Origin: Neiella litorisoli
Lineage (GTDB): Bacteria; Pseudomonadota; Gammaproteobacteria; Enterobacterales; Neiellaceae
NCBI RefSeq assembly: GCF_014773395.1
Contig: NZ_JACXAF010000008.1
Coordinates: 124,001 to 188,000, forward strand
Reading direction: 5' to 3'
DNA: 64,000 nt
Positions 1 to 64,000 of the stretch are shown piece by piece. The notes under the pieces were generated by a model, which was not told the DNA's origin, did no database searches, and was given only the letters and a program-made list of their open reading frames with translations. The stretch's first letter is position 1; the number at the start of each line of letters is the position of its first letter. Made by a program: the position numbers and the translations under genes.

Positions 1-1818
1 CTCCGCAGTTTTACGGTAACGCTCCAGCATTTCTTTTGGCTGGTATTCCACATAACTCAGTACATCGGCAATGGTATCGCCCTGAATTTCTTTAACAAAA
101 TCATAGCTACCATCGCTGTTGAGGCGAACGCTCACAACGTGAGTATCACCAAACAAATTGTGCAAATCGCCCAGCGTTTCCTGATAGGCGCCAACTAAAA
201 ACACCCCCAGATAATAGTCTTCACCACGCTTTAATTCATGCAGCGGCAAGGTGTTTTTAGCGCCGGTCCAAGGATCAATAAAGCGGTCAATCTTGCCATC
301 GCAATCACAAGTAATATCGGCCAATACCGCTTGCCGAGTTGGTTCCTCATCCAAGCGATGAATTGGCATTACTGGGAATAATTGCTCAATCGCCCAGATA
401 TCTGGCAGCGATTGAAACAGGCTAAAGTTGCCGTAATAAATATCAGCCAACGACTCACGCAGCCCTTCCATATCAGAAGGAACACGCGGCATTTGGTCGA
501 CAATATCGGCGATCTTGTGAAGAATATCGAGGAACAGGTTTTCAGCAATTGAGCGCGTACGGAGATCGATTTGACCTCGTTTAAACAACTCCCGAATTTC
601 CTGCCGGTGGAAGTGAGCATCGTTGAAACACTCCTGAACGCGTTGCGGTCTCAGGTAGGTCAAAATGTCACGCATGTGGCGCAACTGCTCGTGTTCGTTT
701 TCCGTTGGCTCTGGCAGGTTAGTCGGCTCGAACGTGTTGACATCAAGAATGTTGAACAACAGCATTGACGCATACGCGACCGTGGCTCGGCCGGACTCAG
801 TGACAATCGTTGGGTGAGCAATATCGTAGCGGTCCATGGTGGTTTTAATGCTATCGACAATATCTTCGCAATATTCTTCGAGCGTGTAGTTGCGGCTTTG
901 GCCATCGGTCGAGCGAGCACCTGTGTAATCCACCGCCAAGCCGCCACCAAGGTCAATGTAGGACAGTGCCGCGCCTTCTTTGGTCAAGTCGGCATAGAAG
1001 CGGCAGGCTTCGACCACGCCAGAGCGAATTTCGCGGATATTAGGAATTTGCGATCCCAAGTGGCAGTGCAACAACTCGAGGCAATCAAGCATTTCGTGTT
1101 GCTTGAGTTGATCAACGACATCGATGAGCTGGGTGGTACTCAAGCCAAACACGCCACGGTCACCACTGGTGGTGTTCCAATGGCCACTAACCTGAGTGGT
1201 CATTTTGACCCGTACGCCGATCCGCGGGCGAATGCCAAGCGCCTGACTGCGCTCAATAATAATCGGCAGCTCAGAAGGTGTTTCTAACACAAAGAAGCAA
1301 TTAAAACCGATCTTGTTGGCATGCAAACCAAGCTCAACGAACTCCGCATCTTTGTAACCGTTACAGACAATCAAACTGCCAGGTTCTTCCAAAGTTGACA
1401 GCACCGCAATCATTTCGGCTTTGCTGCCCACTTCAAAGCCATGCTGGTAACGCGCACCAAACGCGGCAATTTCTTCAACCACCTGAGCCTGCTGGTTTAC
1501 TTTGATGGGAAACACGCCACGGTATTTGTTCTGATAGCCACATACCTTGATGGCACGAGCAAAGGCTTCGTTTAAACGAAACAGCTGGGCATCGAGAATG
1601 TTCTCGATTCGCAACAGCACTGGCATCGACATATCACGCTCAGCGATGCCCTGAACAATATCCATCAACGGCACTTCAGTATTGAGCGTTTTGGCTGTGA
1701 CAAAACCGTCTTTATCGTAACCAAAGTAATCATTGCCCCAACGTTCGAGGCTATACAGCTCAGCTGATTGTTCAGTGGTCCATGGGACCGACGAGTGCAG
1801 TTTCTCGTTACCTTCCAA
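1..1818 (-). CDS. speA: Biosynthetic arginine decarboxylase (3' end outside window)
   Basis: PLP-dependent decarboxylation of arginine to agmatine, the first step of the agmatine route to putrescine. The visible 606 codons align with SpeA from the N-terminus (VPWTTEQSAELYSLERWG) through the PLP-lysine motif VFPIKVNQ (Lys about 106) to the C-terminal block YQETLGDLHNLFGDTH and GDTIADVLSYVEY; about 30 residues are missing beyond base 1. The frame has no ATG between an upstream stop and the conserved N-terminus. A TTG at 1816-1818 is preceded by GGAG eight bases upstream on the minus strand, so I take it as the start. The frame is otherwise intact. The upstream AT-rich region (1819-2036) also holds the 3' side of radD; no strong promoter was identified. 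Confidence 0.93.
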   Translation of the reverse strand, partial: MEGNEKLHSSVPWTTEQSAELYSLERWGNDYFGYDKDGFVTAKTLNTEVPLMDIVQGIAERDMSMPVLLRIENILDAQLFRLNEAFARAIKVCGYQNKYRGVFPIKVNQQAQVVEEIAAFGARYQHGFEVGSKAEMIAVLSTLEEPGSLIVCNGYKDAEFVELGLHANKIGFNCFFVLETPSELPIIIERSQALGIRPRIGVRVKMTTQVSGHWNTTSGDRGVFGLSTTQLIDVVDQLKQHEMLDCLELLHCHLGSQIPNIREIRSGVVEACRFYADLTKEGAALSYIDLGGGLAVDYTGARSTDGQSRNYTLEEYCEDIVDSIKTTMDRYDIAHPTIVTESGRATVAYASMLLFNILDVNTFEPTNLPEPTENEHEQLRHMRDILTYLRPQRVQECFNDAHFHRQEIRELFKRGQIDLRTRSIAENLFLDILHKIADIVDQMPRVPSDMEGLRESLADIYYGNFSLFQSLPDIWAIEQLFPVMPIHRLDEEPTRQAVLADITCDCDGKIDRFIDPWTGAKNTLPLHELKRGEDYYLGVFLVGAYQETLGDLHNLFGDTHVVSVRLNSDGSYDFVKEIQGDTIADVLSYVEYQPKEMLERYRKTAE

Positions 1819-2036
1819 CGCGTGATCTCCAGAGTATCCTTGCCACCAGCCAATGCTGGCAGTTCATTTTTTGGCCGTGCAATTTACCCCAAAAAAACCG
1901 TTGAATCCACAATAATTTATACTGTTAATTTTTACATTAAATTCATTGGGTTAACTGCTAATTTCGGGTTAACAAATGAAAATTAAAAATGATTGCGAGG
2001 AAAGCGTCTGAATGGCGAATCAATGGAGCCCAGCGG

Positions 2037-3752
2037 CTATGACAGTTGATTGGCTTTACGATACGGGCCAGCGTAATCGAATATACGATACTCGACACGC
2101 CAGTGTTTACGGACCTGACGAGCAATGACAAAATCCGGCGCCACCCGCAGGTGAATGCTATTGGCGACCTGCTTTAGACACTTGCTAGGTAGTGGCTGAC
2201 CGCTATGGCTGCGGCGAAATTCGTTTAGAAATACGCGACGTTGTTTGTCAGATGACCAGTCAAATCGCTCTGAAAGCTCGGCGCCATCTTCGTCGTGATA
2301 ACTCAGCCGCAAGATGTCGCCATCGGTCGTTGCAGACATACCCGCGCAGCGGATCACCATACGATCGTTAAGGTTCAATGCCTGTCGCAGTTTATCGTCC
2401 GGATCAATCAGAATTTCGCCACACTGATGGCATTGGCGCGCCGCAATATCATTTTCGGCATTGCAATGGCCGCATTGTTTAAATTGAAAGCGAAACTGGC
2501 ACTGCTGCTGCCCCTCTTCCGTGTCGACTAAGCCTTGGCAGCGGCGGCCATGGTGTTCAACAATATCGCCGTCGGCATCAGTCAGGCCCCAAAACAGATT
2601 GCTAAAACCACAACTCGGACACGGAACCTGAACCAATTCGCTATGGGGATTTGGCTTGACCGAGCCGATTTCAGGCTGATGCAAATCATAGCCATTGCCC
2701 GCGTAATCAACCACCAGACAGTCTTCTTTACCATCGGCCAGACGCAATCCGCGCCCAACAATTTGTTGATACAAGCTGACCGATTCGGTGCGTCTTAAAA
2801 TGGCGATAAAATCAACGTGCGGGGCGTCAAACCCTGTCGTTAATACCGCCACGTTAACCAAGTATTTAAGCTGTCGCTGTTTGAATTGGGCAATCAACGC
2901 ATCGCGTTCTTTGAGCGCTGTTGCACCGGTAATCAACGCCGTCTCGCCATCGGGCAATTGCCCAGCAATCTCTTGGGCATGAGCAACGGTCGACGCAAAA
3001 ACCATGACACCTTGGCGCGATTTAGCCAACTCAACGATGTGCTGACAAATAGCTTGGGTAATACGCGGCGACTTCGCTAAATAAGCATCAAGATCGGCTT
3101 CGGTATAAGCCGTTGGCAAGCCACCCCACTGATAGCGAGCGGCTGGCGCATCAATCATCAGCGGCGGCGTTAAAAACTTTCTTCTAATCAGTTGTCGCAA
3201 CGGCAGCTCAAAAATACAGCGGCGAAATGGCGTTGCCTGCTCGGTACGAACAAAACCATGATAGTGCTGTTGATAGATCCAACCCTTGTCTAACCGATAA
3301 GGTGTCGCCGTTAAGCCCAGCACTTTGAGCTGCGGATTGATTTGCTTGAGATGGTCGATGACTTTCAGGTATTGGCTGTCGCTATCATCACTAACCCGAT
3401 GGCATTCATCGATAATGACGAGGGAATAGAAACCGGTAAATTGCTCAAGATTGCGACTCAGCGATTGAATGCTGGCAAAGGTTACCGGCTGGCCGGATTC
3501 TTTGCGCCCTAGCCCAGCGGCAAAGATCCCCGATTCAAACCCGAGCGCCTGAAATTTGGCCTGATTCTGCTCGACCAGTTCTTTAACATGGGCCAAGACC
3601 AAAATCGGGTAACGCGCTAAGCGCGCCAACTCAGCGATGACTAGGCTTTTACCCGCACCGGTCGGCAACACGATGACTGCAGCTTCATCGGTTTGCCGAA
3701 AATGGCGCAATACCGCATCCACGGCATCTTGTTGGTAATCGCGAAGTTTCAT
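2037..3752 (-). CDS. radD: RadD-type superfamily 2 DNA helicase/ATPase (YejH family)
   Basis: Superfamily 2 helicase-like ATPase related to E. coli RadD (YejH), which acts in recovery from DNA damage. Seen: Walker A LPTGAGKS (residues 29-36), Walker B DECH (115-118), motif III LGLTATPYRL, motif VI QQIVGRGLRL, and then a C-terminal part with two cysteine clusters, CPSCGF and CGHCNAEN...CHQCG, likely zinc-binding as in RadD. Overall alignment to RadD is essentially full length (571 aa). A longer reading from an ATG at 3782 would add 10 residues, but that ATG lies inside the terminator of the upstream yebC-like gene, while the ATG at 3752 has GGAG nine bases upstream, so I use 3752. It is transcribed separately from its neighbour. 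Confidence 0.88.
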   Translation of the reverse strand: MKLRDYQQDAVDAVLRHFRQTDEAAVIVLPTGAGKSLVIAELARLARYPILVLAHVKELVEQNQAKFQALGFESGIFAAGLGRKESGQPVTFASIQSLSRNLEQFTGFYSLVIIDECHRVSDDSDSQYLKVIDHLKQINPQLKVLGLTATPYRLDKGWIYQQHYHGFVRTEQATPFRRCIFELPLRQLIRRKFLTPPLMIDAPAARYQWGGLPTAYTEADLDAYLAKSPRITQAICQHIVELAKSRQGVMVFASTVAHAQEIAGQLPDGETALITGATALKERDALIAQFKQRQLKYLVNVAVLTTGFDAPHVDFIAILRRTESVSLYQQIVGRGLRLADGKEDCLVVDYAGNGYDLHQPEIGSVKPNPHSELVQVPCPSCGFSNLFWGLTDADGDIVEHHGRRCQGLVDTEEGQQQCQFRFQFKQCGHCNAENDIAARQCHQCGEILIDPDDKLRQALNLNDRMVIRCAGMSATTDGDILRLSYHDEDGAELSERFDWSSDKQRRVFLNEFRRSHSGQPLPSKCLKQVANSIHLRVAPDFVIARQVRKHWRVEYRIFDYAGPYRKANQLS

Positions 3753-3770
3753 CGAAAGCACTCCAGACAC

Positions 3771-3794
3771 AAAAACGCCCAACCAAGTTGGGCG
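3771..3794 (-). terminator. Rho-independent terminator of the yebC-like gene
   Basis: Perfect 8-bp stem CGCCCAAC/GTTGGGCG (3776-3783 and 3787-3794) with a three-base loop, followed on the minus strand by a five-T run (3771-3775). It sits 27 bases after the yebC-like stop and just before the radD start. Confidence 0.85.
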
Positions 3795-3821
3795 TTTATT
3801 CGGCTCGACGTTTAACCAAAG

Positions 3822-4544
3822 TTACGCTGGCAATTCCGCGTTATGGTAAACGTTCTGGACGTCATCGCAATCTTCCAGCATGGCAATAAACTTCTCGAAT
3901 ACTTCGACGTCGTCGCCTTCAACCGCGGTGTAAGTTTGCGGCACGAAGCTGATCTCTTCGACGTCAAACTCAATGCCTTCAAAGGCCTCGGTCAGCGCAG
4001 TTTTGACGTTGTAGAACTCATTCGCCGGGGCAAACACAGTCACTTTACCGTCTTCCACTTCGATATCATTGGCATCGGCATCGGCCATCATCAGCGCTTC
4101 GAGTACGGTATCTTCATCATCGCCGTCAAAGACAAACACTGACAGGTGATCGAACATGTGGGACACCGCGCCAGGAGAGCCAATCTTGGAATTGGTTTTC
4201 TTAAAGCACAACCCTACTTCCATATAAGTGCGGTTGCCATTGTCGGTTAAGCAATCGACAATCACCATGCAGTTACCTGGGCCGAAGCCTTCATAGCGCG
4301 CGGTTTCGTAGTTCTCGTCGGCGCCGCCTTGGGCTTTTTCAATGGCACGTTCAATCACGTGAGTCGGAACCTGATCTTTTTTCGCACCATCAATCAGGCG
4401 ACGGAGAGCCAAGTTACTGTCGGGATCCGCACCACCATTCTTCGCACAAACATAAATCTCTTTGCCGTACTTGGAGTAAACCTTGGTTTTTGCCGCAGCC
4501 GTTTTGGCCATTGATTCCTTGCGGTTTTGATACGCTCTGCCCAT
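3822..4544 (-). CDS. YebC/PmpR-family regulator, YeeN type
   Basis: Member of the YebC/TACO1/PmpR family, described both as DNA-binding regulators and, more recently, as translation factors that relieve stalling. The 240-aa protein matches the YeeN branch: N-terminus [14 protein letters not shown], then [20 protein letters not shown], a helix-rich region with [18 protein letters not shown], the ARYEGFGPG strand, and the C-terminal acidic signature [13 protein letters not shown]. Length equals E. coli YeeN (about 238). The start is the first ATG and agrees with the family N-terminus. The gene is monocistronic, closed by the hairpin at 3771-3794. The molecular role in this organism is inferred from family only. 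Confidence 0.9.
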
Positions 4545-4706
4545 GACAATCGCTCTTTAATGAATACTTAAAAAAATGCTGGCGCGAATTCTAACCCGTT
4601 CTTTCACGCAAGTGCCAGCCCATATGCGGTTGGCAAGTGGTTTTCTCAGTTGCTTTTGACGAAGCTCATGCTGACAGTGACTCAACTGTGTATTGAAGGA
4701 TTGGTG

Positions 4707-6668
4707 TTACTTGGCATCATTCCGGTTTGGCAACGCTAACGGCATCCGCATGTTGAATTCAACACCATCGCCAATGTCGCTATGCACTTCAATGGTGCCG
4801 CCGAGTTTCTGACTCACCACGTTGTAAACAATATGAAGGCCAAGTCCGGTACCTCCGGAGGTTCGCTGGGTCGTAAAGAAGGGATCGAAAATTCGCGGTA
4901 ATGTGACAGCGTCAATGCCGCGTCCATCATCACGATATTTCAGCAGCAGATGCTGCTCATGGACTTCAAAGCTAATCTGGATGTGATGATGTTTATCGCG
5001 ATAAAAACCATGTTTGAGTGAGTTCATAATGAGGTTGGTGAGCACCTGACTATAGGCGCCGGGGTAGCTGTGAAGCTGTAACGTTTCATCGCCGTCAACG
5101 GAAATATCCAACTGATAGCCTTTGAGTTCTGGCTGCAAGCTTTTGATCAAGCTATTGACGTAATCCAGTAAGCCAAATTGACGCAGATGCTCAGAGCTTT
5201 GGTCCGCGGCCACTTCCTTAAAGTTGCGGATCAAATTGGCTGCCCGCTGTAGGTTGGAGCGGACCATCTCGCTGGTTTGTAACGTGCTGCTGACGTACTC
5301 CTCTAATGCTCGCCGAGTGAGGCTTTCCTCGGCAACATGTTGCTCCAAATCTTGAGCCTGGCGTTCGAGCAACGTTGCCGCCGTCACCGCGACCCCCACC
5401 GGGGTATTGATTTCATGGGCAACACCGGCCACTAGTTGTCCTAACTGCGACATTTTTTCTGCTTCCACCAACTGATGTTGTGCCGCTTTCAGTTGGTCCA
5501 TGGTATGCCTGAGTTCTTCATTGGTGGTTTGCAGCTCGCTTGTGCGCGCTTTTACTCGTTGCTCCAATTGGTGCTGGTCATCGACGATGCGCTGTGCCAT
5601 TTGTTCTAATACGGTTGCCATTTGTTGCAGTTCTCGGAACGACAATTTCAGTGATTTTTTGCTGTAATCGCCATTGGCATAACTCGATACCAGTTGATTC
5701 ACCACCATGATCGGCTGCACCAGATGTCGCGCCCCTAAATAGGCAACACCGCCAAAAATAATAATCAAACCGGCGACGATCGCCCAAAGCTCAGTCCGAA
5801 GCGCTTCGACCTGTTGCAATGCTGAAATTCGCTCAACGCCCAAGGTCAGCTCTATTGTTGCCTCGGTGTACTCCAACTCAAGCTGGACTTTGATTTGCAA
5901 ATGGCGATCGAGCGTCGATCGGTCCAGTTGAGTTTGCAATAAGCTCTGCCCGTCCATGGAGACATCGAGAATCGAAATACCCATGTCTTGGGCGTATCCA
6001 AGCCTTTTCTCCGCCGCATTGATTAAGCTATGGACTGGCATCAGCACCACCAGTGCGCCCACCAGCTCGTGCAGCTCTTCTTTATCGGCGGCTGACATCC
6101 ACAGTGGCGACAACACCATAAACAAATGGTTGCTGGTTAGTTCCACTTGCTCTTTCTGATCACGAGATTGCAGTTGGTAGATTTGCTGGACAAATTGGCC
6201 GTTATCAATATCCAGCACATCGGCATTGAGCGCCGAACGGTCAGTAAAAAAGGTGTTTAATTGTGGCGAGATGGGTTCCAACTCCAACAATTCCAACGAC
6301 GTCGGCGCTACCTCGACAGGCCAGCCAAACGCATCGACGATGACCAAACCATGGGCGGCGGGGTGGATCTGGCGCACCTTCTCTAGTTTTTGTTGTGCCT
6401 TGGCACCAAAGGCGCCGGTGTAGGCGGCGTAAATAATGTCCGGATCGGAACTTAACTGCTCAACCGTAGCGAACAGTAATTGATAATCCCGCTCAACATC
6501 GTTGGTCAGAAAGCGTGCGACTTGTTCGAGAGCACCAACAGTCGCCGTTTGTGACACGGTGCGAAAGCGCTCAATCAGGTAGCTCGCTGTGAGTAAGCAA
6601 GGTAGCAACGCCGCAGCCAAGATAATGCCACTTAAGGTGCCACGCAGGGTCCGCCTCCATTCAAACAT
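4707..6668 (-). CDS. Membrane sensor histidine kinase with periplasmic domain
   Basis: Sensor kinase of 653 aa. Transmembrane helix 1 about residues 13-33, a periplasmic sensor region of about 260 residues (Cache-like, not certain), transmembrane helix 2 about 294-315, a HAMP linker 315-365, a coiled coil 365-405, then a kinase core: phosphoacceptor His418 in AHEINTP, N-box TNLIMNSLKHG (544-554), G1 DDGRG (580-584), F-box FDPFF (594-598), G2 GGTGLGLH (605-612). The H-box style (AHEINTPVG) belongs to the large HisKA group with a signalling coiled coil. There is no receiver domain and no response regulator in the neighbourhood. It starts 14 bases after the solute-binding protein gene, with its AAGGAG ribosome site overlapping that gene's stop codon, so the two are translationally linked. 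Confidence 0.9.
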   Translation of the reverse strand: MFEWRRTLRGTLSGIILAAALLPCLLTASYLIERFRTVSQTATVGALEQVARFLTNDVERDYQLLFATVEQLSSDPDIIYAAYTGAFGAKAQQKLEKVRQIHPAAHGLVIVDAFGWPVEVAPTSLELLELEPISPQLNTFFTDRSALNADVLDIDNGQFVQQIYQLQSRDQKEQVELTSNHLFMVLSPLWMSAADKEELHELVGALVVLMPVHSLINAAEKRLGYAQDMGISILDVSMDGQSLLQTQLDRSTLDRHLQIKVQLELEYTEATIELTLGVERISALQQVEALRTELWAIVAGLIIIFGGVAYLGARHLVQPIMVVNQLVSSYANGDYSKKSLKLSFRELQQMATVLEQMAQRIVDDQHQLEQRVKARTSELQTTNEELRHTMDQLKAAQHQLVEAEKMSQLGQLVAGVAHEINTPVGVAVTAATLLERQAQDLEQHVAEESLTRRALEEYVSSTLQTSEMVRSNLQRAANLIRNFKEVAADQSSEHLRQFGLLDYVNSLIKSLQPELKGYQLDISVDGDETLQLHSYPGAYSQVLTNLIMNSLKHGFYRDKHHHIQISFEVHEQHLLLKYRDDGRGIDAVTLPRIFDPFFTTQRTSGGTGLGLHIVYNVVSQKLGGTIEVHSDIGDGVEFNMRMPLALPNRNDAK

Positions 6669-6682
6669 CGAACTGCAACTCC

Positions 6683-7873
6683 TTACTGTTTCGACTCAAG
6701 ATTGGTCTTTGTGGCTTTCTTCAGCTCATGCTCAGAGAACCGTTGCATCAGCTGGGTCGCCTTCTCAAGGCTGCCATGACCACTCATATATAGTTCAAAG
6801 CCTTTTCTCATACCAATCCACGCTGCCGCCATCGCTGGTGTAGGCGGCGCGGCTTTGGCGTGTTGCAGTTGCTCTAATAAGGCTTGCATGTTAGCGGTCG
6901 CCGTTTGCTGAATACGATCGACAACTTGCGGATGAACTGGCAACGAACCGATGTCATCGTAAAAGCGCTGCTGTATGTTTTGCGACTGCAGATAATGAGC
7001 AAAATCGGTTAATCGTTTACCGGTCTCGCCGGCTAAATCCTGATTCGGAAAAATCAGTACCATGCCGGAAAACATCGGCACCATGGGCCGGCCATTGATG
7101 GTTGGTAACAATGCCACCCCAAAGTCATCACCTAATGAGGTAGACACGTCTTTGAACGCCCAGTCGCCGTTGATGGCGTAGGCATATTTGCCATTTTTAA
7201 AATCGTCATAGCTGCAGCCATAACCACAACTAGAATCGACCAAGCCATCATCAGCGATCTGTTTATAGAAACTCAGAGCTTGACGGGTTTCTGGGGTGTC
7301 GAGAGTGATGGCATTGTCATCGACCGGAAACGCACCAAATGCCGACATAAAGCTAACGAACCAATACATCTCCGCATACTTCCAACCGATTAACTGACTC
7401 CCCTTACGTTCAACTTGGCTGCGTTGAGCCACTAGCTCGGCCCAGCTTGTGGCTGGTGCCTCAACGAATTTTTTGTTGTAGAACAGCATTAAGTGATTGC
7501 CACCTAGCAGCGGCACGCCATAACGATTGCCATCGTAGGTGGCTAATTGCAACGCCGCGGGCGGCATTCCTGCGGCAAAGACGTTATCGGCAAGAGGGCG
7601 CAAACCCAGGCGCCGGTGATCGCCAATGAAGTCGGCGGGAACCATGGCGGCGTGTGGCGAATTGCCATCAAATACGGCTCGCATCAAGTTGGTTTTCAGC
7701 TCGCCAGTCGGCAGGTATGACACCTTGATCCGCACGCCAGTGGCTGCCTCATACTGTTTGGCAATTTGTGGAAACCATGCTCGCGCTTCTTCTTTCTGGT
7801 GCCAAAACAACAACTCAGAGGCCGCTGCCGAGGTCATCCACCAGCAGCTCAGCAACAATAAAAGCGTCTTCAT
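6683..7873 (-). CDS. Periplasmic sugar-type solute-binding protein (SBP family 1)
   Basis: Secreted binding protein (396 aa) of the MalE/UgpB-like family 1. The N-terminus MKTLLLLLSCWWMTSAAAS is a signal peptide. The mature part shows typical family motifs: LLFWHQKEEARAWFP near the start, the hinge region GVPLLGGNHLMLFYNKK, KNGKYAYAINGDWAFKD and VALLPTINGRPMVPMFSG. The start at 7873 has GGAG seven bases upstream; a longer reading from 7918 would put 15 extra residues in front of the signal peptide. No permease or ATPase gene lies next to it; instead it is directly followed by a histidine kinase gene, so it may present a ligand to the kinase rather than serve uptake. The ligand is unknown. Confidence 0.85.
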   Translation of the reverse strand: MKTLLLLLSCWWMTSAAASELLFWHQKEEARAWFPQIAKQYEAATGVRIKVSYLPTGELKTNLMRAVFDGNSPHAAMVPADFIGDHRRLGLRPLADNVFAAGMPPAALQLATYDGNRYGVPLLGGNHLMLFYNKKFVEAPATSWAELVAQRSQVERKGSQLIGWKYAEMYWFVSFMSAFGAFPVDDNAITLDTPETRQALSFYKQIADDGLVDSSCGYGCSYDDFKNGKYAYAINGDWAFKDVSTSLGDDFGVALLPTINGRPMVPMFSGMVLIFPNQDLAGETGKRLTDFAHYLQSQNIQQRFYDDIGSLPVHPQVVDRIQQTATANMQALLEQLQHAKAAPPTPAMAAAWIGMRKGFELYMSGHGSLEKATQLMQRFSEHELKKATKTNLESKQ

Positions 7874-8045
7874 CTGCGGCTCCGAAATAACAATCAATCT
7901 TGCATAGAGTATAGGCACAAGAAACCGGTCCCATGGATTTTAAAACCGATTTATGTATTGTTTTCACTGATGATTATCACGTTGAGAGATAAAAGCTCGC
8001 GACCATAGCAGCATCGGCCATGATATGATTCCCAGCCAATAGCCA

Positions 8046-9329
8046 GTGTCTCAATCATTTCGCATGTCATCGCTCACACCGCCGAAAGCAAGCAATACCT
8101 TGCCATTACTGCTGATCATTGGGTACGTCTGGCCAGAACCGAACTCATCAGCAGCTGGCAGCCGAATGATGCAACTCATCAGCAGTTTCTTAGCACGCGG
8201 CTATCGGATTAACTTTGCCAGCCCTGCCGACTTTTCCGACCACGCGGTCGATCTACAGGCGTTGGGAGTCGACGTCACCGCCATCGAATTGAACAACACA
8301 AGCTTTGATGAGTTTGTCGCCGAATTGCAGCCGCAAGTGGTGTTATTCGATCGTTTTATGATGGAAGAGCAGTTTGCTTGGCGGGTGAGCAACAACTGCC
8401 CTCAAGCCATTCGCATCCTCAACATGGAAGACTTGCATAGCCTTCGCCATGCTCGTCAACAAGCGATCAAAGCTGGGGGCAACTCGGATGATGCCGAACT
8501 TAATACGGAAATGGCTCACCGCGAGCTGGCTGCGATCTTTCGCAGCGATCTAACGCTGGTGATCTCGCCATTCGAATATCAGTTGATCCACCAGCATTAT
8601 CAGGTGCCAGAATCGCAGCTGTTGTTGCTGCCATTTATGCTAGCGGAGCCAACTCAGCCCTCGTCGCTTCCATTTGAGCAACGCCACCATTTTGTCAGCA
8701 TCGGTAATTTTCGCCATGCCCCCAACTGGGATGCCGTGCTCCAGCTACGCCAGTTATGGCCTGCGATCAGACGCCAATGTGGTGATGCCGAGTTACATAT
8801 TTATGGCGCTTACCCGCCGAAAAAGGCCACGCAATTACACAACAGCGCAATCGGCTTCCACATCAAAGGTTGGGCTCAAGATGTTACGGAGTTGATGAGC
8901 AATGCCAGAGTGTTATTGGCACCACTGCGTTTTGGCGCCGGCTTAAAAGGCAAGCTACTCGACGCCATGTGCCATGGTTTGCCGAGTGTCACCACGCCGA
9001 TCGGTGCTGAGGGTATGACCGTTGCAGCAGACTGGCCCGGCGCCGTTCGTTCAGAGGATCAGGCGTTCATTGATGAGGCGGTGCGCCTTTACCAAGACCG
9101 TCAGGCTTGGCAGCAAGCCGTTGCCCAAATTCCCGCTCACCTCGTCCCTTATCAGCGTTCAACACTTGAGCAGGCCTTGTTCGAGCGCATCTATGGTATC
9201 GATCAAGACATCAATGGCCACCGCCAGCAACACTTTATTGGCGCCATGCTGCAACACCACAGCCTCAAGAGCACACAGTATATGTCGCAGTGGATTGAGG
9301 CCAAAAACAAACTAAAAAGCCAACCCTAG
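8046..9329 (+). CDS. Glycosyltransferase, GT4-like (GT-B fold)
   Basis: Sugar transferase with an N-terminal domain starting LLIIGYVWPEPNSSAAGSR, a form common in GT-B enzymes, and a C-terminal nucleotide-sugar domain: HFVSIGNFRHAPNWDAV, then ELHIYGAYPPKKA, KGWAQDV and the donor-binding stretch VLLAPLRFGAGLKGKLLDAM followed by GLPSVTTPIGAEG. The acceptor and donor are not identifiable, and no other glycan genes flank it. The start is uncertain: GTG at 8046 (an in-frame stop lies just upstream) or ATG at 8064; neither has a clear ribosome site. It lies divergently from the solute-binding protein gene. Confidence 0.8.
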   Translation: MSQSFRMSSLTPPKASNTLPLLLIIGYVWPEPNSSAAGSRMMQLISSFLARGYRINFASPADFSDHAVDLQALGVDVTAIELNNTSFDEFVAELQPQVVLFDRFMMEEQFAWRVSNNCPQAIRILNMEDLHSLRHARQQAIKAGGNSDDAELNTEMAHRELAAIFRSDLTLVISPFEYQLIHQHYQVPESQLLLLPFMLAEPTQPSSLPFEQRHHFVSIGNFRHAPNWDAVLQLRQLWPAIRRQCGDAELHIYGAYPPKKATQLHNSAIGFHIKGWAQDVTELMSNARVLLAPLRFGAGLKGKLLDAMCHGLPSVTTPIGAEGMTVAADWPGAVRSEDQAFIDEAVRLYQDRQAWQQAVAQIPAHLVPYQRSTLEQALFERIYGIDQDINGHRQQHFIGAMLQHHSLKSTQYMSQWIEAKNKLKSQP

Positions 9330-9520
9330 CAATATGTTACAACGTATCGCATTTCATTTTTAATTCACTAAACCACCGCAAAACCGCAACCAATTCGTCA
9401 CATTTTCACCTTAGCTTCTGTGCTGCTTATTGCTCTTGAGCAATTCCGATCCCCGATGTGCAGTCATATCCAACCGAATCACTGCTGTCGGTTTCAAACA
9501 TAACCAGGAAAGGTGAAACC

Positions 9521-11104
9521 ATGTTGAAACAAAGCACTGCATTGTGCAGCTTGCTTGTGGCCGGTTTATGTACATCAGCGACCGCTGCGGTACTGCCAGA
9601 GTCACAATCTGCGAGCAGCTGGTATCAAGATGCCCAAACGAAAATTGCCGCCAAACTAGCTCGTAGCCAAACCACCAAAGCGAAAAACGTCATCCTCTTC
9701 GTTGGCGACGGCATGGGCGTCTCGACCCTAACGGCAGCGCGCATTTTGGAAGGTCAAATGGCCGGTAATTCCGGCGAAGAAGGCTACCTGAGCTTCGAAA
9801 AATTTCCCTACTCAGCGCTCGTTAAAACCTACAACGTGGACGCTCAAACACCCGACTCTGCCGGCACCATGACTGCCATGATGTCAGGTGCCAAGACCGA
9901 TGTTGGCGTCATCGGCGTTGATGAGGATATCGTGCGCGGTGATTGCAGCACAGTCGCTGGCAATGAAATGATCACCGCCCTTGAGTTGGCCGAACTAAAA
10001 GGCTTGTCGACCGGTATTGTTTCGACTGCCCGCATCACCCACGCTACGCCAGCAGCAACCTACGCCAAGTCTGCCGACCGTAACTGGGAAGATGTTTCTG
10101 ACATGCCAGAAGACGCAGTCACTGGCGGCTGTGTGGACATCGCCAGTCAGCTAATCGGCTTCGAAGCGATGATGGAACAACGCTTTGCTGGTGCTGATGT
10201 CGATGGCATCGAAGTAGCCATGGGTGGCGGACGCCGCCATTTTCTGCCCAAAGACGCCAGCTTCAACAGCGCCGATGCAGTCAGCTCGGTCGAAGGTGAT
10301 CGCACCGATGGTCGTGATCTGACTGCCGAATGGCAGCAAAGCTATCCCAACGGCAGCTATGTCATGGATCAAGCTGGTTTTGATGCCATCGACACCGAAA
10401 GCGTTGAGCGTGTGCTGGGCTTATTCAATGAATCTCACATGCAATATGAAGCCGATCGTCAAAATGACGTAGCTGGTGAGCCATCGTTAAGTGAAATGAC
10501 CACCACCGCCATCAATGTGCTTGATAACAACGACAAAGGCTTTTTCCTGATGGTTGAATCGGGCCGTATTGACCACGGTCACCACGCTGGCAGTGCTTAC
10601 AATGCCCTGACTGACACCATTGAGTTTGCCAAAGCGGTACAAGCCGCTGTTGATGCCACCAGCGCTGAAGACACCCTGATCTTAGTCACCGCCGACCACG
10701 GCCACGTCTTTACCATTGCCGGCTACCCGAAACGCGGTAACCCAATCCTTGGCAAAGTGGTTGGTGTCGGTTCCGAGCAAGCCGCGACTGCAGCCGATGG
10801 CATGCCGTACACCACGCTGGGTTACACCAACGGCCGTGGTTTCCGCGATCTTGGTAACGAAACCGATGCCGATGCGACATACGGTCTCGACAACGCCAAT
10901 GGCCGCCAAGACTTAACCAGTGTTGATACCACCAGCTCAGGCTATCACCAAGAAGCGGTCATCCCACTGAGTTCTGAAACTCACTCCGGTGAAGACATCA
11001 GCTTGCACGCGATGGGCCCAGGTGCTCACTTGGCGCAAGGCACCATCGAGCAAAACATCGTATTCCACCTCATCGAGAATGCTCTCGACTTGGTAGCAGA
11101 GTAA
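9521..11104 (+). CDS. Secreted alkaline phosphatase (first of tandem pair)
   Basis: Phosphomonoesterase of the alkaline phosphatase superfamily (PhoA-like), 527 aa. A signal peptide (residues 1-23, ending ATAA) predicts periplasmic or extracellular location. Metal and catalytic motifs: VGDGMG (Asp63), PDSAGTMTAMMSG with the nucleophile Ser113, ITHATPAATY, SGRIDHGHHAG, VTADHGHVFT and the late metal histidine in SSETHSGED. The ATG at 9521 has AGGAAAGGTG upstream; a longer frame from 9458 precedes the signal peptide and is not likely. The next gene is a paralog with the same catalytic motifs, 12 bases downstream. The promoter region 9330-9520 showed no convincing PhoB box. Confidence 0.93.
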   Translation: MLKQSTALCSLLVAGLCTSATAAVLPESQSASSWYQDAQTKIAAKLARSQTTKAKNVILFVGDGMGVSTLTAARILEGQMAGNSGEEGYLSFEKFPYSALVKTYNVDAQTPDSAGTMTAMMSGAKTDVGVIGVDEDIVRGDCSTVAGNEMITALELAELKGLSTGIVSTARITHATPAATYAKSADRNWEDVSDMPEDAVTGGCVDIASQLIGFEAMMEQRFAGADVDGIEVAMGGGRRHFLPKDASFNSADAVSSVEGDRTDGRDLTAEWQQSYPNGSYVMDQAGFDAIDTESVERVLGLFNESHMQYEADRQNDVAGEPSLSEMTTTAINVLDNNDKGFFLMVESGRIDHGHHAGSAYNALTDTIEFAKAVQAAVDATSAEDTLILVTADHGHVFTIAGYPKRGNPILGKVVGVGSEQAATAADGMPYTTLGYTNGRGFRDLGNETDADATYGLDNANGRQDLTSVDTTSSGYHQEAVIPLSSETHSGEDISLHAMGPGAHLAQGTIEQNIVFHLIENALDLVAE

Positions 11105-11116
11105 GGAAGGATCCCA

Positions 11117-13024
11117 ATGAACAAGTTAATTTTAAGTATCGCGGTTGCCTCTGCTCTGGCCTTAACCGGTTGTGATGGTGACGATGGTAAAGATGGCGTT
11201 AATGGCACCAATGGTGTGGACGGCGCGCCAGGCCAAGACGGCACACCAGGCTCCGACGGTCTTGACTCGCTGATCAATTCAATCGAATTAGCGGCGGGCC
11301 ATGAGGTGTGTCTCGGTGGCGGTGTTCAGTTCGACACCGGCTTGGACGACAATGCCAACGGCACCCTCGAAGCAGCCGAAATAGATGACACCAGTTACGC
11401 CTGTTTGCCTTACGACCCGGTCTCTGAAGCCGTGGTGACAGTAGAAACCTTAAACAATCCGTGGTTTCAACAAGGTCAGCAATACATCGAACAAGCTTTA
11501 GCAACACCGTATGACGCAGCCCCAACAGCGACGCCTCGTGCGGCCAGCACCGCTTATGTCGCACCAACGACCAGCCGCAAAGCAAAGAATGTCATCCTGT
11601 TTGTCGGTGACGGCATGGGTATTTCAACGGTCACTGCTGCCCGAATTCTGGAAGGTCAGATGAACGGCGGCCTTGGTGAAGAAAACGTACTGAGCTTTGG
11701 TAGCATGCCATTTGCCGGCTTAGCCAAAACCTACAACGTCGATGCTCAGACGCCTGATTCTGCCGGTACCATGACGGCGATGATGTCTGGTGTTAAAACC
11801 GACGTTGGCGTGATTGGTGTCGACGAAGACATTGTTCGTGGTGATTGCTCAACCGTTGCAGGCAATGAACTGGTCACCGCGCTTGAGCTAGCTGAAATAG
11901 CGGGCAAATCGACCGGCGTAATTTCGACCGCACGGATCACCCACGCCACCCCAGCGGCAACTTATGCGAAATCTGCCGATCGTAACTGGGAAGATGTATC
12001 TGATATGCCAGCTGAAGCGGTTGCTGCCGGTTGTGAAGACATTGCCTCTCAGTTGGTCAACTTTGAAGCCAACCTCGAAGCGCGCTTTGCTGGGCTCGAT
12101 GTCGATGGCATTGAAGTGGTGATGGGTGGTGGACGTCGCCACTTCCTGCCCAAAGATGCCAGCTACAACAGCCCTGATGCCGTCAGCTCAACCGAAGGCG
12201 ATCGCACCGATGGCCGTGATTTGACTGCCGAATGGCAAGCAAGTTACCCGCAAGGCACTTACGTTTACGACAAAATGGGCTTTGATGCGATTAACACCGC
12301 AACAACCTCCAAGTTGTTTGGTCTGTTCAACGAATCACACATGCAATACGAAGCTGATCGTAAAAATGATGTAGCCGGTGAGCCGTCATTGCGTGACATG
12401 ACCACCAAAGCCATCGAAGTGCTCGATAACAACGAAGAAGGCTTCTTCCTGATGGTTGAGTCCGGCCGTATCGACCATGGTCACCATGCCGGTAATGCCT
12501 ACACCGCATTGACTGACACCATTGAATTTGCCGAAGCGGTGAAAGCTGCAATGGCAATGACTAATGATGAAGAGACCCTGATCATCGTCACCGCCGACCA
12601 CAGCCACGTGTTTACCATTGCCGGTTATCCAAAACGTGGTAACCCAATCTTGGGCAAAGTCGTTGGCGTTGGCTCTGATACGCCAGCTGAAGCGGCCGAT
12701 GGTATGCCATACACCACATTGGGTTACACCAATGGCCGTGGCTTTATGAACCTTGGTGACGAAACCAATGCCGATGCTGGTTACGGTGTTGATATCAACG
12801 CAGGCCGGATGGATCTGAGCGATGTTGACACCACCACCCCAGGCTATCACCAAGAAGCCTTGGTACCAATGAGCTCCGAAACTCACGCCGGTGAAGATGT
12901 CGGTATCTACGCCAGTGGTCCAGGCGCGTCTTTGGTCACAGGCACCAACGAGCAAAGCATCATCTTCCACATCATGGATTATGCCGCTGAGCTGACAACC
13001 ATGGCCGATCAGGTTGTCGATTAA
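11117..13024 (+). CDS. Alkaline phosphatase lipoprotein with collagen-like linker
   Basis: Second tandem phosphatase, 635 aa, longer than its neighbour by an N-terminal extension. The signal peptide ends in a lipobox (LTGC, Cys19), so it is predicted to be lipid-anchored. Residues 21-48 form ten collagen-like Gly-X-Y triplets (for example GKDGVNGTNGVDG), then a roughly 100-residue linker with two cysteines. The phosphatase domain repeats the paralog's motifs: VGDGMGISTVTAARILEGQM, PDSAGTMTAMMSGVK with the nucleophilic serine, ESGRIDHGHHAG, VTADHSHVFT and SSETHAGED. The ribosome site is AAGGAAGG. It is probably cotranscribed with the upstream paralog. The residue after the lipid-carrying Cys is Asp, which in enterobacteria signals inner-membrane retention. 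Confidence 0.93.
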   Translation: MNKLILSIAVASALALTGCDGDDGKDGVNGTNGVDGAPGQDGTPGSDGLDSLINSIELAAGHEVCLGGGVQFDTGLDDNANGTLEAAEIDDTSYACLPYDPVSEAVVTVETLNNPWFQQGQQYIEQALATPYDAAPTATPRAASTAYVAPTTSRKAKNVILFVGDGMGISTVTAARILEGQMNGGLGEENVLSFGSMPFAGLAKTYNVDAQTPDSAGTMTAMMSGVKTDVGVIGVDEDIVRGDCSTVAGNELVTALELAEIAGKSTGVISTARITHATPAATYAKSADRNWEDVSDMPAEAVAAGCEDIASQLVNFEANLEARFAGLDVDGIEVVMGGGRRHFLPKDASYNSPDAVSSTEGDRTDGRDLTAEWQASYPQGTYVYDKMGFDAINTATTSKLFGLFNESHMQYEADRKNDVAGEPSLRDMTTKAIEVLDNNEEGFFLMVESGRIDHGHHAGNAYTALTDTIEFAEAVKAAMAMTNDEETLIIVTADHSHVFTIAGYPKRGNPILGKVVGVGSDTPAEAADGMPYTTLGYTNGRGFMNLGDETNADAGYGVDINAGRMDLSDVDTTTPGYHQEALVPMSSETHAGEDVGIYASGPGASLVTGTNEQSIIFHIMDYAAELTTMADQVVD

Positions 13025-13060
13025 TACTGACAAGCCTTGGCTTTATCAGCCGACTTGAGT

Positions 13061-13098
13061 GAGCAAGCGCATCGAGCAAAAGCTCGGTGCGCTTGCTC
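13061..13098. other. Intercistronic 17-bp hairpin
   Basis: Inverted repeat of 17 bases with an AAAA loop (arms 13061-13077 and 13082-13098), fully paired in RNA if one G-U pair is allowed. It lies between the second phosphatase and the next gene, with no T-run after it, so it looks more like an mRNA-stabilising or processing hairpin than a simple terminator. Confidence 0.7.
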
Positions 13099-13128
13099 CG
13101 TTGTCGGACAACAAATCGGAGAACAACA

Positions 13129-13926
13129 ATGAACTCTCGTTACATTCCTTCCTTCATTATCAGCGCTGCGTGTGCCGCCAGCACCCTCATGATTGGCGCC
13201 ACCGCACTTTTGTTCAGCACCTCGGTTAACGCCAGTGCAAATGTCGCGGCTCACTCATGCCCACTCAACAAGCAGCGTTTAAGTGCTGATTACACCCTAA
13301 CCAGAACTTGGGACATCGGCCGTTCGCAAACTAAACAGCTAACCCTTTGGCGCAATGCTAATGAGGTCGCTTTACAATACCCGCAACAAGCGATCACCGA
13401 GATCTGGACCCGCGGCAAAGATGGCCGTAGCCGCCCTGTGCGATATTTTGACGATTACCAGCGTGGCATCGAGTACTTTCCCAACGAAGTCAAAGGCAGT
13501 GCCACTGCGCAAGTTTGGCAAAGTAAATATCAACTAATTGATGATGACTTTCGTCAACAAATGACGCTGGTTAGTGAAGCGGGCCAAGGCTGCCTGCGCA
13601 CCGAAACCTATGAGCTAAAACAGCAAGGCAAACGCTATCGCCTAGTCTGGCAACCTGCATCACAGCTGGTTATTCAGTACCAAGAGCAAGCCATGAGTCA
13701 GTTGTTTACCATTGAGTTGCAGCAGACATCGCAAGATAGTGGCCAAATTGATCAATTTTTTGCGTCGCGTCAGGCTTATCAAACCACTGATTATGCCGAT
13801 GTCGGTGACAACGAAAGCGATCCGTTCTTTTTGAAAATGATGAGCTTGGGCTTTGTTCAACACGGCGCATCCGGTTTTTACAACGCCGATGGCAGCAAGC
13901 TAGGTGGCAACAGCCACGTTCATTAG
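13129..13926 (+). CDS. Unknown secreted protein downstream of the phosphatases
   Basis: Predicted 265-aa exported protein that I do not recognise. The N-terminus MNSRYIPSFIISAACAAS followed by a hydrophobic stretch and VNASANV resembles a long signal peptide. The mature part begins with CPLNKQRLSADYTLTR and contains a possible beta-rich region (IEYFPNEVKG, KQLTLWRNANEV) and two cysteines that could pair (SCPLN and GCLRTE). The C-terminus ends with NADGSKLGGNSHVH. The ATG at 13129 has GGAG upstream; a longer frame from 13087 would overlap the hairpin. It follows the two phosphatase genes in the same direction by about 100 bases, so a shared role in phosphate scavenging is possible but unproven. 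Confidence 0.75.
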   Translation: MNSRYIPSFIISAACAASTLMIGATALLFSTSVNASANVAAHSCPLNKQRLSADYTLTRTWDIGRSQTKQLTLWRNANEVALQYPQQAITEIWTRGKDGRSRPVRYFDDYQRGIEYFPNEVKGSATAQVWQSKYQLIDDDFRQQMTLVSEAGQGCLRTETYELKQQGKRYRLVWQPASQLVIQYQEQAMSQLFTIELQQTSQDSGQIDQFFASRQAYQTTDYADVGDNESDPFFLKMMSLGFVQHGASGFYNADGSKLGGNSHVH

Positions 13927-13942
13927 TCAATTAACGCAAGCA

Positions 13943-14719
13943 TCAGCTTACAAGCGATGCCTTGCGCTGCACTGCCGCGACAAAATCAACCACCTGCCGC
14001 ACCACCCAACGGGGCTGATCTAACGGCAGATCATGCCCCGCCTGCGGATGAGTCAGATGGCGACAACGCCAGGCTCGGCTCATTGCCAGCGAGCATTTCG
14101 GCGACACCAGTTGATCAGCAGCGCCCGCCAAAATCAGTAGATTGGCACAAGGCGCTTGCGCTGGCCCTTGGTACCGAGCGGCGGCGATTAACTGCCGAAG
14201 ACTGTTCATTAAGGTTGGTTTAGCGGCGCTGGCGTAATCATCCCAGCGCCTTGCCAAATGGTCGTTGTCGTGGTGTTTTAAGCTGGTCCAGCGCAACACC
14301 CATTGCTCTCTGGCAAGTGATTTAGCGGCAAACGCAACCTTAAGCGCACTGCCATAAACCTGTGGCTGTAAGCGATGATAAAACGGGCTAAACCGGCGCA
14401 AACTGGAATTGATCATCACCACCCCAGCTATTTCATCAGGGTAACGTTCAGCCCATTGACAGGCGATCATCCCGCCCATGGATAGAGTCACTAGTAGCAA
14501 CTTCTCTGTGCTTTGTAGTGGCGCGATTTTGGTTCGTAAATCGTCAACCATGGCCGCCATACTGGTGCCGGATTTATCTTGGCAACAATCACCATTGCCT
14601 GCGATATCGGGCGTCTCAATCACATAGTTGGGTAATGCTTGGGCCAATTGCTGCGGCCAGTCGTTCCAATGTCGGTGATCGCGGAGTATTCCGCGGAGCA
14701 AAACTAGCCGTAATTTCAT
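13943..14719 (-). CDS. Alpha/beta-fold hydrolase
   Basis: Hydrolase of the alpha/beta fold, 258 aa, with the expected triad: Ser80 in the nucleophile elbow LSMGG, Asp202 in LAGAADQLVS and His229 in AGHDLPLDQP. The oxyanion region is LLRGILRDHRHW near the N-terminus. The substrate cannot be told. Its ATG overlaps the stop of the M14 carboxypeptidase gene by four bases (14716-14719), so translation of the two is coupled. Confidence 0.85.
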   Translation of the reverse strand: MKLRLVLLRGILRDHRHWNDWPQQLAQALPNYVIETPDIAGNGDCCQDKSGTSMAAMVDDLRTKIAPLQSTEKLLLVTLSMGGMIACQWAERYPDEIAGVVMINSSLRRFSPFYHRLQPQVYGSALKVAFAAKSLAREQWVLRWTSLKHHDNDHLARRWDDYASAAKPTLMNSLRQLIAAARYQGPAQAPCANLLILAGAADQLVSPKCSLAMSRAWRCRHLTHPQAGHDLPLDQPRWVVRQVVDFVAAVQRKASLVS

Positions 14720-15774
14720 GTTGTTGCCTCGCCGTCATACCAGAGCTTTATTGCCGCTCGATTGTCTTTATGAATTTGCTCGGGTTTGGTTTTCATCCAA
14801 TTGCCATAACTGGCCACAGCCATCATGAGAAAATCCAGTAGCGGATAATGACGCCGCAAAATGCGTGAGCGTCGGTGGGGTAATTCGGGATGAAATAAGC
14901 TGCGATAACGCAATAACTGTCGCGGGTTCTTCTTCACCCAAAGCCAAGAGCCCATTTCAAGCGTCAGCGGTAAAAACGTTGCCGCTGGCTGTTGCCTGAG
15001 GCTGTTGTCATAAAGCAAGTCCCAAACATCGCCGTGGGTGGTGTAGGAATGAGCCTGCGGCTCCACTTGATACAAGCCGTGGTTGGGAAAGGTTTTGACA
15101 AATAAACGATTCAGCCGGTACATCACATTTAAGTCGCGAATGGGCTCAAATGCGCCCGCGTAGGGAAACCACAACCGGTCTTTAAAACCAAAGCCACTGT
15201 GAACATCGAGGGTCAAACTAAATGGCCGACCACTAATTTGCCCGCTCATGAAATCGTAAAGCGCTCGTAACTCTGGCTCCATCGGCGCACCTTTGGGCCC
15301 CCGATACCAAGGTAGTAAACGGCTCAGGCGATGACCTCCGAGCAAGGCCGGCACCTTGCCCTTAGCGTCAATCGGCGCATTTCGCATTAAATCGATGCCA
15401 TTGGGGTTACAGCGACGGTTGTGATACATGCCGCCGGGGTTGGCAATTGGGATGATCACCAACTTCAATCCAGCCAGTTGGCAACCGACCGAGTCGTCCC
15501 AGCGCATCCGCTCAAGCAAACTGTGCAAGTAAGCCAGCAGCACTTGCGTGCCAATGCGCTCCACGCCATGAATGCCACCAATCAAACCAAGTAGCGGCGC
15601 ATCGGGCGCGGTAGAGCCCAGCTCAATGGCATGGATTGGCAGCAGGCTGTCAGCGACTTCGATTTCGCTGAGCACGGTCGCGCGCGCTCTGTCGCCCGCT
15701 CGCGCCAATAAATGCTCCAGTTCAAACAGCTCTGGTAAATGACGCTTGAGAGTAAATAATCGAGTTGAAGCCAT
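14716..15774 (-). CDS. M14-family zinc carboxypeptidase
   Basis: Zinc peptidase of the M14 (carboxypeptidase A-like) family, 352 aa. Zinc ligands are His69 and Glu72 in HGVE and His192 in LDVHSGFG; the catalytic glutamate is Glu273 in LTLEMGS. NPNGIDLMRN supplies the family's substrate-binding arginine region. No signal peptide is seen, so it is probably cytoplasmic, perhaps acting on peptides or on an amide as in succinylglutamate desuccinylase/aspartoacylase-like relatives. The start at 15774 has GAGG upstream; the reading from 15816 would add 14 residues. It is followed by the alpha/beta hydrolase with a 4-base overlap. Confidence 0.82.
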   Translation of the reverse strand: MASTRLFTLKRHLPELFELEHLLARAGDRARATVLSEIEVADSLLPIHAIELGSTAPDAPLLGLIGGIHGVERIGTQVLLAYLHSLLERMRWDDSVGCQLAGLKLVIIPIANPGGMYHNRRCNPNGIDLMRNAPIDAKGKVPALLGGHRLSRLLPWYRGPKGAPMEPELRALYDFMSGQISGRPFSLTLDVHSGFGFKDRLWFPYAGAFEPIRDLNVMYRLNRLFVKTFPNHGLYQVEPQAHSYTTHGDVWDLLYDNSLRQQPAATFLPLTLEMGSWLWVKKNPRQLLRYRSLFHPELPHRRSRILRRHYPLLDFLMMAVASYGNWMKTKPEQIHKDNRAAIKLWYDGEATT

Positions 15775-15887
15775 ATGGCCCTCAACAAACCGAGTGATGA
15801 TAAAAACTATAGCCAAGACAAGGGCCTAACTGTGGCTGTCACAAATGTTTAATACCACGCTAGAGACCACCTGCTGCCAGAGGCAAC

Positions 15888-15909
15888 AAAGCCAGCTTGC
15901 GCTGGCTTT
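15888..15909 (-). terminator. Hairpin terminator downstream of alginate lyase
   Basis: Perfect stem AAAGCCAGC/GCTGGCTTT with a four-base loop, located 36 bases after the alginate lyase stop. The T-run that follows on the minus strand is short, so termination strength is uncertain. Confidence 0.65.
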
Positions 15910-15944
15910 GGAAGTCACTCGATGATGTTAATCAGGAGCATGCT

Positions 15945-17723
15945 CTATGGGTTATAGCCGGTGTGGGTGTTGTCCAGCGCGTAGAAGGTAGCTTGGACAT
16001 AATCATTGCCATCTCCGGTATTGTTCTGATTGTACACGCCCGCTTTAAAGTACATATACTGGCTGGCGTCATCATAACCGGATGCTGACATGTCCACTTG
16101 TTGCACTACATCGGCCTTACCATCGCGCATGATGGTCACGGTTAGGGTATTGCCAACCACTCGGATTGAATAACTGAACTGCTCATCGAGGGCAATACCG
16201 TCAGCTGGGTTGCTGGCACTGCTCGATCGGCTGCCAATCATTTCATAATACTGCTCGCTGCCCGTGCGTGGCTCGTGGGCAATATAAATCGACCCCTTGG
16301 CGTTATCTTTCAGTTTGCGATAGTAAATCCGCACAGGCTCGTCGTCATTAGCGTGGATCTGACCGATGATCACGCGACCTTGCTGGCTACTGTCACCTGT
16401 TGTGGTGACATGATTCACCGCCAGCGTTGCGGTCAGCAAACCATCAACACCTCCTGCTGCGCTTTGAGCGGATGAAGGCGCACTGCTGAAGACCCAGTTA
16501 TTGCCACCAACACCTTTGGTGCTGTAGCTGGTGTCGCCCCGGCGCAGCATTTCGCGCAATTCGGAGCGCGTGTAGCTGGTGTTGGTGGACGTTTTAGGGC
16601 CATCAACAGGAGCTTTGAACACCATGCCGCCGTCGCTGCCAGTGTAGAACCAACTGCTGTGCTCATAGCCACTCGATAATTCGATTTCCTTAATGGTATC
16701 TGATTTGCCATCGCCATCATTATCAACCGGCACGCCGAGGGTCCAATCGAGCAAGTCGAAATTGCCTGACGGCGGCAGATTTGGATCGAGATCGCCCGTA
16801 ACCGGCGGGTCAACCGGCTCTTCGCCACCACCTTGTTGCCAGTTGCAACCATGCACCTGCACTTCGGTCAAACTGTTCCAAGTATTGGCCGAGTTGCCAT
16901 AACCGGTGTAGCGAACATAACGGGCATTGGAGTCGGCTAAAGCAAAGCTTTCTAGCGCCAACGAACTGCCAGCGGAATTGGCGCTGGTCAGCACCGGCGT
17001 CCAGTTGCTGGCATCGCTTGATGTTTCGAGATCGAATGAAGCGCTGCGTTGATCGCCCTTGTAAAACGCCAATGACATCGTCGAGATATCGGCAGTGCCG
17101 CCCAGATCCCAAACGATTTGCTGACCAACACCATTATATGACCAGCGCGTGTTGAGATTGTTATCGATGGTATTGGCAGGACCATTGCCATCATTGCCGC
17201 CATCATCTGATGCGGTGGCAATGCTCAGCACATCATTACAGTCGCCTGCTGGCGGCTCGGTCGGGGTGCCGCCTTGATCGATTAGAGCAAAACTATCAAA
17301 ACGACCTTCAGCACCGTCATATTCACCATACACCGTGACCGACGAAGCGCTGCCAGATTGAAAATCGACGGTTACCAATTCAAAGTCAGAACCACCGCCT
17401 GTTGCCGAGTAATTGTTACCATCGACGATCACGCCGATGCGACCAGCGCCTTTGATATAGGCTTGCAGCTGATAGCTAGTGCTACCATTCACCGCAACGA
17501 CTTGCTCAACGCTGCCACCACTGCCGCTAATCTTGGCGGATTTAGAGCCGCTATGGGCAACGCTCGACAGCGACGATGGATCGGAATCTACCCAACCGTC
17601 CCAACTGCTTTCAAATCCTGGGTTTGTGATGGTTGCCGCCATGGCTTGTTGTACAGCAAAGGTAAGCGCAAAGCTCGCAGCAATAGTTAGTTTCTTTGGA
17701 GCTGCTTGAATTAGTTGTTTCAT
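15945..17723 (-). CDS. Secreted PL7 alginate lyase with two carbohydrate-binding domains
   Basis: Exported enzyme of 592 aa that cleaves alginate by beta-elimination. Signal peptide about 1-30. Residues 31-148 look like a carbohydrate-binding domain of the CBM4/9-like type (NPGFESSWDGW, VEQVVAVNGSTSYQL). Residues 160-293 form an F5/8 type C (CBM32-like) domain, with DNNLNTRWSY and the closing NSLTEVQVHGC. After a Gly/Pro-rich linker, 320-592 is the PL7 catalytic domain, with the three diagnostic motifs RSELRE (386-391), QIH (455-457) and YFKAGVYNQ (558-566), which supply the conserved Arg, Gln, His and Tyr. A calcium-loop-like stretch DNDGDGKSD sits near 334-342. The gene stands alone with its own terminator; the 500-base upstream region carries repeated TGACCAA motifs. 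Confidence 0.92.
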   Translation of the reverse strand: MKQLIQAAPKKLTIAASFALTFAVQQAMAATITNPGFESSWDGWVDSDPSSLSSVAHSGSKSAKISGSGGSVEQVVAVNGSTSYQLQAYIKGAGRIGVIVDGNNYSATGGGSDFELVTVDFQSGSASSVTVYGEYDGAEGRFDSFALIDQGGTPTEPPAGDCNDVLSIATASDDGGNDGNGPANTIDNNLNTRWSYNGVGQQIVWDLGGTADISTMSLAFYKGDQRSASFDLETSSDASNWTPVLTSANSAGSSLALESFALADSNARYVRYTGYGNSANTWNSLTEVQVHGCNWQQGGGEEPVDPPVTGDLDPNLPPSGNFDLLDWTLGVPVDNDGDGKSDTIKEIELSSGYEHSSWFYTGSDGGMVFKAPVDGPKTSTNTSYTRSELREMLRRGDTSYSTKGVGGNNWVFSSAPSSAQSAAGGVDGLLTATLAVNHVTTTGDSSQQGRVIIGQIHANDDEPVRIYYRKLKDNAKGSIYIAHEPRTGSEQYYEMIGSRSSSASNPADGIALDEQFSYSIRVVGNTLTVTIMRDGKADVVQQVDMSASGYDDASQYMYFKAGVYNQNNTGDGNDYVQATFYALDNTHTGYNP

Positions 17724-18224
17724 TTAAGGGCCTTTTCTAACGGATTATCGAATGCGGTTTGTTCTGAGACCTAAACGTCCGAGTAAAAGAGTTCCCCTGC
17801 CGTTGCTGCCACCTGATTATTTTGACCTTCAGCAACCAGCATTACGCAAACCGCGAACGCTATAAAAACACAGTAAAAACAACCGTCAACCAAGCAACCT
17901 GTCTGACCAAAAATGACTTATATTAATAATCACCCCAAATTAATTAGTCGAATAGAGCCACCAAACCATATTGAAAATAAGCCCAACCCCCTATGACCAA
18001 TAACCAAAAATCGTAAACAACAAAAAATTTACATAAAATTAATAATTTTGTTATGACCAAACAAATTTACCAGCGTCACAAAATCGCCAGACCAATCAGC
18101 AAGCGCAATTGCAACTTCGCTTGATATGCGCCATCGAAGGTGGAGAATTTGGTCGGCGTCATCTAGTATCGAGGGCGTTATTGCCACCCTTACCCATCTC
18201 GCCCATAACAACAAGGAAGAATTT
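17724..18224. other. AT-rich intergenic region between alginate lyase and a secreted protein
   Basis: No gene supported over about 500 bases. It probably holds the divergent promoters of the alginate lyase (minus) and of the small secreted protein (plus). The heptamer TGACCAA occurs at 17904-17910, 17994-18000 and 18054-18060, the last two as TATGACCAA exactly 60 bases apart. Confidence 0.6.
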
Positions 18225-18800
18225 GTGAAAACAAAGCTTTTTGCCATCATCATGGCACTACTGTTCGCCCCGCAAGCTTGGTCCTTGCCGGAATTAAACC
18301 AAGCCACTTTGCAGTCAGTGCTGGATCTGATGGCCGATATGAACCAGCTTGCCGAGCAACACCCAGAATGGGATAGCGAGGAAAGCCAGGCTGACTTTTT
18401 TGCCGATGATGGCTCAGGTTTTATCGCTCACCTTAAACGCGTTGGCGCCTATGACAGCGTCAACAAAATTGCCGTGAAACACGGTTTTGACGACATTCAA
18501 CAAGGTTTTGGTACCTTCCGACGCGCTGCTCTGGCAGGCATGAGCTTGCAGTTTGAAGCGGTAGGAATGGACTTTGCTGAGTTTCAACAGTCGCTCAAAC
18601 AACGCCTTGATATGATGAAACAAAATGGCGCCAGCGCTGAGATGTTGGCAGAGCAAGAAGCGCAACTGGCTGAGTTTGGTGCAATTGCAACGGCCTTAGA
18701 GCAAGTGCCTGCAGCCGATAAAGAACAAATGATGCAACACATTCAATGGTTCTTTAGTCAACTCGAAGCCGCAGGATTAGCCGGCGATCTCGGTCAATAA
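18225..18800 (+). CDS. Small exported protein of unknown function
   Basis: A 191-aa protein with a GTG start at 18225 preceded by AAGGAAG, followed by a clean signal peptide (KTKLFAIIMALLFAPQAWS) and cleavage before LPELNQ. The mature part is acidic and predicted mostly helical, with many Gln, Met and Glu residues (QLAEQHPEWDSEES, KQRLDMMKQNGASAEMLAE). I do not recognise a family. A longer frame from 18126 would bury the signal peptide and is rejected. It is convergent with the chemotaxis receptor. Confidence 0.75.
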   Translation: MKTKLFAIIMALLFAPQAWSLPELNQATLQSVLDLMADMNQLAEQHPEWDSEESQADFFADDGSGFIAHLKRVGAYDSVNKIAVKHGFDDIQQGFGTFRRAALAGMSLQFEAVGMDFAEFQQSLKQRLDMMKQNGASAEMLAEQEAQLAEFGAIATALEQVPAADKEQMMQHIQWFFSQLEAAGLAGDLGQ

Positions 18801-18826
18801 CGTCAGTCATTCGGGCCTTGCCGAGA

Positions 18827-18858
18827 TTGCGTCAGGTCGACACGTCGTCCTGACGCAA
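18827..18858. terminator. Hairpin between convergent genes
   Basis: Ten-base perfect stem TTGCGTCAGG/CCTGACGCAA (18827-18836 and 18849-18858) with an inner CGAC/GTCG stem, placed four bases from the stop of the chemotaxis receptor and 26 bases from that of the small exported protein. There is no T-run, so it may act as a bidirectional barrier or mRNA 3'-end stabiliser. Confidence 0.55.
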
Positions 18859-18862
18859 CCTG

Positions 18863-20980
18863 CTACTTGGCCTTAAACTTGGCCAGCTGAGCGTCCAGCT
18901 CAACCACCACGTCATGCATCAGATGACTAATATCCTCAACCTTGCCGGCCATCGCGGCAATTTCCCGACCTGAGTCACCAATTGCCGAGACATTGCGGTT
19001 AATGTCTTCAGTGACATGACTTTGCTCTTCAGCCGCAGTCGCGACTTGCGCCGCATTGTCATTAATGCCGGCAATCATGCCGGTCATTTGCTCCATGCCT
19101 TGATAGCTGCGCTCGGTTTCTTCAACCGTCACAATGACTCGGTCTTTACCACGGTTAATTTGCTCAACTGTTTTAGTGACTTCCTGTTGTAACCCCTGAA
19201 TCAGATTATTGATTTCCTCAGTCGAATCCTGGGTTCGTCCAGCTAAGTTACGCACTTCATCGGCAACCACGGCAAATCCCCGACCTTGTTCCCCGGCTCG
19301 AGCGGCCTCAATGGCTGCATTCAGCGCCAGCAAATTAGTTTGCTCGGCAATGCCACGAATGGTATCGAGGATCCCTGAAATCTCACTACTGCGCTCGGCA
19401 ACCTGAGAAATACGCACGCCCGCTTCGTCCATGTCATCTGATACCGCTTTGATTTCATTCACCGTTTGGGCAAACGAAGCGTGGGTTTGTTCGAGCACAC
19501 TGCCGGCGCTGTTGGATTCATCCGAGGTGCTTTGGGCCAACGCGGAAACTTCCTGCGCGGTGGTCGACATTTCGTGAACGGCTGCGGCAACCGTTTCCGT
19601 ATCGGAAAACTGCTGTTGCGCAGCAGTACTGGATGATTTGGCTGAACTGGCTAACTCAGCAGACTGCTGGCGGAGGTTTTCCGCATGACGTTGCATCGCC
19701 ACAATCATATCGCGCAGCTTGCCGGTAAAGGCATTGAAACCGGCAGCCATATCAATCAGTTCTTTGTGCTGCTCAATATCCAGCGTTAGGGTCAGATCGC
19801 CTTCAGCGCCCGATAAGTAGGTAAAACGGCGACTCATCGCCGACAACGGGCGGATAAAACTATTGATAATAAAGGCCACCAAAGCCACTGCCAGTGCAGT
19901 ACTGACGACGGTGAAAATCACCATTTTCCACATGGTGCTGTCAAACGCATTGGAGAGTTGTTGTTGAAACGACAAGGACTGTTGCAGCGCAATGTTTTTG
20001 TCGAGGCGGAACACCAGCTGCCAGTTCGAATCGGCACCATCCACTTCGATTGACGCCGTGGTGATGTAAAAATCAGCTGTTTCAATTAATCCGTTGCTGC
20101 CGCCAGCAAGCGCCTCGGCTAGTGTGGCATCAGTATCTTTAAGTTGTTTGCCAAGGGCATCAGGGTAACGACTAGAGGCCGCTAATAACTGCATGCCGCT
20201 GATCAGCATCATATCGCCCTGACCGTTCATCAGCTCCCCGGCAACGTCGCTGATACGCTGCTGAATGACCGGTAAGTTAATGTCGACGCCGACCAGACCA
20301 CGGAACTTGCCATCAGCAATCACCGGCCACGACAGAGACGTCATTAACTCTTCTAAGCCCGGCGAGATCTCATACAAATAGGGCTCGAGCAAACAAGGTT
20401 TGAGGGTGTCATAGCTGCACAAATACCACTCCGATTCACGAATCCCGAGTTCATCTCGCTCCGCCAAGTATTTTTCATTTGGGTCATCAACCGCTTCATA
20501 AACCAATTGATTGCCGTCACGGTACCAATAGACCTCCAGTGCCCCATCACGACTGCTATGGGCCGGCTGATTGACGTTGGCAAAATCGCGACTGTCATAA
20601 CCGTTCGGCTCAAACTGGGCGTAGATGGAGCTGACCCCCGTATGCGCCGACAACACGTATTCGGTGATTGATTTAACTTGTTGCCGCGGCAGCGGCTCGC
20701 CACCGGCATGGCTCGACGTGCGACTCAACACGGTAGCGACAGTTTTCGGAATATCAAAAGAGCGATTGATATAGCCTGCGACCTCTTCGGCCGCACCAAG
20801 AGTGGCATAGCGCATGGTGCTAATCACCTGCGTCTCCATGGTCTCAGCCGCAGCAGCACTGGACTCCTCGCCAGTCGCTTGCAATGACTGATACACCATC
20901 ACCCCCAAGATCCCCTGCGTTAACAGCAAGATAAGTGAAATCATTAACAATAATTTGCGGCGAAGCGACCAAGCTGCCAT
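18863..20980 (-). CDS. Methyl-accepting chemotaxis protein
   Basis: Transmembrane chemoreceptor, 705 aa. Transmembrane helix 1 ([19 protein letters not shown]) is followed by a periplasmic ligand domain of about 300 residues resembling double Cache ([19 protein letters not shown] is typical). A second helix ([19 protein letters not shown]) leads into HAMP and a long cytoplasmic coiled coil. The highly conserved tip is present ([20 protein letters not shown], then [19 protein letters not shown]). No C-terminal CheR-tether pentapeptide is seen. ATG at 20980 has GGAGAAGG upstream; the frame from 21010 adds ten residues and is less likely. The ligand is unknown. Confidence 0.92.
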
Positions 20981-21167
20981 AACCTTCTCCAAGTCGAGGC
21001 GACCAAACAATCGATGCTGAATCCGAAACCGGTACGATGGTTATCGCCCGAGAATTCAACCACTAACATCAATTGAGCTTAGTCAGAACAACGAAAAGGC
21101 GCTACAACTCACGCCGCAGCGCTGCTAAACTATCGCTCCTTTGCCAGTCTGACGAGATTTTGTTGCC

Positions 21168-22880
21168 ATGCGCACCAGTCAATATCTGTTATCTACTTTA
21201 AAAGAAACGCCTGCCGATGCAGAGGTGATCAGCCACCAGCTGATGCTGCGCGCGGGTATGATCCGAAAAGTTGCTGCCGGCCTGTATAACTGGCTGCCAA
21301 GCGGTTTGCGCGTGTTGCGCAAAGTCGAACAAGTGGTTCGCGAAGAAATGAATCGTGCCGGTGCTGTTGAAGTACTGATGCCGGTTGTGCAACCAGCAGA
21401 CCTGTGGGAAGAATCAGGTCGCTGGGAAGATTACGGCCCAGAGTTATGCCGTTTGAAAGACCGTCATGAACGACCATTTGTCCTCGGTCCTACGCACGAG
21501 GAAGTGATCACGGCGTTGGTTCGCAACGAAGTAGCTAGTTACAAACAGTTGCCACTGAATCTGTACCAAATCCAAACCAAGTTCCGCGATGAAATTCGCC
21601 CTCGTTTCGGCGTCATGCGTGGTCGTGAATTCACCATGAAGGATGCTTACTCGTTTCACCTGAGCCAAGAATGTTTGGAGCAAACCTATCAAACCATGTT
21701 TGATGCCTACTGCCGGATCTTCGAGCGCTTAGGTTTGGATTACCGTCCGGTTATTGCTGACACCGGCTCGATTGGCGGCAGCGCGAGCCATGAATTCCAC
21801 GTCTTGGCTGATAGCGGTGAAGACGATATCGCATTTTCAACTGGCTCAGATTACGCCGCCAACGTTGAAATGGCCGAAGCGGTTTGCTCGCAGCAACGCC
21901 CAGAAGCAAGCGAAGCCTTAACCGAGTTTGATACGCCAAACGCCAAGACCATTGCCGATCTCACCGAACAATTTGGTATTGCTGCTGAAAACAGCATCAA
22001 GACGTTGATTGTCAAGGCTGCTGAAGACAGTGAACACGAGTTGGTGGCATTGCTGGTTCGTGGCGATCATGAGCTCAATGAAATCAAAGCTGAAAAACTG
22101 GCGGCTGTTGCAACGCCGTTGCAATTTGCATCCGATGAAGAAATCAAAGCTGCCGTTGGCGCCCTTCCCGGCTCACTCGGCCCAGTGAAACTGTCCTTGC
22201 CACTATTTGCTGACCGTGCTGTTGCTGCCATGGCCGATTTTGTTGCCGGCGCTAACGTTGATGGTAAACACTATAAGGGCATCAATTGGGGCCGTGATGT
22301 AGCCGAGCCTGAAGTCGCAGATTTGCGCAATGTTCAAGCTGGCGATCCAAGCCCATGTGGTCAAGGTGAGCTGGACATCAAACGTGGCATCGAAGTGGGT
22401 CATATTTTCCAGTTGGGTGATAAGTACTCACAAGCGATGAATGCGGGTGTCTTAGGTGAAACCGGCAAGCATCAAATCATGACGATGGGCTGTTACGGTA
22501 TTGGTGTATCGCGCATTGTGGCTGCAGCCATTGAGCAAAACCACGACGATCGCGGCATTATCTGGCCTGACGCTTTGGCGCCATTCCAAGTGGTGATCAT
22601 TCCAATGAACATGCACAAATCACATCGAGTAAAAGAAGTCGCCGATAAGCTTTATGCGGATCTGCAAGCGGCGGGCATTGATGTGTTGTTTGATGACCGT
22701 AAAGAGCGTCCGGGCGTGATGTTCAATGACATGGAATTAATTGGTATTCCTCACACTATCATCATTGGTGAACGCGGCTTGGATAAGCAAGTGGTGGAGT
22801 ATAAAAACCGCCGCGACGGCGAGAAGCAAGAAGTCGCCATCGACGGCGCCATTGCCCATATCAAGTCTGCGCTGTCTTAA
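21168..22880 (+). CDS. proS: Prolyl-tRNA synthetase (bacterial type)
   Basis: Class II aminoacyl-tRNA synthetase that charges tRNA-Pro, 570 aa, the usual bacterial length. Motifs: N-terminus [15 protein letters not shown], motif 1 region ([22 protein letters not shown]), motif 2 ([26 protein letters not shown]), an inserted editing (YbaK-like) domain between about 225 and 400, motif 3 ([17 protein letters not shown]) and an anticodon-binding C-terminal domain. The gene is single, with a strong terminator directly after it. Confidence 0.97.
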
Positions 22881-22906
22881 TCAACTGCTAGAGACTGCAA
22901 TAGCTA

Positions 22907-22930
22907 ACGCCACCTTCGGGTGGCGTTTTT
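22907..22930 (+). terminator. Rho-independent terminator of proS
   Basis: Stem ACGCCACC/GGTGGCGT with a TTCG tetraloop followed by TTTT, 26 bases after the proS stop. The UUCG loop is exceptionally stable. Confidence 0.92.
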
Positions 22931-22964
22931 GTTTGCTTAGGCTCAATGATTATTTTGAGCGGAG

Positions 22965-23170
22965 CTGCATCAAGCTGCTCATATCAAAGACGCCGTGAAA
23001 TCATCCATGATGGCTCCACTGCAGCCTCCCTGCTGCAGAGGCTTTGATATGAGCAACTTGATTCCGCTTTGGTTAGCTCTGGCGCAGCGATTGCTCTGGA
23101 AATGTACGAAGAACTGTCAAAAGTGGCTTGGAATTGGTGGCGTCGAGCTTCTGTCGCAGGGATGCGACAG
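22965..23170. repeat. Structured repeat copy 1 (diverged 3' half)
   Basis: First of three direct copies. The conserved part (about 22965-23100) contains a 21-bp inverted repeat with one mismatch (arms 22969-22989 and 23042-23062, ATCAAGCTGCTCATATCAAAG and its near complement) that encloses an inner CTGCAG...CTGCAG hairpin (23019-23038). After 23100 the sequence departs from copies 2 and 3 but still ends in a small hairpin, CTGTCGCA/TGCGACAG (23151-23170). A possible ATG with AGAGG upstream lies in the right arm. Confidence 0.85.
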
Positions 23171-23270
23171 TAGAGCCTATAGGGACATATTTACGGCGTC
23201 TCGACGAAATCAATTGCAAGCTGCTTGTCTGGCGACCTCGGTTATTGTCCGATAAATCATTACGCCTCAG

Positions 23271-23528
23271 CTGCATCAAGCTGCTCATATCAAAGACGCC
23301 GCGAAATCATCCTTGATGGCTCCACTGCAGCCTCCCTGCTGCAGAGGCTTTGATATGAGCAACTTGATTCCGCTTTGGTTAGCTTCGGCGCGGCGATTGC
23401 TCTGGAAACAGTCGAAGCAGAGTCGTAAAGCGGGTGAAACCTTGAGTCAGCAAGCGTCTGCCGTAGGGAGCGGCAGTCGAGCGGCCATGGATGGCTTCAC
23501 CGCGTCTTGCTGAATTAAGGTTTTACCC
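23271..23528. repeat. Structured repeat copy 2
   Basis: Nearly full-length copy of about 258 bases. The long hairpin arms are at 23277-23295 and 23348-23366; a second hairpin, CTGCCGT/GCGGCAG, is at 23458-23476 near the end. It ends in a TTTTACCC stretch. Differences from copy 3 are scattered point changes, one of which turns a C-G pair of the small hairpin into U-G, keeping the fold. Confidence 0.88.
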
Positions 23529-23589
23529 CGCATTGATACACAGTTCAGAGAACGAATCCGACAGCGATTTTCAAAACTTGTATCAATAG

Positions 23590-23847
23590 CTACATCAAGC
23601 TGCTCATATCAAAGACGCCGTGAAATCATCCATGATGGCTCCACTGCAGCCTCCCTGCTGCAGAGGCTTTGATATGAGCAACTTGATTCCGCTTTGGTTA
23701 GCTTCGGCGCGGCGATTTATCTGGAAACATTCGAAGCAGCGTCGTAAAGCGGGTGAAACCTTGAGTCAGCAAGCGTCTGCCGCAGGAAGCGGCAGTCGAG
23801 CGGCCATGGATGGCTTCACCGCGTCTTGCTGAATTAAGGTTTTACCC
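23590..23847. repeat. Structured repeat copy 3
   Basis: Third copy of about 258 bases, highly similar to copy 2. Long hairpin arms at 23596-23614 and 23667-23685, small hairpin CTGCCGC/GCGGCAG at 23777-23795, ending TTTTACCC. Copies 2 and 3 are separated by 61 bases that hold an 8-base inverted repeat (TTGATACA...TGTATCAA). Confidence 0.88.
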
Positions 23848-23862
23848 GATTTATTGGAAGAA

Positions 23863-23936
23863 GGCATACCGTTCGTCCTGAACATCGCCGCTCCTGTGCA
23901 TCCATGCACTCGCGGCATACCGTTCATCCTGAACAT
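23863..23936. repeat. 23-base direct repeat pair next to the receptor terminator
   Basis: GGCATACCGTTCGTCCTGAA at 23863 and a copy with one change at 23914, each about 23 bases. Between them is a small palindrome GTGCAT/ATGCAC. It looks like another family of short interspersed repeat, immediately downstream of the first receptor gene's terminator. Confidence 0.7.
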
Positions 23937-23962
23937 AAAAAAGGCCGCTGTTTCCAGCGGCC
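23937..23962 (-). terminator. Terminator of TonB-dependent receptor 1
   Basis: Stem GGCCGCTG/CAGCGGCC (23943-23950 and 23955-23962) with loop TTTC, followed on the minus strand by six T (23937-23942). It begins 26 bases after the receptor stop. Confidence 0.92.
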
Positions 23963-23988
23963 AACTTAAAGGAAGTGCATGTTTCCTA

Positions 23989-26943
23989 TTAGAACTTGTA
24001 GCTAGCACCAATGGCGTAGCGAGCAGAGCCCTGAGTCGCACTCAGCATTTGCTCTTTGTAGCGCCCATGAATGCGTTGCTCTTCTTCCAGTACGTTCAAA
24101 CCTTCGAAGAAAATACTCAACTGGTCATTCACTTCATAGCTCACGCTCACGTCCAACTGACCGTAAGACTCTGTGAACTGAGGTGCTGGACCACCCGCTT
24201 CCGCTTGACCTGTTCCTGACAAGAAATCATCACGCCAGTTGTAAGCCGCTCGAGCTTGCAAGCCATCTTTGTCATAGAACACAGAGAAGTTTGCAGAGTC
24301 ACTCAAACCAGGCAGAGCGAACTGTTCAGTGGTGGTTTCAACATCGTACTCGGTGTCACCGCTGACGAAGGTCGCATTCGCTTGGAAACCGAAACCAGTG
24401 TCCCAGAACCAGTGCTGCCATGCGATTTCCCAACCGTGAGTGCGGAGATCTTCAACGTTATTCGGGCGATTAACCAACCAAGTCACGACTGGATCATCGT
24501 CACTTTGACGGATTACCGTGTTGTCACCCACTTGCTCACCATAGCCATTGTCAATCAACCACTGGAACACGTTTTCATCAGTTGCTGGCACACCATCGGC
24601 CGCCAATTGTGAGCGAGCCAACTCAGCGCGAGGACCAACATACGGGTCGCGTAGACCGTCGTACTGCACTTCGCTGATGGTGGTTTGCAGGAAGTTTTCT
24701 ACGTCTTTGTTAAACCAACCTGCAGACACATAACTTGCTTCGTCGTAGTAGTACTCAAGCGACAAATCAATGTTATCGGAGCTGAATGGCTCCAGCCCTG
24801 GGTTACCAGAGAAGCCAGTGCGCGAGCCAGGCTTAGGCTGATTAGTTAACGAGTTGGTTGCCTTCATTTGACCCAGCGTTGGGCGAGTAATGGTTTTGCT
24901 CAAAGAAACACGGGCAATTAAATCGTCAACGATTTCCAGATTGATATCTAAGTTCGGTAAGAACTCGCTGTAATCACTGGTTTCGCGGGTGTAAGTCTGT
25001 TCTTCAGACTTCTGAGTGAACCACTCTTGGCCAGAAATCCACTGGAGTTCTTCGGCAACTGTTTGCAAGCTGCTGGCAGTCACATCAGTTTTTTCGTAAC
25101 GGCCACCGAGCAGCACATTCAATGGCATTTCCATCAGTTCAGTTTCAACACTCAGCTGAATGTAGGCACTGGTGGTTTCTTCTTGCACCTTATGGTCGTC
25201 TTGCCAAGGGGCAGCAACATATTGCACGCCAAACAAGTCCTCAGCTTTCGCCATCGAGGTTTTTTGATTGTAGGTGTAGTAGTAAGGAATACGGATATCT
25301 TTACCACCACCAGAGAAGTCACCTAAGAAGTCTTTGCCAAGCAGCACCAACTCCATGTCTTCTTCCCAAATACCTAGGTTAGCAGGGTCGTACCAACCGG
25401 CACTTTGCTGGTCATAGCTACCCCAAGCGCGAGTTTCCATATCGGTATAAGCCATACCAAATTCGATGGTATCGACAATACCCGGAATATCGATGAAGTA
25501 ACTGCCGTCGAACTGATACTGAGTTAAGTCAGTTTCATTCTTCGCAGCCACCATACCCGCGAACAGTGAGTTGTAGTGCTCAGGTAGCAGGTTGACATCA
25601 GTACCAGGCACAGGATTGGTGAACACCGCGTCGAGCGTTGGGATCTCAGTGCTTGACGCATCATAGGTCTTGGTGTCGAAGTTGAAACCGCCTTTAATGA
25701 AGAAAGTACGGTTAGTGCCGTTGCTCAGCGCTCCATTAGACTCTGCAGAAGAATCATGGGCATCAAAGCTGAGCGCCAAATCATCATTGACCTGCCAATC
25801 GATATTCAGGCCCAGCGATTTGTTCTCGTTCTCTGATGCTTCCATGCTCATGGTACCGGAGTAGTCGCCACCAAATTCAGTGACCACATCAAAGGTGCCG
25901 TTCTCATCAACATGAGCGGTGTCAACACTGTTATAGCCTTGGAACCAAAGGCCGAAGCTATCAACATAGCTTTCGTCTTCCAGCTTGGAGTAGGTGTAAT
26001 CAGTGGTGATCACCAAGTTATCCATTGGCGCATATTGGAACACGACTTGAGCGTTATAACGCTCACGTTCAACATCGGTTGAGCTAAAGCCCATGTTACG
26101 GGCATAGAAGTAGTTGCCATGAGGGTTTTGGTTGTCATCAACCAACTCACCTGAGGCCGTTTTGTTTTCGAGCCAAGTAGCAAATGCGGAATCTTCAGTA
26201 TTGAACTGGCGCCAGCCATCGATACCTGCTTTGGTGATGGTGCTGTCGCGTTTTTTGTAAGAAGCAGAAACACCGATACCAATAGTGTCGTCCATGAAGG
26301 TGTTGCTGAAGATGCCGGAAACTTCTGGTGTGTAATCATCGCCGCTACCATCAACGCTATCGTCAACGCTGGTATCGTGATGCACTTTACCGGTTACCGT
26401 GGCAACCATGCCATCATTGTCAAATGGGCGGGCGGTGCGGATATCAATGGTGGCACCAATACCGCCTGAAGGCAGATCGGCTCGACCAGTTTTGGAAACA
26501 GCTACTTCAGACACGCTTTCCGAGGCGATGTTGGCAAAGTCGAATGAACGAGTCGACTCACTGGCAGTGCCAGATGTCGGCATGGTACGGCCGTTGAACA
26601 AGACTAAGTTGAAGTCAGGGCCAAAACCACGAACAGTCACCTTGCTACCTTCACCGTTAACACGGTCAATGGACACGCCAGTGATACGCTGTAGCGATTC
26701 TGCCAGGTTAGTATCTGGGAACTTACCAATATCCTCTGCCGAAATAGCATCAACTACACCAGCTGAGGTACGCTTTAAATCCATCGCTTTGGCTTGCGAG
26801 CTGCGAATACCGGTAACCTGAATTACTTCGGTATCGTCCGCAGGAATTTCATCGGCGGCTTGAGCCGGAATCAATGCCGCAGCACCGAGCACCAAAGACA
26901 AACTGGCTGCCAGTTTTGTTTTAGTGAACATTGTGTGTTTCAT
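23989..26943 (-). CDS. TonB-dependent receptor (carbohydrate-type) 1
   Basis: Outer-membrane, TonB-energised transporter of 984 aa. Signal peptide (MKHTMFTKTKLAASLSLVLG..PAQAA), TonB box region DDTEVIQVTGIRSS, a plug domain with FPDTNLAESLQRITGVSIDR and the signature VTVRGFGPDFNLVLFNGR, and a long beta-barrel ending RYAIGASYKF with the terminal aromatic residue needed for assembly. The plug signature and length are those of the Xanthomonas/Caulobacter (CUT-type) group used for oligosaccharide uptake; the substrate cannot be told. GGAG lies upstream of the ATG. LacI-type palindromes sit about 115 and 450 bases upstream. Closely related to the receptor at 27569. Confidence 0.95.
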   Translation of the reverse strand: MKHTMFTKTKLAASLSLVLGAAALIPAQAADEIPADDTEVIQVTGIRSSQAKAMDLKRTSAGVVDAISAEDIGKFPDTNLAESLQRITGVSIDRVNGEGSKVTVRGFGPDFNLVLFNGRTMPTSGTASESTRSFDFANIASESVSEVAVSKTGRADLPSGGIGATIDIRTARPFDNDGMVATVTGKVHHDTSVDDSVDGSGDDYTPEVSGIFSNTFMDDTIGIGVSASYKKRDSTITKAGIDGWRQFNTEDSAFATWLENKTASGELVDDNQNPHGNYFYARNMGFSSTDVERERYNAQVVFQYAPMDNLVITTDYTYSKLEDESYVDSFGLWFQGYNSVDTAHVDENGTFDVVTEFGGDYSGTMSMEASENENKSLGLNIDWQVNDDLALSFDAHDSSAESNGALSNGTNRTFFIKGGFNFDTKTYDASSTEIPTLDAVFTNPVPGTDVNLLPEHYNSLFAGMVAAKNETDLTQYQFDGSYFIDIPGIVDTIEFGMAYTDMETRAWGSYDQQSAGWYDPANLGIWEEDMELVLLGKDFLGDFSGGGKDIRIPYYYTYNQKTSMAKAEDLFGVQYVAAPWQDDHKVQEETTSAYIQLSVETELMEMPLNVLLGGRYEKTDVTASSLQTVAEELQWISGQEWFTQKSEEQTYTRETSDYSEFLPNLDINLEIVDDLIARVSLSKTITRPTLGQMKATNSLTNQPKPGSRTGFSGNPGLEPFSSDNIDLSLEYYYDEASYVSAGWFNKDVENFLQTTISEVQYDGLRDPYVGPRAELARSQLAADGVPATDENVFQWLIDNGYGEQVGDNTVIRQSDDDPVVTWLVNRPNNVEDLRTHGWEIAWQHWFWDTGFGFQANATFVSGDTEYDVETTTEQFALPGLSDSANFSVFYDKDGLQARAAYNWRDDFLSGTGQAEAGGPAPQFTESYGQLDVSVSYEVNDQLSIFFEGLNVLEEEQRIHGRYKEQMLSATQGSARYAIGASYKF

Positions 26944-27052
26944 GAACTGTCTCCGTATAGACTTAATTATTCACGAGTAGCGCAATCACTCATGATTTAT
27001 AACGGGTGAAAAACCATACTGCCCATGTGAACGCATTTACTTAGCGTGTAAC

Positions 27053-27071
27053 CGCTTACGTAAGCGCTTTC
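27053..27071. promoter_or_regulatory. LacI-type operator-like palindrome, proximal to receptor 1
   Basis: Perfect 14-base palindrome CGCTTACGTAAGCG (27053-27066) overlapping GTAAGCGCTTTC (27060-27071), an AAGCGCTT core of the type bound by LacI-family repressors. It is about 115 bases upstream of the receptor start. Confidence 0.65.
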
Positions 27072-27388
27072 ATGATGAATTAAGTTTAATCCGCTACCCG
27101 CGAACAAATCAATGTTGTGTCCCTTTCCCAGATCACAAAAACAACATGTGCAACACAAGATACCAATTGCGCCATTACAACCAGCCACAATTAATCATTA
27201 ATGCTTTAACCAAAATTAAATAAGCAACTGTTAAATAACAATTAAAATTCATACCCCAATCGATAAACAAACGATTCCGAGGATACATTTCAGATCTGCT
27301 GGAGACCGCCAAATGGCCCAAATAGAGCATAAGCTCCGATTTTTTATGTCATAAATGAGAGCTGGATCGACAAACCAAACAACCCAAT

Positions 27389-27400
27389 GTAAGCGCTTAC
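27389..27400. promoter_or_regulatory. LacI-type operator-like palindrome, distal to receptor 1
   Basis: Perfect 12-base palindrome GTAAGCGCTTAC with the central CG typical of LacI-family operators, 329 bases from the proximal site. Confidence 0.65.
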
Positions 27401-27517
27401 CCAATTTTTCATTACACGTTCAAGTGTAAGACCTAACATAAGCTTTAAGTGAGTTGGCATCACAATGACCAACTCCGCCTTGCGACAAGTGTTATCACAG
27501 TGACAAACAGCAACGAC

Positions 27518-27543
27518 AAAAAAGCCGCTGTTTACAGCGGCTT
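27518..27543 (-). terminator. Terminator of TonB-dependent receptor 2
   Basis: Stem AAGCCGCTG/CAGCGGCTT (27522-27530 and 27535-27543) with loop TTTA and a T-run on the minus strand. It is almost the same hairpin as that of receptor 1, with a compensatory base-pair change at the foot. Confidence 0.9.
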
Positions 27544-27568
27544 CAAACAGTCCAATTAGCCTTCTTGG

Positions 27569-30499
27569 TTAGAAGGTGTAACGGGCGCCCAATGCATAAC
27601 GAGCACTGTTTTCTTGTGCACGCAACATTTGCTCTTTGTAGCGACCATGGATACGCATTTCTTCTTCAAAGATGTTAATACCTTCGGCAAACACGGTCAG
27701 TTCCTCAGTCACATCGTAACTGATGCTGAAGTCCCACTGGCCATAAGATTCAGTGAACTGAGGCGCTGGACCGCCAGATTCTGCTTGGCCAGTGGCCGAC
27801 AGGAAGTCATCACGCCAGTTGTAGGCGATTCGCGCTTGCAAACCGTCTTTATCATAGAAGGCAGCAAAGTTAGCCGAATCACTCAAACCAGGCAGTGCGA
27901 ACTGCTCATCGGTGCGCTCGACATCGTACTCAGTATCACCAGTCACAAAGGTGGCATTAGCAGAAACACCAAATCCGGTATCCCAGAACCAATGCTGAGC
28001 AGCGATTTCCCAACCATGAATGTTTAAGTCTTCAACGTTGTTAGGCTGACTGATCTGCCAAGTGATCACCGGATCATTGGCACTTTGAGGGACTCGGCCA
28101 TCAGCGTCGCCATAGCCATTGTCGACTAGCCAACCATGAACGGCTTCATCACTCGGTACACCACCGGCTGCGGTGATTTCAGCACGAGCAAGCTCCGCTG
28201 CTGGACCAACATATGGGTCGCGCAAATGATCGAACTCTTGTTCAACAATGGTGTTCATCAGGAAGTTCTCTACTTCTTTATTGAACCAACCTGCTGATAC
28301 GTAGCTTGCTTCACCATAATAGTATTCAACCGAGAAATCGAGGTTGTCTGAGCTATAAGGTTTCAAAGCTGGGTTACCGGCAAAGCCTGAACGACCACCG
28401 ACTTTTGGAATGGCGGTTAATGACGTCGTTGCACGCATTTGTCCCAGCGTTGAGCGCGTAATGGTGTTGCTGTAGCTAAAGCGAACCTTCAGATCTTCAA
28501 TGACTTCTAAGTCGATATCGAGACTTGGCAAGAACTCTTTATAGTCATGGGTTTCATGGCTAAAGGTCGAGGTGTCAGCAAACTCGGTAACCCACTCGGT
28601 TGGATTTAGCCAAACCACGCGCTCGGCATCTTGCTGCAAGCTGCTGGCGGTCACATCAGTTTGCTCATAGCGAATACCAGCCAGTACATTAAGCGGCATG
28701 TCATTGAATTCACTTTCGAAGTTGAACTGCAAGTAAGCTGACTTGGTTTCTTCTTCAATGTGATGATCATCAGTAAACGGAATGGCTTTGTATTCGACAT
28801 CGTACAACTCTTCAGCACGCGCCATTGCTGCGTCTTGATCGTAGCTGTAGTAATAAGGGATCAGCATGTCACTGCCGCCACCGGAAAAGTCACTGAGGAA
28901 GCCTCCGCCGAGACTTTCATACGACATATAATCCGCCCACTGCCCTTTGTTGCCATACCAGCCGGCGCTAATCGGACCGGTGTAACTAGCACCTGCGTGG
29001 GTTTCCATTTTCAGATAAGACAAACCAAAGTCGATGGCGCCAAGAGAATCAGAGCTATCGTTAATCCAAGTACCATCAAATTGCACTTGGGTGACATCGG
29101 TTTTGTTTTTACCAGCGCGAACACCAGCAAATAAAGTGGCGTAATCTTCAGGCTGCAGATGCGGCTCACCGGCAGGATTCAGATCGACGTAGTTGGCGCC
29201 AAGCAGCGGAATATCCGTGTTACGGGCATCATATGTTTTGTCTGCAACATTCAATGCGCCAGCAATAAAGAACTTATTATCGGCACTATCACCTAAGGTA
29301 CCCTCGGCGGTTGCTTCGGAATCGTGGGCATCCAAACGCAATTCAAGCAAATCATTGACCTGCCAAGCGATGTTTAAACCCAGCGATTTGTTTTCGTTCT
29401 CTGAAGCGTTTTGTTGCATGGTGCCAGAGTAGTCACCGCCAACTTCGGTGGCGTATACGAAGGTACCATTTTTATCAACTTCAGCTGCGGTCAGGTTACC
29501 AAGGCCCGAGAACCATAAACCAAAGGTATCGGCTTCAGACTCATCTTCGAGTTTCGAGTAGGTGTAATCAACCGTGACTTCCATGGTGTCGATGGGCGCA
29601 TACTGCAATACCAACTGCGCATTGGTACGCTCACGCTCGGTATTGGTGATGCCAAAGCCAATATTACGCGCATAGAAGTAGTTGCCGTATGGGTTGCTGT
29701 TCATGTCATTCAAATCAACAGTCCCCGCTTCGGCGCGTGCTTTCAGATCGATCACATCCTGTGAATCGTCATTAAACTGGCGCCAACCATCGATGGTTGC
29801 GGCATTGGTGGTACTGTCACGTTTGACATAAGAGCCGGAGAAACCAATACCAAAGGTTCCATCCATAAAGGTGTTGCTGATTAAACCGGAGATCTCAGGG
29901 GTATAGTCATCGCCATCTTCAACACCGGTATCATGGTGAACTTTCGCCCCTACTGTTGCGACCAAACCATCATTGTCGAATGGCCGAGCCGTTTGGATAT
30001 TGATGGTGGCGCCAATACCACCTGAAGCCACGTCCGCTTTACCAGTTTTGTACACTTCGACGCCGCTAACGCTGTCAGAGGATAAGTTGGCAAATTCAAA
30101 TGAACGAGTTGACTCACCTTCAACCTGTGCCGTTGGCATCACTCGGTTGTTGAGCAATACCAAGTTAAAGTCTGGACCAAAACCACGAACGGTTACCTTA
30201 CTACCTTCGCCATTGACCCGATCAATCGAGACACCAGTGATGCGCTGAAGTGATTCGGCTAAGTTGGTGTCAGGGAATTTACCAATGTCCTCGGCAGAGA
30301 TCGCATCTACGACACCTGCGGAGGTACGTTTCAGATCCATGGCTTTGGCCTGCGAGCTGCGAATACCGGTGACCTGAATGACTTCTGTATCATCAGCTGG
30401 TACTTCTTCGGCGGCCTGTGCTGAGAACAAGGTTGCTGCGCCAAGAACTAAAGAAAGGCTTGCCGCCAATTTAGTTTTAGCGAACTTTGTGTGTTTCAT
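27569..30499 (-). CDS. TonB-dependent receptor (carbohydrate-type) 2
   Basis: Paralog of the receptor at 23989, 976 aa from the start used here. Same signal peptide style (MKHTKFAKTKLAASLSLVLG), TonB box region DDTEVIQVTGIRSS, plug signature VTVRGFGPDFNLVLLNNR and C-terminus YALGARYTF. Plug and final strands are nearly identical between the two, while the middle barrel regions differ more, as expected if surface loops diverged for different ligands. The ATG at 30499 has GGAG six bases upstream and starts the signal peptide; an upstream ATG at 30640 would add 47 residues and overlap the operator. LacI-type sites lie about 130 and 460 bases upstream. Confidence 0.95.
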   Translation of the reverse strand: MKHTKFAKTKLAASLSLVLGAATLFSAQAAEEVPADDTEVIQVTGIRSSQAKAMDLKRTSAGVVDAISAEDIGKFPDTNLAESLQRITGVSIDRVNGEGSKVTVRGFGPDFNLVLLNNRVMPTAQVEGESTRSFEFANLSSDSVSGVEVYKTGKADVASGGIGATINIQTARPFDNDGLVATVGAKVHHDTGVEDGDDYTPEISGLISNTFMDGTFGIGFSGSYVKRDSTTNAATIDGWRQFNDDSQDVIDLKARAEAGTVDLNDMNSNPYGNYFYARNIGFGITNTERERTNAQLVLQYAPIDTMEVTVDYTYSKLEDESEADTFGLWFSGLGNLTAAEVDKNGTFVYATEVGGDYSGTMQQNASENENKSLGLNIAWQVNDLLELRLDAHDSEATAEGTLGDSADNKFFIAGALNVADKTYDARNTDIPLLGANYVDLNPAGEPHLQPEDYATLFAGVRAGKNKTDVTQVQFDGTWINDSSDSLGAIDFGLSYLKMETHAGASYTGPISAGWYGNKGQWADYMSYESLGGGFLSDFSGGGSDMLIPYYYSYDQDAAMARAEELYDVEYKAIPFTDDHHIEEETKSAYLQFNFESEFNDMPLNVLAGIRYEQTDVTASSLQQDAERVVWLNPTEWVTEFADTSTFSHETHDYKEFLPSLDIDLEVIEDLKVRFSYSNTITRSTLGQMRATTSLTAIPKVGGRSGFAGNPALKPYSSDNLDFSVEYYYGEASYVSAGWFNKEVENFLMNTIVEQEFDHLRDPYVGPAAELARAEITAAGGVPSDEAVHGWLVDNGYGDADGRVPQSANDPVITWQISQPNNVEDLNIHGWEIAAQHWFWDTGFGVSANATFVTGDTEYDVERTDEQFALPGLSDSANFAAFYDKDGLQARIAYNWRDDFLSATGQAESGGPAPQFTESYGQWDFSISYDVTEELTVFAEGINIFEEEMRIHGRYKEQMLRAQENSARYALGARYTF

Positions 30500-30626
30500 G
30501 AAGAGCTCCATTTTATAATTTTTGATGCACCACGATTCCGTGGTTGCAGTTTTTTGTGCGGATAAAAATCCTGCTTCCCCCGCTAACGCTTTTCTTTTGA
30601 ATGCCAACAACACATTCAACCACCAA

Positions 30627-30638
30627 GTAAGCGCTTTC
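30627..30638. promoter_or_regulatory. LacI-type operator-like site, proximal to receptor 2
   Basis: GTAAGCGCTTTC, identical to the proximal half of the receptor 1 site and at a similar distance (128 bases) from the receptor start. Confidence 0.6.
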
Positions 30639-30958
30639 ACGGCAAAGCAAGTCTACTGCCGAAAACTTGCGTAAAGCAACGCACAAAATCGCCTTCAGAT
30701 CACACAAACAACAAAGTTTAAGCAAATATTTAACGAGACAAAAAAATATAATCAGGATTATCAAAAACTATCTAAGAAACACACAACAAGCCCAAATAAA
30801 AATAAATATACACTTAAAACAGATAGTTGAAATAAACTAAAAAATTAGTTGATTTAATATCATGTAAGTAAGCAACTACATCAAGCGAGTTAACAAAGAC
30901 ATCTTGCCTATTTTTCGAACGATTCGTTGTTTACCAACGAAAACCTAAGAAAATACAT

Positions 30959-30970
30959 GTAAGCACTTTC
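30959..30970. promoter_or_regulatory. LacI-type operator-like site, distal to receptor 2
   Basis: GTAAGCACTTTC, an imperfect match to the palindrome, 332 bases from the proximal site, close to the 329-base spacing in front of receptor 1. Confidence 0.5.
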
Positions 30971-31173
30971 TTTTATGGGCGTTTTATCACAGTAATTCGA
31001 AGTAATTTAGTTTCGATTAGGCCACACATCGACAATGGCCGCATCGGTGGGAGTTTGTATCAAATCAAGAATTTGATCATTGCTAAACCAGGCGGTCGGC
31101 TGATCAGCCATACTGACAATAAAGGCATTCAGGATCTGTTGAACTAGAGCCTGTTGACGAAGAAAGGAAGTTT

Positions 31174-32331
31174 GTGAGTCTGAGATTTCGCCAAAGCAAC
31201 GTACAAGCTCAACCGAAACCGAATTCAGCGATTGTCCTGACCGGTGGCGGTGCGCGCGCCGCTTATCAAGTTGGCGTACTCAAAGCCATCTCCGAGTGCT
31301 TTCCTGGCGGCAAAAAACTACCATTCGACATTATTTGCGGCACGTCGGCCGGTGCCATTAACGGCACCGCCCTATCATGCTACGCCGCCAATTTCCGCTT
31401 GGGCATCAAGAAAATTGAATGGGTGTGGCGCAATTTTCAGACCTCCAAGGTCTACCATTCCGACATCCGAGGAATCTTCCGGCAGCTACTCAGGAACATC
31501 ATGCCCATTGCCGCCAGCCAGCCCGACCGAGCGCTAGCGGTCCTGAATAATGCCCCGCTCCATGAGTTGCTTAGCAAGCTGCTCGATCTATCGAGGATTG
31601 AGCGCAATATCGACCGCGGCTTTCTCAAGGCGGTGTCAGTCAGCGCGTCGAGTTATGCCACCGGCAACTCGGTGTGCTTCTTCCAAGCTGAGCCTGAGAT
31701 AGGTGATTGGTATCGTGTGCGTCGGCGTGGCGTCAGAACGCCGCTCGCGTTCGAACATTTAATGGCTTCTTCCGCGCTTCCTATGGTGTTTCCAGCCAGT
31801 AAGATTGGCCAACGTTATTATGGTGATGGCTCCATTCACCAACTTGCGCCGCTCAGTCCGGCCATTCACTTGGGTGCTAGGCGGATCCTAGTTGTCGGCA
31901 CCAGTGACTTGCCCGATCGCTCCTCCACTGCGGCGATGCCACCACCGAGCGCTGCCGATATTGCAGGTCATTTACTCGATACCATCTTTAGTGACAGCCT
32001 GCGAGCCGATTTAGAACGGCTGCAGCGGATCAATAACACCCTAGCAATGCTGTCGCGGGCAGAGCAGCAAAAGGTCAACTTATTTCCCATCCATACCCAC
32101 GTCATTAATCCGTCAGAAGAACTAAAGACGCTTGCCGCTCCCCATTACCACCGTTTGCCCGCCAGCGTAAAAATGCTGCTGAAGTTGATCGGCGCAAATC
32201 CGCAAACCAATACAGCATTGTTGAGTTACTTACTGTTTGAAAAGGAATATTGCCAGCAATTGATTGAGCTCGGTTATCGCGATGGGCTGCAACAGCGGCA
32301 AGCGGTGATGCAATTTCTATGTGAAAAGTAG
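31174..32331 (+). CDS. Patatin-like phospholipase
   Basis: Lipid acyl hydrolase of the patatin family, 385 aa. Oxyanion glycine motif GGGARAAYQ (24-32), nucleophile Ser58 in GTSAG, and catalytic Asp218 in YGDGS complete the Ser-Asp dyad. No signal peptide; likely cytoplasmic or membrane-associated. The start is a GTG at 31174 with AAGGAAG upstream. The C-terminal third (after about residue 270) is helical and not assigned. The next gene, a diguanylate cyclase, begins about 76 bases later in the same direction. Confidence 0.9.
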   Translation: MSLRFRQSNVQAQPKPNSAIVLTGGGARAAYQVGVLKAISECFPGGKKLPFDIICGTSAGAINGTALSCYAANFRLGIKKIEWVWRNFQTSKVYHSDIRGIFRQLLRNIMPIAASQPDRALAVLNNAPLHELLSKLLDLSRIERNIDRGFLKAVSVSASSYATGNSVCFFQAEPEIGDWYRVRRRGVRTPLAFEHLMASSALPMVFPASKIGQRYYGDGSIHQLAPLSPAIHLGARRILVVGTSDLPDRSSTAAMPPPSAADIAGHLLDTIFSDSLRADLERLQRINNTLAMLSRAEQQKVNLFPIHTHVINPSEELKTLAAPHYHRLPASVKMLLKLIGANPQTNTALLSYLLFEKEYCQQLIELGYRDGLQQRQAVMQFLCEK

Positions 32332-32407
32332 GATCCATCGACACTTTGGCACGCAGCCTGCTTTATATCTCCTGAAGCGACAATTTTTTGCCGGAGTGAG
32401 CCTTTTT

Positions 32408-33289
32408 ATGGATACCATGCAGATGTCTCCATCAGCGTTCGATGCCAACATGGACCAGGCGCGCGCCTCAGTTTTTAGCGTTTACTACAATGAACGCCCT
32501 AGCTCGTTACTGAGCATTCTACAAACGGAAATTGAATTAAAACCCTTGTTGAGATTGTACTTAGAGCAAGCTCGACAACGTGTCAGCCTTGATGGCATTA
32601 GCCTTTTCTGGAACAACCAGCAGTATCACGTGGGTGATACCTCAAAGAGCTACCGCCTCACGGTTGAGTGGACCATTGACGATCATGAGCCAGTGAAACT
32701 GGCCTACACCAGTCGTCACAAGTTTGACAATCACAAGCACCAGCAGCTCGATTGGTTGCAGCGCCAGCTGCATTTCCCGCTTCGCAACGCCCTGCGCTAC
32801 GAAAGCATGAGACAGCAAGCCCGCACCGATCACCTAACCAACATAGGTAATCGAGGCGCATTCGACGATCACGCCTATCGTTACATGTCACAGGCCAGGC
32901 GTAGCCGGCAAAATCTTGCCATCGTGTTGCTTGATTTAAATGACTTCAAACAGGTCAATGACCACTATGGTCATTTGATGGGCGACCGAGTACTGCAAGC
33001 CGCCGCCGAGTGTTTGCAAACGGCGATTCGTGGCTCCGATCTGCCATTTCGTTTTGGTGGTGATGAATATGCCGCCCTGCTGGTCGACTGCTGCGAAGAA
33101 GCGTGTTTGTTAGTACAACAGCGGATCACTGAGCAGTTTGAGCAGCACCCGCTGCTGACCAAACTTGGCATTTCCGCCAGTATCGGTGCCGCGATGTACA
33201 CCAATGCCGATAATATAGAAACGTGGCTTGCTCGAGCTGATCAGGCTATGTACGACATGAAGCGTCACAAGAAGTCACTGTCAGCTTAA
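32408..33289 (+). CDS. GGDEF diguanylate cyclase
   Basis: Makes cyclic di-GMP from two GTP. The 293-aa protein has an N-terminal region of about 130 residues of unclear fold (possibly GAF-like) and a complete GGDEF domain: DHLTNIGNRGAF, LLDLNDFKQVNDHYGH, active-site GGDEY (217-221), and the inhibitory I-site RGSD (208-211) five residues before it, so product inhibition is expected. No transmembrane segment. The ATG at 32408 is preferred; an alternative GTG at 32321 overlaps the patatin gene. Its 3' end overlaps tilS by nine bases on the opposite strand. Confidence 0.88.
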   Translation: MDTMQMSPSAFDANMDQARASVFSVYYNERPSSLLSILQTEIELKPLLRLYLEQARQRVSLDGISLFWNNQQYHVGDTSKSYRLTVEWTIDDHEPVKLAYTSRHKFDNHKHQQLDWLQRQLHFPLRNALRYESMRQQARTDHLTNIGNRGAFDDHAYRYMSQARRSRQNLAIVLLDLNDFKQVNDHYGHLMGDRVLQAAAECLQTAIRGSDLPFRFGGDEYAALLVDCCEEACLLVQQRITEQFEQHPLLTKLGISASIGAAMYTNADNIETWLARADQAMYDMKRHKKSLSA

Positions 33290-34594
33290 TTCAATGTGCC
33301 AGCCTGATTCGCCTGGCTGGCACTCATATCCTTGCGCGACCCAGTAGCCAATCGCCGCGACACATTCCTCACCATAAAATAACAGCGGGATCTGCTGCCT
33401 TAACCAAGGTGGAACCGCCATTTCTTGCCACACTTTTTTCAGCTCTCGCGAGCCCTGCCGCATTGCCGGCCTCACCCGCTGTTTTAATTGCCCAAAACGA
33501 ATGCTGACTGGCTGACCATCAAGTGGCCCCTTGAGACGCCGCGCAGCCGTGTCGCTTGGCTGTGCCGATAGCGTCCCGTTGGGTAGCGACAGCGGCTGCG
33601 GCCACTGCCAAGTCAACTGCTGCGGATACGAGGCAATATTGCCGTCAAGTAACACCAAATCATCGCGGTATCGTCGCAACTGCCACCCAGCCCAGCTCAA
33701 TTGGGGTTGTGCATCTTGTTGCGCGAGCGCCACCGATTGCCACGCTTGTTGCTGCTGACGGTATGACCACAGTGGCACGCAACGCTGACGAAGCCAATGG
33801 CGCATGACCCGCTCACGGCGGGCATTCGATAGTGACTTGAGCGCACTAATCGATAAGCCATTTGCAGTGACGCAACTTTGGTAGTCTTGTGCCGTGATTT
33901 CCTCAAGAACCGCCCGGTCTTGCGCCAATAAGCTTACGCTACGACTTGCAGTCTGATTAAAGCTGGGCCAACGCTGCTGACACAACGGCAATAATTGATT
34001 ACGAATGAAGTTGCGATCAAATCGGTCGTCTTGATTGCTCTCATCTTCTATCCAGCTTAATTGCTGCTCATTGGCATACTGTTGTAATTCGGCGCGAGAT
34101 AACTGCAACATTGGCCGCGCCAACCAACCGCGGGCAAATGGCATCAGCGACGGCATTGCCGATAAGCCATCCAAACCACTGCCACGCTTGAGTGACAAAA
34201 ACAGGGTTTCAACCTGATCGTCCTGATGATGGCCAGTTAAAACAGCACAACTTGGATGATCAACCAGAGTTTCTAGCACCCGATAGCGGGCATCACGAGC
34301 CACCGCTTCTAGACTTTGGCGGCTGCCCCTGACGAGTTGCACACGCTCATGGATAAATGGAATCGCTAATTGTTGGCAGCTGGCTTGACAGTGTTGTAAC
34401 CAGCTATCGGCATTAGCTGACAAACCATGGTGAATATGGCAAGCAGAGAGTTCAATGGCAGGATGTTGCTGCTGATAGAGCGAGCAGCCATGGAGCAAAA
34501 CTTGTGAGTCGATACCGCCGCTGTACGCGACAATAAAGTGAGCAACACCACGCTGTTGCAGTTCATCGAGTTGACAAAACAGCGTGGTGAGCAT
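33281..34594 (-). CDS. tilS: tRNA(Ile)-lysidine synthetase
   Basis: Attaches lysine to C34 of the minor tRNA-Ile (CAU anticodon), changing both codon and amino acid identity; essential. The N-type ATP pyrophosphatase motif SGGIDS is at about residues 25-30 (VAYSGGIDSQVLLHG); TGHHQDDQVET and GLDGLSAMP follow as in TilS. The C-terminal domains match the long E. coli-type protein (437 aa). It is the last gene of the large minus-strand cluster, seven bases after accA. Confidence 0.95.
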   Translation of the reverse strand: MLTTLFCQLDELQQRGVAHFIVAYSGGIDSQVLLHGCSLYQQQHPAIELSACHIHHGLSANADSWLQHCQASCQQLAIPFIHERVQLVRGSRQSLEAVARDARYRVLETLVDHPSCAVLTGHHQDDQVETLFLSLKRGSGLDGLSAMPSLMPFARGWLARPMLQLSRAELQQYANEQQLSWIEDESNQDDRFDRNFIRNQLLPLCQQRWPSFNQTASRSVSLLAQDRAVLEEITAQDYQSCVTANGLSISALKSLSNARRERVMRHWLRQRCVPLWSYRQQQQAWQSVALAQQDAQPQLSWAGWQLRRYRDDLVLLDGNIASYPQQLTWQWPQPLSLPNGTLSAQPSDTAARRLKGPLDGQPVSIRFGQLKQRVRPAMRQGSRELKKVWQEMAVPPWLRQQIPLLFYGEECVAAIGYWVAQGYECQPGESGWHIELS

Positions 34595-34601
34595 GGCGTT
34601 A

Positions 34602-35564
34602 TTAGCAGTAGCCGTAACCCATTAAGCGTTGGTAGCGACGCTCTTTCAGTGCTTCGCTGTCCAATTGCTGTAACTCTTTGAGATCAGCACAAATTTGCTT
34701 TTTCAGGGTTTCCGCCATTAATACTGGGTTGCGATGGGCACCGCCAAGTGGCTCTTCCACCACATTATCAACCAACGCCAGCTCTTTCAGTCGTGGCGCG
34801 GTGATCCCCATTGCTTCTGCCGCAGTTGATGCTTTTTCCGCACTTTTCCACAAGATAGAAGCACAGCCTTCTGGTGAGATCACCGAGTAAGTGCTGTATT
34901 GCAGCATGTTGACCTTATCGCCGACGCCAATCGCCAATGCGCCACCCGATCCACCTTCTCCGATCACGGTGCAGATCACTGGCACATTCAGCTGTGCCAT
35001 TTCTTTCAGGTTACGAGCAATCGCTTCACTCTGACCGCGCTCTTCTGCGCCAACTCCGGGGTACGCACCTGGGGTGTCAATAAAGGTGATGATTGGCATG
35101 TTGAAACGTTCTGCCATCTTCATCAGACGCAGTGCTTTGCGATAGCCTTCTGGACGAGGCATACCGAAGTTACGCTTGATTTTTTCTTTGGTTTCGCGGC
35201 CTTTTTGGTGGCCAAGTACAACCACTGGAATACCATCTAATCGGGCGGTACCGCCGATCAGCGACTGATCATCCGCATAAGCACGATCACCACATTGTTC
35301 ATCAAATTCAGTGAACATGTTGTTAATGTAGTCTTGCGTGTACGGGCGCTGAGGGTGACGCGCCACCTGTGCGACCTGCCACGCTGACAAATCAGCAAAG
35401 ATCTTTTTGGTCAGCTCGTAGCTTTTGCCACGCAGTTTTTCCAGCTCTTCATCTAAATTGACATCGACCGATGTCTCGCTGGAAACGTGCTGTAATTCTT
35501 CAATTTGGGCTTCGAGTTCCGCAATCGGTTGCTCAAAATCCAAGAAATTCAGGTGCATAGCCAT
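34602..35564 (-). CDS. accA: Acetyl-CoA carboxylase carboxyltransferase alpha subunit
   Basis: Alpha subunit of the carboxyltransferase that makes malonyl-CoA for fatty acid synthesis. The 320-aa protein matches AccA throughout: [60 protein letters not shown] and the glycine-rich [15 protein letters not shown]. Placement after dnaE is the usual gammaproteobacterial order. Confidence 0.97.
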
Positions 35565-35592
35565 TCAATGCAGTCCTATTTTGTAATTTTTA

Positions 35593-38500
35593 TCAGAAGG
35601 CCAGAGAGACCTGCTTCGGCCCCATTAAACTTTCTAGCTCATTCATCAGGCGATCCGTTGGCGTCACCCGCCATTGGGTCCCTAATTCTAGTTCAGCCTC
35701 AGCAGTGCCGGCATCATAACAGATCCGAACGGGAGTCGTCCCGTGTTGCCATTGGCTTAACACATTTTGTAGTTCAGCCAGCCAATCTTGCCGCAATGCA
35801 TTTTTGGCTAACTTAATGTTCAGACTCAAGCAGTGTCTTTCTCGAGCCTGTTCAATGTCTAATATTGAATCGGCGGACATTTTAAGGCCGCCGCTGAAGT
35901 CATCAAAGCTGACCTCTCCCTCAACGATCAATATCTTATCTTTGACGCAAAGTGATTCAAATCGTTCGACTGAATCACCAAATAAACCAACATCAAGCCG
36001 CCCAGAGCGATCATCAAGGCTCAGAATACAAATCCGTTTGCCCGATTTTTTGCTGACCATCATCCGCACGCCAATCACAAGGCCAGCCGCTTTTACTTTC
36101 TGGCCGCGATTGGTTGGGCTGACATCTTTTAATCGGTTCGAGGTATAGTTTTTCAGCTCCGATAGATACTGATTAATCGGGTGGCCGGTTAAATACAAGC
36201 CGAGCGTTTCACGCTCATATTCGAGCCACACAGACTCCGGCCAAGGATTGACCGAGGCAAATGCCTGCTGTACTTCTTCAGGCTCAGTGGTCAACAAGCC
36301 AAACATGTCGCCTTGCCCTAAGGCTTCAGCTTTGTGGTGCTGCTCGGCAGCGCGCATTGCTTCTTGTAACGTTGCCATCAAGGCTGCTCGGTGAGGGCCG
36401 AGCTTGTCCATTGCGCCTGATTGAATCAACTTCTCTAGAATCCGGCGATTGACTTTCTTCAGATCGATGCGAGCACAGAAATCAAACAAATCACGGTACG
36501 GGCCATTGGCCTCTCGCTCTTCGATAATGGCTTCAACCGGGCCTTCGCCAACGCCTTTGATGGCGCCAATGCCATAAACAATTTCACCCTCATCATTCAC
36601 CGAGAACTTGTAGTAGCCCGAATTCAAATCCGGCGGACTTAACGCCAACTGCATCCGCTGACACTCATCGACCAAGGTGACGATTTTATCGGTGTTGTCC
36701 ATATCGGCGGACATCACTGCAGCCATAAAGTAGGCCGGATAATGGGTTTTCAACCACAGCGTTTGATACGACACTAGGGCATAGGCTGCCGAGTGCGATT
36801 TGTTAAATCCGTATCCGGCGAATTTCTCCACCAAATCGAAGATTTTCATCGCCAGCTCGCCATCAACGCCGTTATCCTGCGCCCCCTGCTCGAACACCGC
36901 CCGTTGTTTAGCCATCTCCTCAGGCTTTTTCTTACCCATGGCACGGCGCAACAAGTCAGCGCCACCCAGTGAATAACCGGCGAGCACCTGAGCGATTTGC
37001 ATCACCTGCTCTTGGTACAAGATGACGCCGTATGTCGGCTCCAAAATCGGTTGCAACGATTCATGTTGGTATTGGGCGTCGGGATAGGAGACTTCTTCGC
37101 GGCCATGCTTCCGATCGATAAAGTTGTCCACCATGCCCGAGCCCAATGGGCCGGGGCGGAACAAAGCCACCAAAGCGATGATGTCTTCAAAGCAGTCGGG
37201 CTTGAGGCGCTTGATCAGCTCTTTCATGCCGCGCGATTCAAGCTGGAATACGGCCGTGGTTTCAGCCCGCTTCAACAGATCAAAGCTAGCTTGATCGTCG
37301 AGCGGAATCGATTCAATGAAAATGGCTTCCTGACCTTTGGCTGCGCGGCGCGGATTAAGCATATCCAACGCCCACTGGATAATGGTCAGCGTCCGCAACC
37401 CAAGAAAGTCGAACTTCACCAAGCCCGCTTCTTCAACATCATTTTTGTCGAATTGGGTAACGGGGTTATTGCCTTCGTCATCACAATATAACGGCGAGAA
37501 ATCGGTGATCTTGGTTGGTGAAATGACCACGCCACCGGCGTGTTTACCGGCATTACGAGTCACCCCTTCGAGGGTGCGCGCCATATCGATAATTTCACGA
37601 ACTTCCTCATCGGCCTCGTAAAGTTCGGGCAGTTTAGGCTCGGCCTCAAACGCTTTGGCCAAGGTCATACCAGGATCGGGTGGCACTAATTTAGAAATTC
37701 GGTCAACAAAACCATAGGAGTGGCCCAGCACCCGGCCAACATCGCGGATAGCCGCTTTCGCAGCCATGGTACCAAAGGTAATGATCTGGCTCACCGCATC
37801 ACGGCCGTATAGCTCGGCAACGTGATCGATCACTTCATCGCGGCGATCCATGCAGAAGTCGACGTCAAAGTCCGGCATCGACACCCGCTCAGGGTTCAAA
37901 AATCGCTCGAACAGCAAATCGAATTCGAGGGGGTCAAGATCGGTAATTTTCTGCGCATAAGCCACCAGCGAACCGGCACCGGAGCCTCGCCCCGGGCCAA
38001 CCGGAATGCCGTTGTCCTTCGACCACTGAATGAACTCCATGACGATTAAGAAGTAACCGGGAAAGCCCATCTGGTTAATGACATCGAGTTCAATTTTCAA
38101 GCGCTCGTCATATTCAGGTCGACGCTTGGCCCGCTCTTCAGGATCTGGAAAGAGGAATTCAAGCCGTTCTTCTAAGCCCTCTTCAGACACTTTGACCAGA
38201 TAATCTTCAATGGTCAGATCGCCCGTTGGAAAGTTGGGTAGAAAGTACTCCCCCAAGCGCACCGATACATTACAGCGCTTGGCAATCTCAACGGTGTTGG
38301 CGAGAGCTGATGGTACATCGGCAAACAGCTCACACATCTCTGCTTCAGAGCGCAAATACTGCTGCGGCGAGTAACGTTTGGGCCGGCGCTTATCGGCGAT
38401 GGTAAAACCATCATGGATGGCAACCCGCACTTCATGGGCTTCGAAATCGTCTTGGCTGAGAAAACAAACCTCATTGGTCGCCACTACCGGCAACTGCTGT

Positions 38501-39081
38501 CTTGCGGCCAACTCAACGGCTGCATGCAGGTAGTCTTCTTCTTGCGAACGGCCGGTTCGTATCAATTCAAGATAGTAGCGATCAGGGAAGTATTCTTTGT
38601 AGAACGCTACCAATTCGTCGACCAATTGCTGATTGTTTCGCAGCAAAGCGATGCCCATATCACCTTCACGGGCTCCTGAGAGCACCAGCAAGCCCTCGTT
38701 GAGCTCCGCAAGCCATTCTTTCTCAATAACCGGGCGATGCTGGACATGGCCTTGTTCGTAGGCTCGTGAAATCAACAAGGTAATGTTTTTGTAGCCGGTG
38801 TCATTGAGGCAAAGAACCGTCAAGCGAGTCAGTTCATCGGCAAATTCTGCCGAGCGCATCCACATATCAGCGCCAATAATCGGCTTAACGCCAGCGCCTT
38901 GCGCCTTACCGTAAAATCGAACAAGGCCACAGAGATTTCCTTGGTCAGTGATGGCCATCGCAGGCATGTTTTGCTCTGCCACTGCGTTGATTAAGGCCGG
39001 CACCTTTTTCATGCCATCGACCATGGAGAAGTCAGAATGGATGCGCAGGTGAATAAATTTAGGGTCGTGATTGTCAGTCAT
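35593..39081 (-). CDS. dnaE: DNA polymerase III alpha subunit
   Basis: Catalytic subunit of the replicative polymerase, 1162 aa. PHP domain at the N-terminus ([13 protein letters not shown]), the polymerase active-site motif [12 protein letters not shown] near residue 400, the finger/palm region [15 protein letters not shown], the late motif [12 protein letters not shown], an OB-fold region ([19 protein letters not shown]) and the tau-binding C-terminus. It is 15 bases after rnhB. Confidence 0.98.
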
Positions 39082-39096
39082 TGCGATCTGGCCCTT

Positions 39097-39672
39097 TCAG
39101 TGCTGCTCAAGCACGCGTTGCACTGGTTTAAAACTGCGGCGATGTTCAGGACAGGCACCATGCTCAACCAATTTTTCCATGTGCAGCTTAGTTGGGTACC
39201 CCTTATGACGGGCAAATTCATATTGGGGATATTGTTGATCGAGGATTGCCATTTCTTCATCGCGAGCCACTTTCGCGATAATCGATGCCGCGCTAATGGC
39301 CTCTTCGAGACCATCACCACCAACCACCGCTTTGGCTTCCATTGGCAGTTCTGGGCAACGATTACCATCAATTAACACTAACTGAGGTTGCTGTGATAAC
39401 CCAGCAACAGCGCGCTGCATTGCCACCATGGTCGCCTGCAAAATATTGATTTCATCAATTTCACTGGCTTCGGCGCGACCAAGCGACCAGCAAAGCGCTT
39501 TGTCTTTAATTTCTTCGGCCAGTAACTTGCGCTTCTTTTCCGATAACTTTTTCGAGTCATTTAAGCCTGTAATCGGATTAGCCGGATCGAGGATCACCGC
39601 TGCTGTGACCACCGCGCCAACCAAAGGGCCGCGGCCGACTTCATCGACACCTGCAATTAACTTCGTGTTCAT
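39097..39672 (-). CDS. rnhB: Ribonuclease HII
   Basis: Removes ribonucleotides from DNA-RNA hybrids. The 191-aa protein shows the RNase HII core [14 protein letters not shown] with the metal-binding Asp-Glu pair, then [12 protein letters not shown], a third acidic site in VLIDGNRCP and [12 protein letters not shown]. It overlaps lpxB by four bases (ATGA type), so it is coupled to lipid A synthesis genes as in most gammaproteobacteria. Confidence 0.97.
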
Positions 39673-40844
39673 TGATTACTACCTGAGTTGGCTTGCTTTG
39701 ACTTAATCAACACATCAATGGCATCGGTCGCCCGAACACTGGCATCTTGCCGAATGAGACGGTGGAGCTGCTCAAATTCAGCTTGCAGAGTTGCATTGGG
39801 ACTATCCAACTGACGATTCAACTCTGCGACCAAGTTTTCCACCGTCATCTCATATTGAAGGTATTCAGGCACTAATGCTTTATTCGCTAGCAAATTCGGC
39901 AGCGAGGCATATTTCACCTTCACCATGCGTCGAGCGATTTGGTAAGTCAGCCAGTGAACTTTATAAGCCACCACCATGGGTCGCTTGACCAACATGGCTT
40001 CGAGCGCCACGGTTCCTGATGCAAGCAACACCGCATTGGCTGCTGCCATGGCATCTCTGGCATTACCATCAATGACCGTGGCATTGAGTTGCGGGTAGTT
40101 GGCCAGCAGCGCTTCGATTTGTTGTCGGCGCTTATCATTGGCGGCCGGAATAACAAACTGCAGATGAGGGCGTTGCTGTTGCAATTGTTGCGCGACTTGC
40201 AAAAAGGTATCGCCTAATTGCGCTACTTCGCCGCCGCGACTGCCGGGAAGCAATGCCACAACTTGTTCGGCATCGACTAAACCAATGCGTTGTCTTGCTT
40301 CACTGCGATCCAATGACATGGGGATTTCATCGGCCAGCGGATGGCCAACAAATTCACAAGCAACCTGATGGCTGTCGTAGAATTGCTTCTCAAACGGCAA
40401 CAAAGCCAGAACTAAGTCAGTCGCTCGGTCAATTTTGAAAATTCGTTTTTGACGCCAGGCCCATACCGATGGGCTGACATAATGCACCGTGGTAATACCG
40501 GCGTCTTTTAATCGTTGCTCAACCCCCAGATTAAAATCTGGCGCATCAATGCCAACAAACACATCCGGTTGCCAATCGATTATTTTGGCAACCACGTCTT
40601 TGCGCAGTTTTAGCAACTCTGGCAATCGGCCCAATACTTCAAACAGCCCCATGACCGATAAAGTTTCCATATCGAACCAAGACTGGAAGCCAGCTTGAAT
40701 CATCTTCGGGCCGCCAATGCCGGCAAATTCGGCATTGGGATAACGGTGTTTAAGCGCCTGTAACAACGAAGCCCCCAGCACATCGCCGGAGGCTTCACCT
40801 GCTAATAACGCAATTCGGATCGGACGGTCTACGCCTGCAGTCAT
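39669..40844 (-). CDS. lpxB: Lipid-A-disaccharide synthase
   Basis: Condenses UDP-diacylglucosamine with lipid X to the lipid A disaccharide at the inner membrane. The 391-aa GT-B fold protein starts [20 protein letters not shown] and contains [20 protein letters not shown] and [10 protein letters not shown], all LpxB hallmarks, and then a nucleotide-sugar site [13 protein letters not shown]. It is 20 bases after lpxA. Confidence 0.97.
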
Positions 40845-40864
40845 GTTGTGATGTTTACCGAAAT

Positions 40865-41629
40865 TTAGCGAACAATGCCGCGTGATGATTTCGCCAGATA
40901 ATCAACAATGACTTGTACTGCTGGCGATTCCTTGCCCTGCTCTGCTAATACCGGCAGTGCTTCTTCCGTGGTGAAACCTTCACGATAGAGCGTCTTGTAG
41001 GCTTTACGAAGCGACTGAATCGCTGGCTTATCAAACCCTCGACGTTTTAGACCTTCGTAATTCATGCCAAATGCTTCGTTGTGGCGAGCCATTACATAGG
41101 GCGGAATGTCTTTGAGGACGATCGAGCCTGCTGCAGTGAAGCTGTGCGCACCAACCCGACAGAACTGATGATAGCCACTCATGGCACCAGCGATAGCCCA
41201 GTCTTCGACATGAACGTGGCCGGCTAAACCGACATAGTTGGCAAGAATAATGTTGTCGCCTAACACGCAATCATGGGCAATGTGAACATATGCCATGAAT
41301 AAATTATTGCTGCCAACTACGGTTTTGCCTTGGTCTTGCGTGGTGCCACGGTGAACGGTGACACACTCGCGAAAGATGTTGTTGTCGCCAATAATGGTTT
41401 CTGTTGGCTCACCGGCATACTTCTTGTCTTGGTTTTCTTCGCCAATTGAGACGAATTGAAAAATCCGGTTTCCTTTGCCGATTTTGGTCCGTCCTTTGAT
41501 CACCACATGAGATGCGACTTCAGTGTCGTCACCAATCTCAACATCAGCGTCAATATATGACCACGGGCCAATTGTGACGTTATTGCCAATGCGAGCATTT
41601 TCATGAACAAAAGCTAGAGGACTAATCAA
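40865..41629 (-). CDS. lpxA: UDP-N-acetylglucosamine O-acyltransferase
   Basis: First acyl transfer of lipid A synthesis. Left-handed beta-helix of hexapeptide repeats (ARIGNNVTIGPWSYIDADVEIGDD...) with the catalytic-histidine region AHDCVLGDN and the C-terminal helical domain. I choose the TTG at 41629 as start: translation then begins MISPLAFVHENA, aligning with the LpxA N-terminus, with GGGAAG upstream and only two bases after the fabZ stop. A GTG at 41653 would add eight residues that do not align and overlap fabZ. This gives 254 aa. Confidence 0.95.
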   Translation of the reverse strand: MISPLAFVHENARIGNNVTIGPWSYIDADVEIGDDTEVASHVVIKGRTKIGKGNRIFQFVSIGEENQDKKYAGEPTETIIGDNNIFRECVTVHRGTTQDQGKTVVGSNNLFMAYVHIAHDCVLGDNIILANYVGLAGHVHVEDWAIAGAMSGYHQFCRVGAHSFTAAGSIVLKDIPPYVMARHNEAFGMNYEGLKRRGFDKPAIQSLRKAYKTLYREGFTTEEALPVLAEQGKESPAVQVIVDYLAKSSRGIVR

Positions 41630-41631
41630 GA

Positions 41632-42087
41632 TTAAGCTTCCCGTTGTGCACACATAATTTCAGCCGTACAAACAACGGCACCATCGACCTTGGCAGTCGC
41701 CTGGAATTTACCCATACCTCGCCGAGCCTTGAGAAACTCTACTTCCAGGACCAAGGTATCGCCTGGACCAACTGGGCGTTTAAAACGGGCATTATCGACG
41801 CTCGCAAAGTAATACAGAGTGTTTTTACCCGGCGTTTCTTCGGCCGATTTGTAGCTCAAAATACCGGTAGCCTGAGCCAAGGCTTCGAGCATCAAAACGC
41901 CAGGGAAAACCGGCTTTTGAGGAAAGTGGCCAGTGAAGAAAGGCTCATTAAAGGTGACGTTTTTAATCGCATGAAGCCACTTGCCCGGCTCATAATCGGT
42001 AACCCGATCAACCAGAAGAAATGGATAGCGATGAGGCAGACAGTTGAGGATTTCCTCAATGTCCAATTGCTTGAGTTCTCTAGTCAA
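41632..42087 (-). CDS. fabZ: 3-hydroxyacyl-ACP dehydratase
   Basis: Dehydratase of fatty acid elongation. The 151-aa hot-dog protein carries the FabZ signature [13 protein letters not shown], the catalytic His in [13 protein letters not shown] and Glu in [10 protein letters not shown]. Sits between lpxD and lpxA, a standard order that links the two uses of 3-hydroxyacyl-ACP. Confidence 0.97.
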
Positions 42088-42114
42088 GACTCAATTCCTT
42101 ATTCTTGTGAGTGT

Positions 42115-43140
42115 TCAATCTTGTTTCGCCAACTGTGCTTCGAGTGCTTTGACCCGCGAAAACAAATCGCCCAGCTGGTTATAACGGTTGACGCCGCGGC
42201 GCCACTCTCTGTTGCCGGTAGCCGGAATGCCACTAGAGTACAGCCCAGGCTCGGTGATACTTTTGACGATCATGGAATAACCGGTGACATGGACGCCATC
42301 ACAAATTTCAATGTGACCGTTGATGCCGACACCGCCCCCAATAACACAATGCTTGCCAATACGAGTACTGCCGGCAATACCTGTCGTTCCAGCCACTGCG
42401 GTGTAATCGCCAATCTGGCAGTTGTGACCAATCTGCACCTGATTATCAATAATAGCGCCTTTGCCGATGATGGTGTCATCCAGTGCGCCACGGTCAATGG
42501 TTACGCTAGCGCCAATGTCGGCCCCTTGACCAATCACCACCCGGCCCATTTGCGGAATTTTCTCCCATCGACCTTGATCATTGGCAAAGCCAAAGCCATC
42601 GCTACCCAACACGGTATTGCTATGAACCATGACATCATCAGCAAGCACAGTGTGGTGATAAAGCGTCACATTGGGCTTGATGGTGACGTTATTGCCGATT
42701 TCAACACCAACGCCAATGTAGCTGCCCGCGCCAATGCTGACGCCATCACCAATGCTGGCTTCGGCTTCAATCACGACGTTGGGGCCAATGTGGGCGTTGC
42801 TGCCAATAGTGGCCGCCGAGTCAATGGTTGCTGAAGGGTGGATAACCGCTTCGGGTACTGGGCTAGTATCCAATAATTGCGCCGCTTTGGCGTAACCTAA
42901 GTATGGGTTTGCCATGACAAGAGCGCGGCCTGCAACCAGGGATTGTTCTTTCGGGCTGACGATAACAGCCAGTGCGTTGCACTGTTCGAGTTGTGATTTG
43001 TACTTCTTGTTAGCAAGAAAGCTAACTTGTTGCGAATCGGCATTTTCTAAGGTGTTTAAACCGACGACGACGGCCGAGCCGTCGCCATCAAGTGTTGCAC
43101 CGATATGTTCTGCAAGTGCAGCGAGTGTAATGCTAGTCAT
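42115..43140 (-). CDS. lpxD: UDP-3-O-(3-hydroxymyristoyl)glucosamine N-acyltransferase
   Basis: Second acyl transfer of lipid A synthesis. The 341-aa protein has an N-terminal uridine-binding domain (LAALAEHIGATLDG, VSFLANKKYKSQL), a long hexapeptide beta-helix (ATIGSNAHIGPNVVIEAEA...) with the catalytic His in VQIGHNCQIG and a C-terminal helix ending KALEAQLAKQ. It is eight bases after skp. Confidence 0.97.
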   Translation of the reverse strand: MTSITLAALAEHIGATLDGDGSAVVVGLNTLENADSQQVSFLANKKYKSQLEQCNALAVIVSPKEQSLVAGRALVMANPYLGYAKAAQLLDTSPVPEAVIHPSATIDSAATIGSNAHIGPNVVIEAEASIGDGVSIGAGSYIGVGVEIGNNVTIKPNVTLYHHTVLADDVMVHSNTVLGSDGFGFANDQGRWEKIPQMGRVVIGQGADIGASVTIDRGALDDTIIGKGAIIDNQVQIGHNCQIGDYTAVAGTTGIAGSTRIGKHCVIGGGVGINGHIEICDGVHVTGYSMIVKSITEPGLYSSGIPATGNREWRRGVNRYNQLGDLFSRVKALEAQLAKQD

Positions 43141-43148
43141 TTAGCCAA

Positions 43149-43646
43149 TTACTTTTTGCTCAAGTGTTCAACAACTTTAGCTGAAATATCTGCTTCTGGC
43201 TTGGCGTATAGAATGGTTTGACGATCCAAGACAGCTTCATAACCTTCTTTTTGTGCAATTTCACTGATGGCTTTTTGCACGATGACAAAGATTTTTTTGT
43301 TTTCTTCAGCTTGGCGGCGCTGACCATCTTGCTGCAATGCTTTGGCTTTCAGCTTCAACGAAGCGTCCATTTCTTGCAGTTCACGGCCAACTTTCATTTT
43401 CTGTTCTTCAGTCAGCAAAGCTTCGTTACGACGCGCCTCTTCTTGCTTGTCAGCCATTTGCTTTTCCAAACGCTTGATTTCGTCAAGGCGGTCGGCAAAT
43501 TCACTTTGCAGCAACTTCGCGGTTGCTTCGCTTTGTGGAATATTTTTCACGATGCGGCCCAAATCAACAACCGCAATTCCTTTGGCTTGTACTGCGCCGG
43601 CCAACATGGCCATTCCTAAAGCAGCAACGGCAACCAATTTTTTCAC
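43149..43646 (-). CDS. skp: Periplasmic chaperone Skp/OmpH
   Basis: Periplasmic holding chaperone for outer-membrane proteins. The 165-aa protein has a signal peptide (MKKLVAVAALGMAMLAGAVQA) followed by IAVVDLGRIVKNIPQSEA and long charged helices (RLEKQMADKQEEARRNEA) that form the tentacles of the trimer. Directly follows bamA, whose product receives the same clients. Confidence 0.95.
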   Translation of the reverse strand: MKKLVAVAALGMAMLAGAVQAKGIAVVDLGRIVKNIPQSEATAKLLQSEFADRLDEIKRLEKQMADKQEEARRNEALLTEEQKMKVGRELQEMDASLKLKAKALQQDGQRRQAEENKKIFVIVQKAISEIAQKEGYEAVLDRQTILYAKPEADISAKVVEHLSKK

Positions 43647-43679
43647 AATAAACTCCTTAGAGATTAGGACGTCACTTTG

Positions 43680-46154
43680 TTAGAAGGTTTGTCCGACATT
43701 AAACGAGAAAGTTTCTGTTTTATCGCCAGTGTAATCTTCAAGCGGTTTAGCAAAGCTGAAGATCATCGGTCCCATTGGTGACAACCATTGGACCGTCAAA
43801 CCGACTGACGCACGAATTTTAGTGGGATCTGAGTAGTCGTAGATCTTATCGAGCTGATCGCGATGCAGATCTTTGTAGCTATCATAGTCAAACTCAGTGT
43901 CCCACAGGTTACCAACATCGAAGAACAAGCTGGTACGCACCGAATTCTTATAGGCTTCATCCATAAACGGCGTCGGTACAATCAATTCCAACGACGCCAC
44001 TGCAAGGGCGTTACCACCAATCGAGCCGCTACTCACTTCGAGGAAGTCATCCTCGCTTGGTGACGGAATCACCGCACCACCACCAGGGCCTGGGCTTGGC
44101 GGAATGCTACCGACCGCGATTCGGCGAACACCACGAGGACCAACGCCTCGGGATTCAAAGCCTCGCAAGCTGGAGCTACCACCTGCACGGAAGTTTTTAA
44201 AGAATGGCATGATGTGGTCATGACCACTCTCTGAACCATAACCATTGCCGTAACCAAGTTGCGCCGAGGTTGCAATCACCCAGTCGTGACGACGGTCCAG
44301 CGGCCAGTATTGGCGGTAGTTATAGTTAATGGTGAAGTAGTTCAGATCACTGTTTGGCGTGGTGATCATGGCATTAGCGCTGTTTGACGAACCACTGGTT
44401 GGGAAAGTACCGCGGTTCAAGGTAACGCGCGACCAACCAGCATTGAAATCAAAGGTGTTGAAGTTAACCTGACCATCAGGGTTCGACTCATCACCATAGA
44501 TGAGATAGAACTGACGAACCTGATCGTAATCGTCAAGATTCGATAGTTCGTTGTAGTTGTAACCAACGCCTAAGTTAATGCGGTTGTATTCATCGAGCGG
44601 GAAACCAAGGTTAGTTGACAAGCCATAGGTGGTGTTGTCATAGCTAATCAAGTTAGCGTTGCCGGCATCAAATTCGGAGTAGAAGATCCGGCCACCAAAC
44701 GACACGCCGTCTTTGGTGAAGTATGGATCGGAATAACTAAAATCAGCCCGACGATTATATTTGTTGGTGTTGATTTGAGCGCCGATTTTATTACCGGTGC
44801 CAAGGAAGTTACTTTGCTGAACACCGGCCTGCAAACTCAAACCTGAGTCAGTACCATAACCCAAGCCCGCGGTGAACGAGCCTGAAGGCTGCTCTTTAAC
44901 GGTGAATTCAAGGTCGACCATATCATCTTGCTGCGGCAAGCGATTGGTCTCCGATTCTGCCGTTTCAAAGTAGCCCAAACGATTCAATCGGTTTTCAGAC
45001 AACTCAACTGCAGAGTTTGATAACCAAGCCCCTTCTAACTGACGCATTTCGCGACGCAATACTTCATCTTTGGTAATGGTATTACCGGCGAAGTTGATGC
45101 GGCGAACATAAATACGCTTACCTGGGTTGATGTTTACGTTCAGAGTCACTTCGTTGTTTTCGTCATCCAACTCAGGGAAGGTCGTCACTTCCGGGTAGGC
45201 ATAACCAAAACGGCCTAAATATTTGCTGATCCGCTCTTCCGAGAAAGTCACTTCAGCGGCGTTATACAAGTCGCCTTCGCGCTGGGTGAACAAAGCCTGA
45301 AGTAGCTCTTTACGATTGAGTAAGTTGCCCGACAGCTTCACTTCTTTAACGTGGTACGGTTCGCCTTCTTTGACGTTAATCGAGATGTAAATCGATTTTT
45401 TATTTGGCGTCATCGCCACTTGGGTCGATTCCACTTCGAAACGAATGTAACCACGGTCGCGATAATAACTGGTCAGGGTTTCCAGATCGCCTTCGAGGGT
45501 TTGCTTCTGGTAGCGACGGTTGCCCATGATATCCCACCACGGCAAGGTGTCGCGCAGCTCTAGGGTCTCAAGCAGCTCCTGATCTGAATAGATGGTGTTA
45601 CCAACAATATTAATCTGATCGATCTCAGCAGCTTCGCCCTCGGTGAAGACAAACTGAACACTCACTCGGTTACGCGGTAGCGGTGTGACAATCGCTTGAA
45701 CTTTGGCGTTGTACTTACCAATGGAGTAATAGAAATCAGCAAGACCCTTTTCAACATCGGCAATCACACTACGCTCAAGTGATTCACCAACCTGAATTTT
45801 CGACGAATCTAAGCTCTCTTGTAGCTGCTCGTCTTTAATGTCTTTGTTACCACTGAATTCAATGTTACTGATGGTCGGCTTCTCGCGGACCTTAATCAAT
45901 AACGTGGTGTCATCTTGAAAAACACGAATATCTTCAAAATGGTTGGATGCGTTTAAACTGCGAAGAATAATGGCGGCAGTTTCTCCATCTACCGTATCGC
46001 CAACTTGAACAGGTACGCTGAGCAAGGCTGCACCAAGTGCAACCCTTTGAAGTCCCTCAATTCGGATATCTTCTACGACAAAAGTATCCTGAGCCTGCAC
46101 TGAGGCACTGGCAAAGAGCGCTATAGAAGCGATAAGTGCAGATCGAATAGCCAT
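43680..46154 (-). CDS. bamA: Outer membrane assembly factor BamA
   Basis: Core of the BAM complex that inserts beta-barrel proteins. The 824-aa protein has a signal peptide (ending VQAQ), five POTRA domains (about residues 25-425; e.g. FVVEDIRIEGLQRVALG) and a 16-strand barrel with the conserved VRGF-type loop (LRGFESRGVGPRG) and a C-terminal FSFNVGQTF. A Gly/Pro-rich insert (PPSPGPGGGAVIPSPSEDD) follows the loop motif, a local variation on the surface side. It is 35 bases after rseP. Confidence 0.97.
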   Translation of the reverse strand: MAIRSALIASIALFASASVQAQDTFVVEDIRIEGLQRVALGAALLSVPVQVGDTVDGETAAIILRSLNASNHFEDIRVFQDDTTLLIKVREKPTISNIEFSGNKDIKDEQLQESLDSSKIQVGESLERSVIADVEKGLADFYYSIGKYNAKVQAIVTPLPRNRVSVQFVFTEGEAAEIDQINIVGNTIYSDQELLETLELRDTLPWWDIMGNRRYQKQTLEGDLETLTSYYRDRGYIRFEVESTQVAMTPNKKSIYISINVKEGEPYHVKEVKLSGNLLNRKELLQALFTQREGDLYNAAEVTFSEERISKYLGRFGYAYPEVTTFPELDDENNEVTLNVNINPGKRIYVRRINFAGNTITKDEVLRREMRQLEGAWLSNSAVELSENRLNRLGYFETAESETNRLPQQDDMVDLEFTVKEQPSGSFTAGLGYGTDSGLSLQAGVQQSNFLGTGNKIGAQINTNKYNRRADFSYSDPYFTKDGVSFGGRIFYSEFDAGNANLISYDNTTYGLSTNLGFPLDEYNRINLGVGYNYNELSNLDDYDQVRQFYLIYGDESNPDGQVNFNTFDFNAGWSRVTLNRGTFPTSGSSNSANAMITTPNSDLNYFTINYNYRQYWPLDRRHDWVIATSAQLGYGNGYGSESGHDHIMPFFKNFRAGGSSSLRGFESRGVGPRGVRRIAVGSIPPSPGPGGGAVIPSPSEDDFLEVSSGSIGGNALAVASLELIVPTPFMDEAYKNSVRTSLFFDVGNLWDTEFDYDSYKDLHRDQLDKIYDYSDPTKIRASVGLTVQWLSPMGPMIFSFAKPLEDYTGDKTETFSFNVGQTF

Positions 46155-46189
46155 GTTTTCTTATGTTGTCCTTTATACCGCCAAGAGCA

Positions 46190-47530
46190 TTAAAACCGGG
46201 AAAAATCGTTAAAGAGCGCTAAGCCCATCAGCATCATCAATGCCGCAGATCCAATACGAAATCCGATCTCTTGAACCTTTTCCGGTACGGGTCGCCCCGA
46301 TAGAAGCTCAATAAAGTAATAGAGAAGGTGGCCGCCATCAAGCACTGGTAGTGGTAATAAGTTGATTATTCCAATATTGACCGAAATTAGCGCCACAAAT
46401 CCCAAAAAATAAATAAAGCCGAATGATGCACTGGCACCGGCTCCCTGTGCAATGGAAATTGGCCCACTTAAGTTCTTAACTGAGACATCGCCCGTGATTA
46501 GCTTACCAATCATACTGACGCTCAGGGTAACCAACTGCCAAGTCTTATCCACTGCTTTGCCTATCGCCTCAATCGGGCCATAGGTCAATTCGAACACGTA
46601 ATGCTCCGGCCAAGGTTCAACGGTTGGCGCTATTCCCAAATAGCCGCGGCCGCTTTTTTCACCTGGAGTCGCCGAAAGCGTTAACGTTTCGTTATGACGT
46701 ACGACATCAAATGTCATCACTTGGTTCGGCGATTGTTGAATTAATTTTGCAATTTCGGTCCATTCCGGTGCGGCCTCACCATTGACCGCAACAATTTCAT
46801 CGCCCACCTGAAAACCGGCTTTGGCTGCGGGTGTGGCGTCTTGTACTTGCGCGATAGTGAGATCAATTTGCGGCCGAAACGGCAACAGACCTAGGCTGCG
46901 AACTGCTGACTCTTTATCGGGATCAAACTGCCAGTTGCGCAAATCTAGTTGATAACTAATCGGCCGACCGACGCCCGGCTCTTGCGCCTTTAGCGTCATC
47001 GTTGGCTGACCGATATGAGCAACAAAACCTAAGTTCACGGCTTCCCAATCAGGCGTCTCACGGCCGCCCACCGCAACAATTTGCTGGCGCCCATCAAGGC
47101 CAGCAATCGCCGCTGGCGACTCTGGCACCACGCCATCAAATATAGGTTTAACCGTGGTCACACCCGCTAGGAACATCAACCAGTACGCGACCACCGCTAG
47201 TAACAAATTAGCCAGCGGTCCGGCAGCGACAATGGCAATCCGCTGCCAGACGGTTTTGTTGTTAAATGCTAGATGGGCTTCTTCTGCCGGTACTTCATCG
47301 ACCCGTTCGTCGAGCATTTTGACATAGCCGCCCAACGGAATGGCGGCAACCACATACTCTGTGCCGGTCTTGCCGTAGCGTTTTAATAAGGGCTTACCAA
47401 AGCCAACAGAGAAGCGCAGCACTTTCACGCCACAACGACGTGCAACCCAGAAGTGACCGAGTTCATGAAAGGTGATGAGCACACCAAGTGCCACCACAAA
47501 GAAAATTAGATTCCAGAAAAACTCAAACAT
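46190..47530 (-). CDS. rseP: Site-2 protease RseP
   Basis: Inner-membrane zinc metalloprotease that cleaves the anti-sigma factor RseA, releasing sigma-E. The HELGH motif at about residues 22-26 (ITFHELGHFWVARR), membrane segments at both ends, two PDZ domains in the periplasmic part (IAGLDGRQQIVAVGG; KAGFQVGDEIVAVNG) and the C-terminal LLPLPVLDGGHL with the third zinc ligand. 446 aa. It overlaps dxr by one base. Confidence 0.97.
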   Translation of the reverse strand: MFEFFWNLIFFVVALGVLITFHELGHFWVARRCGVKVLRFSVGFGKPLLKRYGKTGTEYVVAAIPLGGYVKMLDERVDEVPAEEAHLAFNNKTVWQRIAIVAAGPLANLLLAVVAYWLMFLAGVTTVKPIFDGVVPESPAAIAGLDGRQQIVAVGGRETPDWEAVNLGFVAHIGQPTMTLKAQEPGVGRPISYQLDLRNWQFDPDKESAVRSLGLLPFRPQIDLTIAQVQDATPAAKAGFQVGDEIVAVNGEAAPEWTEIAKLIQQSPNQVMTFDVVRHNETLTLSATPGEKSGRGYLGIAPTVEPWPEHYVFELTYGPIEAIGKAVDKTWQLVTLSVSMIGKLITGDVSVKNLSGPISIAQGAGASASFGFIYFLGFVALISVNIGIINLLPLPVLDGGHLLYYFIELLSGRPVPEKVQEIGFRIGSAALMMLMGLALFNDFSRF

Positions 47531-48738
47531 TACACGCCTTCACGTTGTCGCTGAGCACAAAACTGTGCGGCTAGTTGACGCCCTTGTTGATCAATGGCCA
47601 GCACATCTTCAAGGTTGGCAATACGAATGTCGCTGCCTGCAGCCATAACCTCGCCATTGACGGCGGCAATATCGGTAAAACGGATTTGCCCAGCCAAAAA
47701 GCGCTCCACTGAAATTTCGTTAGCGGCATTGAGCAAGGTACAAGATTCCTGATCCTGCTGACAAGCTTCTATCGCCAGTCGCAAACAGGGGTAGCGGTCA
47801 AAATCAGGAGGAAGAAAGTCCAGCTTGGCGATGTCGGCAAAGTTCAGCGGCTCGACGCCTGACTGCCCTCGCTCTGGAAACATCATAGCGTGAGCAATTG
47901 GCGTGCGCATGTCCGGTTGGCCTAACTGCGCCAACACTGAGCCATCACTGTATTGCACCATGGAATGGATCACTGATTGCGGATGGATCACCACTTCAAT
48001 CTGATCAGGGCGCGCATCAAAAAGCCGGCATGCTTCGATAAACTCAAGCCCTTTATTCATCATGGTCGCTGAATCGACGGAAATTTTCTGGCCCATCGAC
48101 CAGTTTGGGTGAGCCACAGCTTGCGCCGGTGTCTTACCGGCCAACTCGGCAATCGGCGTTTCTCTGAATGGGCCACCTGAACCGGTCAGTAGAATTTTGC
48201 TAACGCCTCGCTCAAACAATTTGCCTTGCTGTTGTGCTTGCCACTGCGCCGGCAAGCACTGAAAAATGGCGTTGTGCTCACTATCAATCGGCAATAATTC
48301 GGCGCCATGATCACGCACGGCATCCATGAATAGCTTGCCAGCTGAAACCAGCGATTCCTTATTCGCCAACAGCACCCGTTTGCCAGCTTGAGCAGCAGCC
48401 AACGTTGGTAACAACCCCGCGGCGCCAACAATGGCCGCCATCACCTGATCAACTTCTGCAGCGGATGACACTGCCACCAGCCCTTCTGGGCCAGATAAAA
48501 CCTCAGTATCGCACTGCGCTGCCTTTAATTGCTGCTGCAATTGTTGGGCCTGCTCAGCAGTGGCAACCACCGCATAGCGAGGCCGGAATGCAAGGATTTG
48601 ATGATAGAGTTTTTCGACCCGCGAATGGCTCGATAAGGCGAATACGGAAAAGCGTTCTGGGTGGCGTTGAACCACATCCAAAGTACTGACGCCAATTGAG
48701 CCGGTAGCGCCAAGAATCGTCACTTGCTGCAAAGGCAT
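47530..48738 (-). CDS. dxr: 1-deoxy-D-xylulose-5-phosphate reductoisomerase
   Basis: Second step of the MEP isoprenoid pathway. N-terminal NADPH site [17 protein letters not shown]; substrate and metal site [15 protein letters not shown]; flexible-loop region [23 protein letters not shown] in three pieces. 402 aa. Here dxr lies between cdsA and rseP rather than between frr and uppS as in E. coli. Confidence 0.97.
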
Positions 48739-48740
48739 TA

Positions 48741-49598
48741 TTAAACCGCCCAGTAAATCGCGCCGAGAGTAAAGACAGGCACCGCCGCAGTCAGGCTATC
48801 GACTCGATCGAGAATACCACCATGGCCGGGCAGAATCTTGCCGCTATCTTTGATCCCTGCATCTCGCTTGAGCATACTTTCAACCAAATCACCCAACACG
48901 CCGGCAATCACGCTCAGGTAGCAAAACAGCAAGTAAACAGCCAGGTTATTCGCTGCTGCTGGGAAGTACCACAAGCCACCAACAACAATCAGCGAGGCTA
49001 GTGCCAAACCACCAAGTAATCCCTCGACGGTTTTACCTGGGCTGACTTTCGGTAATAGTTTAGTTTTGCCAAAGCGTTTACCAAAGACATAGCCGCCAGT
49101 GTCGGCAGCCCAAACCAGCAGCAATGACATCAACAGCAGCGCAACCCCAGTATAAGCCTGCTCGGAGGGAATTGAGCGCAGCGCGATCATTGCCAAGCCC
49201 CAAGGAATAAGGGTAAGCCAGCCGATCACCGCTTTTGCAGGCCAACTGCGCCATAGCGGTTGGGCGGATGGATAAACCAACACCAAAGCAAGGGCAATGG
49301 TCCACCAAGCCATCGCCAACCATAGCGACACAATAAACCAGTCCGCCAATTCCAAACCATGCCAATGGTTGCCCGATAAGCTAGATGCCAACACCGCAGC
49401 AACAATGGCGATTGAAGCCACACCGTAAATCGTGCGTAAACGGCGTTTCAGGCCGCCCATTAACGTGCCCCACTCCCAAGCTGCCAGCATCAAAACGCCG
49501 CCGATGGCAATTTCAAAAGCCGTATCAGAGAGTAAGAAAATAGCCGCCAAAGCGACAGGGAGAAGTACCAGAGCGGTAAGGATTCGTAACTTTAACAT
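48741..49598 (-). CDS. cdsA: Phosphatidate cytidylyltransferase
   Basis: Makes CDP-diacylglycerol, the precursor of all major phospholipids. The 285-aa protein has about eight hydrophobic segments and the family signature near the C-terminus: [18 protein letters not shown] followed by [21 protein letters not shown] supplies the conserved active-site Asp region. Located after uppS with 18 bases between. Confidence 0.96.
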
Positions 49599-49616
49599 GC
49601 ACTCTTCTCCGCGTGA

Positions 49617-50369
49617 TTAAGCATCGGTGCCTTGCACCTGTTCGCCTGTGCAGCCAAAGCGTCGTTCGCGCTGCATGAAGGACTGAATTGCCTGTTCAAA
49701 CACGGTTTCATCAAAATCGGGCCACAGGGTGTCGGTAAAATAGAACTCAGTATAAGCAGCTTGCCAAATAAGAAAATTACTAATGCGATGATCGCCACCG
49801 GTGCGGATCATCAAATCAGGATCGGGAACGCCAGCAAGGCAAGTGGCATTCGTAAACAACTGCTCATCAATGTCATCTGCCGCCAGTTGACCCGTTTTAA
49901 CCTGCTCGGCCAGACGCTTAGCAGTGTCAACAATGTCCCAGCGGCCGCCATAATTAGCGGCGATATTCAGCAACAGCCCTGAGTTGTCGGCGGTTTTAGC
50001 CTCAGCTTCGTGGATCTTAGTTTGTAACTTGTCGCTAAAACGTGACACGTCACCAATGATACGCAGGCGAACATTATTTTTATGGAGCCGTTTGACTTCA
50101 CTGGTCAACACCGTCATGAACAGCTCCATCAACACCCCAACTTCAGCTTCTGGGCGGCGCCAGTTTTCACTACTGAAAGCATAAAGGGTGAGAGCTTGAA
50201 TGCCTTGTTGACCGGCGTAACGAACGGCCCGCCTGACGGATTGAACACCGGATTTGTGGCCGAATACGCGAGGTTTATTGCGTTGCTGTGCCCAGCGCCC
50301 GTTACCATCCATGATAATTGCAACATGCTTTATCGGATGCGATTTATCAGCTTGATCCGGATCTGCCAT
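49617..50369 (-). CDS. uppS: Undecaprenyl diphosphate synthase
   Basis: Cis-prenyltransferase that builds the C55 carrier for peptidoglycan and O-antigen. Catalytic MDGNGRWA near the N-terminus (Asp in the P-loop-like motif), then [24 protein letters not shown] and the late [15 protein letters not shown]. The start at 50369 ([10 protein letters not shown]) is preferred: the longer frame from 50429 runs back through the frr terminator. 250 aa. Confidence 0.96.
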
Positions 50370-50400
50370 TATTATTCCATTTTGTTTAACGCACGATATA

Positions 50401-50442
50401 AAAACGCCGCAACATCGGGGGGTGGCCACCGAGGTGCGGCGT
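50401..50442 (-). terminator. Terminator after frr
   Basis: On the minus strand ACGCCGCA...TGCGGCGT (arms 50404-50411 and 50435-50442) with inner pairing, followed by a TTTTTAT run. It separates frr from uppS, so uppS and the envelope genes may use read-through or a separate promoter in the 99-base gap. Confidence 0.8.
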
Positions 50443-50468
50443 GGTAGTCAAGTTAACCAAGCAGGCGC

Positions 50469-51026
50469 TTAAATTTCAAGAAGTTCCGCTTCTTTGGCCT
50501 TGAGCATGTCATCAACGGTTTTGATAAAACCATCGGTGATTTTCTGGATATCGTCAGCAGCGTTACGCTCTTCATCTTCAGAAATTTCTTTTTCTTTCAA
50601 CAGCGCTTTGAAATCGCTGTTTGCATCACGGCGAATATTGCGGATGGCAATACGACCACCTTCAGCTTCACCACGAACCACTTTAATCAGATCTTTACGA
50701 CGCTCTTCAGTTAGCGGCGGCAGTGGAATGCGGATCACAGTGCCGGCAGAGTTTGGGTTCAAGCCCAAATCAGAGCTCATAATGGCCTTCTCAACCGCTT
50801 GGATCATGCTCTTATCAAACACAGTAACCGCAAGAGTACGAGAATCCTGAACCGTGACATTACCAACTTGATTCAGTGGAGTGTCGGCACCGTAGTATGA
50901 CACGCTAATGTTATCGAGCAGACTTGGGTGAGCACGACCAGTACGGATCTTTGCCATTTGCCCTTTTAGCGACTCAATGCTTTTTTCCATGCGAGTTTTC
51001 GCATCAGCTTTAATATCGTCAATCAC
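50469..51026 (-). CDS. frr: Ribosome recycling factor
   Basis: Splits post-termination ribosomes with EF-G. The 185-aa protein has the usual tRNA-like form: N-terminal helix ([20 protein letters not shown]), the domain II region ([18 protein letters not shown]) and the C-terminal helices ([18 protein letters not shown]). It is 39 bases after pyrH. Confidence 0.97.
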
Positions 51027-51065
51027 GTTATTGCACCTCTATCCGATAAATTTTCAAGCCGCAGC

Positions 51066-51797
51066 TTATTTGCTGTGGCAAATGAGCGTGCCTTCTGGCT
51101 CACCCATCACAATCTGTTTCAGCACGCCGGGTTTGTTCATGTTGAACACCCGAATTGGCAAGCTGTGGTCACGGGCTAGGGTAAATGCCGCTAGGTCCAT
51201 CACCTTTAATTCTTTTTCCAGCACATCGTTGTAATCCAGCTGGCTATATAGCTCTGCATCTGGATTGGTCACAGGGTCAGCCGAGAAAACGCCGTCCACT
51301 TTAGTGCCCTTGAGTACCACGTCGGCTTCAATTTCGATGCCACGTAAGCAGGCCGCCGAGTCAGTGGTGAAAAATGGGTTGCCGGTACCGGCTGAGAAAA
51401 TAACAACACGGCCAGAGCGCAGCAAGCTAATTGCTTCGGCCCAGTTGTATGTGTCACAAACACCGTTGAGCGGAATGGCCGACATCAATCGAGTGGTGAC
51501 ATGATTTCGCGCCAGCGCATCGCGCATCGCCAAACCATTCATCAGCGTTGCCAGCATTCCCATGTGGTCACCGACAACACGATTCATACCAGCTTTCGCT
51601 AGTTTTTCGCCACGGAACAAGTTGCCGCCGCCAATGACCAGACCCACTTGAATACCCATCTCAATCAAATCTTTGATTTCCAGGGCCATGCGGTCTAATA
51701 CCAGCGGATCAATACCAAAACCTTCGTCTCCCATCAGTGCTTCACCGGAGAGCTTAAGAAGAATGCGACGATAATTGAATTTAGGATTGGTGGTCAT
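51066..51797 (-). CDS. pyrH: UMP kinase
   Basis: Phosphorylates UMP to UDP. The 243-aa protein has the amino acid kinase fold: [14 protein letters not shown], the glycine-rich [20 protein letters not shown] and [20 protein letters not shown]. Located between tsf and frr, the universal bacterial order. Confidence 0.97.
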
Positions 51798-51822
51798 GTT
51801 TGATTCCTGTGCGAAGAATGAA

Positions 51823-51876
51823 GGTATACCGCCGAGGACCGGCGATATACCTGAGCAGCTTTAGTATAAAGCTTAA
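51823..51876 (-). other. Hairpins between tsf and pyrH
   Basis: Two inverted repeats: GGTATACCGCCG/CGGCGATATACC (arms 51823-51834 and 51840-51851) and AGCTTT/AAAGCT around 51858-51876. No T-run follows on the minus strand, so they look like processing or stability elements; a -10-like TATACT overlaps the second. Confidence 0.55.
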
Positions 51877-51889
51877 CTGAAGAATCTTG

Positions 51890-52765
51890 TTACTTTTTAG
51901 CAGCTTCGATTTGAGCAGCTACTTCAGCAGCGAAGTCTTCTTCTTTCTTCTCGATACCTTCACCAACTTCCAAACGGATGAAGTTAGCAACAGTCGCGCC
52001 TTTAGACTTGATCAATTGCTCAACTGATTGAGAAGGATCTTTAACAAATGGCTGACCAGTCAGGCTCACTTCGTGAGTGAACTTCTTCATCCGGCCGACA
52101 ACCATTTTCTCAGCGATTTCAGCTGGCTTGCCAGAGTTAACCGCGATGTCGATTTGGATCGCTTTTTCTTTCTCTACAACGTCAGCTGGAACGTCGGCTG
52201 GCGTAACGAATTCTGGCTTGCTTGCCGCAACGTGCATTGCCAAGTCTTTCGCCAACTCTTCGTCGCCGCCATTGATGCCAACTAGAACACCAATTTTGCC
52301 GCCGTGAATGTAAGCACCAATGGTCTCACCTTCGTTGAAAGCAACAACACGACGTACAGTCATGTTTTCACCGATTTTAGCAACCAAGTTCGCACGGGTA
52401 ACTTCAACAGTTTCACCGTCGATTTCAGCAGCATTCAATGCATCGATGTCAGAAATCTTTTGTTCGAAAGCAACGTCAGCAACTTTGTTTGCGAAAGCTA
52501 GGAAGCTCTCATCACGGGCAACAAAGTCAGTCTCACAGTTCAGCTCGACGATAGTCGCGTAGCCTGCGCCAGTGCGTGCAATCACAACACCTTCAGCAGC
52601 AACACGGCCAGCTTTCTTCGCAGCTTTCGCTTGGCCTGACTTACGCATGTTTTCAATGGCTTGTTCAATGTCGCCATTCGTTTCAGTCAGGGCTTTTTTA
52701 CAATCCATCATGCCCGCGCCAGTACGTTCGCGGAGCTCTTTTACCAGGGCAGCAGTAATTGCCAT
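51890..52765 (-). CDS. tsf: Elongation factor Ts
   Basis: Nucleotide exchange factor for EF-Tu. N-terminal UBA-like domain ([19 protein letters not shown]), the exchange core with [10 protein letters not shown] and the C-terminal coiled-coil region (GFVNFN-free; [18 protein letters not shown]). 291 aa, the normal length. Follows rpsB in the universal order. Confidence 0.98.
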
Positions 52766-52810
52766 CTCAGTTTTCCTCAGAATTTGGACTATGCAAGGTT
52801 ATTGCATGGA

Positions 52811-52836
52811 AAAGGGGTCAGTTCACTGACCCCTTT
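52811..52836 (-). terminator. Hairpin between rpsB and tsf
   Basis: Perfect 11-base stem AAAGGGGTCAG/CTGACCCCTTT (52811-52821 and 52826-52836) with loop TTCA and a TTTT run on the minus strand. Such a hairpin between rpsB and tsf is a partial terminator in enterobacteria and would set the S2 to EF-Ts ratio. Confidence 0.8.
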
Positions 52837-52910
52837 CACCAAAACAATACGTCTGCTTGGATTAATAAGGCCTCTATCCAATGTTACGTGGATATAAAGC
52901 GGTGCCTTAT

Positions 52911-53642
52911 TTACTCCGCGGCTTCTTCTACGAAGTCGCCTTCTTTAGCAGCAACAGTGTTGCTATCACGACCTTCAATTGCAGCAGCAGCGACAGAGCT
53001 GGTGTACAACTGAATTGCGCGGATCGCATCATCGTTACCAGGAACAACGTAATCAACACCAGCTGGTGAAGAGTTAGTATCAACCACAGCGACAACTGGG
53101 ATACCCAGGTTGTTTGCTTCTTTAATGGCGATGTGTTCGTGTTCTGCATCGATGATGAAGATCGCGTCTGGCAGGCCGCCCATATCTTTGATACCGCCAA
53201 GGCTTTTCTCAAGCTTTTCCATTTCGCGAGCACGCATCAGCGCCTCTTTCTTGGTCAGCTTTTCGAAAGTACCGTCTTGGCTCTGCGCTTCCAGATCTTT
53301 CAAACGCTTGATGGACTGACGAACAGTTTTCCAGTTAGTCAGCATGCCACCCAACCAACGGTGGTTAACATAGTACTGACCAGCACTCAGAGCAGCTTCT
53401 TTGATCGCTTCGCCCGCAGCACGCTTGGTGCCAACGAACAGGATCTTGCCGCGCTTAGAAGCAACGTTAGAAATAAAGTTCAAAGCGTCGTTGAACATTG
53501 GAACAGTTTGCTCAAGGTTGATGATGTGAACCTTGTTGCGAGCACCAAAGATGAAAGGCTTCATCTGTGGGTTCCAATAGCGAGTTTGGTGACCAAAGTG
53601 CACGCCAGCTTTGAGCATGTCGCGCATAGATACGTTTGCCAT
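52911..53642 (-). CDS. rpsB: 30S ribosomal protein S2
   Basis: Small-subunit protein S2, 243 aa. Signature [22 protein letters not shown]-like N-terminus (here [11 protein letters not shown]), [34 protein letters not shown] and [19 protein letters not shown]. The ribosome site AGAGGT lies upstream. It heads the large minus-strand cluster and has a structured leader and its own promoter. Confidence 0.98.
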
Positions 53643-53671
53643 AATTACCTCTTTAATTCGGGTTAGGCCTC

Positions 53672-53728
53672 CACGTACCCCATATAGCCGACCTCAATGA
53701 GGCACCCCGGTATATGTGTCGATACGTG
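53672..53728 (-). ncRNA. Candidate S2-responsive leader structure of rpsB
   Basis: Nested inverted repeats in the 5' untranslated region: CACGTA/TACGTG (53672-53677 and 53723-53728), CATATA/TATATG (53681-53686 and 53711-53716) and a small CCTC/GAGG apical stem (53692-53702), with unpaired G/C-rich stretches between. Known gammaproteobacterial rpsB leaders mediate repression by S2; I could not compare sequence or fold with that model, so the assignment is by position and shape. Confidence 0.55.
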
Positions 53729-53833
53729 TGTGTTATTTAAAGCCCGTTCAACCTGCATTATCATCAGGCCGAGCGGACAACTCGTTCGATCAATTCATGT
53801 GATGCGAATCGCATTTGCGAATTGTCGGCGCGC

Positions 53834-53862
53834 TTTATAACATAGTCAGCCATTTTGAACAA
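53834..53862 (-). promoter_or_regulatory. Promoter of rpsB with GC-rich discriminator
   Basis: On the minus strand, -35-like TTGTTC (53857-53862), a 17-base spacer and -10-like TATAAA (53834-53839), followed by a GCGCGCC discriminator typical of stringently controlled ribosomal promoters. The transcript would have a leader of about 180 bases. Confidence 0.65.
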
Positions 53863-53969
53863 TCTACTACCGCTGATTTCAGCGAATTGATAGCTTGTTC
53901 CTGTAAAGAAACTGAACCAGCGACAATCGCCCAAGCGAGGCACCCAGTTGGTCGACAACAGGCTTGTGA

Positions 53970-54776
53970 ATGAATATCAAAATTAAGACCGAACAAGAAA
54001 TCGAGAAAATGCGCATTGCCGGACGTTTAGCGGCCGAGGTACTCGAAATGATCGAGCCCCATGTTAAAGCAGGCATCAGCACTGGCGAGCTTGACCGAAT
54101 TTGTCATGACTATATTGTCAATGAACAACAAGCGATCCCTGCACCACTCGATTATCACGGTTTTCCCAAGTCGATCTGCACCTCGGTCAATGAAGTGGTC
54201 TGTCATGGCATTCCTGCCGACGACCACATTCTCCATGATGGCGACATCATCAATATTGATATTACGGTCATCAAAGATGGCTATCACGGCGACACCAGCA
54301 AAATGTTTTACGTGGGTGAGATCTCGCCTGCTGATCGTCGCTTGTGTCTGGCGACTCAAGAGTTTCTTTACGAAGCAATTCGCAAGGTCCGCCCCGGTGC
54401 ATTATTGGGCGAGATTGGCACCACCATTGAAAATCTGGTGAAAAAGAAGAAGAAAAGTGGTGCACGCTACACCATTGTTGAGGAATACTGCGGACACGGA
54501 ATTGGAGCCACTTTCCATGAAGATCCACAAGTGGTTCACTACAAGAACAACAGCAAAATCGAATTAAAAGCCGGAATGTGTTTTACCATCGAGCCGATGA
54601 TTAACGCAGGCCGCAAACAAACCAAATTAGATAAGGACGACGGTTGGACGGTGTACACCATTGATGGCAAGAAATCAGCCCAGTGGGAACACACCCTGTT
54701 GGTTACCGAAACTGGCTGCGAAATATTAACGCTACGCAGTGATGACACCATTGAGCGCGTACTCCACCACCGCTAA
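53970..54776 (+). CDS. map: Methionine aminopeptidase type I
   Basis: Removes the initiator methionine. The 268-aa pita-bread protein shows the metal ligands: Asp pair in INIDITVIKDGYHGDTSKMF, His in CGHGIG, Glu in TIEPMIN and Glu in WEHTLLVTE. Divergent from rpsB, as in most gammaproteobacteria, and followed by glnD 23 bases later. Confidence 0.97.
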   Translation: MNIKIKTEQEIEKMRIAGRLAAEVLEMIEPHVKAGISTGELDRICHDYIVNEQQAIPAPLDYHGFPKSICTSVNEVVCHGIPADDHILHDGDIINIDITVIKDGYHGDTSKMFYVGEISPADRRLCLATQEFLYEAIRKVRPGALLGEIGTTIENLVKKKKKSGARYTIVEEYCGHGIGATFHEDPQVVHYKNNSKIELKAGMCFTIEPMINAGRKQTKLDKDDGWTVYTIDGKKSAQWEHTLLVTETGCEILTLRSDDTIERVLHHR

Positions 54777-54799
54777 TACAAGGACATAGAGAATCCGAC

Positions 54800-57433
54800 A
54801 TGCCGCAGTTTGAAGTCGATTTCAGCCAATACCCAAAAACCGAGCGAGTGATGACGTTTCGGGCCCTTCATGAACAATGTCTTGAATGGTTAAGCTCGCA
54901 ATATCACCGAGGCACTTCGGTGATTCATTTGGTCAAAGCCAGAAGTCGCTTCATCGACCAGCTATTAACGCAACTCTGGTGGCAACTCGATCTGCACGAA
55001 GTGAGCGATTTGTCACTGGTCGCTGTCGGCGGTTATGGTCGCGGCGAATTGCATCCCCATTCTGATGTTGATTTATTAATTCTCAGCCAACGCCCCATCA
55101 GCGCCGATACCGAAAGTAAGCTCAGCCAGTTCATTACCAACCTGTGGGACATTCGCTTAGAAGTCGGCCACAGCGTGCGCTCAGTGAAAGAATGTTTATC
55201 GCTGGGCAAAGAAGACATCACCATCGCCACCAACTTGATGGAATCTCGCTTGATCTCAGGTGATGAAGTCCCTTATCAGTTGCTCGAAAAAGAAGTGAAG
55301 TCGCAGAAATTCTGGCCTTCCGACACCTTTTTCCAAGCCAAAATGGCCGAACAGGTGGCGCGTCATGAGCAATACCACGACACCGCATACAACCTTGAGC
55401 CCAACGTCAAAGCCAACCCCGGCGGCTTGCGAGACATTCAAAATATCGGTTGGGTGGTGAAGAATCACTTTGGTGCCGACGAATTATCGCAACTGGTTGA
55501 ACATGGCTTTCTAACCGTTGATGAGCATGACGAATTAGAACAGTGCCAGAAGTTTCTGTGGCAAGTTCGCTTTGTCTTGCACACCGTCACTAAGCGCGCC
55601 GAAGACCGCTTACTGTTCGATTACCAAGCGGAAGTGGCTCGCGGCTTAGGTTATTGTGACGAAGGCAATTTGGCCGTCGAGAAAATGATGAAACGGCTGT
55701 ATCAAACCATTCGCCGTGTCATTGAACTTAACCAAATGTTGCTGCAGCTATTTGCCGACGCCTTCTTGGATACCTACTACTCAGCGGAAGTGACCGAGCT
55801 GGACAACGACTTTTTGATGCGTGGCAACAATATTGGTTTGCGTCACCCCAATGTCTTCGATACCCCCGCAAACTTTATTCGTCTACTGTTGCACATTGCC
55901 GACCACCGAAATGTTACTGGCGTCTCGGCCCATGCCATTCGCCGCTTACGGGTTAGTCGCCGGCAATTGCGCGGCTATCTGCAAGATGTCTCCCAGTGCC
56001 GAGAGTTGTTTGTTAGGCTAATGCGCCATCCGCGCGGCCCCGGTCGGCCAATTGCCATCATGCATCGGCACGGCATTCTCGCCGCTTATATGCCGGCGTG
56101 GGAAAACATCGTCGGCCAAATGCAATTCGATTTGTTCCATGCCTTTACCGTCGATGAGCACACCTATCGGGTGACCAAAAACCTCTACCGCTTAACTCGC
56201 TCTGAATTTGCCGAGCAATTCCCGCATGTGCGCGGGGTGATGGCGCAAATTGAAGAGCCTGATTTGTTGTTCCTTGCTGCCCTGTTCCACGATATCGCCA
56301 AAGGTCGTGGCGGCGATCACTCCGAGCTTGGCGCGGTCGATGCCGTTGAATTCTGTAAACATCATGGTTACAGCAAGGAACAAGGCGAGTTAGTCGCTTG
56401 GCTGGTTGAGAAGCACTTGCTGATGTCAGTGACTGCGCAAAAGCGCGATATTCAAGATCCACAAGTGGTCTCAACATTTGCCCAGAAAATTGCCTCGCCG
56501 GAGCGCCTCAAATACCTCTACTGTCTGACTATTGCCGACATTCGAGCAACTAACGACAACTTGTGGAATGGCTGGAAAGGCGCCCTGCTGCGAGAACTTT
56601 ACAAGTCAACCTACAATGCTTTGGTCGAAGGCGTTGAACAAAATCTCGACATCGCCAGCCATATCGAATTTACTCAAAGTAAAGCGTTGGAGCTACTCGA
56701 TCAGAGCATTGAGCGCGAGCAAATCGATCTGCTCTGGCAACGCTTTAAACCAGAGTATTTTGTTCGCCATACGCCTGAGCAAGTCGCTTGGCATACCATG
56801 CGGATCATTGCTCACGGAGATAACAGCGAGCCACTATTGGCGTTATCTGAAATCGCTAACCGTGACAGCTCAGAGCTATTTATTTATACCCGCGACAAGG
56901 CCAATTTATTCCTCCATACGGTGAACGTGCTGGATCGCAAAAATCTTGACGTGTACGACGCCCAGATCCTCAATACCAAAGATGGTATGACCATGGATAC
57001 CTTCGTGGTCCTGGAGCGCGATGGCAAGCCGTTGGCAGGCCAAGCGCGGATTGACGAAGTGACCACGGCCCTCGCCCAGAGTTTGAAGAACGACCAATCA
57101 GACAACGGCCCGGCACCAAAATTATCGCGTCAGCTGAAAAACTTTCATATTCAGCCCAAAGTTAAATTCATCCCGAGTGAAAAGCCGAATCGGACCATGC
57201 TGGAACTCGTTGCGCTGGATAGGCCAGGGCTACTGGCTGATGTGGCGACATTATTCCACGACATGGAGCTGAGCTTGCACTCGGCAAAAATTTCTACTGT
57301 GGGTGAGCGCGCGGAAGACTTTTTCAGCCTCTCAACCAAGCTCGGCGAAGCACTAGATGAGCAAACCAAAGAATTACTGCAATGCCGCTTGATGAAAGAG
57401 GCATCGCTACAGGACTCTGCGGTTTGTAGTTAA
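54800..57433 (+). CDS. glnD: Bifunctional uridylyltransferase/uridylyl-removing enzyme GlnD
   Basis: Nitrogen sensor that uridylylates and de-uridylylates PII proteins. 877 aa: nucleotidyltransferase domain (GGYGRGELHPHSDVDLLIL, metal Asp pair), HD phosphohydrolase domain (FHAFTVDEHTYRV, LFHDIAKGRGGDHSELGA) and two C-terminal ACT domains that bind glutamine (from about 700: FIYTRDKANLFLHTV; and MLELVALDRPGLLADVATLF). The 3' end runs into a three-fold 12-13-base repeat before dapD. Confidence 0.96.
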   Translation: MPQFEVDFSQYPKTERVMTFRALHEQCLEWLSSQYHRGTSVIHLVKARSRFIDQLLTQLWWQLDLHEVSDLSLVAVGGYGRGELHPHSDVDLLILSQRPISADTESKLSQFITNLWDIRLEVGHSVRSVKECLSLGKEDITIATNLMESRLISGDEVPYQLLEKEVKSQKFWPSDTFFQAKMAEQVARHEQYHDTAYNLEPNVKANPGGLRDIQNIGWVVKNHFGADELSQLVEHGFLTVDEHDELEQCQKFLWQVRFVLHTVTKRAEDRLLFDYQAEVARGLGYCDEGNLAVEKMMKRLYQTIRRVIELNQMLLQLFADAFLDTYYSAEVTELDNDFLMRGNNIGLRHPNVFDTPANFIRLLLHIADHRNVTGVSAHAIRRLRVSRRQLRGYLQDVSQCRELFVRLMRHPRGPGRPIAIMHRHGILAAYMPAWENIVGQMQFDLFHAFTVDEHTYRVTKNLYRLTRSEFAEQFPHVRGVMAQIEEPDLLFLAALFHDIAKGRGGDHSELGAVDAVEFCKHHGYSKEQGELVAWLVEKHLLMSVTAQKRDIQDPQVVSTFAQKIASPERLKYLYCLTIADIRATNDNLWNGWKGALLRELYKSTYNALVEGVEQNLDIASHIEFTQSKALELLDQSIEREQIDLLWQRFKPEYFVRHTPEQVAWHTMRIIAHGDNSEPLLALSEIANRDSSELFIYTRDKANLFLHTVNVLDRKNLDVYDAQILNTKDGMTMDTFVVLERDGKPLAGQARIDEVTTALAQSLKNDQSDNGPAPKLSRQLKNFHIQPKVKFIPSEKPNRTMLELVALDRPGLLADVATLFHDMELSLHSAKISTVGERAEDFFSLSTKLGEALDEQTKELLQCRLMKEASLQDSAVCS

Positions 57434-57459
57434 CTTTGTAGTTAGCCTTTGTAGTCAGC
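57423..57459. repeat. Three-fold short tandem repeat at the glnD 3' end
   Basis: Three units of 12-13 bases beginning TTTGTAGT (57423, 57435 and 57448). The first overlaps the last codons and the stop of glnD; the others fill the gap before the dapD ribosome site. Confidence 0.75.
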
Positions 57460-57471
57460 TAAGGAGGCATG

Positions 57472-58269
57472 ATGACCAATCTGCAAGTCATCATCGAAGC
57501 GGCATTTGAACGGCGCTCAGAATTGTCGCCGACCAGTGTCGACCAAAAGATCCGTGATGCCATCGAGCAGACCTTGACCATGCTGACCACTGGCCAATTG
57601 CGCGTTGCCGAAAAACTGGCCGGCGAGTGGGTGGTACATCAATGGCTGAAAAAAGCCATTCTGCTGTCGTTACAATTGGCAGACGATAGCGATCTTGCCC
57701 AACAATCTGCTGATGTGAACGACTGGCCGCCATTTCAATCACCACAGCAGCTGGCTGCACCAAACCAGCGCTTTGCTTGCCGCTCTGCTCACATCGCAGA
57801 GCAAGTCGCGCTGATGCCCTGTTACATTAGCCACGGCGCCTACGTTGACCAAGCCACACAAATTGGTGCTTGGGCGGCAATCGGCAGTTGTGCCCAGATC
57901 GGTAAACAAGTGCAACTTTGCGATGGCGTCAGCATTGGCAGCATGCTTGAGCCACTCTCTGCAAAACCCACCATTATCGAAGATGATTGCTATATCGGTG
58001 CTAGCTCGGTGATTGCCGATGGCGTTGTGATTGAGCAAGGCTCGATCATCGCAACAGGCGTAACCATTGGCCAAAGTACCCGCATCTACCATCGTGACAG
58101 CGGTGCGACTTATCATGGCCGGGTACCCGCGGGCTCTGTGGTGGTCGCAGGCAGCCTGCCCTATCAAGACGGCAAATATAGCTTGAACGCCGCTATTATC
58201 GTGCGCTCGGTAGATGCCAACACTCGCGCAACACTAGGCGTTGATGCCCTGCTCCGCGCCGCGCTGTAA
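57472..58269 (+). CDS. dapD: E. coli-type DapD homolog lacking catalytic acids
   Basis: Homolog of tetrahydrodipicolinate N-succinyltransferase of the E. coli type (lysine and diaminopimelate synthesis), 265 aa versus 274. N-terminal domain clearly conserved (NLQVIIEAAFERRSE, LRVAEKLAGEWVVHQWLKKA), beta-helix present (IGSCAQIGKQVQL, PTIIEDDCYIG), and C-terminal RVPAGSVVV with DGKYSL kept. Aligned to E. coli, Asp141 is Gly132 (IGAW instead of VDTW) and Glu189 is Val180 (GASSV instead of GARSE); these are the two acids known to be needed for catalysis. The central linker is about nine residues shorter. AAGGAGG precedes the second of two adjacent ATGs, which I use. Frame intact, so either a changed function or early decay. 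Confidence 0.85.
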   Translation: MTNLQVIIEAAFERRSELSPTSVDQKIRDAIEQTLTMLTTGQLRVAEKLAGEWVVHQWLKKAILLSLQLADDSDLAQQSADVNDWPPFQSPQQLAAPNQRFACRSAHIAEQVALMPCYISHGAYVDQATQIGAWAAIGSCAQIGKQVQLCDGVSIGSMLEPLSAKPTIIEDDCYIGASSVIADGVVIEQGSIIATGVTIGQSTRIYHRDSGATYHGRVPAGSVVVAGSLPYQDGKYSLNAAIIVRSVDANTRATLGVDALLRAAL

Positions 58270-58300
58270 AACCATATATGGCATAACGCCCGCATCAACA

Positions 58301-58332
58301 AAAAAAGCGCCTGCAAAACAAGGCGCTTTTTT
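58301..58332. terminator. Bidirectional terminator between the two DapD genes
   Basis: AAAAAAGCGCCT (58301-58312), an eight-base loop, then AGGCGCTTTTTT (58321-58332). The T- and A-runs on both sides suit termination from both directions, as expected between convergent genes. Confidence 0.92.
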
Positions 58333-58377
58333 CATCAAGCCCACCGCTGGGGCGAGCTTGTTTGATAACAAGGGTAA

Positions 58378-59292
58378 TTAATCGTTGGAATGCAATGCCG
58401 CGTTGAGGCCGCCCCAAGAGGTACCGTCAGTCGTTACCGCTTGCACTTCACCAGTCTGGCTATGACGGCGGAACAAGAGTTTCGATTGGCCCGATAGTTC
58501 GCGAGCAGAGACGATTGAACCATCTGGCAATTTAACTTTAGTGCCAGCAGTCAGGTACAGACCAGACTCAACGATACAGTCATCGCCAAGAGAAATACCC
58601 AAACCGGCGTTGGCGCCCAGTAGGTTGCGCTGACCCATCGAGATCACTTGCTTACCACCACCAGAAAGAGTACCCATAATCGATGCACCACCGCCGATAT
58701 CAGTATCTTCGGCAACGACAACACCGGCGCTAATGCGGCCTTCGACCATAGAGTTGCCCAGAGTACCAGCATTGAAGTTAACGAAACCTTCGTGCATCAC
58801 AGTGGTACCTGCAGCTAAGTGAGCGCCCAAGCGAACACGATCGGCATCGCCAATCCGCACGCCTTCTGGGATCACGTAATCGGTCATCCGAGGGAATTTA
58901 TCGATGGAGGTCACGTTGAATTGCAGCGCTTCTTCGGCAATCGCCTCACGCAAGTTTTCAACTTCACTTGGCAATACTGGACCTGCCGAAGTCCAAGCGA
59001 CATTGGTGAGCAAACCAAACACGCCATCGAGATTAATTTCGTGTGGACGGTAAGCACGCTCTGAGATCAGGTGCAGACGCAGGTAGGCTTCTTCTGCAGA
59101 TTGCGGCGCATCATCAACGGAAGCAATTTCCACCGTGACAAAATCACCTTTGATAATGCCAGCTTTGGCTGCTAAACAGTGACGTGCAATCTCTTTGTTG
59201 GATTTTGGGAACCACACATCTAAAGTTGCACCTGTCTTAGCATCGCTATAACGGTGTCCAATACGCTTAATTGTCATTACGCTATTTTTCAT
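58378..59292 (-). CDS. dapD: Tetrahydrodipicolinate N-succinyltransferase, second DapD family
   Basis: Succinyltransferase of the diaminopimelate pathway belonging to the other DapD family (Pseudomonas/actinobacterial-like), 304 aa. It shows INLDGVFGLLTNVAWTSAGPV, a beta-helix with RVRLGAHLAAGTTVMHEGFVNFNAGTLG in pieces, MVEGRISAGVVVAEDTDIGGGASIMGTLSGGGK in pieces and a C-terminal LLGANAGLGISLGDDC and LYLTAGTKV. All typical blocks are intact. It converges on the E. coli-type copy, with a shared terminator between. The start is the first ATG; an alternative is five codons later. It probably carries the DapD activity of the cell. Confidence 0.88.
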   Translation of the reverse strand: MKNSVMTIKRIGHRYSDAKTGATLDVWFPKSNKEIARHCLAAKAGIIKGDFVTVEIASVDDAPQSAEEAYLRLHLISERAYRPHEINLDGVFGLLTNVAWTSAGPVLPSEVENLREAIAEEALQFNVTSIDKFPRMTDYVIPEGVRIGDADRVRLGAHLAAGTTVMHEGFVNFNAGTLGNSMVEGRISAGVVVAEDTDIGGGASIMGTLSGGGKQVISMGQRNLLGANAGLGISLGDDCIVESGLYLTAGTKVKLPDGSIVSARELSGQSKLLFRRHSQTGEVQAVTTDGTSWGGLNAALHSND

Positions 59293-59650
59293 CCATCAGT
59301 TAAAAATTTAGCGCCGTAGTATAACTGCCAAAGAGGCAAGTTTTAATCGAAAGTTTTTGAAAACTGCTCGTATCAGTAACTTGACAGGCTATTCAGGCAT
59401 GGGTGGCGGCGACTCACCAATTTAAATCGGCCAGCGGCGGCTTGATGATTGAGCTGTAACGGTCGTTATTTAGCCAAAGTGTGCCACATGCATCATTGTA
59501 AATAACTACAGCGACTATCTTAAAACCTGTTGATCTTTGCTGTATGAATTTTGACGAACCCTTCGGGCTGCGTTTATTGCTGCAATAACACACAGCAAAG
59601 ATCAACAGGCTCTAGTTAGTGGTTATTTTTAGTCAGAAGAGGATTAACCA
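59293..59650. other. Intergenic region with palindromic element
   Basis: About 350 bases without a gene between dapD and the small DUF465 gene. It holds the element at 59527-59610; the rest is featureless AT-rich sequence. Confidence 0.6.
59527..59610. repeat. Palindromic element with 18-bp perfect inverted repeat
   Basis: Perfect 18-base inverted repeat CCTGTTGATCTTTGCTGT (59527-59544) and its complement (59593-59610) around a 48-base centre that contains a short GAACCCTTCGGG hairpin. It resembles a small MITE/REP-like element. The right end and flank (59603-59618) match 31142-31157 exactly in inverted orientation. Confidence 0.8.
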
Positions 59651-59890
59651 ATGTCTGATTCCAATCATGCCCTGACCCATGATTTTCCCGAGTTCTATAA
59701 TCGCATTCGCTCACTACATATCGAAGATTCGGGCTTTCGCCAGCAAAATGAGCGCTATCATGCATTAGATCGACAAATCAATGCCTTAGAGGCACGCGGA
59801 GTTCCCATTAATGATCAAACGTTTGTCGACATGAAGATGGAGCGAGCAACGCTTAAAGATGCACTGTACCAACGTTTACTCCAACGCTAA
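59651..59890 (+). CDS. DUF465/YdcH-like small protein
   Basis: A 79-aa helical protein of the YdcH family (DUF465): DFPEFYNRIRSLHIEDSGFR, YHALDRQINALEARG and LKDALYQRLLQ match the conserved layout of two helices with FPE.Y..I..L at the start. Function is not established. AGAGGA lies upstream of the ATG. The gene is monocistronic. Confidence 0.85.
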   Translation: MSDSNHALTHDFPEFYNRIRSLHIEDSGFRQQNERYHALDRQINALEARGVPINDQTFVDMKMERATLKDALYQRLLQR

Positions 59891-60078
59891 TCGCATTTAA
59901 GTCGAAGTCATTTAGCTTTGTTATCAGAGTGTTATTAAAAACCACCAAGCGCTCATAAAATAATCAGCAAAGTGAAGTGAAATCAATTCTTGAACGTTCA
60001 GTAAAAATATAAATGACTCAAAGCGCCGAGCAGCAGCTACACTTCGGCAACAGTCATTTGGTTAGAGGTTTTTTCTGC

Positions 60079-61056
60079 ATGTTTAACGCGTTAGTGATCC
60101 GTCAACAAGATGAGCAGCAACAGGTTGCCATCGAGCAGTTGCAAGAAGATCAACTTCCCGAAGGTGATGTCACCATTGCCGTGAGTTACTCGTCAATCAA
60201 CTACAAGGATGGCCTTGCCATCACGGGCAAAGGCAAAATTGTTCGCTCCTTTCCCATGGTGCCAGGGATTGATTTGGTTGGCACCGTGCTCGAATCAGAC
60301 TCCCCCAACTATAAAGCTGGCGATGAAGTGGTCTTAACCGGTTGGGGCGTAGGTGAAGGTCATTGGGGCGGATTAGCACAAAAAGCCAAACTAAAAAGCG
60401 ATTGGTTAGTGCCCTTGCCTGATGGTTTATCACCCCAACAAGCCATGATTATCGGCACTGCCGGCCTAACTGCCATGCTCTGCGTAATGGCGCTAGAACA
60501 CAACGGCGTGAGTAAAGACAAAGGCGAGGTCCTCGTCACTGGTGCTTCTGGTGGTGTTGGTTCAACGGCCATCGCCCTGCTCCATGCGCTAGGCTACTCA
60601 GTCACTGCCGTAACTGGCCGTGCTGAAAATGCCGATTACCTGAAGTCGATTGGCGCTCACGATATTGTTCTGCGCAGCGATTTAGAAGACCGAGCCAAAC
60701 CATTGGACAAACAACGCTGGGCGGGCGTCATCGATGCTGCTGGCGGCAATATCTTGGCAAATGCGCTGGCACAAACCAACTACGGTGGTTGTGTCGCGGC
60801 ATGTGGCTTAGCGGCCGACTTCAAGCTACCAACTACAGTCATGCCGTTCATTTTGCGCAACATCACCCTTGCCGGCGTTGATTCCGTGATGTGTCCTGTG
60901 GCGAAGCGCCAACAGGCTTGGCAACGTCTCCAGCAGCTGTTGCCACAATCTTTTTATCAGCAAGCCAGCGAACAAATTTCGCTCGAGCAAGTACCAGAGT
61001 GGGCTGATAAAATCATCGCTGGTCAGGTCACAGGAAGAACCCTAGTGAAACTTTAA
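60079..61056 (+). CDS. acuI: AcuI/YhdH-type acrylyl-CoA reductase (zinc-free MDR)
   Basis: Medium-chain NADPH oxidoreductase, 325 aa, highly like E. coli YhdH/AcuI, which reduces toxic acrylyl-CoA to propionyl-CoA; in marine bacteria this matters for DMSP breakdown. Seen: SINYKDGLAITGKGKI, PGIDLVGTV, TGWGVGEGHWGGLAQ, the NADPH motif VTGASGGVGSTAIALL and MNYGGCVAACG-like NYGGCVAACGLA, PTTVMPFILRNITLAGVDSV. I use the ATG at 60079 (MFNALVIRQQD), which aligns with YhdH; a longer frame from 60013 adds 22 unrelated residues. Confidence 0.9.
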   Translation: MFNALVIRQQDEQQQVAIEQLQEDQLPEGDVTIAVSYSSINYKDGLAITGKGKIVRSFPMVPGIDLVGTVLESDSPNYKAGDEVVLTGWGVGEGHWGGLAQKAKLKSDWLVPLPDGLSPQQAMIIGTAGLTAMLCVMALEHNGVSKDKGEVLVTGASGGVGSTAIALLHALGYSVTAVTGRAENADYLKSIGAHDIVLRSDLEDRAKPLDKQRWAGVIDAAGGNILANALAQTNYGGCVAACGLAADFKLPTTVMPFILRNITLAGVDSVMCPVAKRQQAWQRLQQLLPQSFYQQASEQISLEQVPEWADKIIAGQVTGRTLVKL

Positions 61057-61075
61057 GAGTTAACCCATAAACAGC

Positions 61076-61100
61076 AAAGAGCGACCTCGTGTCGCTCTTT
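61076..61100 (+). terminator. Terminator of the acuI-like gene
   Basis: Stem AAAGAGCGAC/GTCGCTCTTT with loop CTCGT, 20 bases after the stop and ending in TCTTTCT. It may also serve the convergent reductase gene. Confidence 0.85.
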
Positions 61101-61129
61101 CTACGATGGCTTCAAAAGCTCGAATCTAG

Positions 61130-61894
61130 TTACCCCGAGTTCAAGCGGCTCGACAACTTTGGCATCACCGCCCTTGAGTCCAATAAACGTTGATCATGGC
61201 GATAGCTCTGATCGACTTCGATTGTCCAACCGGCATTCAACTTATCATTCAAGCGCTTCACGATGTCGGCGAAATCGAGTTGATCAACAGCATTTGAATC
61301 TAAGTGGAACAATCCGCGCTGCCCTTGTAGTAACAATGCAACCAGTGCATCAGCCGTATCTGACATCATTGACGTTGCTGGGATCCAAGCGTTGCTGGCG
61401 GTGATTTTACCGTTTTTCTCCATCTGCTGAGACAAGGCCTCATACATCGTATTGCCACCACGCCTATGGTGGATCTGCCAGCCAAGGCGGGCAATGATCG
61501 CATCAGGATAAGCCGCGACGACAGCATGTTCACTGGCCAGTTTCATCCGACCGTAGTCATCTTGCGGGTTGGCTGGTGACGAAGTGTGGTAGGGGCCATT
61601 GACGCTAGCATCAAAGACCATGGCGGTAGAGGTAAATAACATGGGGAGACCATCGCGCTGGCACATTGCCGCCAGTTGTCCGGCCCAATGTGGACTTCCC
61701 ATGCCTAGGTGGCAGCATGCCTGCGGTTGATAGTCGGACCAAAAATCTTCAAGCACCGTCCAATCATCCGTCGGATAGCGGAGTCTATCCCAGCCAATCA
61801 CTGAGATGCCGACAGCCCCAAATGCTTCGGCCAAAATTGGCGCCAAAGTGCCATTTAGGCCGGTGACCAATACTCGCTTAGGAGTCGAGTTCAA
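61130..61894 (-). CDS. RmlD-like NAD(P)-dependent sugar nucleotide reductase/epimerase
   Basis: Short-chain (extended SDR) protein of about 254 aa related to dTDP-4-dehydrorhamnose reductases. Rossmann motif VLVTGLNGTLAP at the N-terminus, active-site YGRMK with Ser-Thr at FTSTAMVF, and the mid-protein DDYGRMKLASEHAV. Substrate unknown; no rhamnose operon nearby. The likely start is a TTG at 61894, only two bases after the dodecin stop, with GGAAG seven bases upstream; the ATG at 61939 would overlap dodecin by 43 bases and does not align. Coupled translation with dodecin is therefore expected. Confidence 0.75.
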   Translation of the reverse strand: MNSTPKRVLVTGLNGTLAPILAEAFGAVGISVIGWDRLRYPTDDWTVLEDFWSDYQPQACCHLGMGSPHWAGQLAAMCQRDGLPMLFTSTAMVFDASVNGPYHTSSPANPQDDYGRMKLASEHAVVAAYPDAIIARLGWQIHHRRGGNTMYEALSQQMEKNGKITASNAWIPATSMMSDTADALVALLLQGQRGLFHLDSNAVDQLDFADIVKRLNDKLNAGWTIEVDQSYRHDQRLLDSRAVMPKLSSRLNSG

Positions 61895-61896
61895 GG

Positions 61897-62106
61897 TCAG
61901 TCTTCCAATGTAAAGCCAACCTTGATGGTCACTTGCCAATGGGCTACTGCGCCCTTGTCGATGTGGCCGCGAATTTCTTTCACTTCAAACCAGCGCATAT
62001 TGCGGATGCTCTGGCTGGCGCGGGCAACCGCATTGTTAACGGCTGCGTCCACTCCGTCAGGGGAACTGCCAACCAGCTCAGTTAGTTTATAGGTATGCTC
62101 AGACAT
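61897..62106 (-). CDS. Dodecin-family flavin-binding protein
   Basis: A 69-aa dodecin that stores or buffers flavins as a dodecameric shell. The fold pattern is complete: [22 protein letters not shown], the flavin-stacking tryptophan in MRWFEV and the final [11 protein letters not shown]. Followed by the reductase gene with two bases between. Confidence 0.92.
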
Positions 62107-62198
62107 GGGTCGCCTCTAGTCATTAGCCACAATCAGCTCAATTAGGTTTAGTAGCGATTTCAAATGTCAGCAAGTTTCGGCCATGCCCTGCGGCGCAA

Positions 62199-62762
62199 TC
62201 AGAACCGGTAGCTTAGCCCAAACCCCATACTCCAAAGTTGGACCTCATCACCGAGCCGGTCATACGACAAGCTGACACGAGAGCCCAGACCATTGTCGAA
62301 TCGGTATTCCCATCCAACACCAACGCCACCGCCGACGCCATCGGAAGAAGTGACCGTTTCATCTTCAATCAGAAGATCATGATCATAGCGAGACAAGTTA
62401 GCCTCGGCGAACAGGAAGTTTCGCTGTGACAGCGGCATTCTGGCTTCAGCAAGAAGCTGAATCGCTTTGTATTCAACTTCAACGTCCTCACCAAGGAGGG
62501 CAGTAAAGACATTTTCAATCGTGTCTGATGTACCGCGCAAATAACCAATGCCAACAGCCCAAGTGTCCGACAAATCGTAATGGTAACGAATCGTATAGTG
62601 CACCGAGCCCTCGTCACTGGATACGCGCTCTTCAAGATCACGATTGTCGAATTCAAAATCTATCGAGGCGAAGTAGCCACTTGCTGACACTTTGTGTTGG
62701 GCGTAACTCGGAGTAGCAAATGGCAGGCAGGCAATCCCGAGCCCGAAAACCAATCGGTTCAT
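62199..62762 (-). CDS. Small outer-membrane beta-barrel protein
   Basis: A 187-aa protein with a signal peptide (MNRLVFGLGIACLPFATPSYA) and alternating amphipathic strands (WAVGIGYLRG, YKAIQLLAEARMPL, SRVSLSYDRLG) ending in LSYRF with a terminal Phe, the sign of a barrel. About eight strands; resembles OmpW/OmpA-like porin-sized barrels. Function unknown. Confidence 0.78.
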   Translation of the reverse strand: MNRLVFGLGIACLPFATPSYAQHKVSASGYFASIDFEFDNRDLEERVSSDEGSVHYTIRYHYDLSDTWAVGIGYLRGTSDTIENVFTALLGEDVEVEYKAIQLLAEARMPLSQRNFLFAEANLSRYDHDLLIEDETVTSSDGVGGGVGVGWEYRFDNGLGSRVSLSYDRLGDEVQLWSMGFGLSYRF

Positions 62763-62824
62763 TCAAAAGTCCTTTTTAAGTTAATGATTCATTCAATCCG
62801 TTATTCGTGAGTCAGCACAAAAGT

Positions 62825-64000
62825 CTAATCTAACTCGCTTGCTGGCGCCACTAAACTAACCATAATCCAGTCCGCTTTTGGCTCAATGTGATGCTGCTCC
62901 GAATAAAAATGGCATTGGCCTGTTGGCGCAATCGTGCACAACTTCAACGCTCTGGAACCGTACTCTTGCTCGTAGTGCTCAAGCGTAAAAGCGTCGGACA
63001 ACTTGGTGGTTTTGATAATCGCCCCACGACTAATTGAGCTTGCTAGTTGACCATAAGAAACGCCGGCACCAAATAGCCCCAACGTGTCAGCGTAATGGCC
63101 TGCGACCTGATGACTGGCTCGGTTGTCCTGCTCAGCAGCGCTCAGCCCCAACACCGCGCCGCGCCCTAGAGAATGCTCAAAATGATAAGTCACCAGTGGA
63201 TTTAACTGGCGATACGGCGACAAAATCAGCACCTGGCCAAATTTCGCAAGATCCAGCGTTCGCTCCGCATGTTCAGAAACCGGGTTGCCATAATATACGG
63301 GAATGTTAGCCATGCGGGCTCGCCGAATCGCATCCCAGTTGGGATCAGCAAGCTGCACCGGAACCCCTTTATTAAGCAACTCCTTAGCCAACTGGCGAGA
63401 GAATTCTTGGCTACCGAAAATCAATACCCCGTTAGGGCTGGACTCTCTGACTTTCAATAATTTCGCCACTGGCACCGATGTCAGGCTTTGGAAGATCACT
63501 GTGGTGATAATGACCAAGAACACCATAGGAACCAACTGATCGGCATCAGCAAAACCAATATGCTCTAGCTTTATCGCAAACAGTGCAGACACTGCGGCAG
63601 CAACAATGCCCCTTGGCGCAATCCAGCTTAATAGCGCTTTTTCGCGCCAGTTCAAATCAGTCCCAATTGCGGAAAGCCACACTGAAACCGGACGAGCAAT
63701 AAACATAATGCCGAGCACAACCAAAATGGCGCCAAAACCGAGTTGTTCGATCGAACTTAACTCCAAACGAGCAGCCAGCAGAATGAATAAGGCCGAGATC
63801 AACAACACACTGAGCGTTTCTTTAAATTCTAAAATGCCCTCGACTTCGACATTTTTCATATTCGCCAGCAGCATGCCCATCACGGTAACCGCCAGTAACC
63901 CAGATTCATGAGCAAAGTGATTCGACAACGCAAACGCACCGAGCATAATGGTTAATACGGCGGTATTTTCCAAATAAGGTGGGATCCAACGGCGGCGCAA
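62825..64000 (-). CDS. CPA1-type Na+/H+ antiporter with C-terminal nucleotide-binding domain (5' end outside window)
   Basis: Incomplete gene: 391 residues seen, the N-terminal half lies beyond 64000. The visible membrane part has several helices and the NhaP-like signature LSWIAPRGIVAAAVSALFA. From about residue 180 a soluble Rossmann-type TrkA-N/RCK domain follows (NGVLIFGSQEFSRQLAKELLN, VYYGNPVSEH), with a degenerate GxGxxG, then a C-terminal domain. Exchange of Na+ or K+ for protons across the inner membrane, gated by a nucleotide, is the likely role. It contributes to salt and pH tolerance, fitting a marine organism. Confidence 0.85.
   Translation of the reverse strand: MRRRWIPPYLENTAVLTIMLGAFALSNHFAHESGLLAVTVMGMLLANMKNVEVEGILEFKETLSVLLISALFILLAARLELSSIEQLGFGAILVVLGIMFIARPVSVWLSAIGTDLNWREKALLSWIAPRGIVAAAVSALFAIKLEHIGFADADQLVPMVFLVIITTVIFQSLTSVPVAKLLKVRESSPNGVLIFGSQEFSRQLAKELLNKGVPVQLADPNWDAIRRARMANIPVYYGNPVSEHAERTLDLAKFGQVLILSPYRQLNPLVTYHFEHSLGRGAVLGLSAAEQDNRASHQVAGHYADTLGLFGAGVSYGQLASSISRGAIIKTTKLSDAFTLEHYEQEYGSRALKLCTIAPTGQCHFYSEQHHIEPKADWIMVSLVAPASELD

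Follow-up and report, generated by a model that had tools for sequence, protein, structure and literature searches.

The window analysed here is a stretch of 64,000 nucleotides from Neiella litorisoli, whose genome (G000) consists of 46 contigs with 4.32 Mb and whose family is named Neiellaceae in PMC10408702. The genes map, glnD and dapD1 follow one another on the forward strand and are succeeded by dapD2 on the reverse strand. Both dapD open reading frames were found at the positions given in the earlier note, which had described dapD1 as an E. coli-type gene with an intact frame behind glnD. dapD1 occupies 57472..58269 (+) and encodes 265 residues, or 266 with the adjacent ATG at 57469 as the start, while the convergent dapD2 occupies 58378..59292 (-) and encodes a DapD of the actinobacterial/Pseudomonas type with 304 residues. 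The upstream neighbour glnD (54800..57433, +) marks the ancestral position of dapD; a full glnD was found at 70 of 79 canonical dapD loci and lies upstream on the same strand in all 70, and E. coli-type DapD shares this gene order with DapD1. Between the end of glnD and the start of dapD1 there are 35 or 38 bases, and a ribosome-binding site (AAGGAGG, 57461..57467, +) is read from the sequence inside this gap. AGGAG and GGAG are present at the equivalent place in G002 and in Neiella holothuriorum strain 126 (G001), respectively, and thus all three sampled Neiella species have a ribosome-binding site before dapD1.

The two genes were thought to have a terminator in common, and a stem-loop with a stem of 12 bp at 58301..58332 bears this out as a probable bidirectional terminator, since its folding energy is -17.0 kcal/mol on the forward strand (z -4.7) and -15.7 kcal/mol on the reverse strand (z -3.8). 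A consensus terminator scan found none, compared to a mean of 2.5 in shuffled sequences; the stem-loop was missed because its T run sits within the stem, where the scan does not count it. In N. holothuriorum an open reading frame of 707 residues (L054, 8043-10166), with a lipoprotein-like start and without a Pfam match, separates dapD1 from dapD2, and translation of its dapD2 begins with the Met at residue 6. A promoter scan marked a promoter-like stretch upstream of dapD2 (59300-59350) which contains TATACT and the motif TTTCGATTAAAACTT. This stretch is kept in G001 and G002, and also at another locus in a genome of the sister genus (G004).

DapD1 has the N-terminal helical domain, the hexapeptide coils and the C-terminal domain of E. 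coli-type DapD (TIGR00965/NF008808). It matches the E. coli protein 3bxy with a phmmer E-value of 7.1e-84, and the domains PF14805 (THDPS_N_2, 86.3 bits) and PF00132 (hexapeptide repeats, 48.1 bits) are both over their cut-offs. The score of 245.2 bits passes the NF008808 cut-off of 204, and the score of 291.2 bits against TIGR00965 lies under the cut-off of 375.4. Identity to 20 canonical members is 51-55%, while those members are 73-82% identical to one of themselves. In a protein tree of 38 rows the Neiella DapD1 proteins form a single clade with 100% bootstrap and a long stem (0.81). Their placement among the canonical DapDs is unsupported (48-62%), and the ancestry of DapD1 therefore rests on gene order. 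AlphaFold2 gave poor models for DapD1 (mean pLDDT 61.2) and for a canonical DapD modelled from the same rows as a control (60.4), so the low confidence in the DapD1 linker is uninformative. All 24 Foldseek matches of the DapD1 model at E<=0.001 are DapD structures, with TM-scores near 0.3 for this poor model. The 45 matching records in a plasmid collection and the 6 in a phage collection are every one under 60% identity to DapD1, and viral contigs held no match.

For the comparison of residues, E. coli DapD from record CP054241.1 (L212) was used as the position reference and D141, E189, R104 and R112 were counted in it. The proposed substitutions withstood realignment, as Gly132 of DapD1 (codon GGT, 57865..57867, +) falls on Asp141 and Val180 (codon GTG, 58009..58011, +) on Glu189 in all three MAFFT modes. 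All three Neiella DapD1 proteins carry this Gly/Val pair. None of 106 canonical homologues, which come from two overlapping and hence not independent samplings, shares it, and all 106 have D/E at these sites (103 of 103 aligned, with L097, L102 and L030 read in addition). The occurrence of the pair in all three species led to the rejection of a chance origin.

The roles of the two E. coli residues as amine-side acids were reportedly established by Beaman et al. in 1998 and 2002, and in the earlier note both were described as needed for handling of the substrate amine. A further DapD-like class, represented by L177 (4936-5685, -), L178 (4868-5617, -), L179 (1753-2508, +), L201 and L202, resembles DapD1 in having Ile or Val in place of Glu189 in all five members read. 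In contrast to DapD1, all five keep D141, and R104 and R112 are present in the two members aligned for these sites (L177 and L179). The three members compared are 36-38% identical to DapD1. Since this class keeps D141 without Glu189, and since members of the DapD2 family carry no acid at this position, Glu189 is an unsafe mark of inactivity. Unlike dapD1, the L177 gene lies in a biosynthetic-looking cluster which by Pfam contains an amino-acid kinase (aspartokinase-like), a dihydrodipicolinate synthase, a PLP decarboxylase and a desuccinylase-type (AstE/AspA) gene, and for those other members whose flanks were read far enough the surroundings look similar on inspection. The class is present as a second copy in two genomes (G022 and G046) and as the sole strong DapD1-type match in three (G034, G379 and G098). 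A precedent, by description, for a DapD relative in another pathway is TabB of the tabtoxin cluster. TabB sits in a toxin gene cluster, whereas by eye no such genes lie beside dapD1.

The two DapD types had been called unrelated subfamilies. This is too strong, because hhalign joins the canonical DapD1-type and DapD2 profiles with a probability of 94% over the hexapeptide part. In the structures of Pseudomonas aeruginosa DapD (PaDapD; PDB 3R5A-D), as described in PMC3281039, the amine of the substrate is contacted, and perhaps deprotonated, by Glu221, the far carboxylate is bound by two arginines which are held by Asp168, and succinate is contacted by Arg223, Ser241, Glu221 and Gly238. The E. 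coli binding mode is called very similar there. The profile alignment sets the E. coli-type MVD141TW on MVE184GR of DapD2, and D141 thereby on Glu184, which corresponds to PaDapD Glu221. No acidic counterpart of Glu189 is found in the DapD2 family in this alignment, which extends along the canonical profile as far as residue 215 and so leaves the CoA contacts of PaDapD beyond transfer. The canonical RVVPPAxVR segment, with R104 and R112, falls on GVRIGDADRVR of DapD2. By homology, Arg104 and Arg112 of canonical DapD would bind the far carboxylate of the substrate. We infer this assignment rather than read it directly, because at the offset which suits seven other residues the PaDapD residues printed in PMC3281039 as Arg181 and Arg193 do not fall on arginines. 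Those closest by would be 183 and 191 (R146 and R154 of DapD2), numbers absent from the paper.

As read from the alignments, the losses in DapD1 are wider than the two acids, and the Arg104/Arg112 segment is degraded too. In canonical DapD this segment reads DKVP...RVVPPAxVRxG, while its place in DapD1 is taken by a degenerate linker (residues 73-104; 57688..57783, +). The position of Arg112 is held by Cys, Cys and a gap in the three Neiella proteins. That of Arg104 is a gap in all three in one alignment, and other alignments show one doubtful Arg in G000. The length of the linker varies among the three species, and it looks unconstrained. Among conserved positions on the acyl side, S159, G160 and G163 are lost. 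Taken from sequence, the loss of Asp141 together with the arginine segment is the stronger evidence against activity of DapD1, and that of Glu189 the weaker mark.

The pattern of change is uneven along the protein. Canonical-invariant sites, defined by a conservation of at least 97% across 103 canonical DapDs, number 146; the three Neiella proteins all retain 77 of these and all lack 30, and the other 39 are mixed. The sites kept in all three amount to 0 of 12 in the linker, 13 of 40 in the first coils, 27 of 38 in the later coils, 19 of 31 in the C-domain and 18 of 25 in the N-domain. An identical new residue is present in all three at seven sites (V63I, G114S, D141G, F183Y, E189V, E192D and Y224H); Tyr174, Asp183 and His215 of DapD1 are among these new residues. 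These seven common residues, together with the site pattern, are consistent with changes on the stem of the genus and constraint thereafter.

The protein encoded on the opposite strand was confirmed as a full DapD of the Pseudomonas/actinobacterial type. Every one of the seven active-site residues to which a position could be assigned is kept: D131, N172, E184, R186, A189, G201 and S204 of DapD2 correspond, at an offset of 37, to Asp168, Asn209, Glu221, Arg223, Ala226, Gly238 and Ser241 of PaDapD. It differs from DapD1 in these retained residues and in its N-terminal domain, and by homology it would catalyse the same pathway step. With 412.7 bits against TIGR03535 (cut-off 441.5) and 342.6 bits against TIGR03536 (cut-off 518.45), DapD2 passes neither model and lies nearer to the actinobacterial TIGR03535; by these scores it is a distinct subgroup, a member of neither NCBIfam equivalog. 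We call it DapD because of its homology, its residues and its being the sole strong DapD-type match in the sister genus (G004). DapE is above cut-off in all seven genomes of the family, which makes it probable that these genomes use the succinylase route; in the sister genus DapD2 alone would serve it.

The earlier note had proposed to look for the same Gly/Val pair and the same two genes in related genomes, and all three sampled Neiella genomes have the pair together with both dapD genes in convergent arrangement. A Neiella DapD1 profile run against 394 genomes of the order gave its three highest scores in Neiella (491-502 bits), and the next match had 354 bits; this distribution rests on scores, residues having been read in the aligned set only. 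DapD1-type matches at E<=1e-30 occur in at least 274 of the 394 genomes and strong DapD2 matches in 105. Among the matches listed, the three Neiella genomes are the only ones of the 394 with both types, in a co-occurrence table compiled by hand from two match lists that do not show the residues of each match. The sister genus has a GlnD 77% identical and a DapD2 96% identical to those of the window, with dapD2 located away from glnD. For DapD1 there is nothing in that genome beyond a weak match at 5.1e-5, and tblastn gave no credible dapD1 trace downstream of its glnD. As this genus has lost the gene, the function of dapD1 is dispensable in close kin. Two other genomes of the family (G005 and G006) have a canonical D/E DapD after glnD and are without DapD2, and a third (G003; 88% complete, uninformative) is without a match for DapD1, DapD2 or glnD. 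The idea of an in-place replacement in the earlier note stands only in part, since the second DapD type can act alone, as in the sister genus, but dapD2 there lies away from glnD.

The history of dapD2 may involve transfer. DapD2 of the window is 96% identical to that of the sister genus and 97% to that of N. holothuriorum (third-position differences 0.465 and 0.448), although GlnD identity over the same comparison drops from 90% with N. holothuriorum to 77% with the sister genus. Because the copy in the sister genus is about equally close despite this drop and is located elsewhere, transfer of dapD2 between the genera, instead of common inheritance, is possible. Among 369 genomes sampled from the class, one that lies outside the order (G584; L207, 6503-7402) has a DapD2 89% identical to that of the window without a strong DapD1 match, and horizontal transfer is probable there. 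Its dapD2 lies one glyoxalase-type gene away from a glnD-like open reading frame, and a dapE-like open reading frame is also near. Another genome outside the order (G631) combines a DapD2 that is 68% identical with a DapD1 that is intact and has D/E. The two genomes suggest that DapD2 probably moves between lineages, and the pair in G631 shows that coexistence alone does not force remodelling.

In view of this last genome, of the DapD-like class without Glu189 and of the passed NF008808 cut-off, one may ask if DapD1 continues to work as a THDP succinyltransferase, as a second copy with a shifted active site. We consider this very improbable, because Asp141, Arg104 and Arg112 are gone, places whose counterparts both DapD families keep, and because no other genome sampled from the order has both DapD types among the matches listed. 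DapD1 has in all likelihood ceased to be a THDP succinyltransferase.

dapD1 has diverged much faster than its neighbour. DapD1 identity between Neiella pairs is 54-64% (difference 36-47%) while GlnD identity is 90-96% (difference 4-10%), and in 91 canonical pairs with a GlnD identity of 88-97%, used as a control, DapD identity is at least 91%. A GY94 fit on the three Neiella species yielded an omega of 0.122 for dapD1, as against 0.021 for glnD, 0.011 for dapD2, 0.023 for acuI, 0.013 for map and 0.033 for pyrH, which is about 6 times the value of glnD and 11 times that of dapD2; dS is near saturation, about 1 to 2 per branch, and the omega of dapD1 is therefore approximate. For tsf, omega is 0.141, driven by the divergent copy in the window. 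Since the omega of dapD1 exceeds those of glnD, dapD2, acuI, map and pyrH, its constraint is weak and part of it is possibly left over. Both the acceleration of dapD1 and the constraint after the loss of the acids are real.

A slowly decaying relic, whose function ended with the arrival of DapD2 and whose open frames reflect a short time or residual constraint, would account for a dN which is 6 to 9 times as high as in glnD and 2 to 5 times as high as in acuI, as well as for the variable linker and the clean loss in the sister genus. It is less easily reconciled with the purifying selection that follows the common loss of the acids: omega=1 is rejected for the whole gene (2dlnL 179.1) and for the N-domain (32.0), the hexapeptide part (119.2) and the C-domain (35.0) separately. 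Differences between the species amount to 0.19-0.25 at codon position 2 as against 0.56-0.59 at position 3, and the frames are nevertheless open in all three, whereas a neutral simulation restricted to substitutions left 13 of 2000 frames open at 0.25 substitutions per site and 0 of 2000 at 0.5. The ribosome-binding sites are kept as well. We therefore regard a relic as improbable, and the view in the earlier note that the old copy is a conserved shell and not debris, for which it had pointed to dN/dS of the first copy, agrees with these results. DapD1 is likely to be kept for some function.

That function might be non-catalytic. DapD1 may have become a trimeric shell which binds CoA, succinyl-CoA or a partner and has a structural or regulatory role, perhaps linked to nitrogen status via glnD. 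Such a pseudoenzyme would agree with the purifying selection and with the pattern of change, in which the acid on the amine side, the segment for the distal carboxylate, S159, G160 and G163 are lost while much else is kept. However, besides glnD no surrounding open reading frame points to regulation, no partner or effector is known, and the kept later coils and C-domain suit catalysis equally. We find this rather unlikely, and the same applies to a non-catalytic CoA-binding or structural role in general; an enzyme with a new acceptor or donor comes closer to an even chance, though somewhat short of it.

The loss of the substrate site in a frame that is under selection suggests that DapD1 probably does something new, and the best overall explanation, to which we give a probability of roughly 60%, is displacement followed by repurposing. 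An actinobacterial/Pseudomonas-type DapD2 would have entered the common lineage of Neiella and its sister genus, presumably in a single arrival before the genera split, and would have taken over tetrahydrodipicolinate succinylation. The sister genus would then have dropped the ancestral DapD1 altogether. On the Neiella stem DapD1 would have lost its substrate site, that is Asp141, Glu189, the Arg104/Arg112 segment and first-coil positions beside the acyl pocket, and since then purifying selection would have kept the later hexapeptide coils, together with the greater part of the N-terminal domain and a large share of the C-terminal one. DapD1 would still bind a CoA thioester and may now acylate a different acceptor, probably smaller or less charged. 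It is thus tempting, at odds slightly below even, to picture the freed enzyme as a genus-specific CoA-dependent acyltransferase with a new acceptor and perhaps a new donor, still located behind glnD and still scoring as DapD.

Displacement of an enzyme followed by its repurposing is a known process, which is met here with clear controls. The locus is a natural experiment in which an essential enzyme of peptidoglycan and lysine synthesis appears to have been displaced, one sister lineage dropping the old gene and the other rebuilding it. It allows the fate of a freed essential enzyme to be tested, together with the question of which residues of DapD determine its reaction. For annotation the locus is a trap, as DapD1 passes the NF008808 DapD cut-off of NCBI though its substrate site appears to be gone. 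A literature search on second or paralogous dapD genes and on hexapeptide pseudoenzymes, with a coverage that lies mostly outside subscription journals, returned no report of such a case.

Further features of the window were noted. The EF-Ts encoded by tsf (51890-52765) is 70% identical to the copies in G001 and G002, although those two share 92% of their residues and the neighbours pyrH and rpsB show 95-99% identity; this looks like an allelic replacement in the source genome. A tandem pair of alkaline phosphatases (PF00245, 426.8 and 432.4 bits) is present at 9458-13024, and a tandem pair of similar TonB-dependent receptors (PF00593, PF07715) at 23989-30640. An open reading frame at 13922 of the N. 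holothuriorum locus (L054) has a start similar to those of the TonB-dependent receptors of the window.
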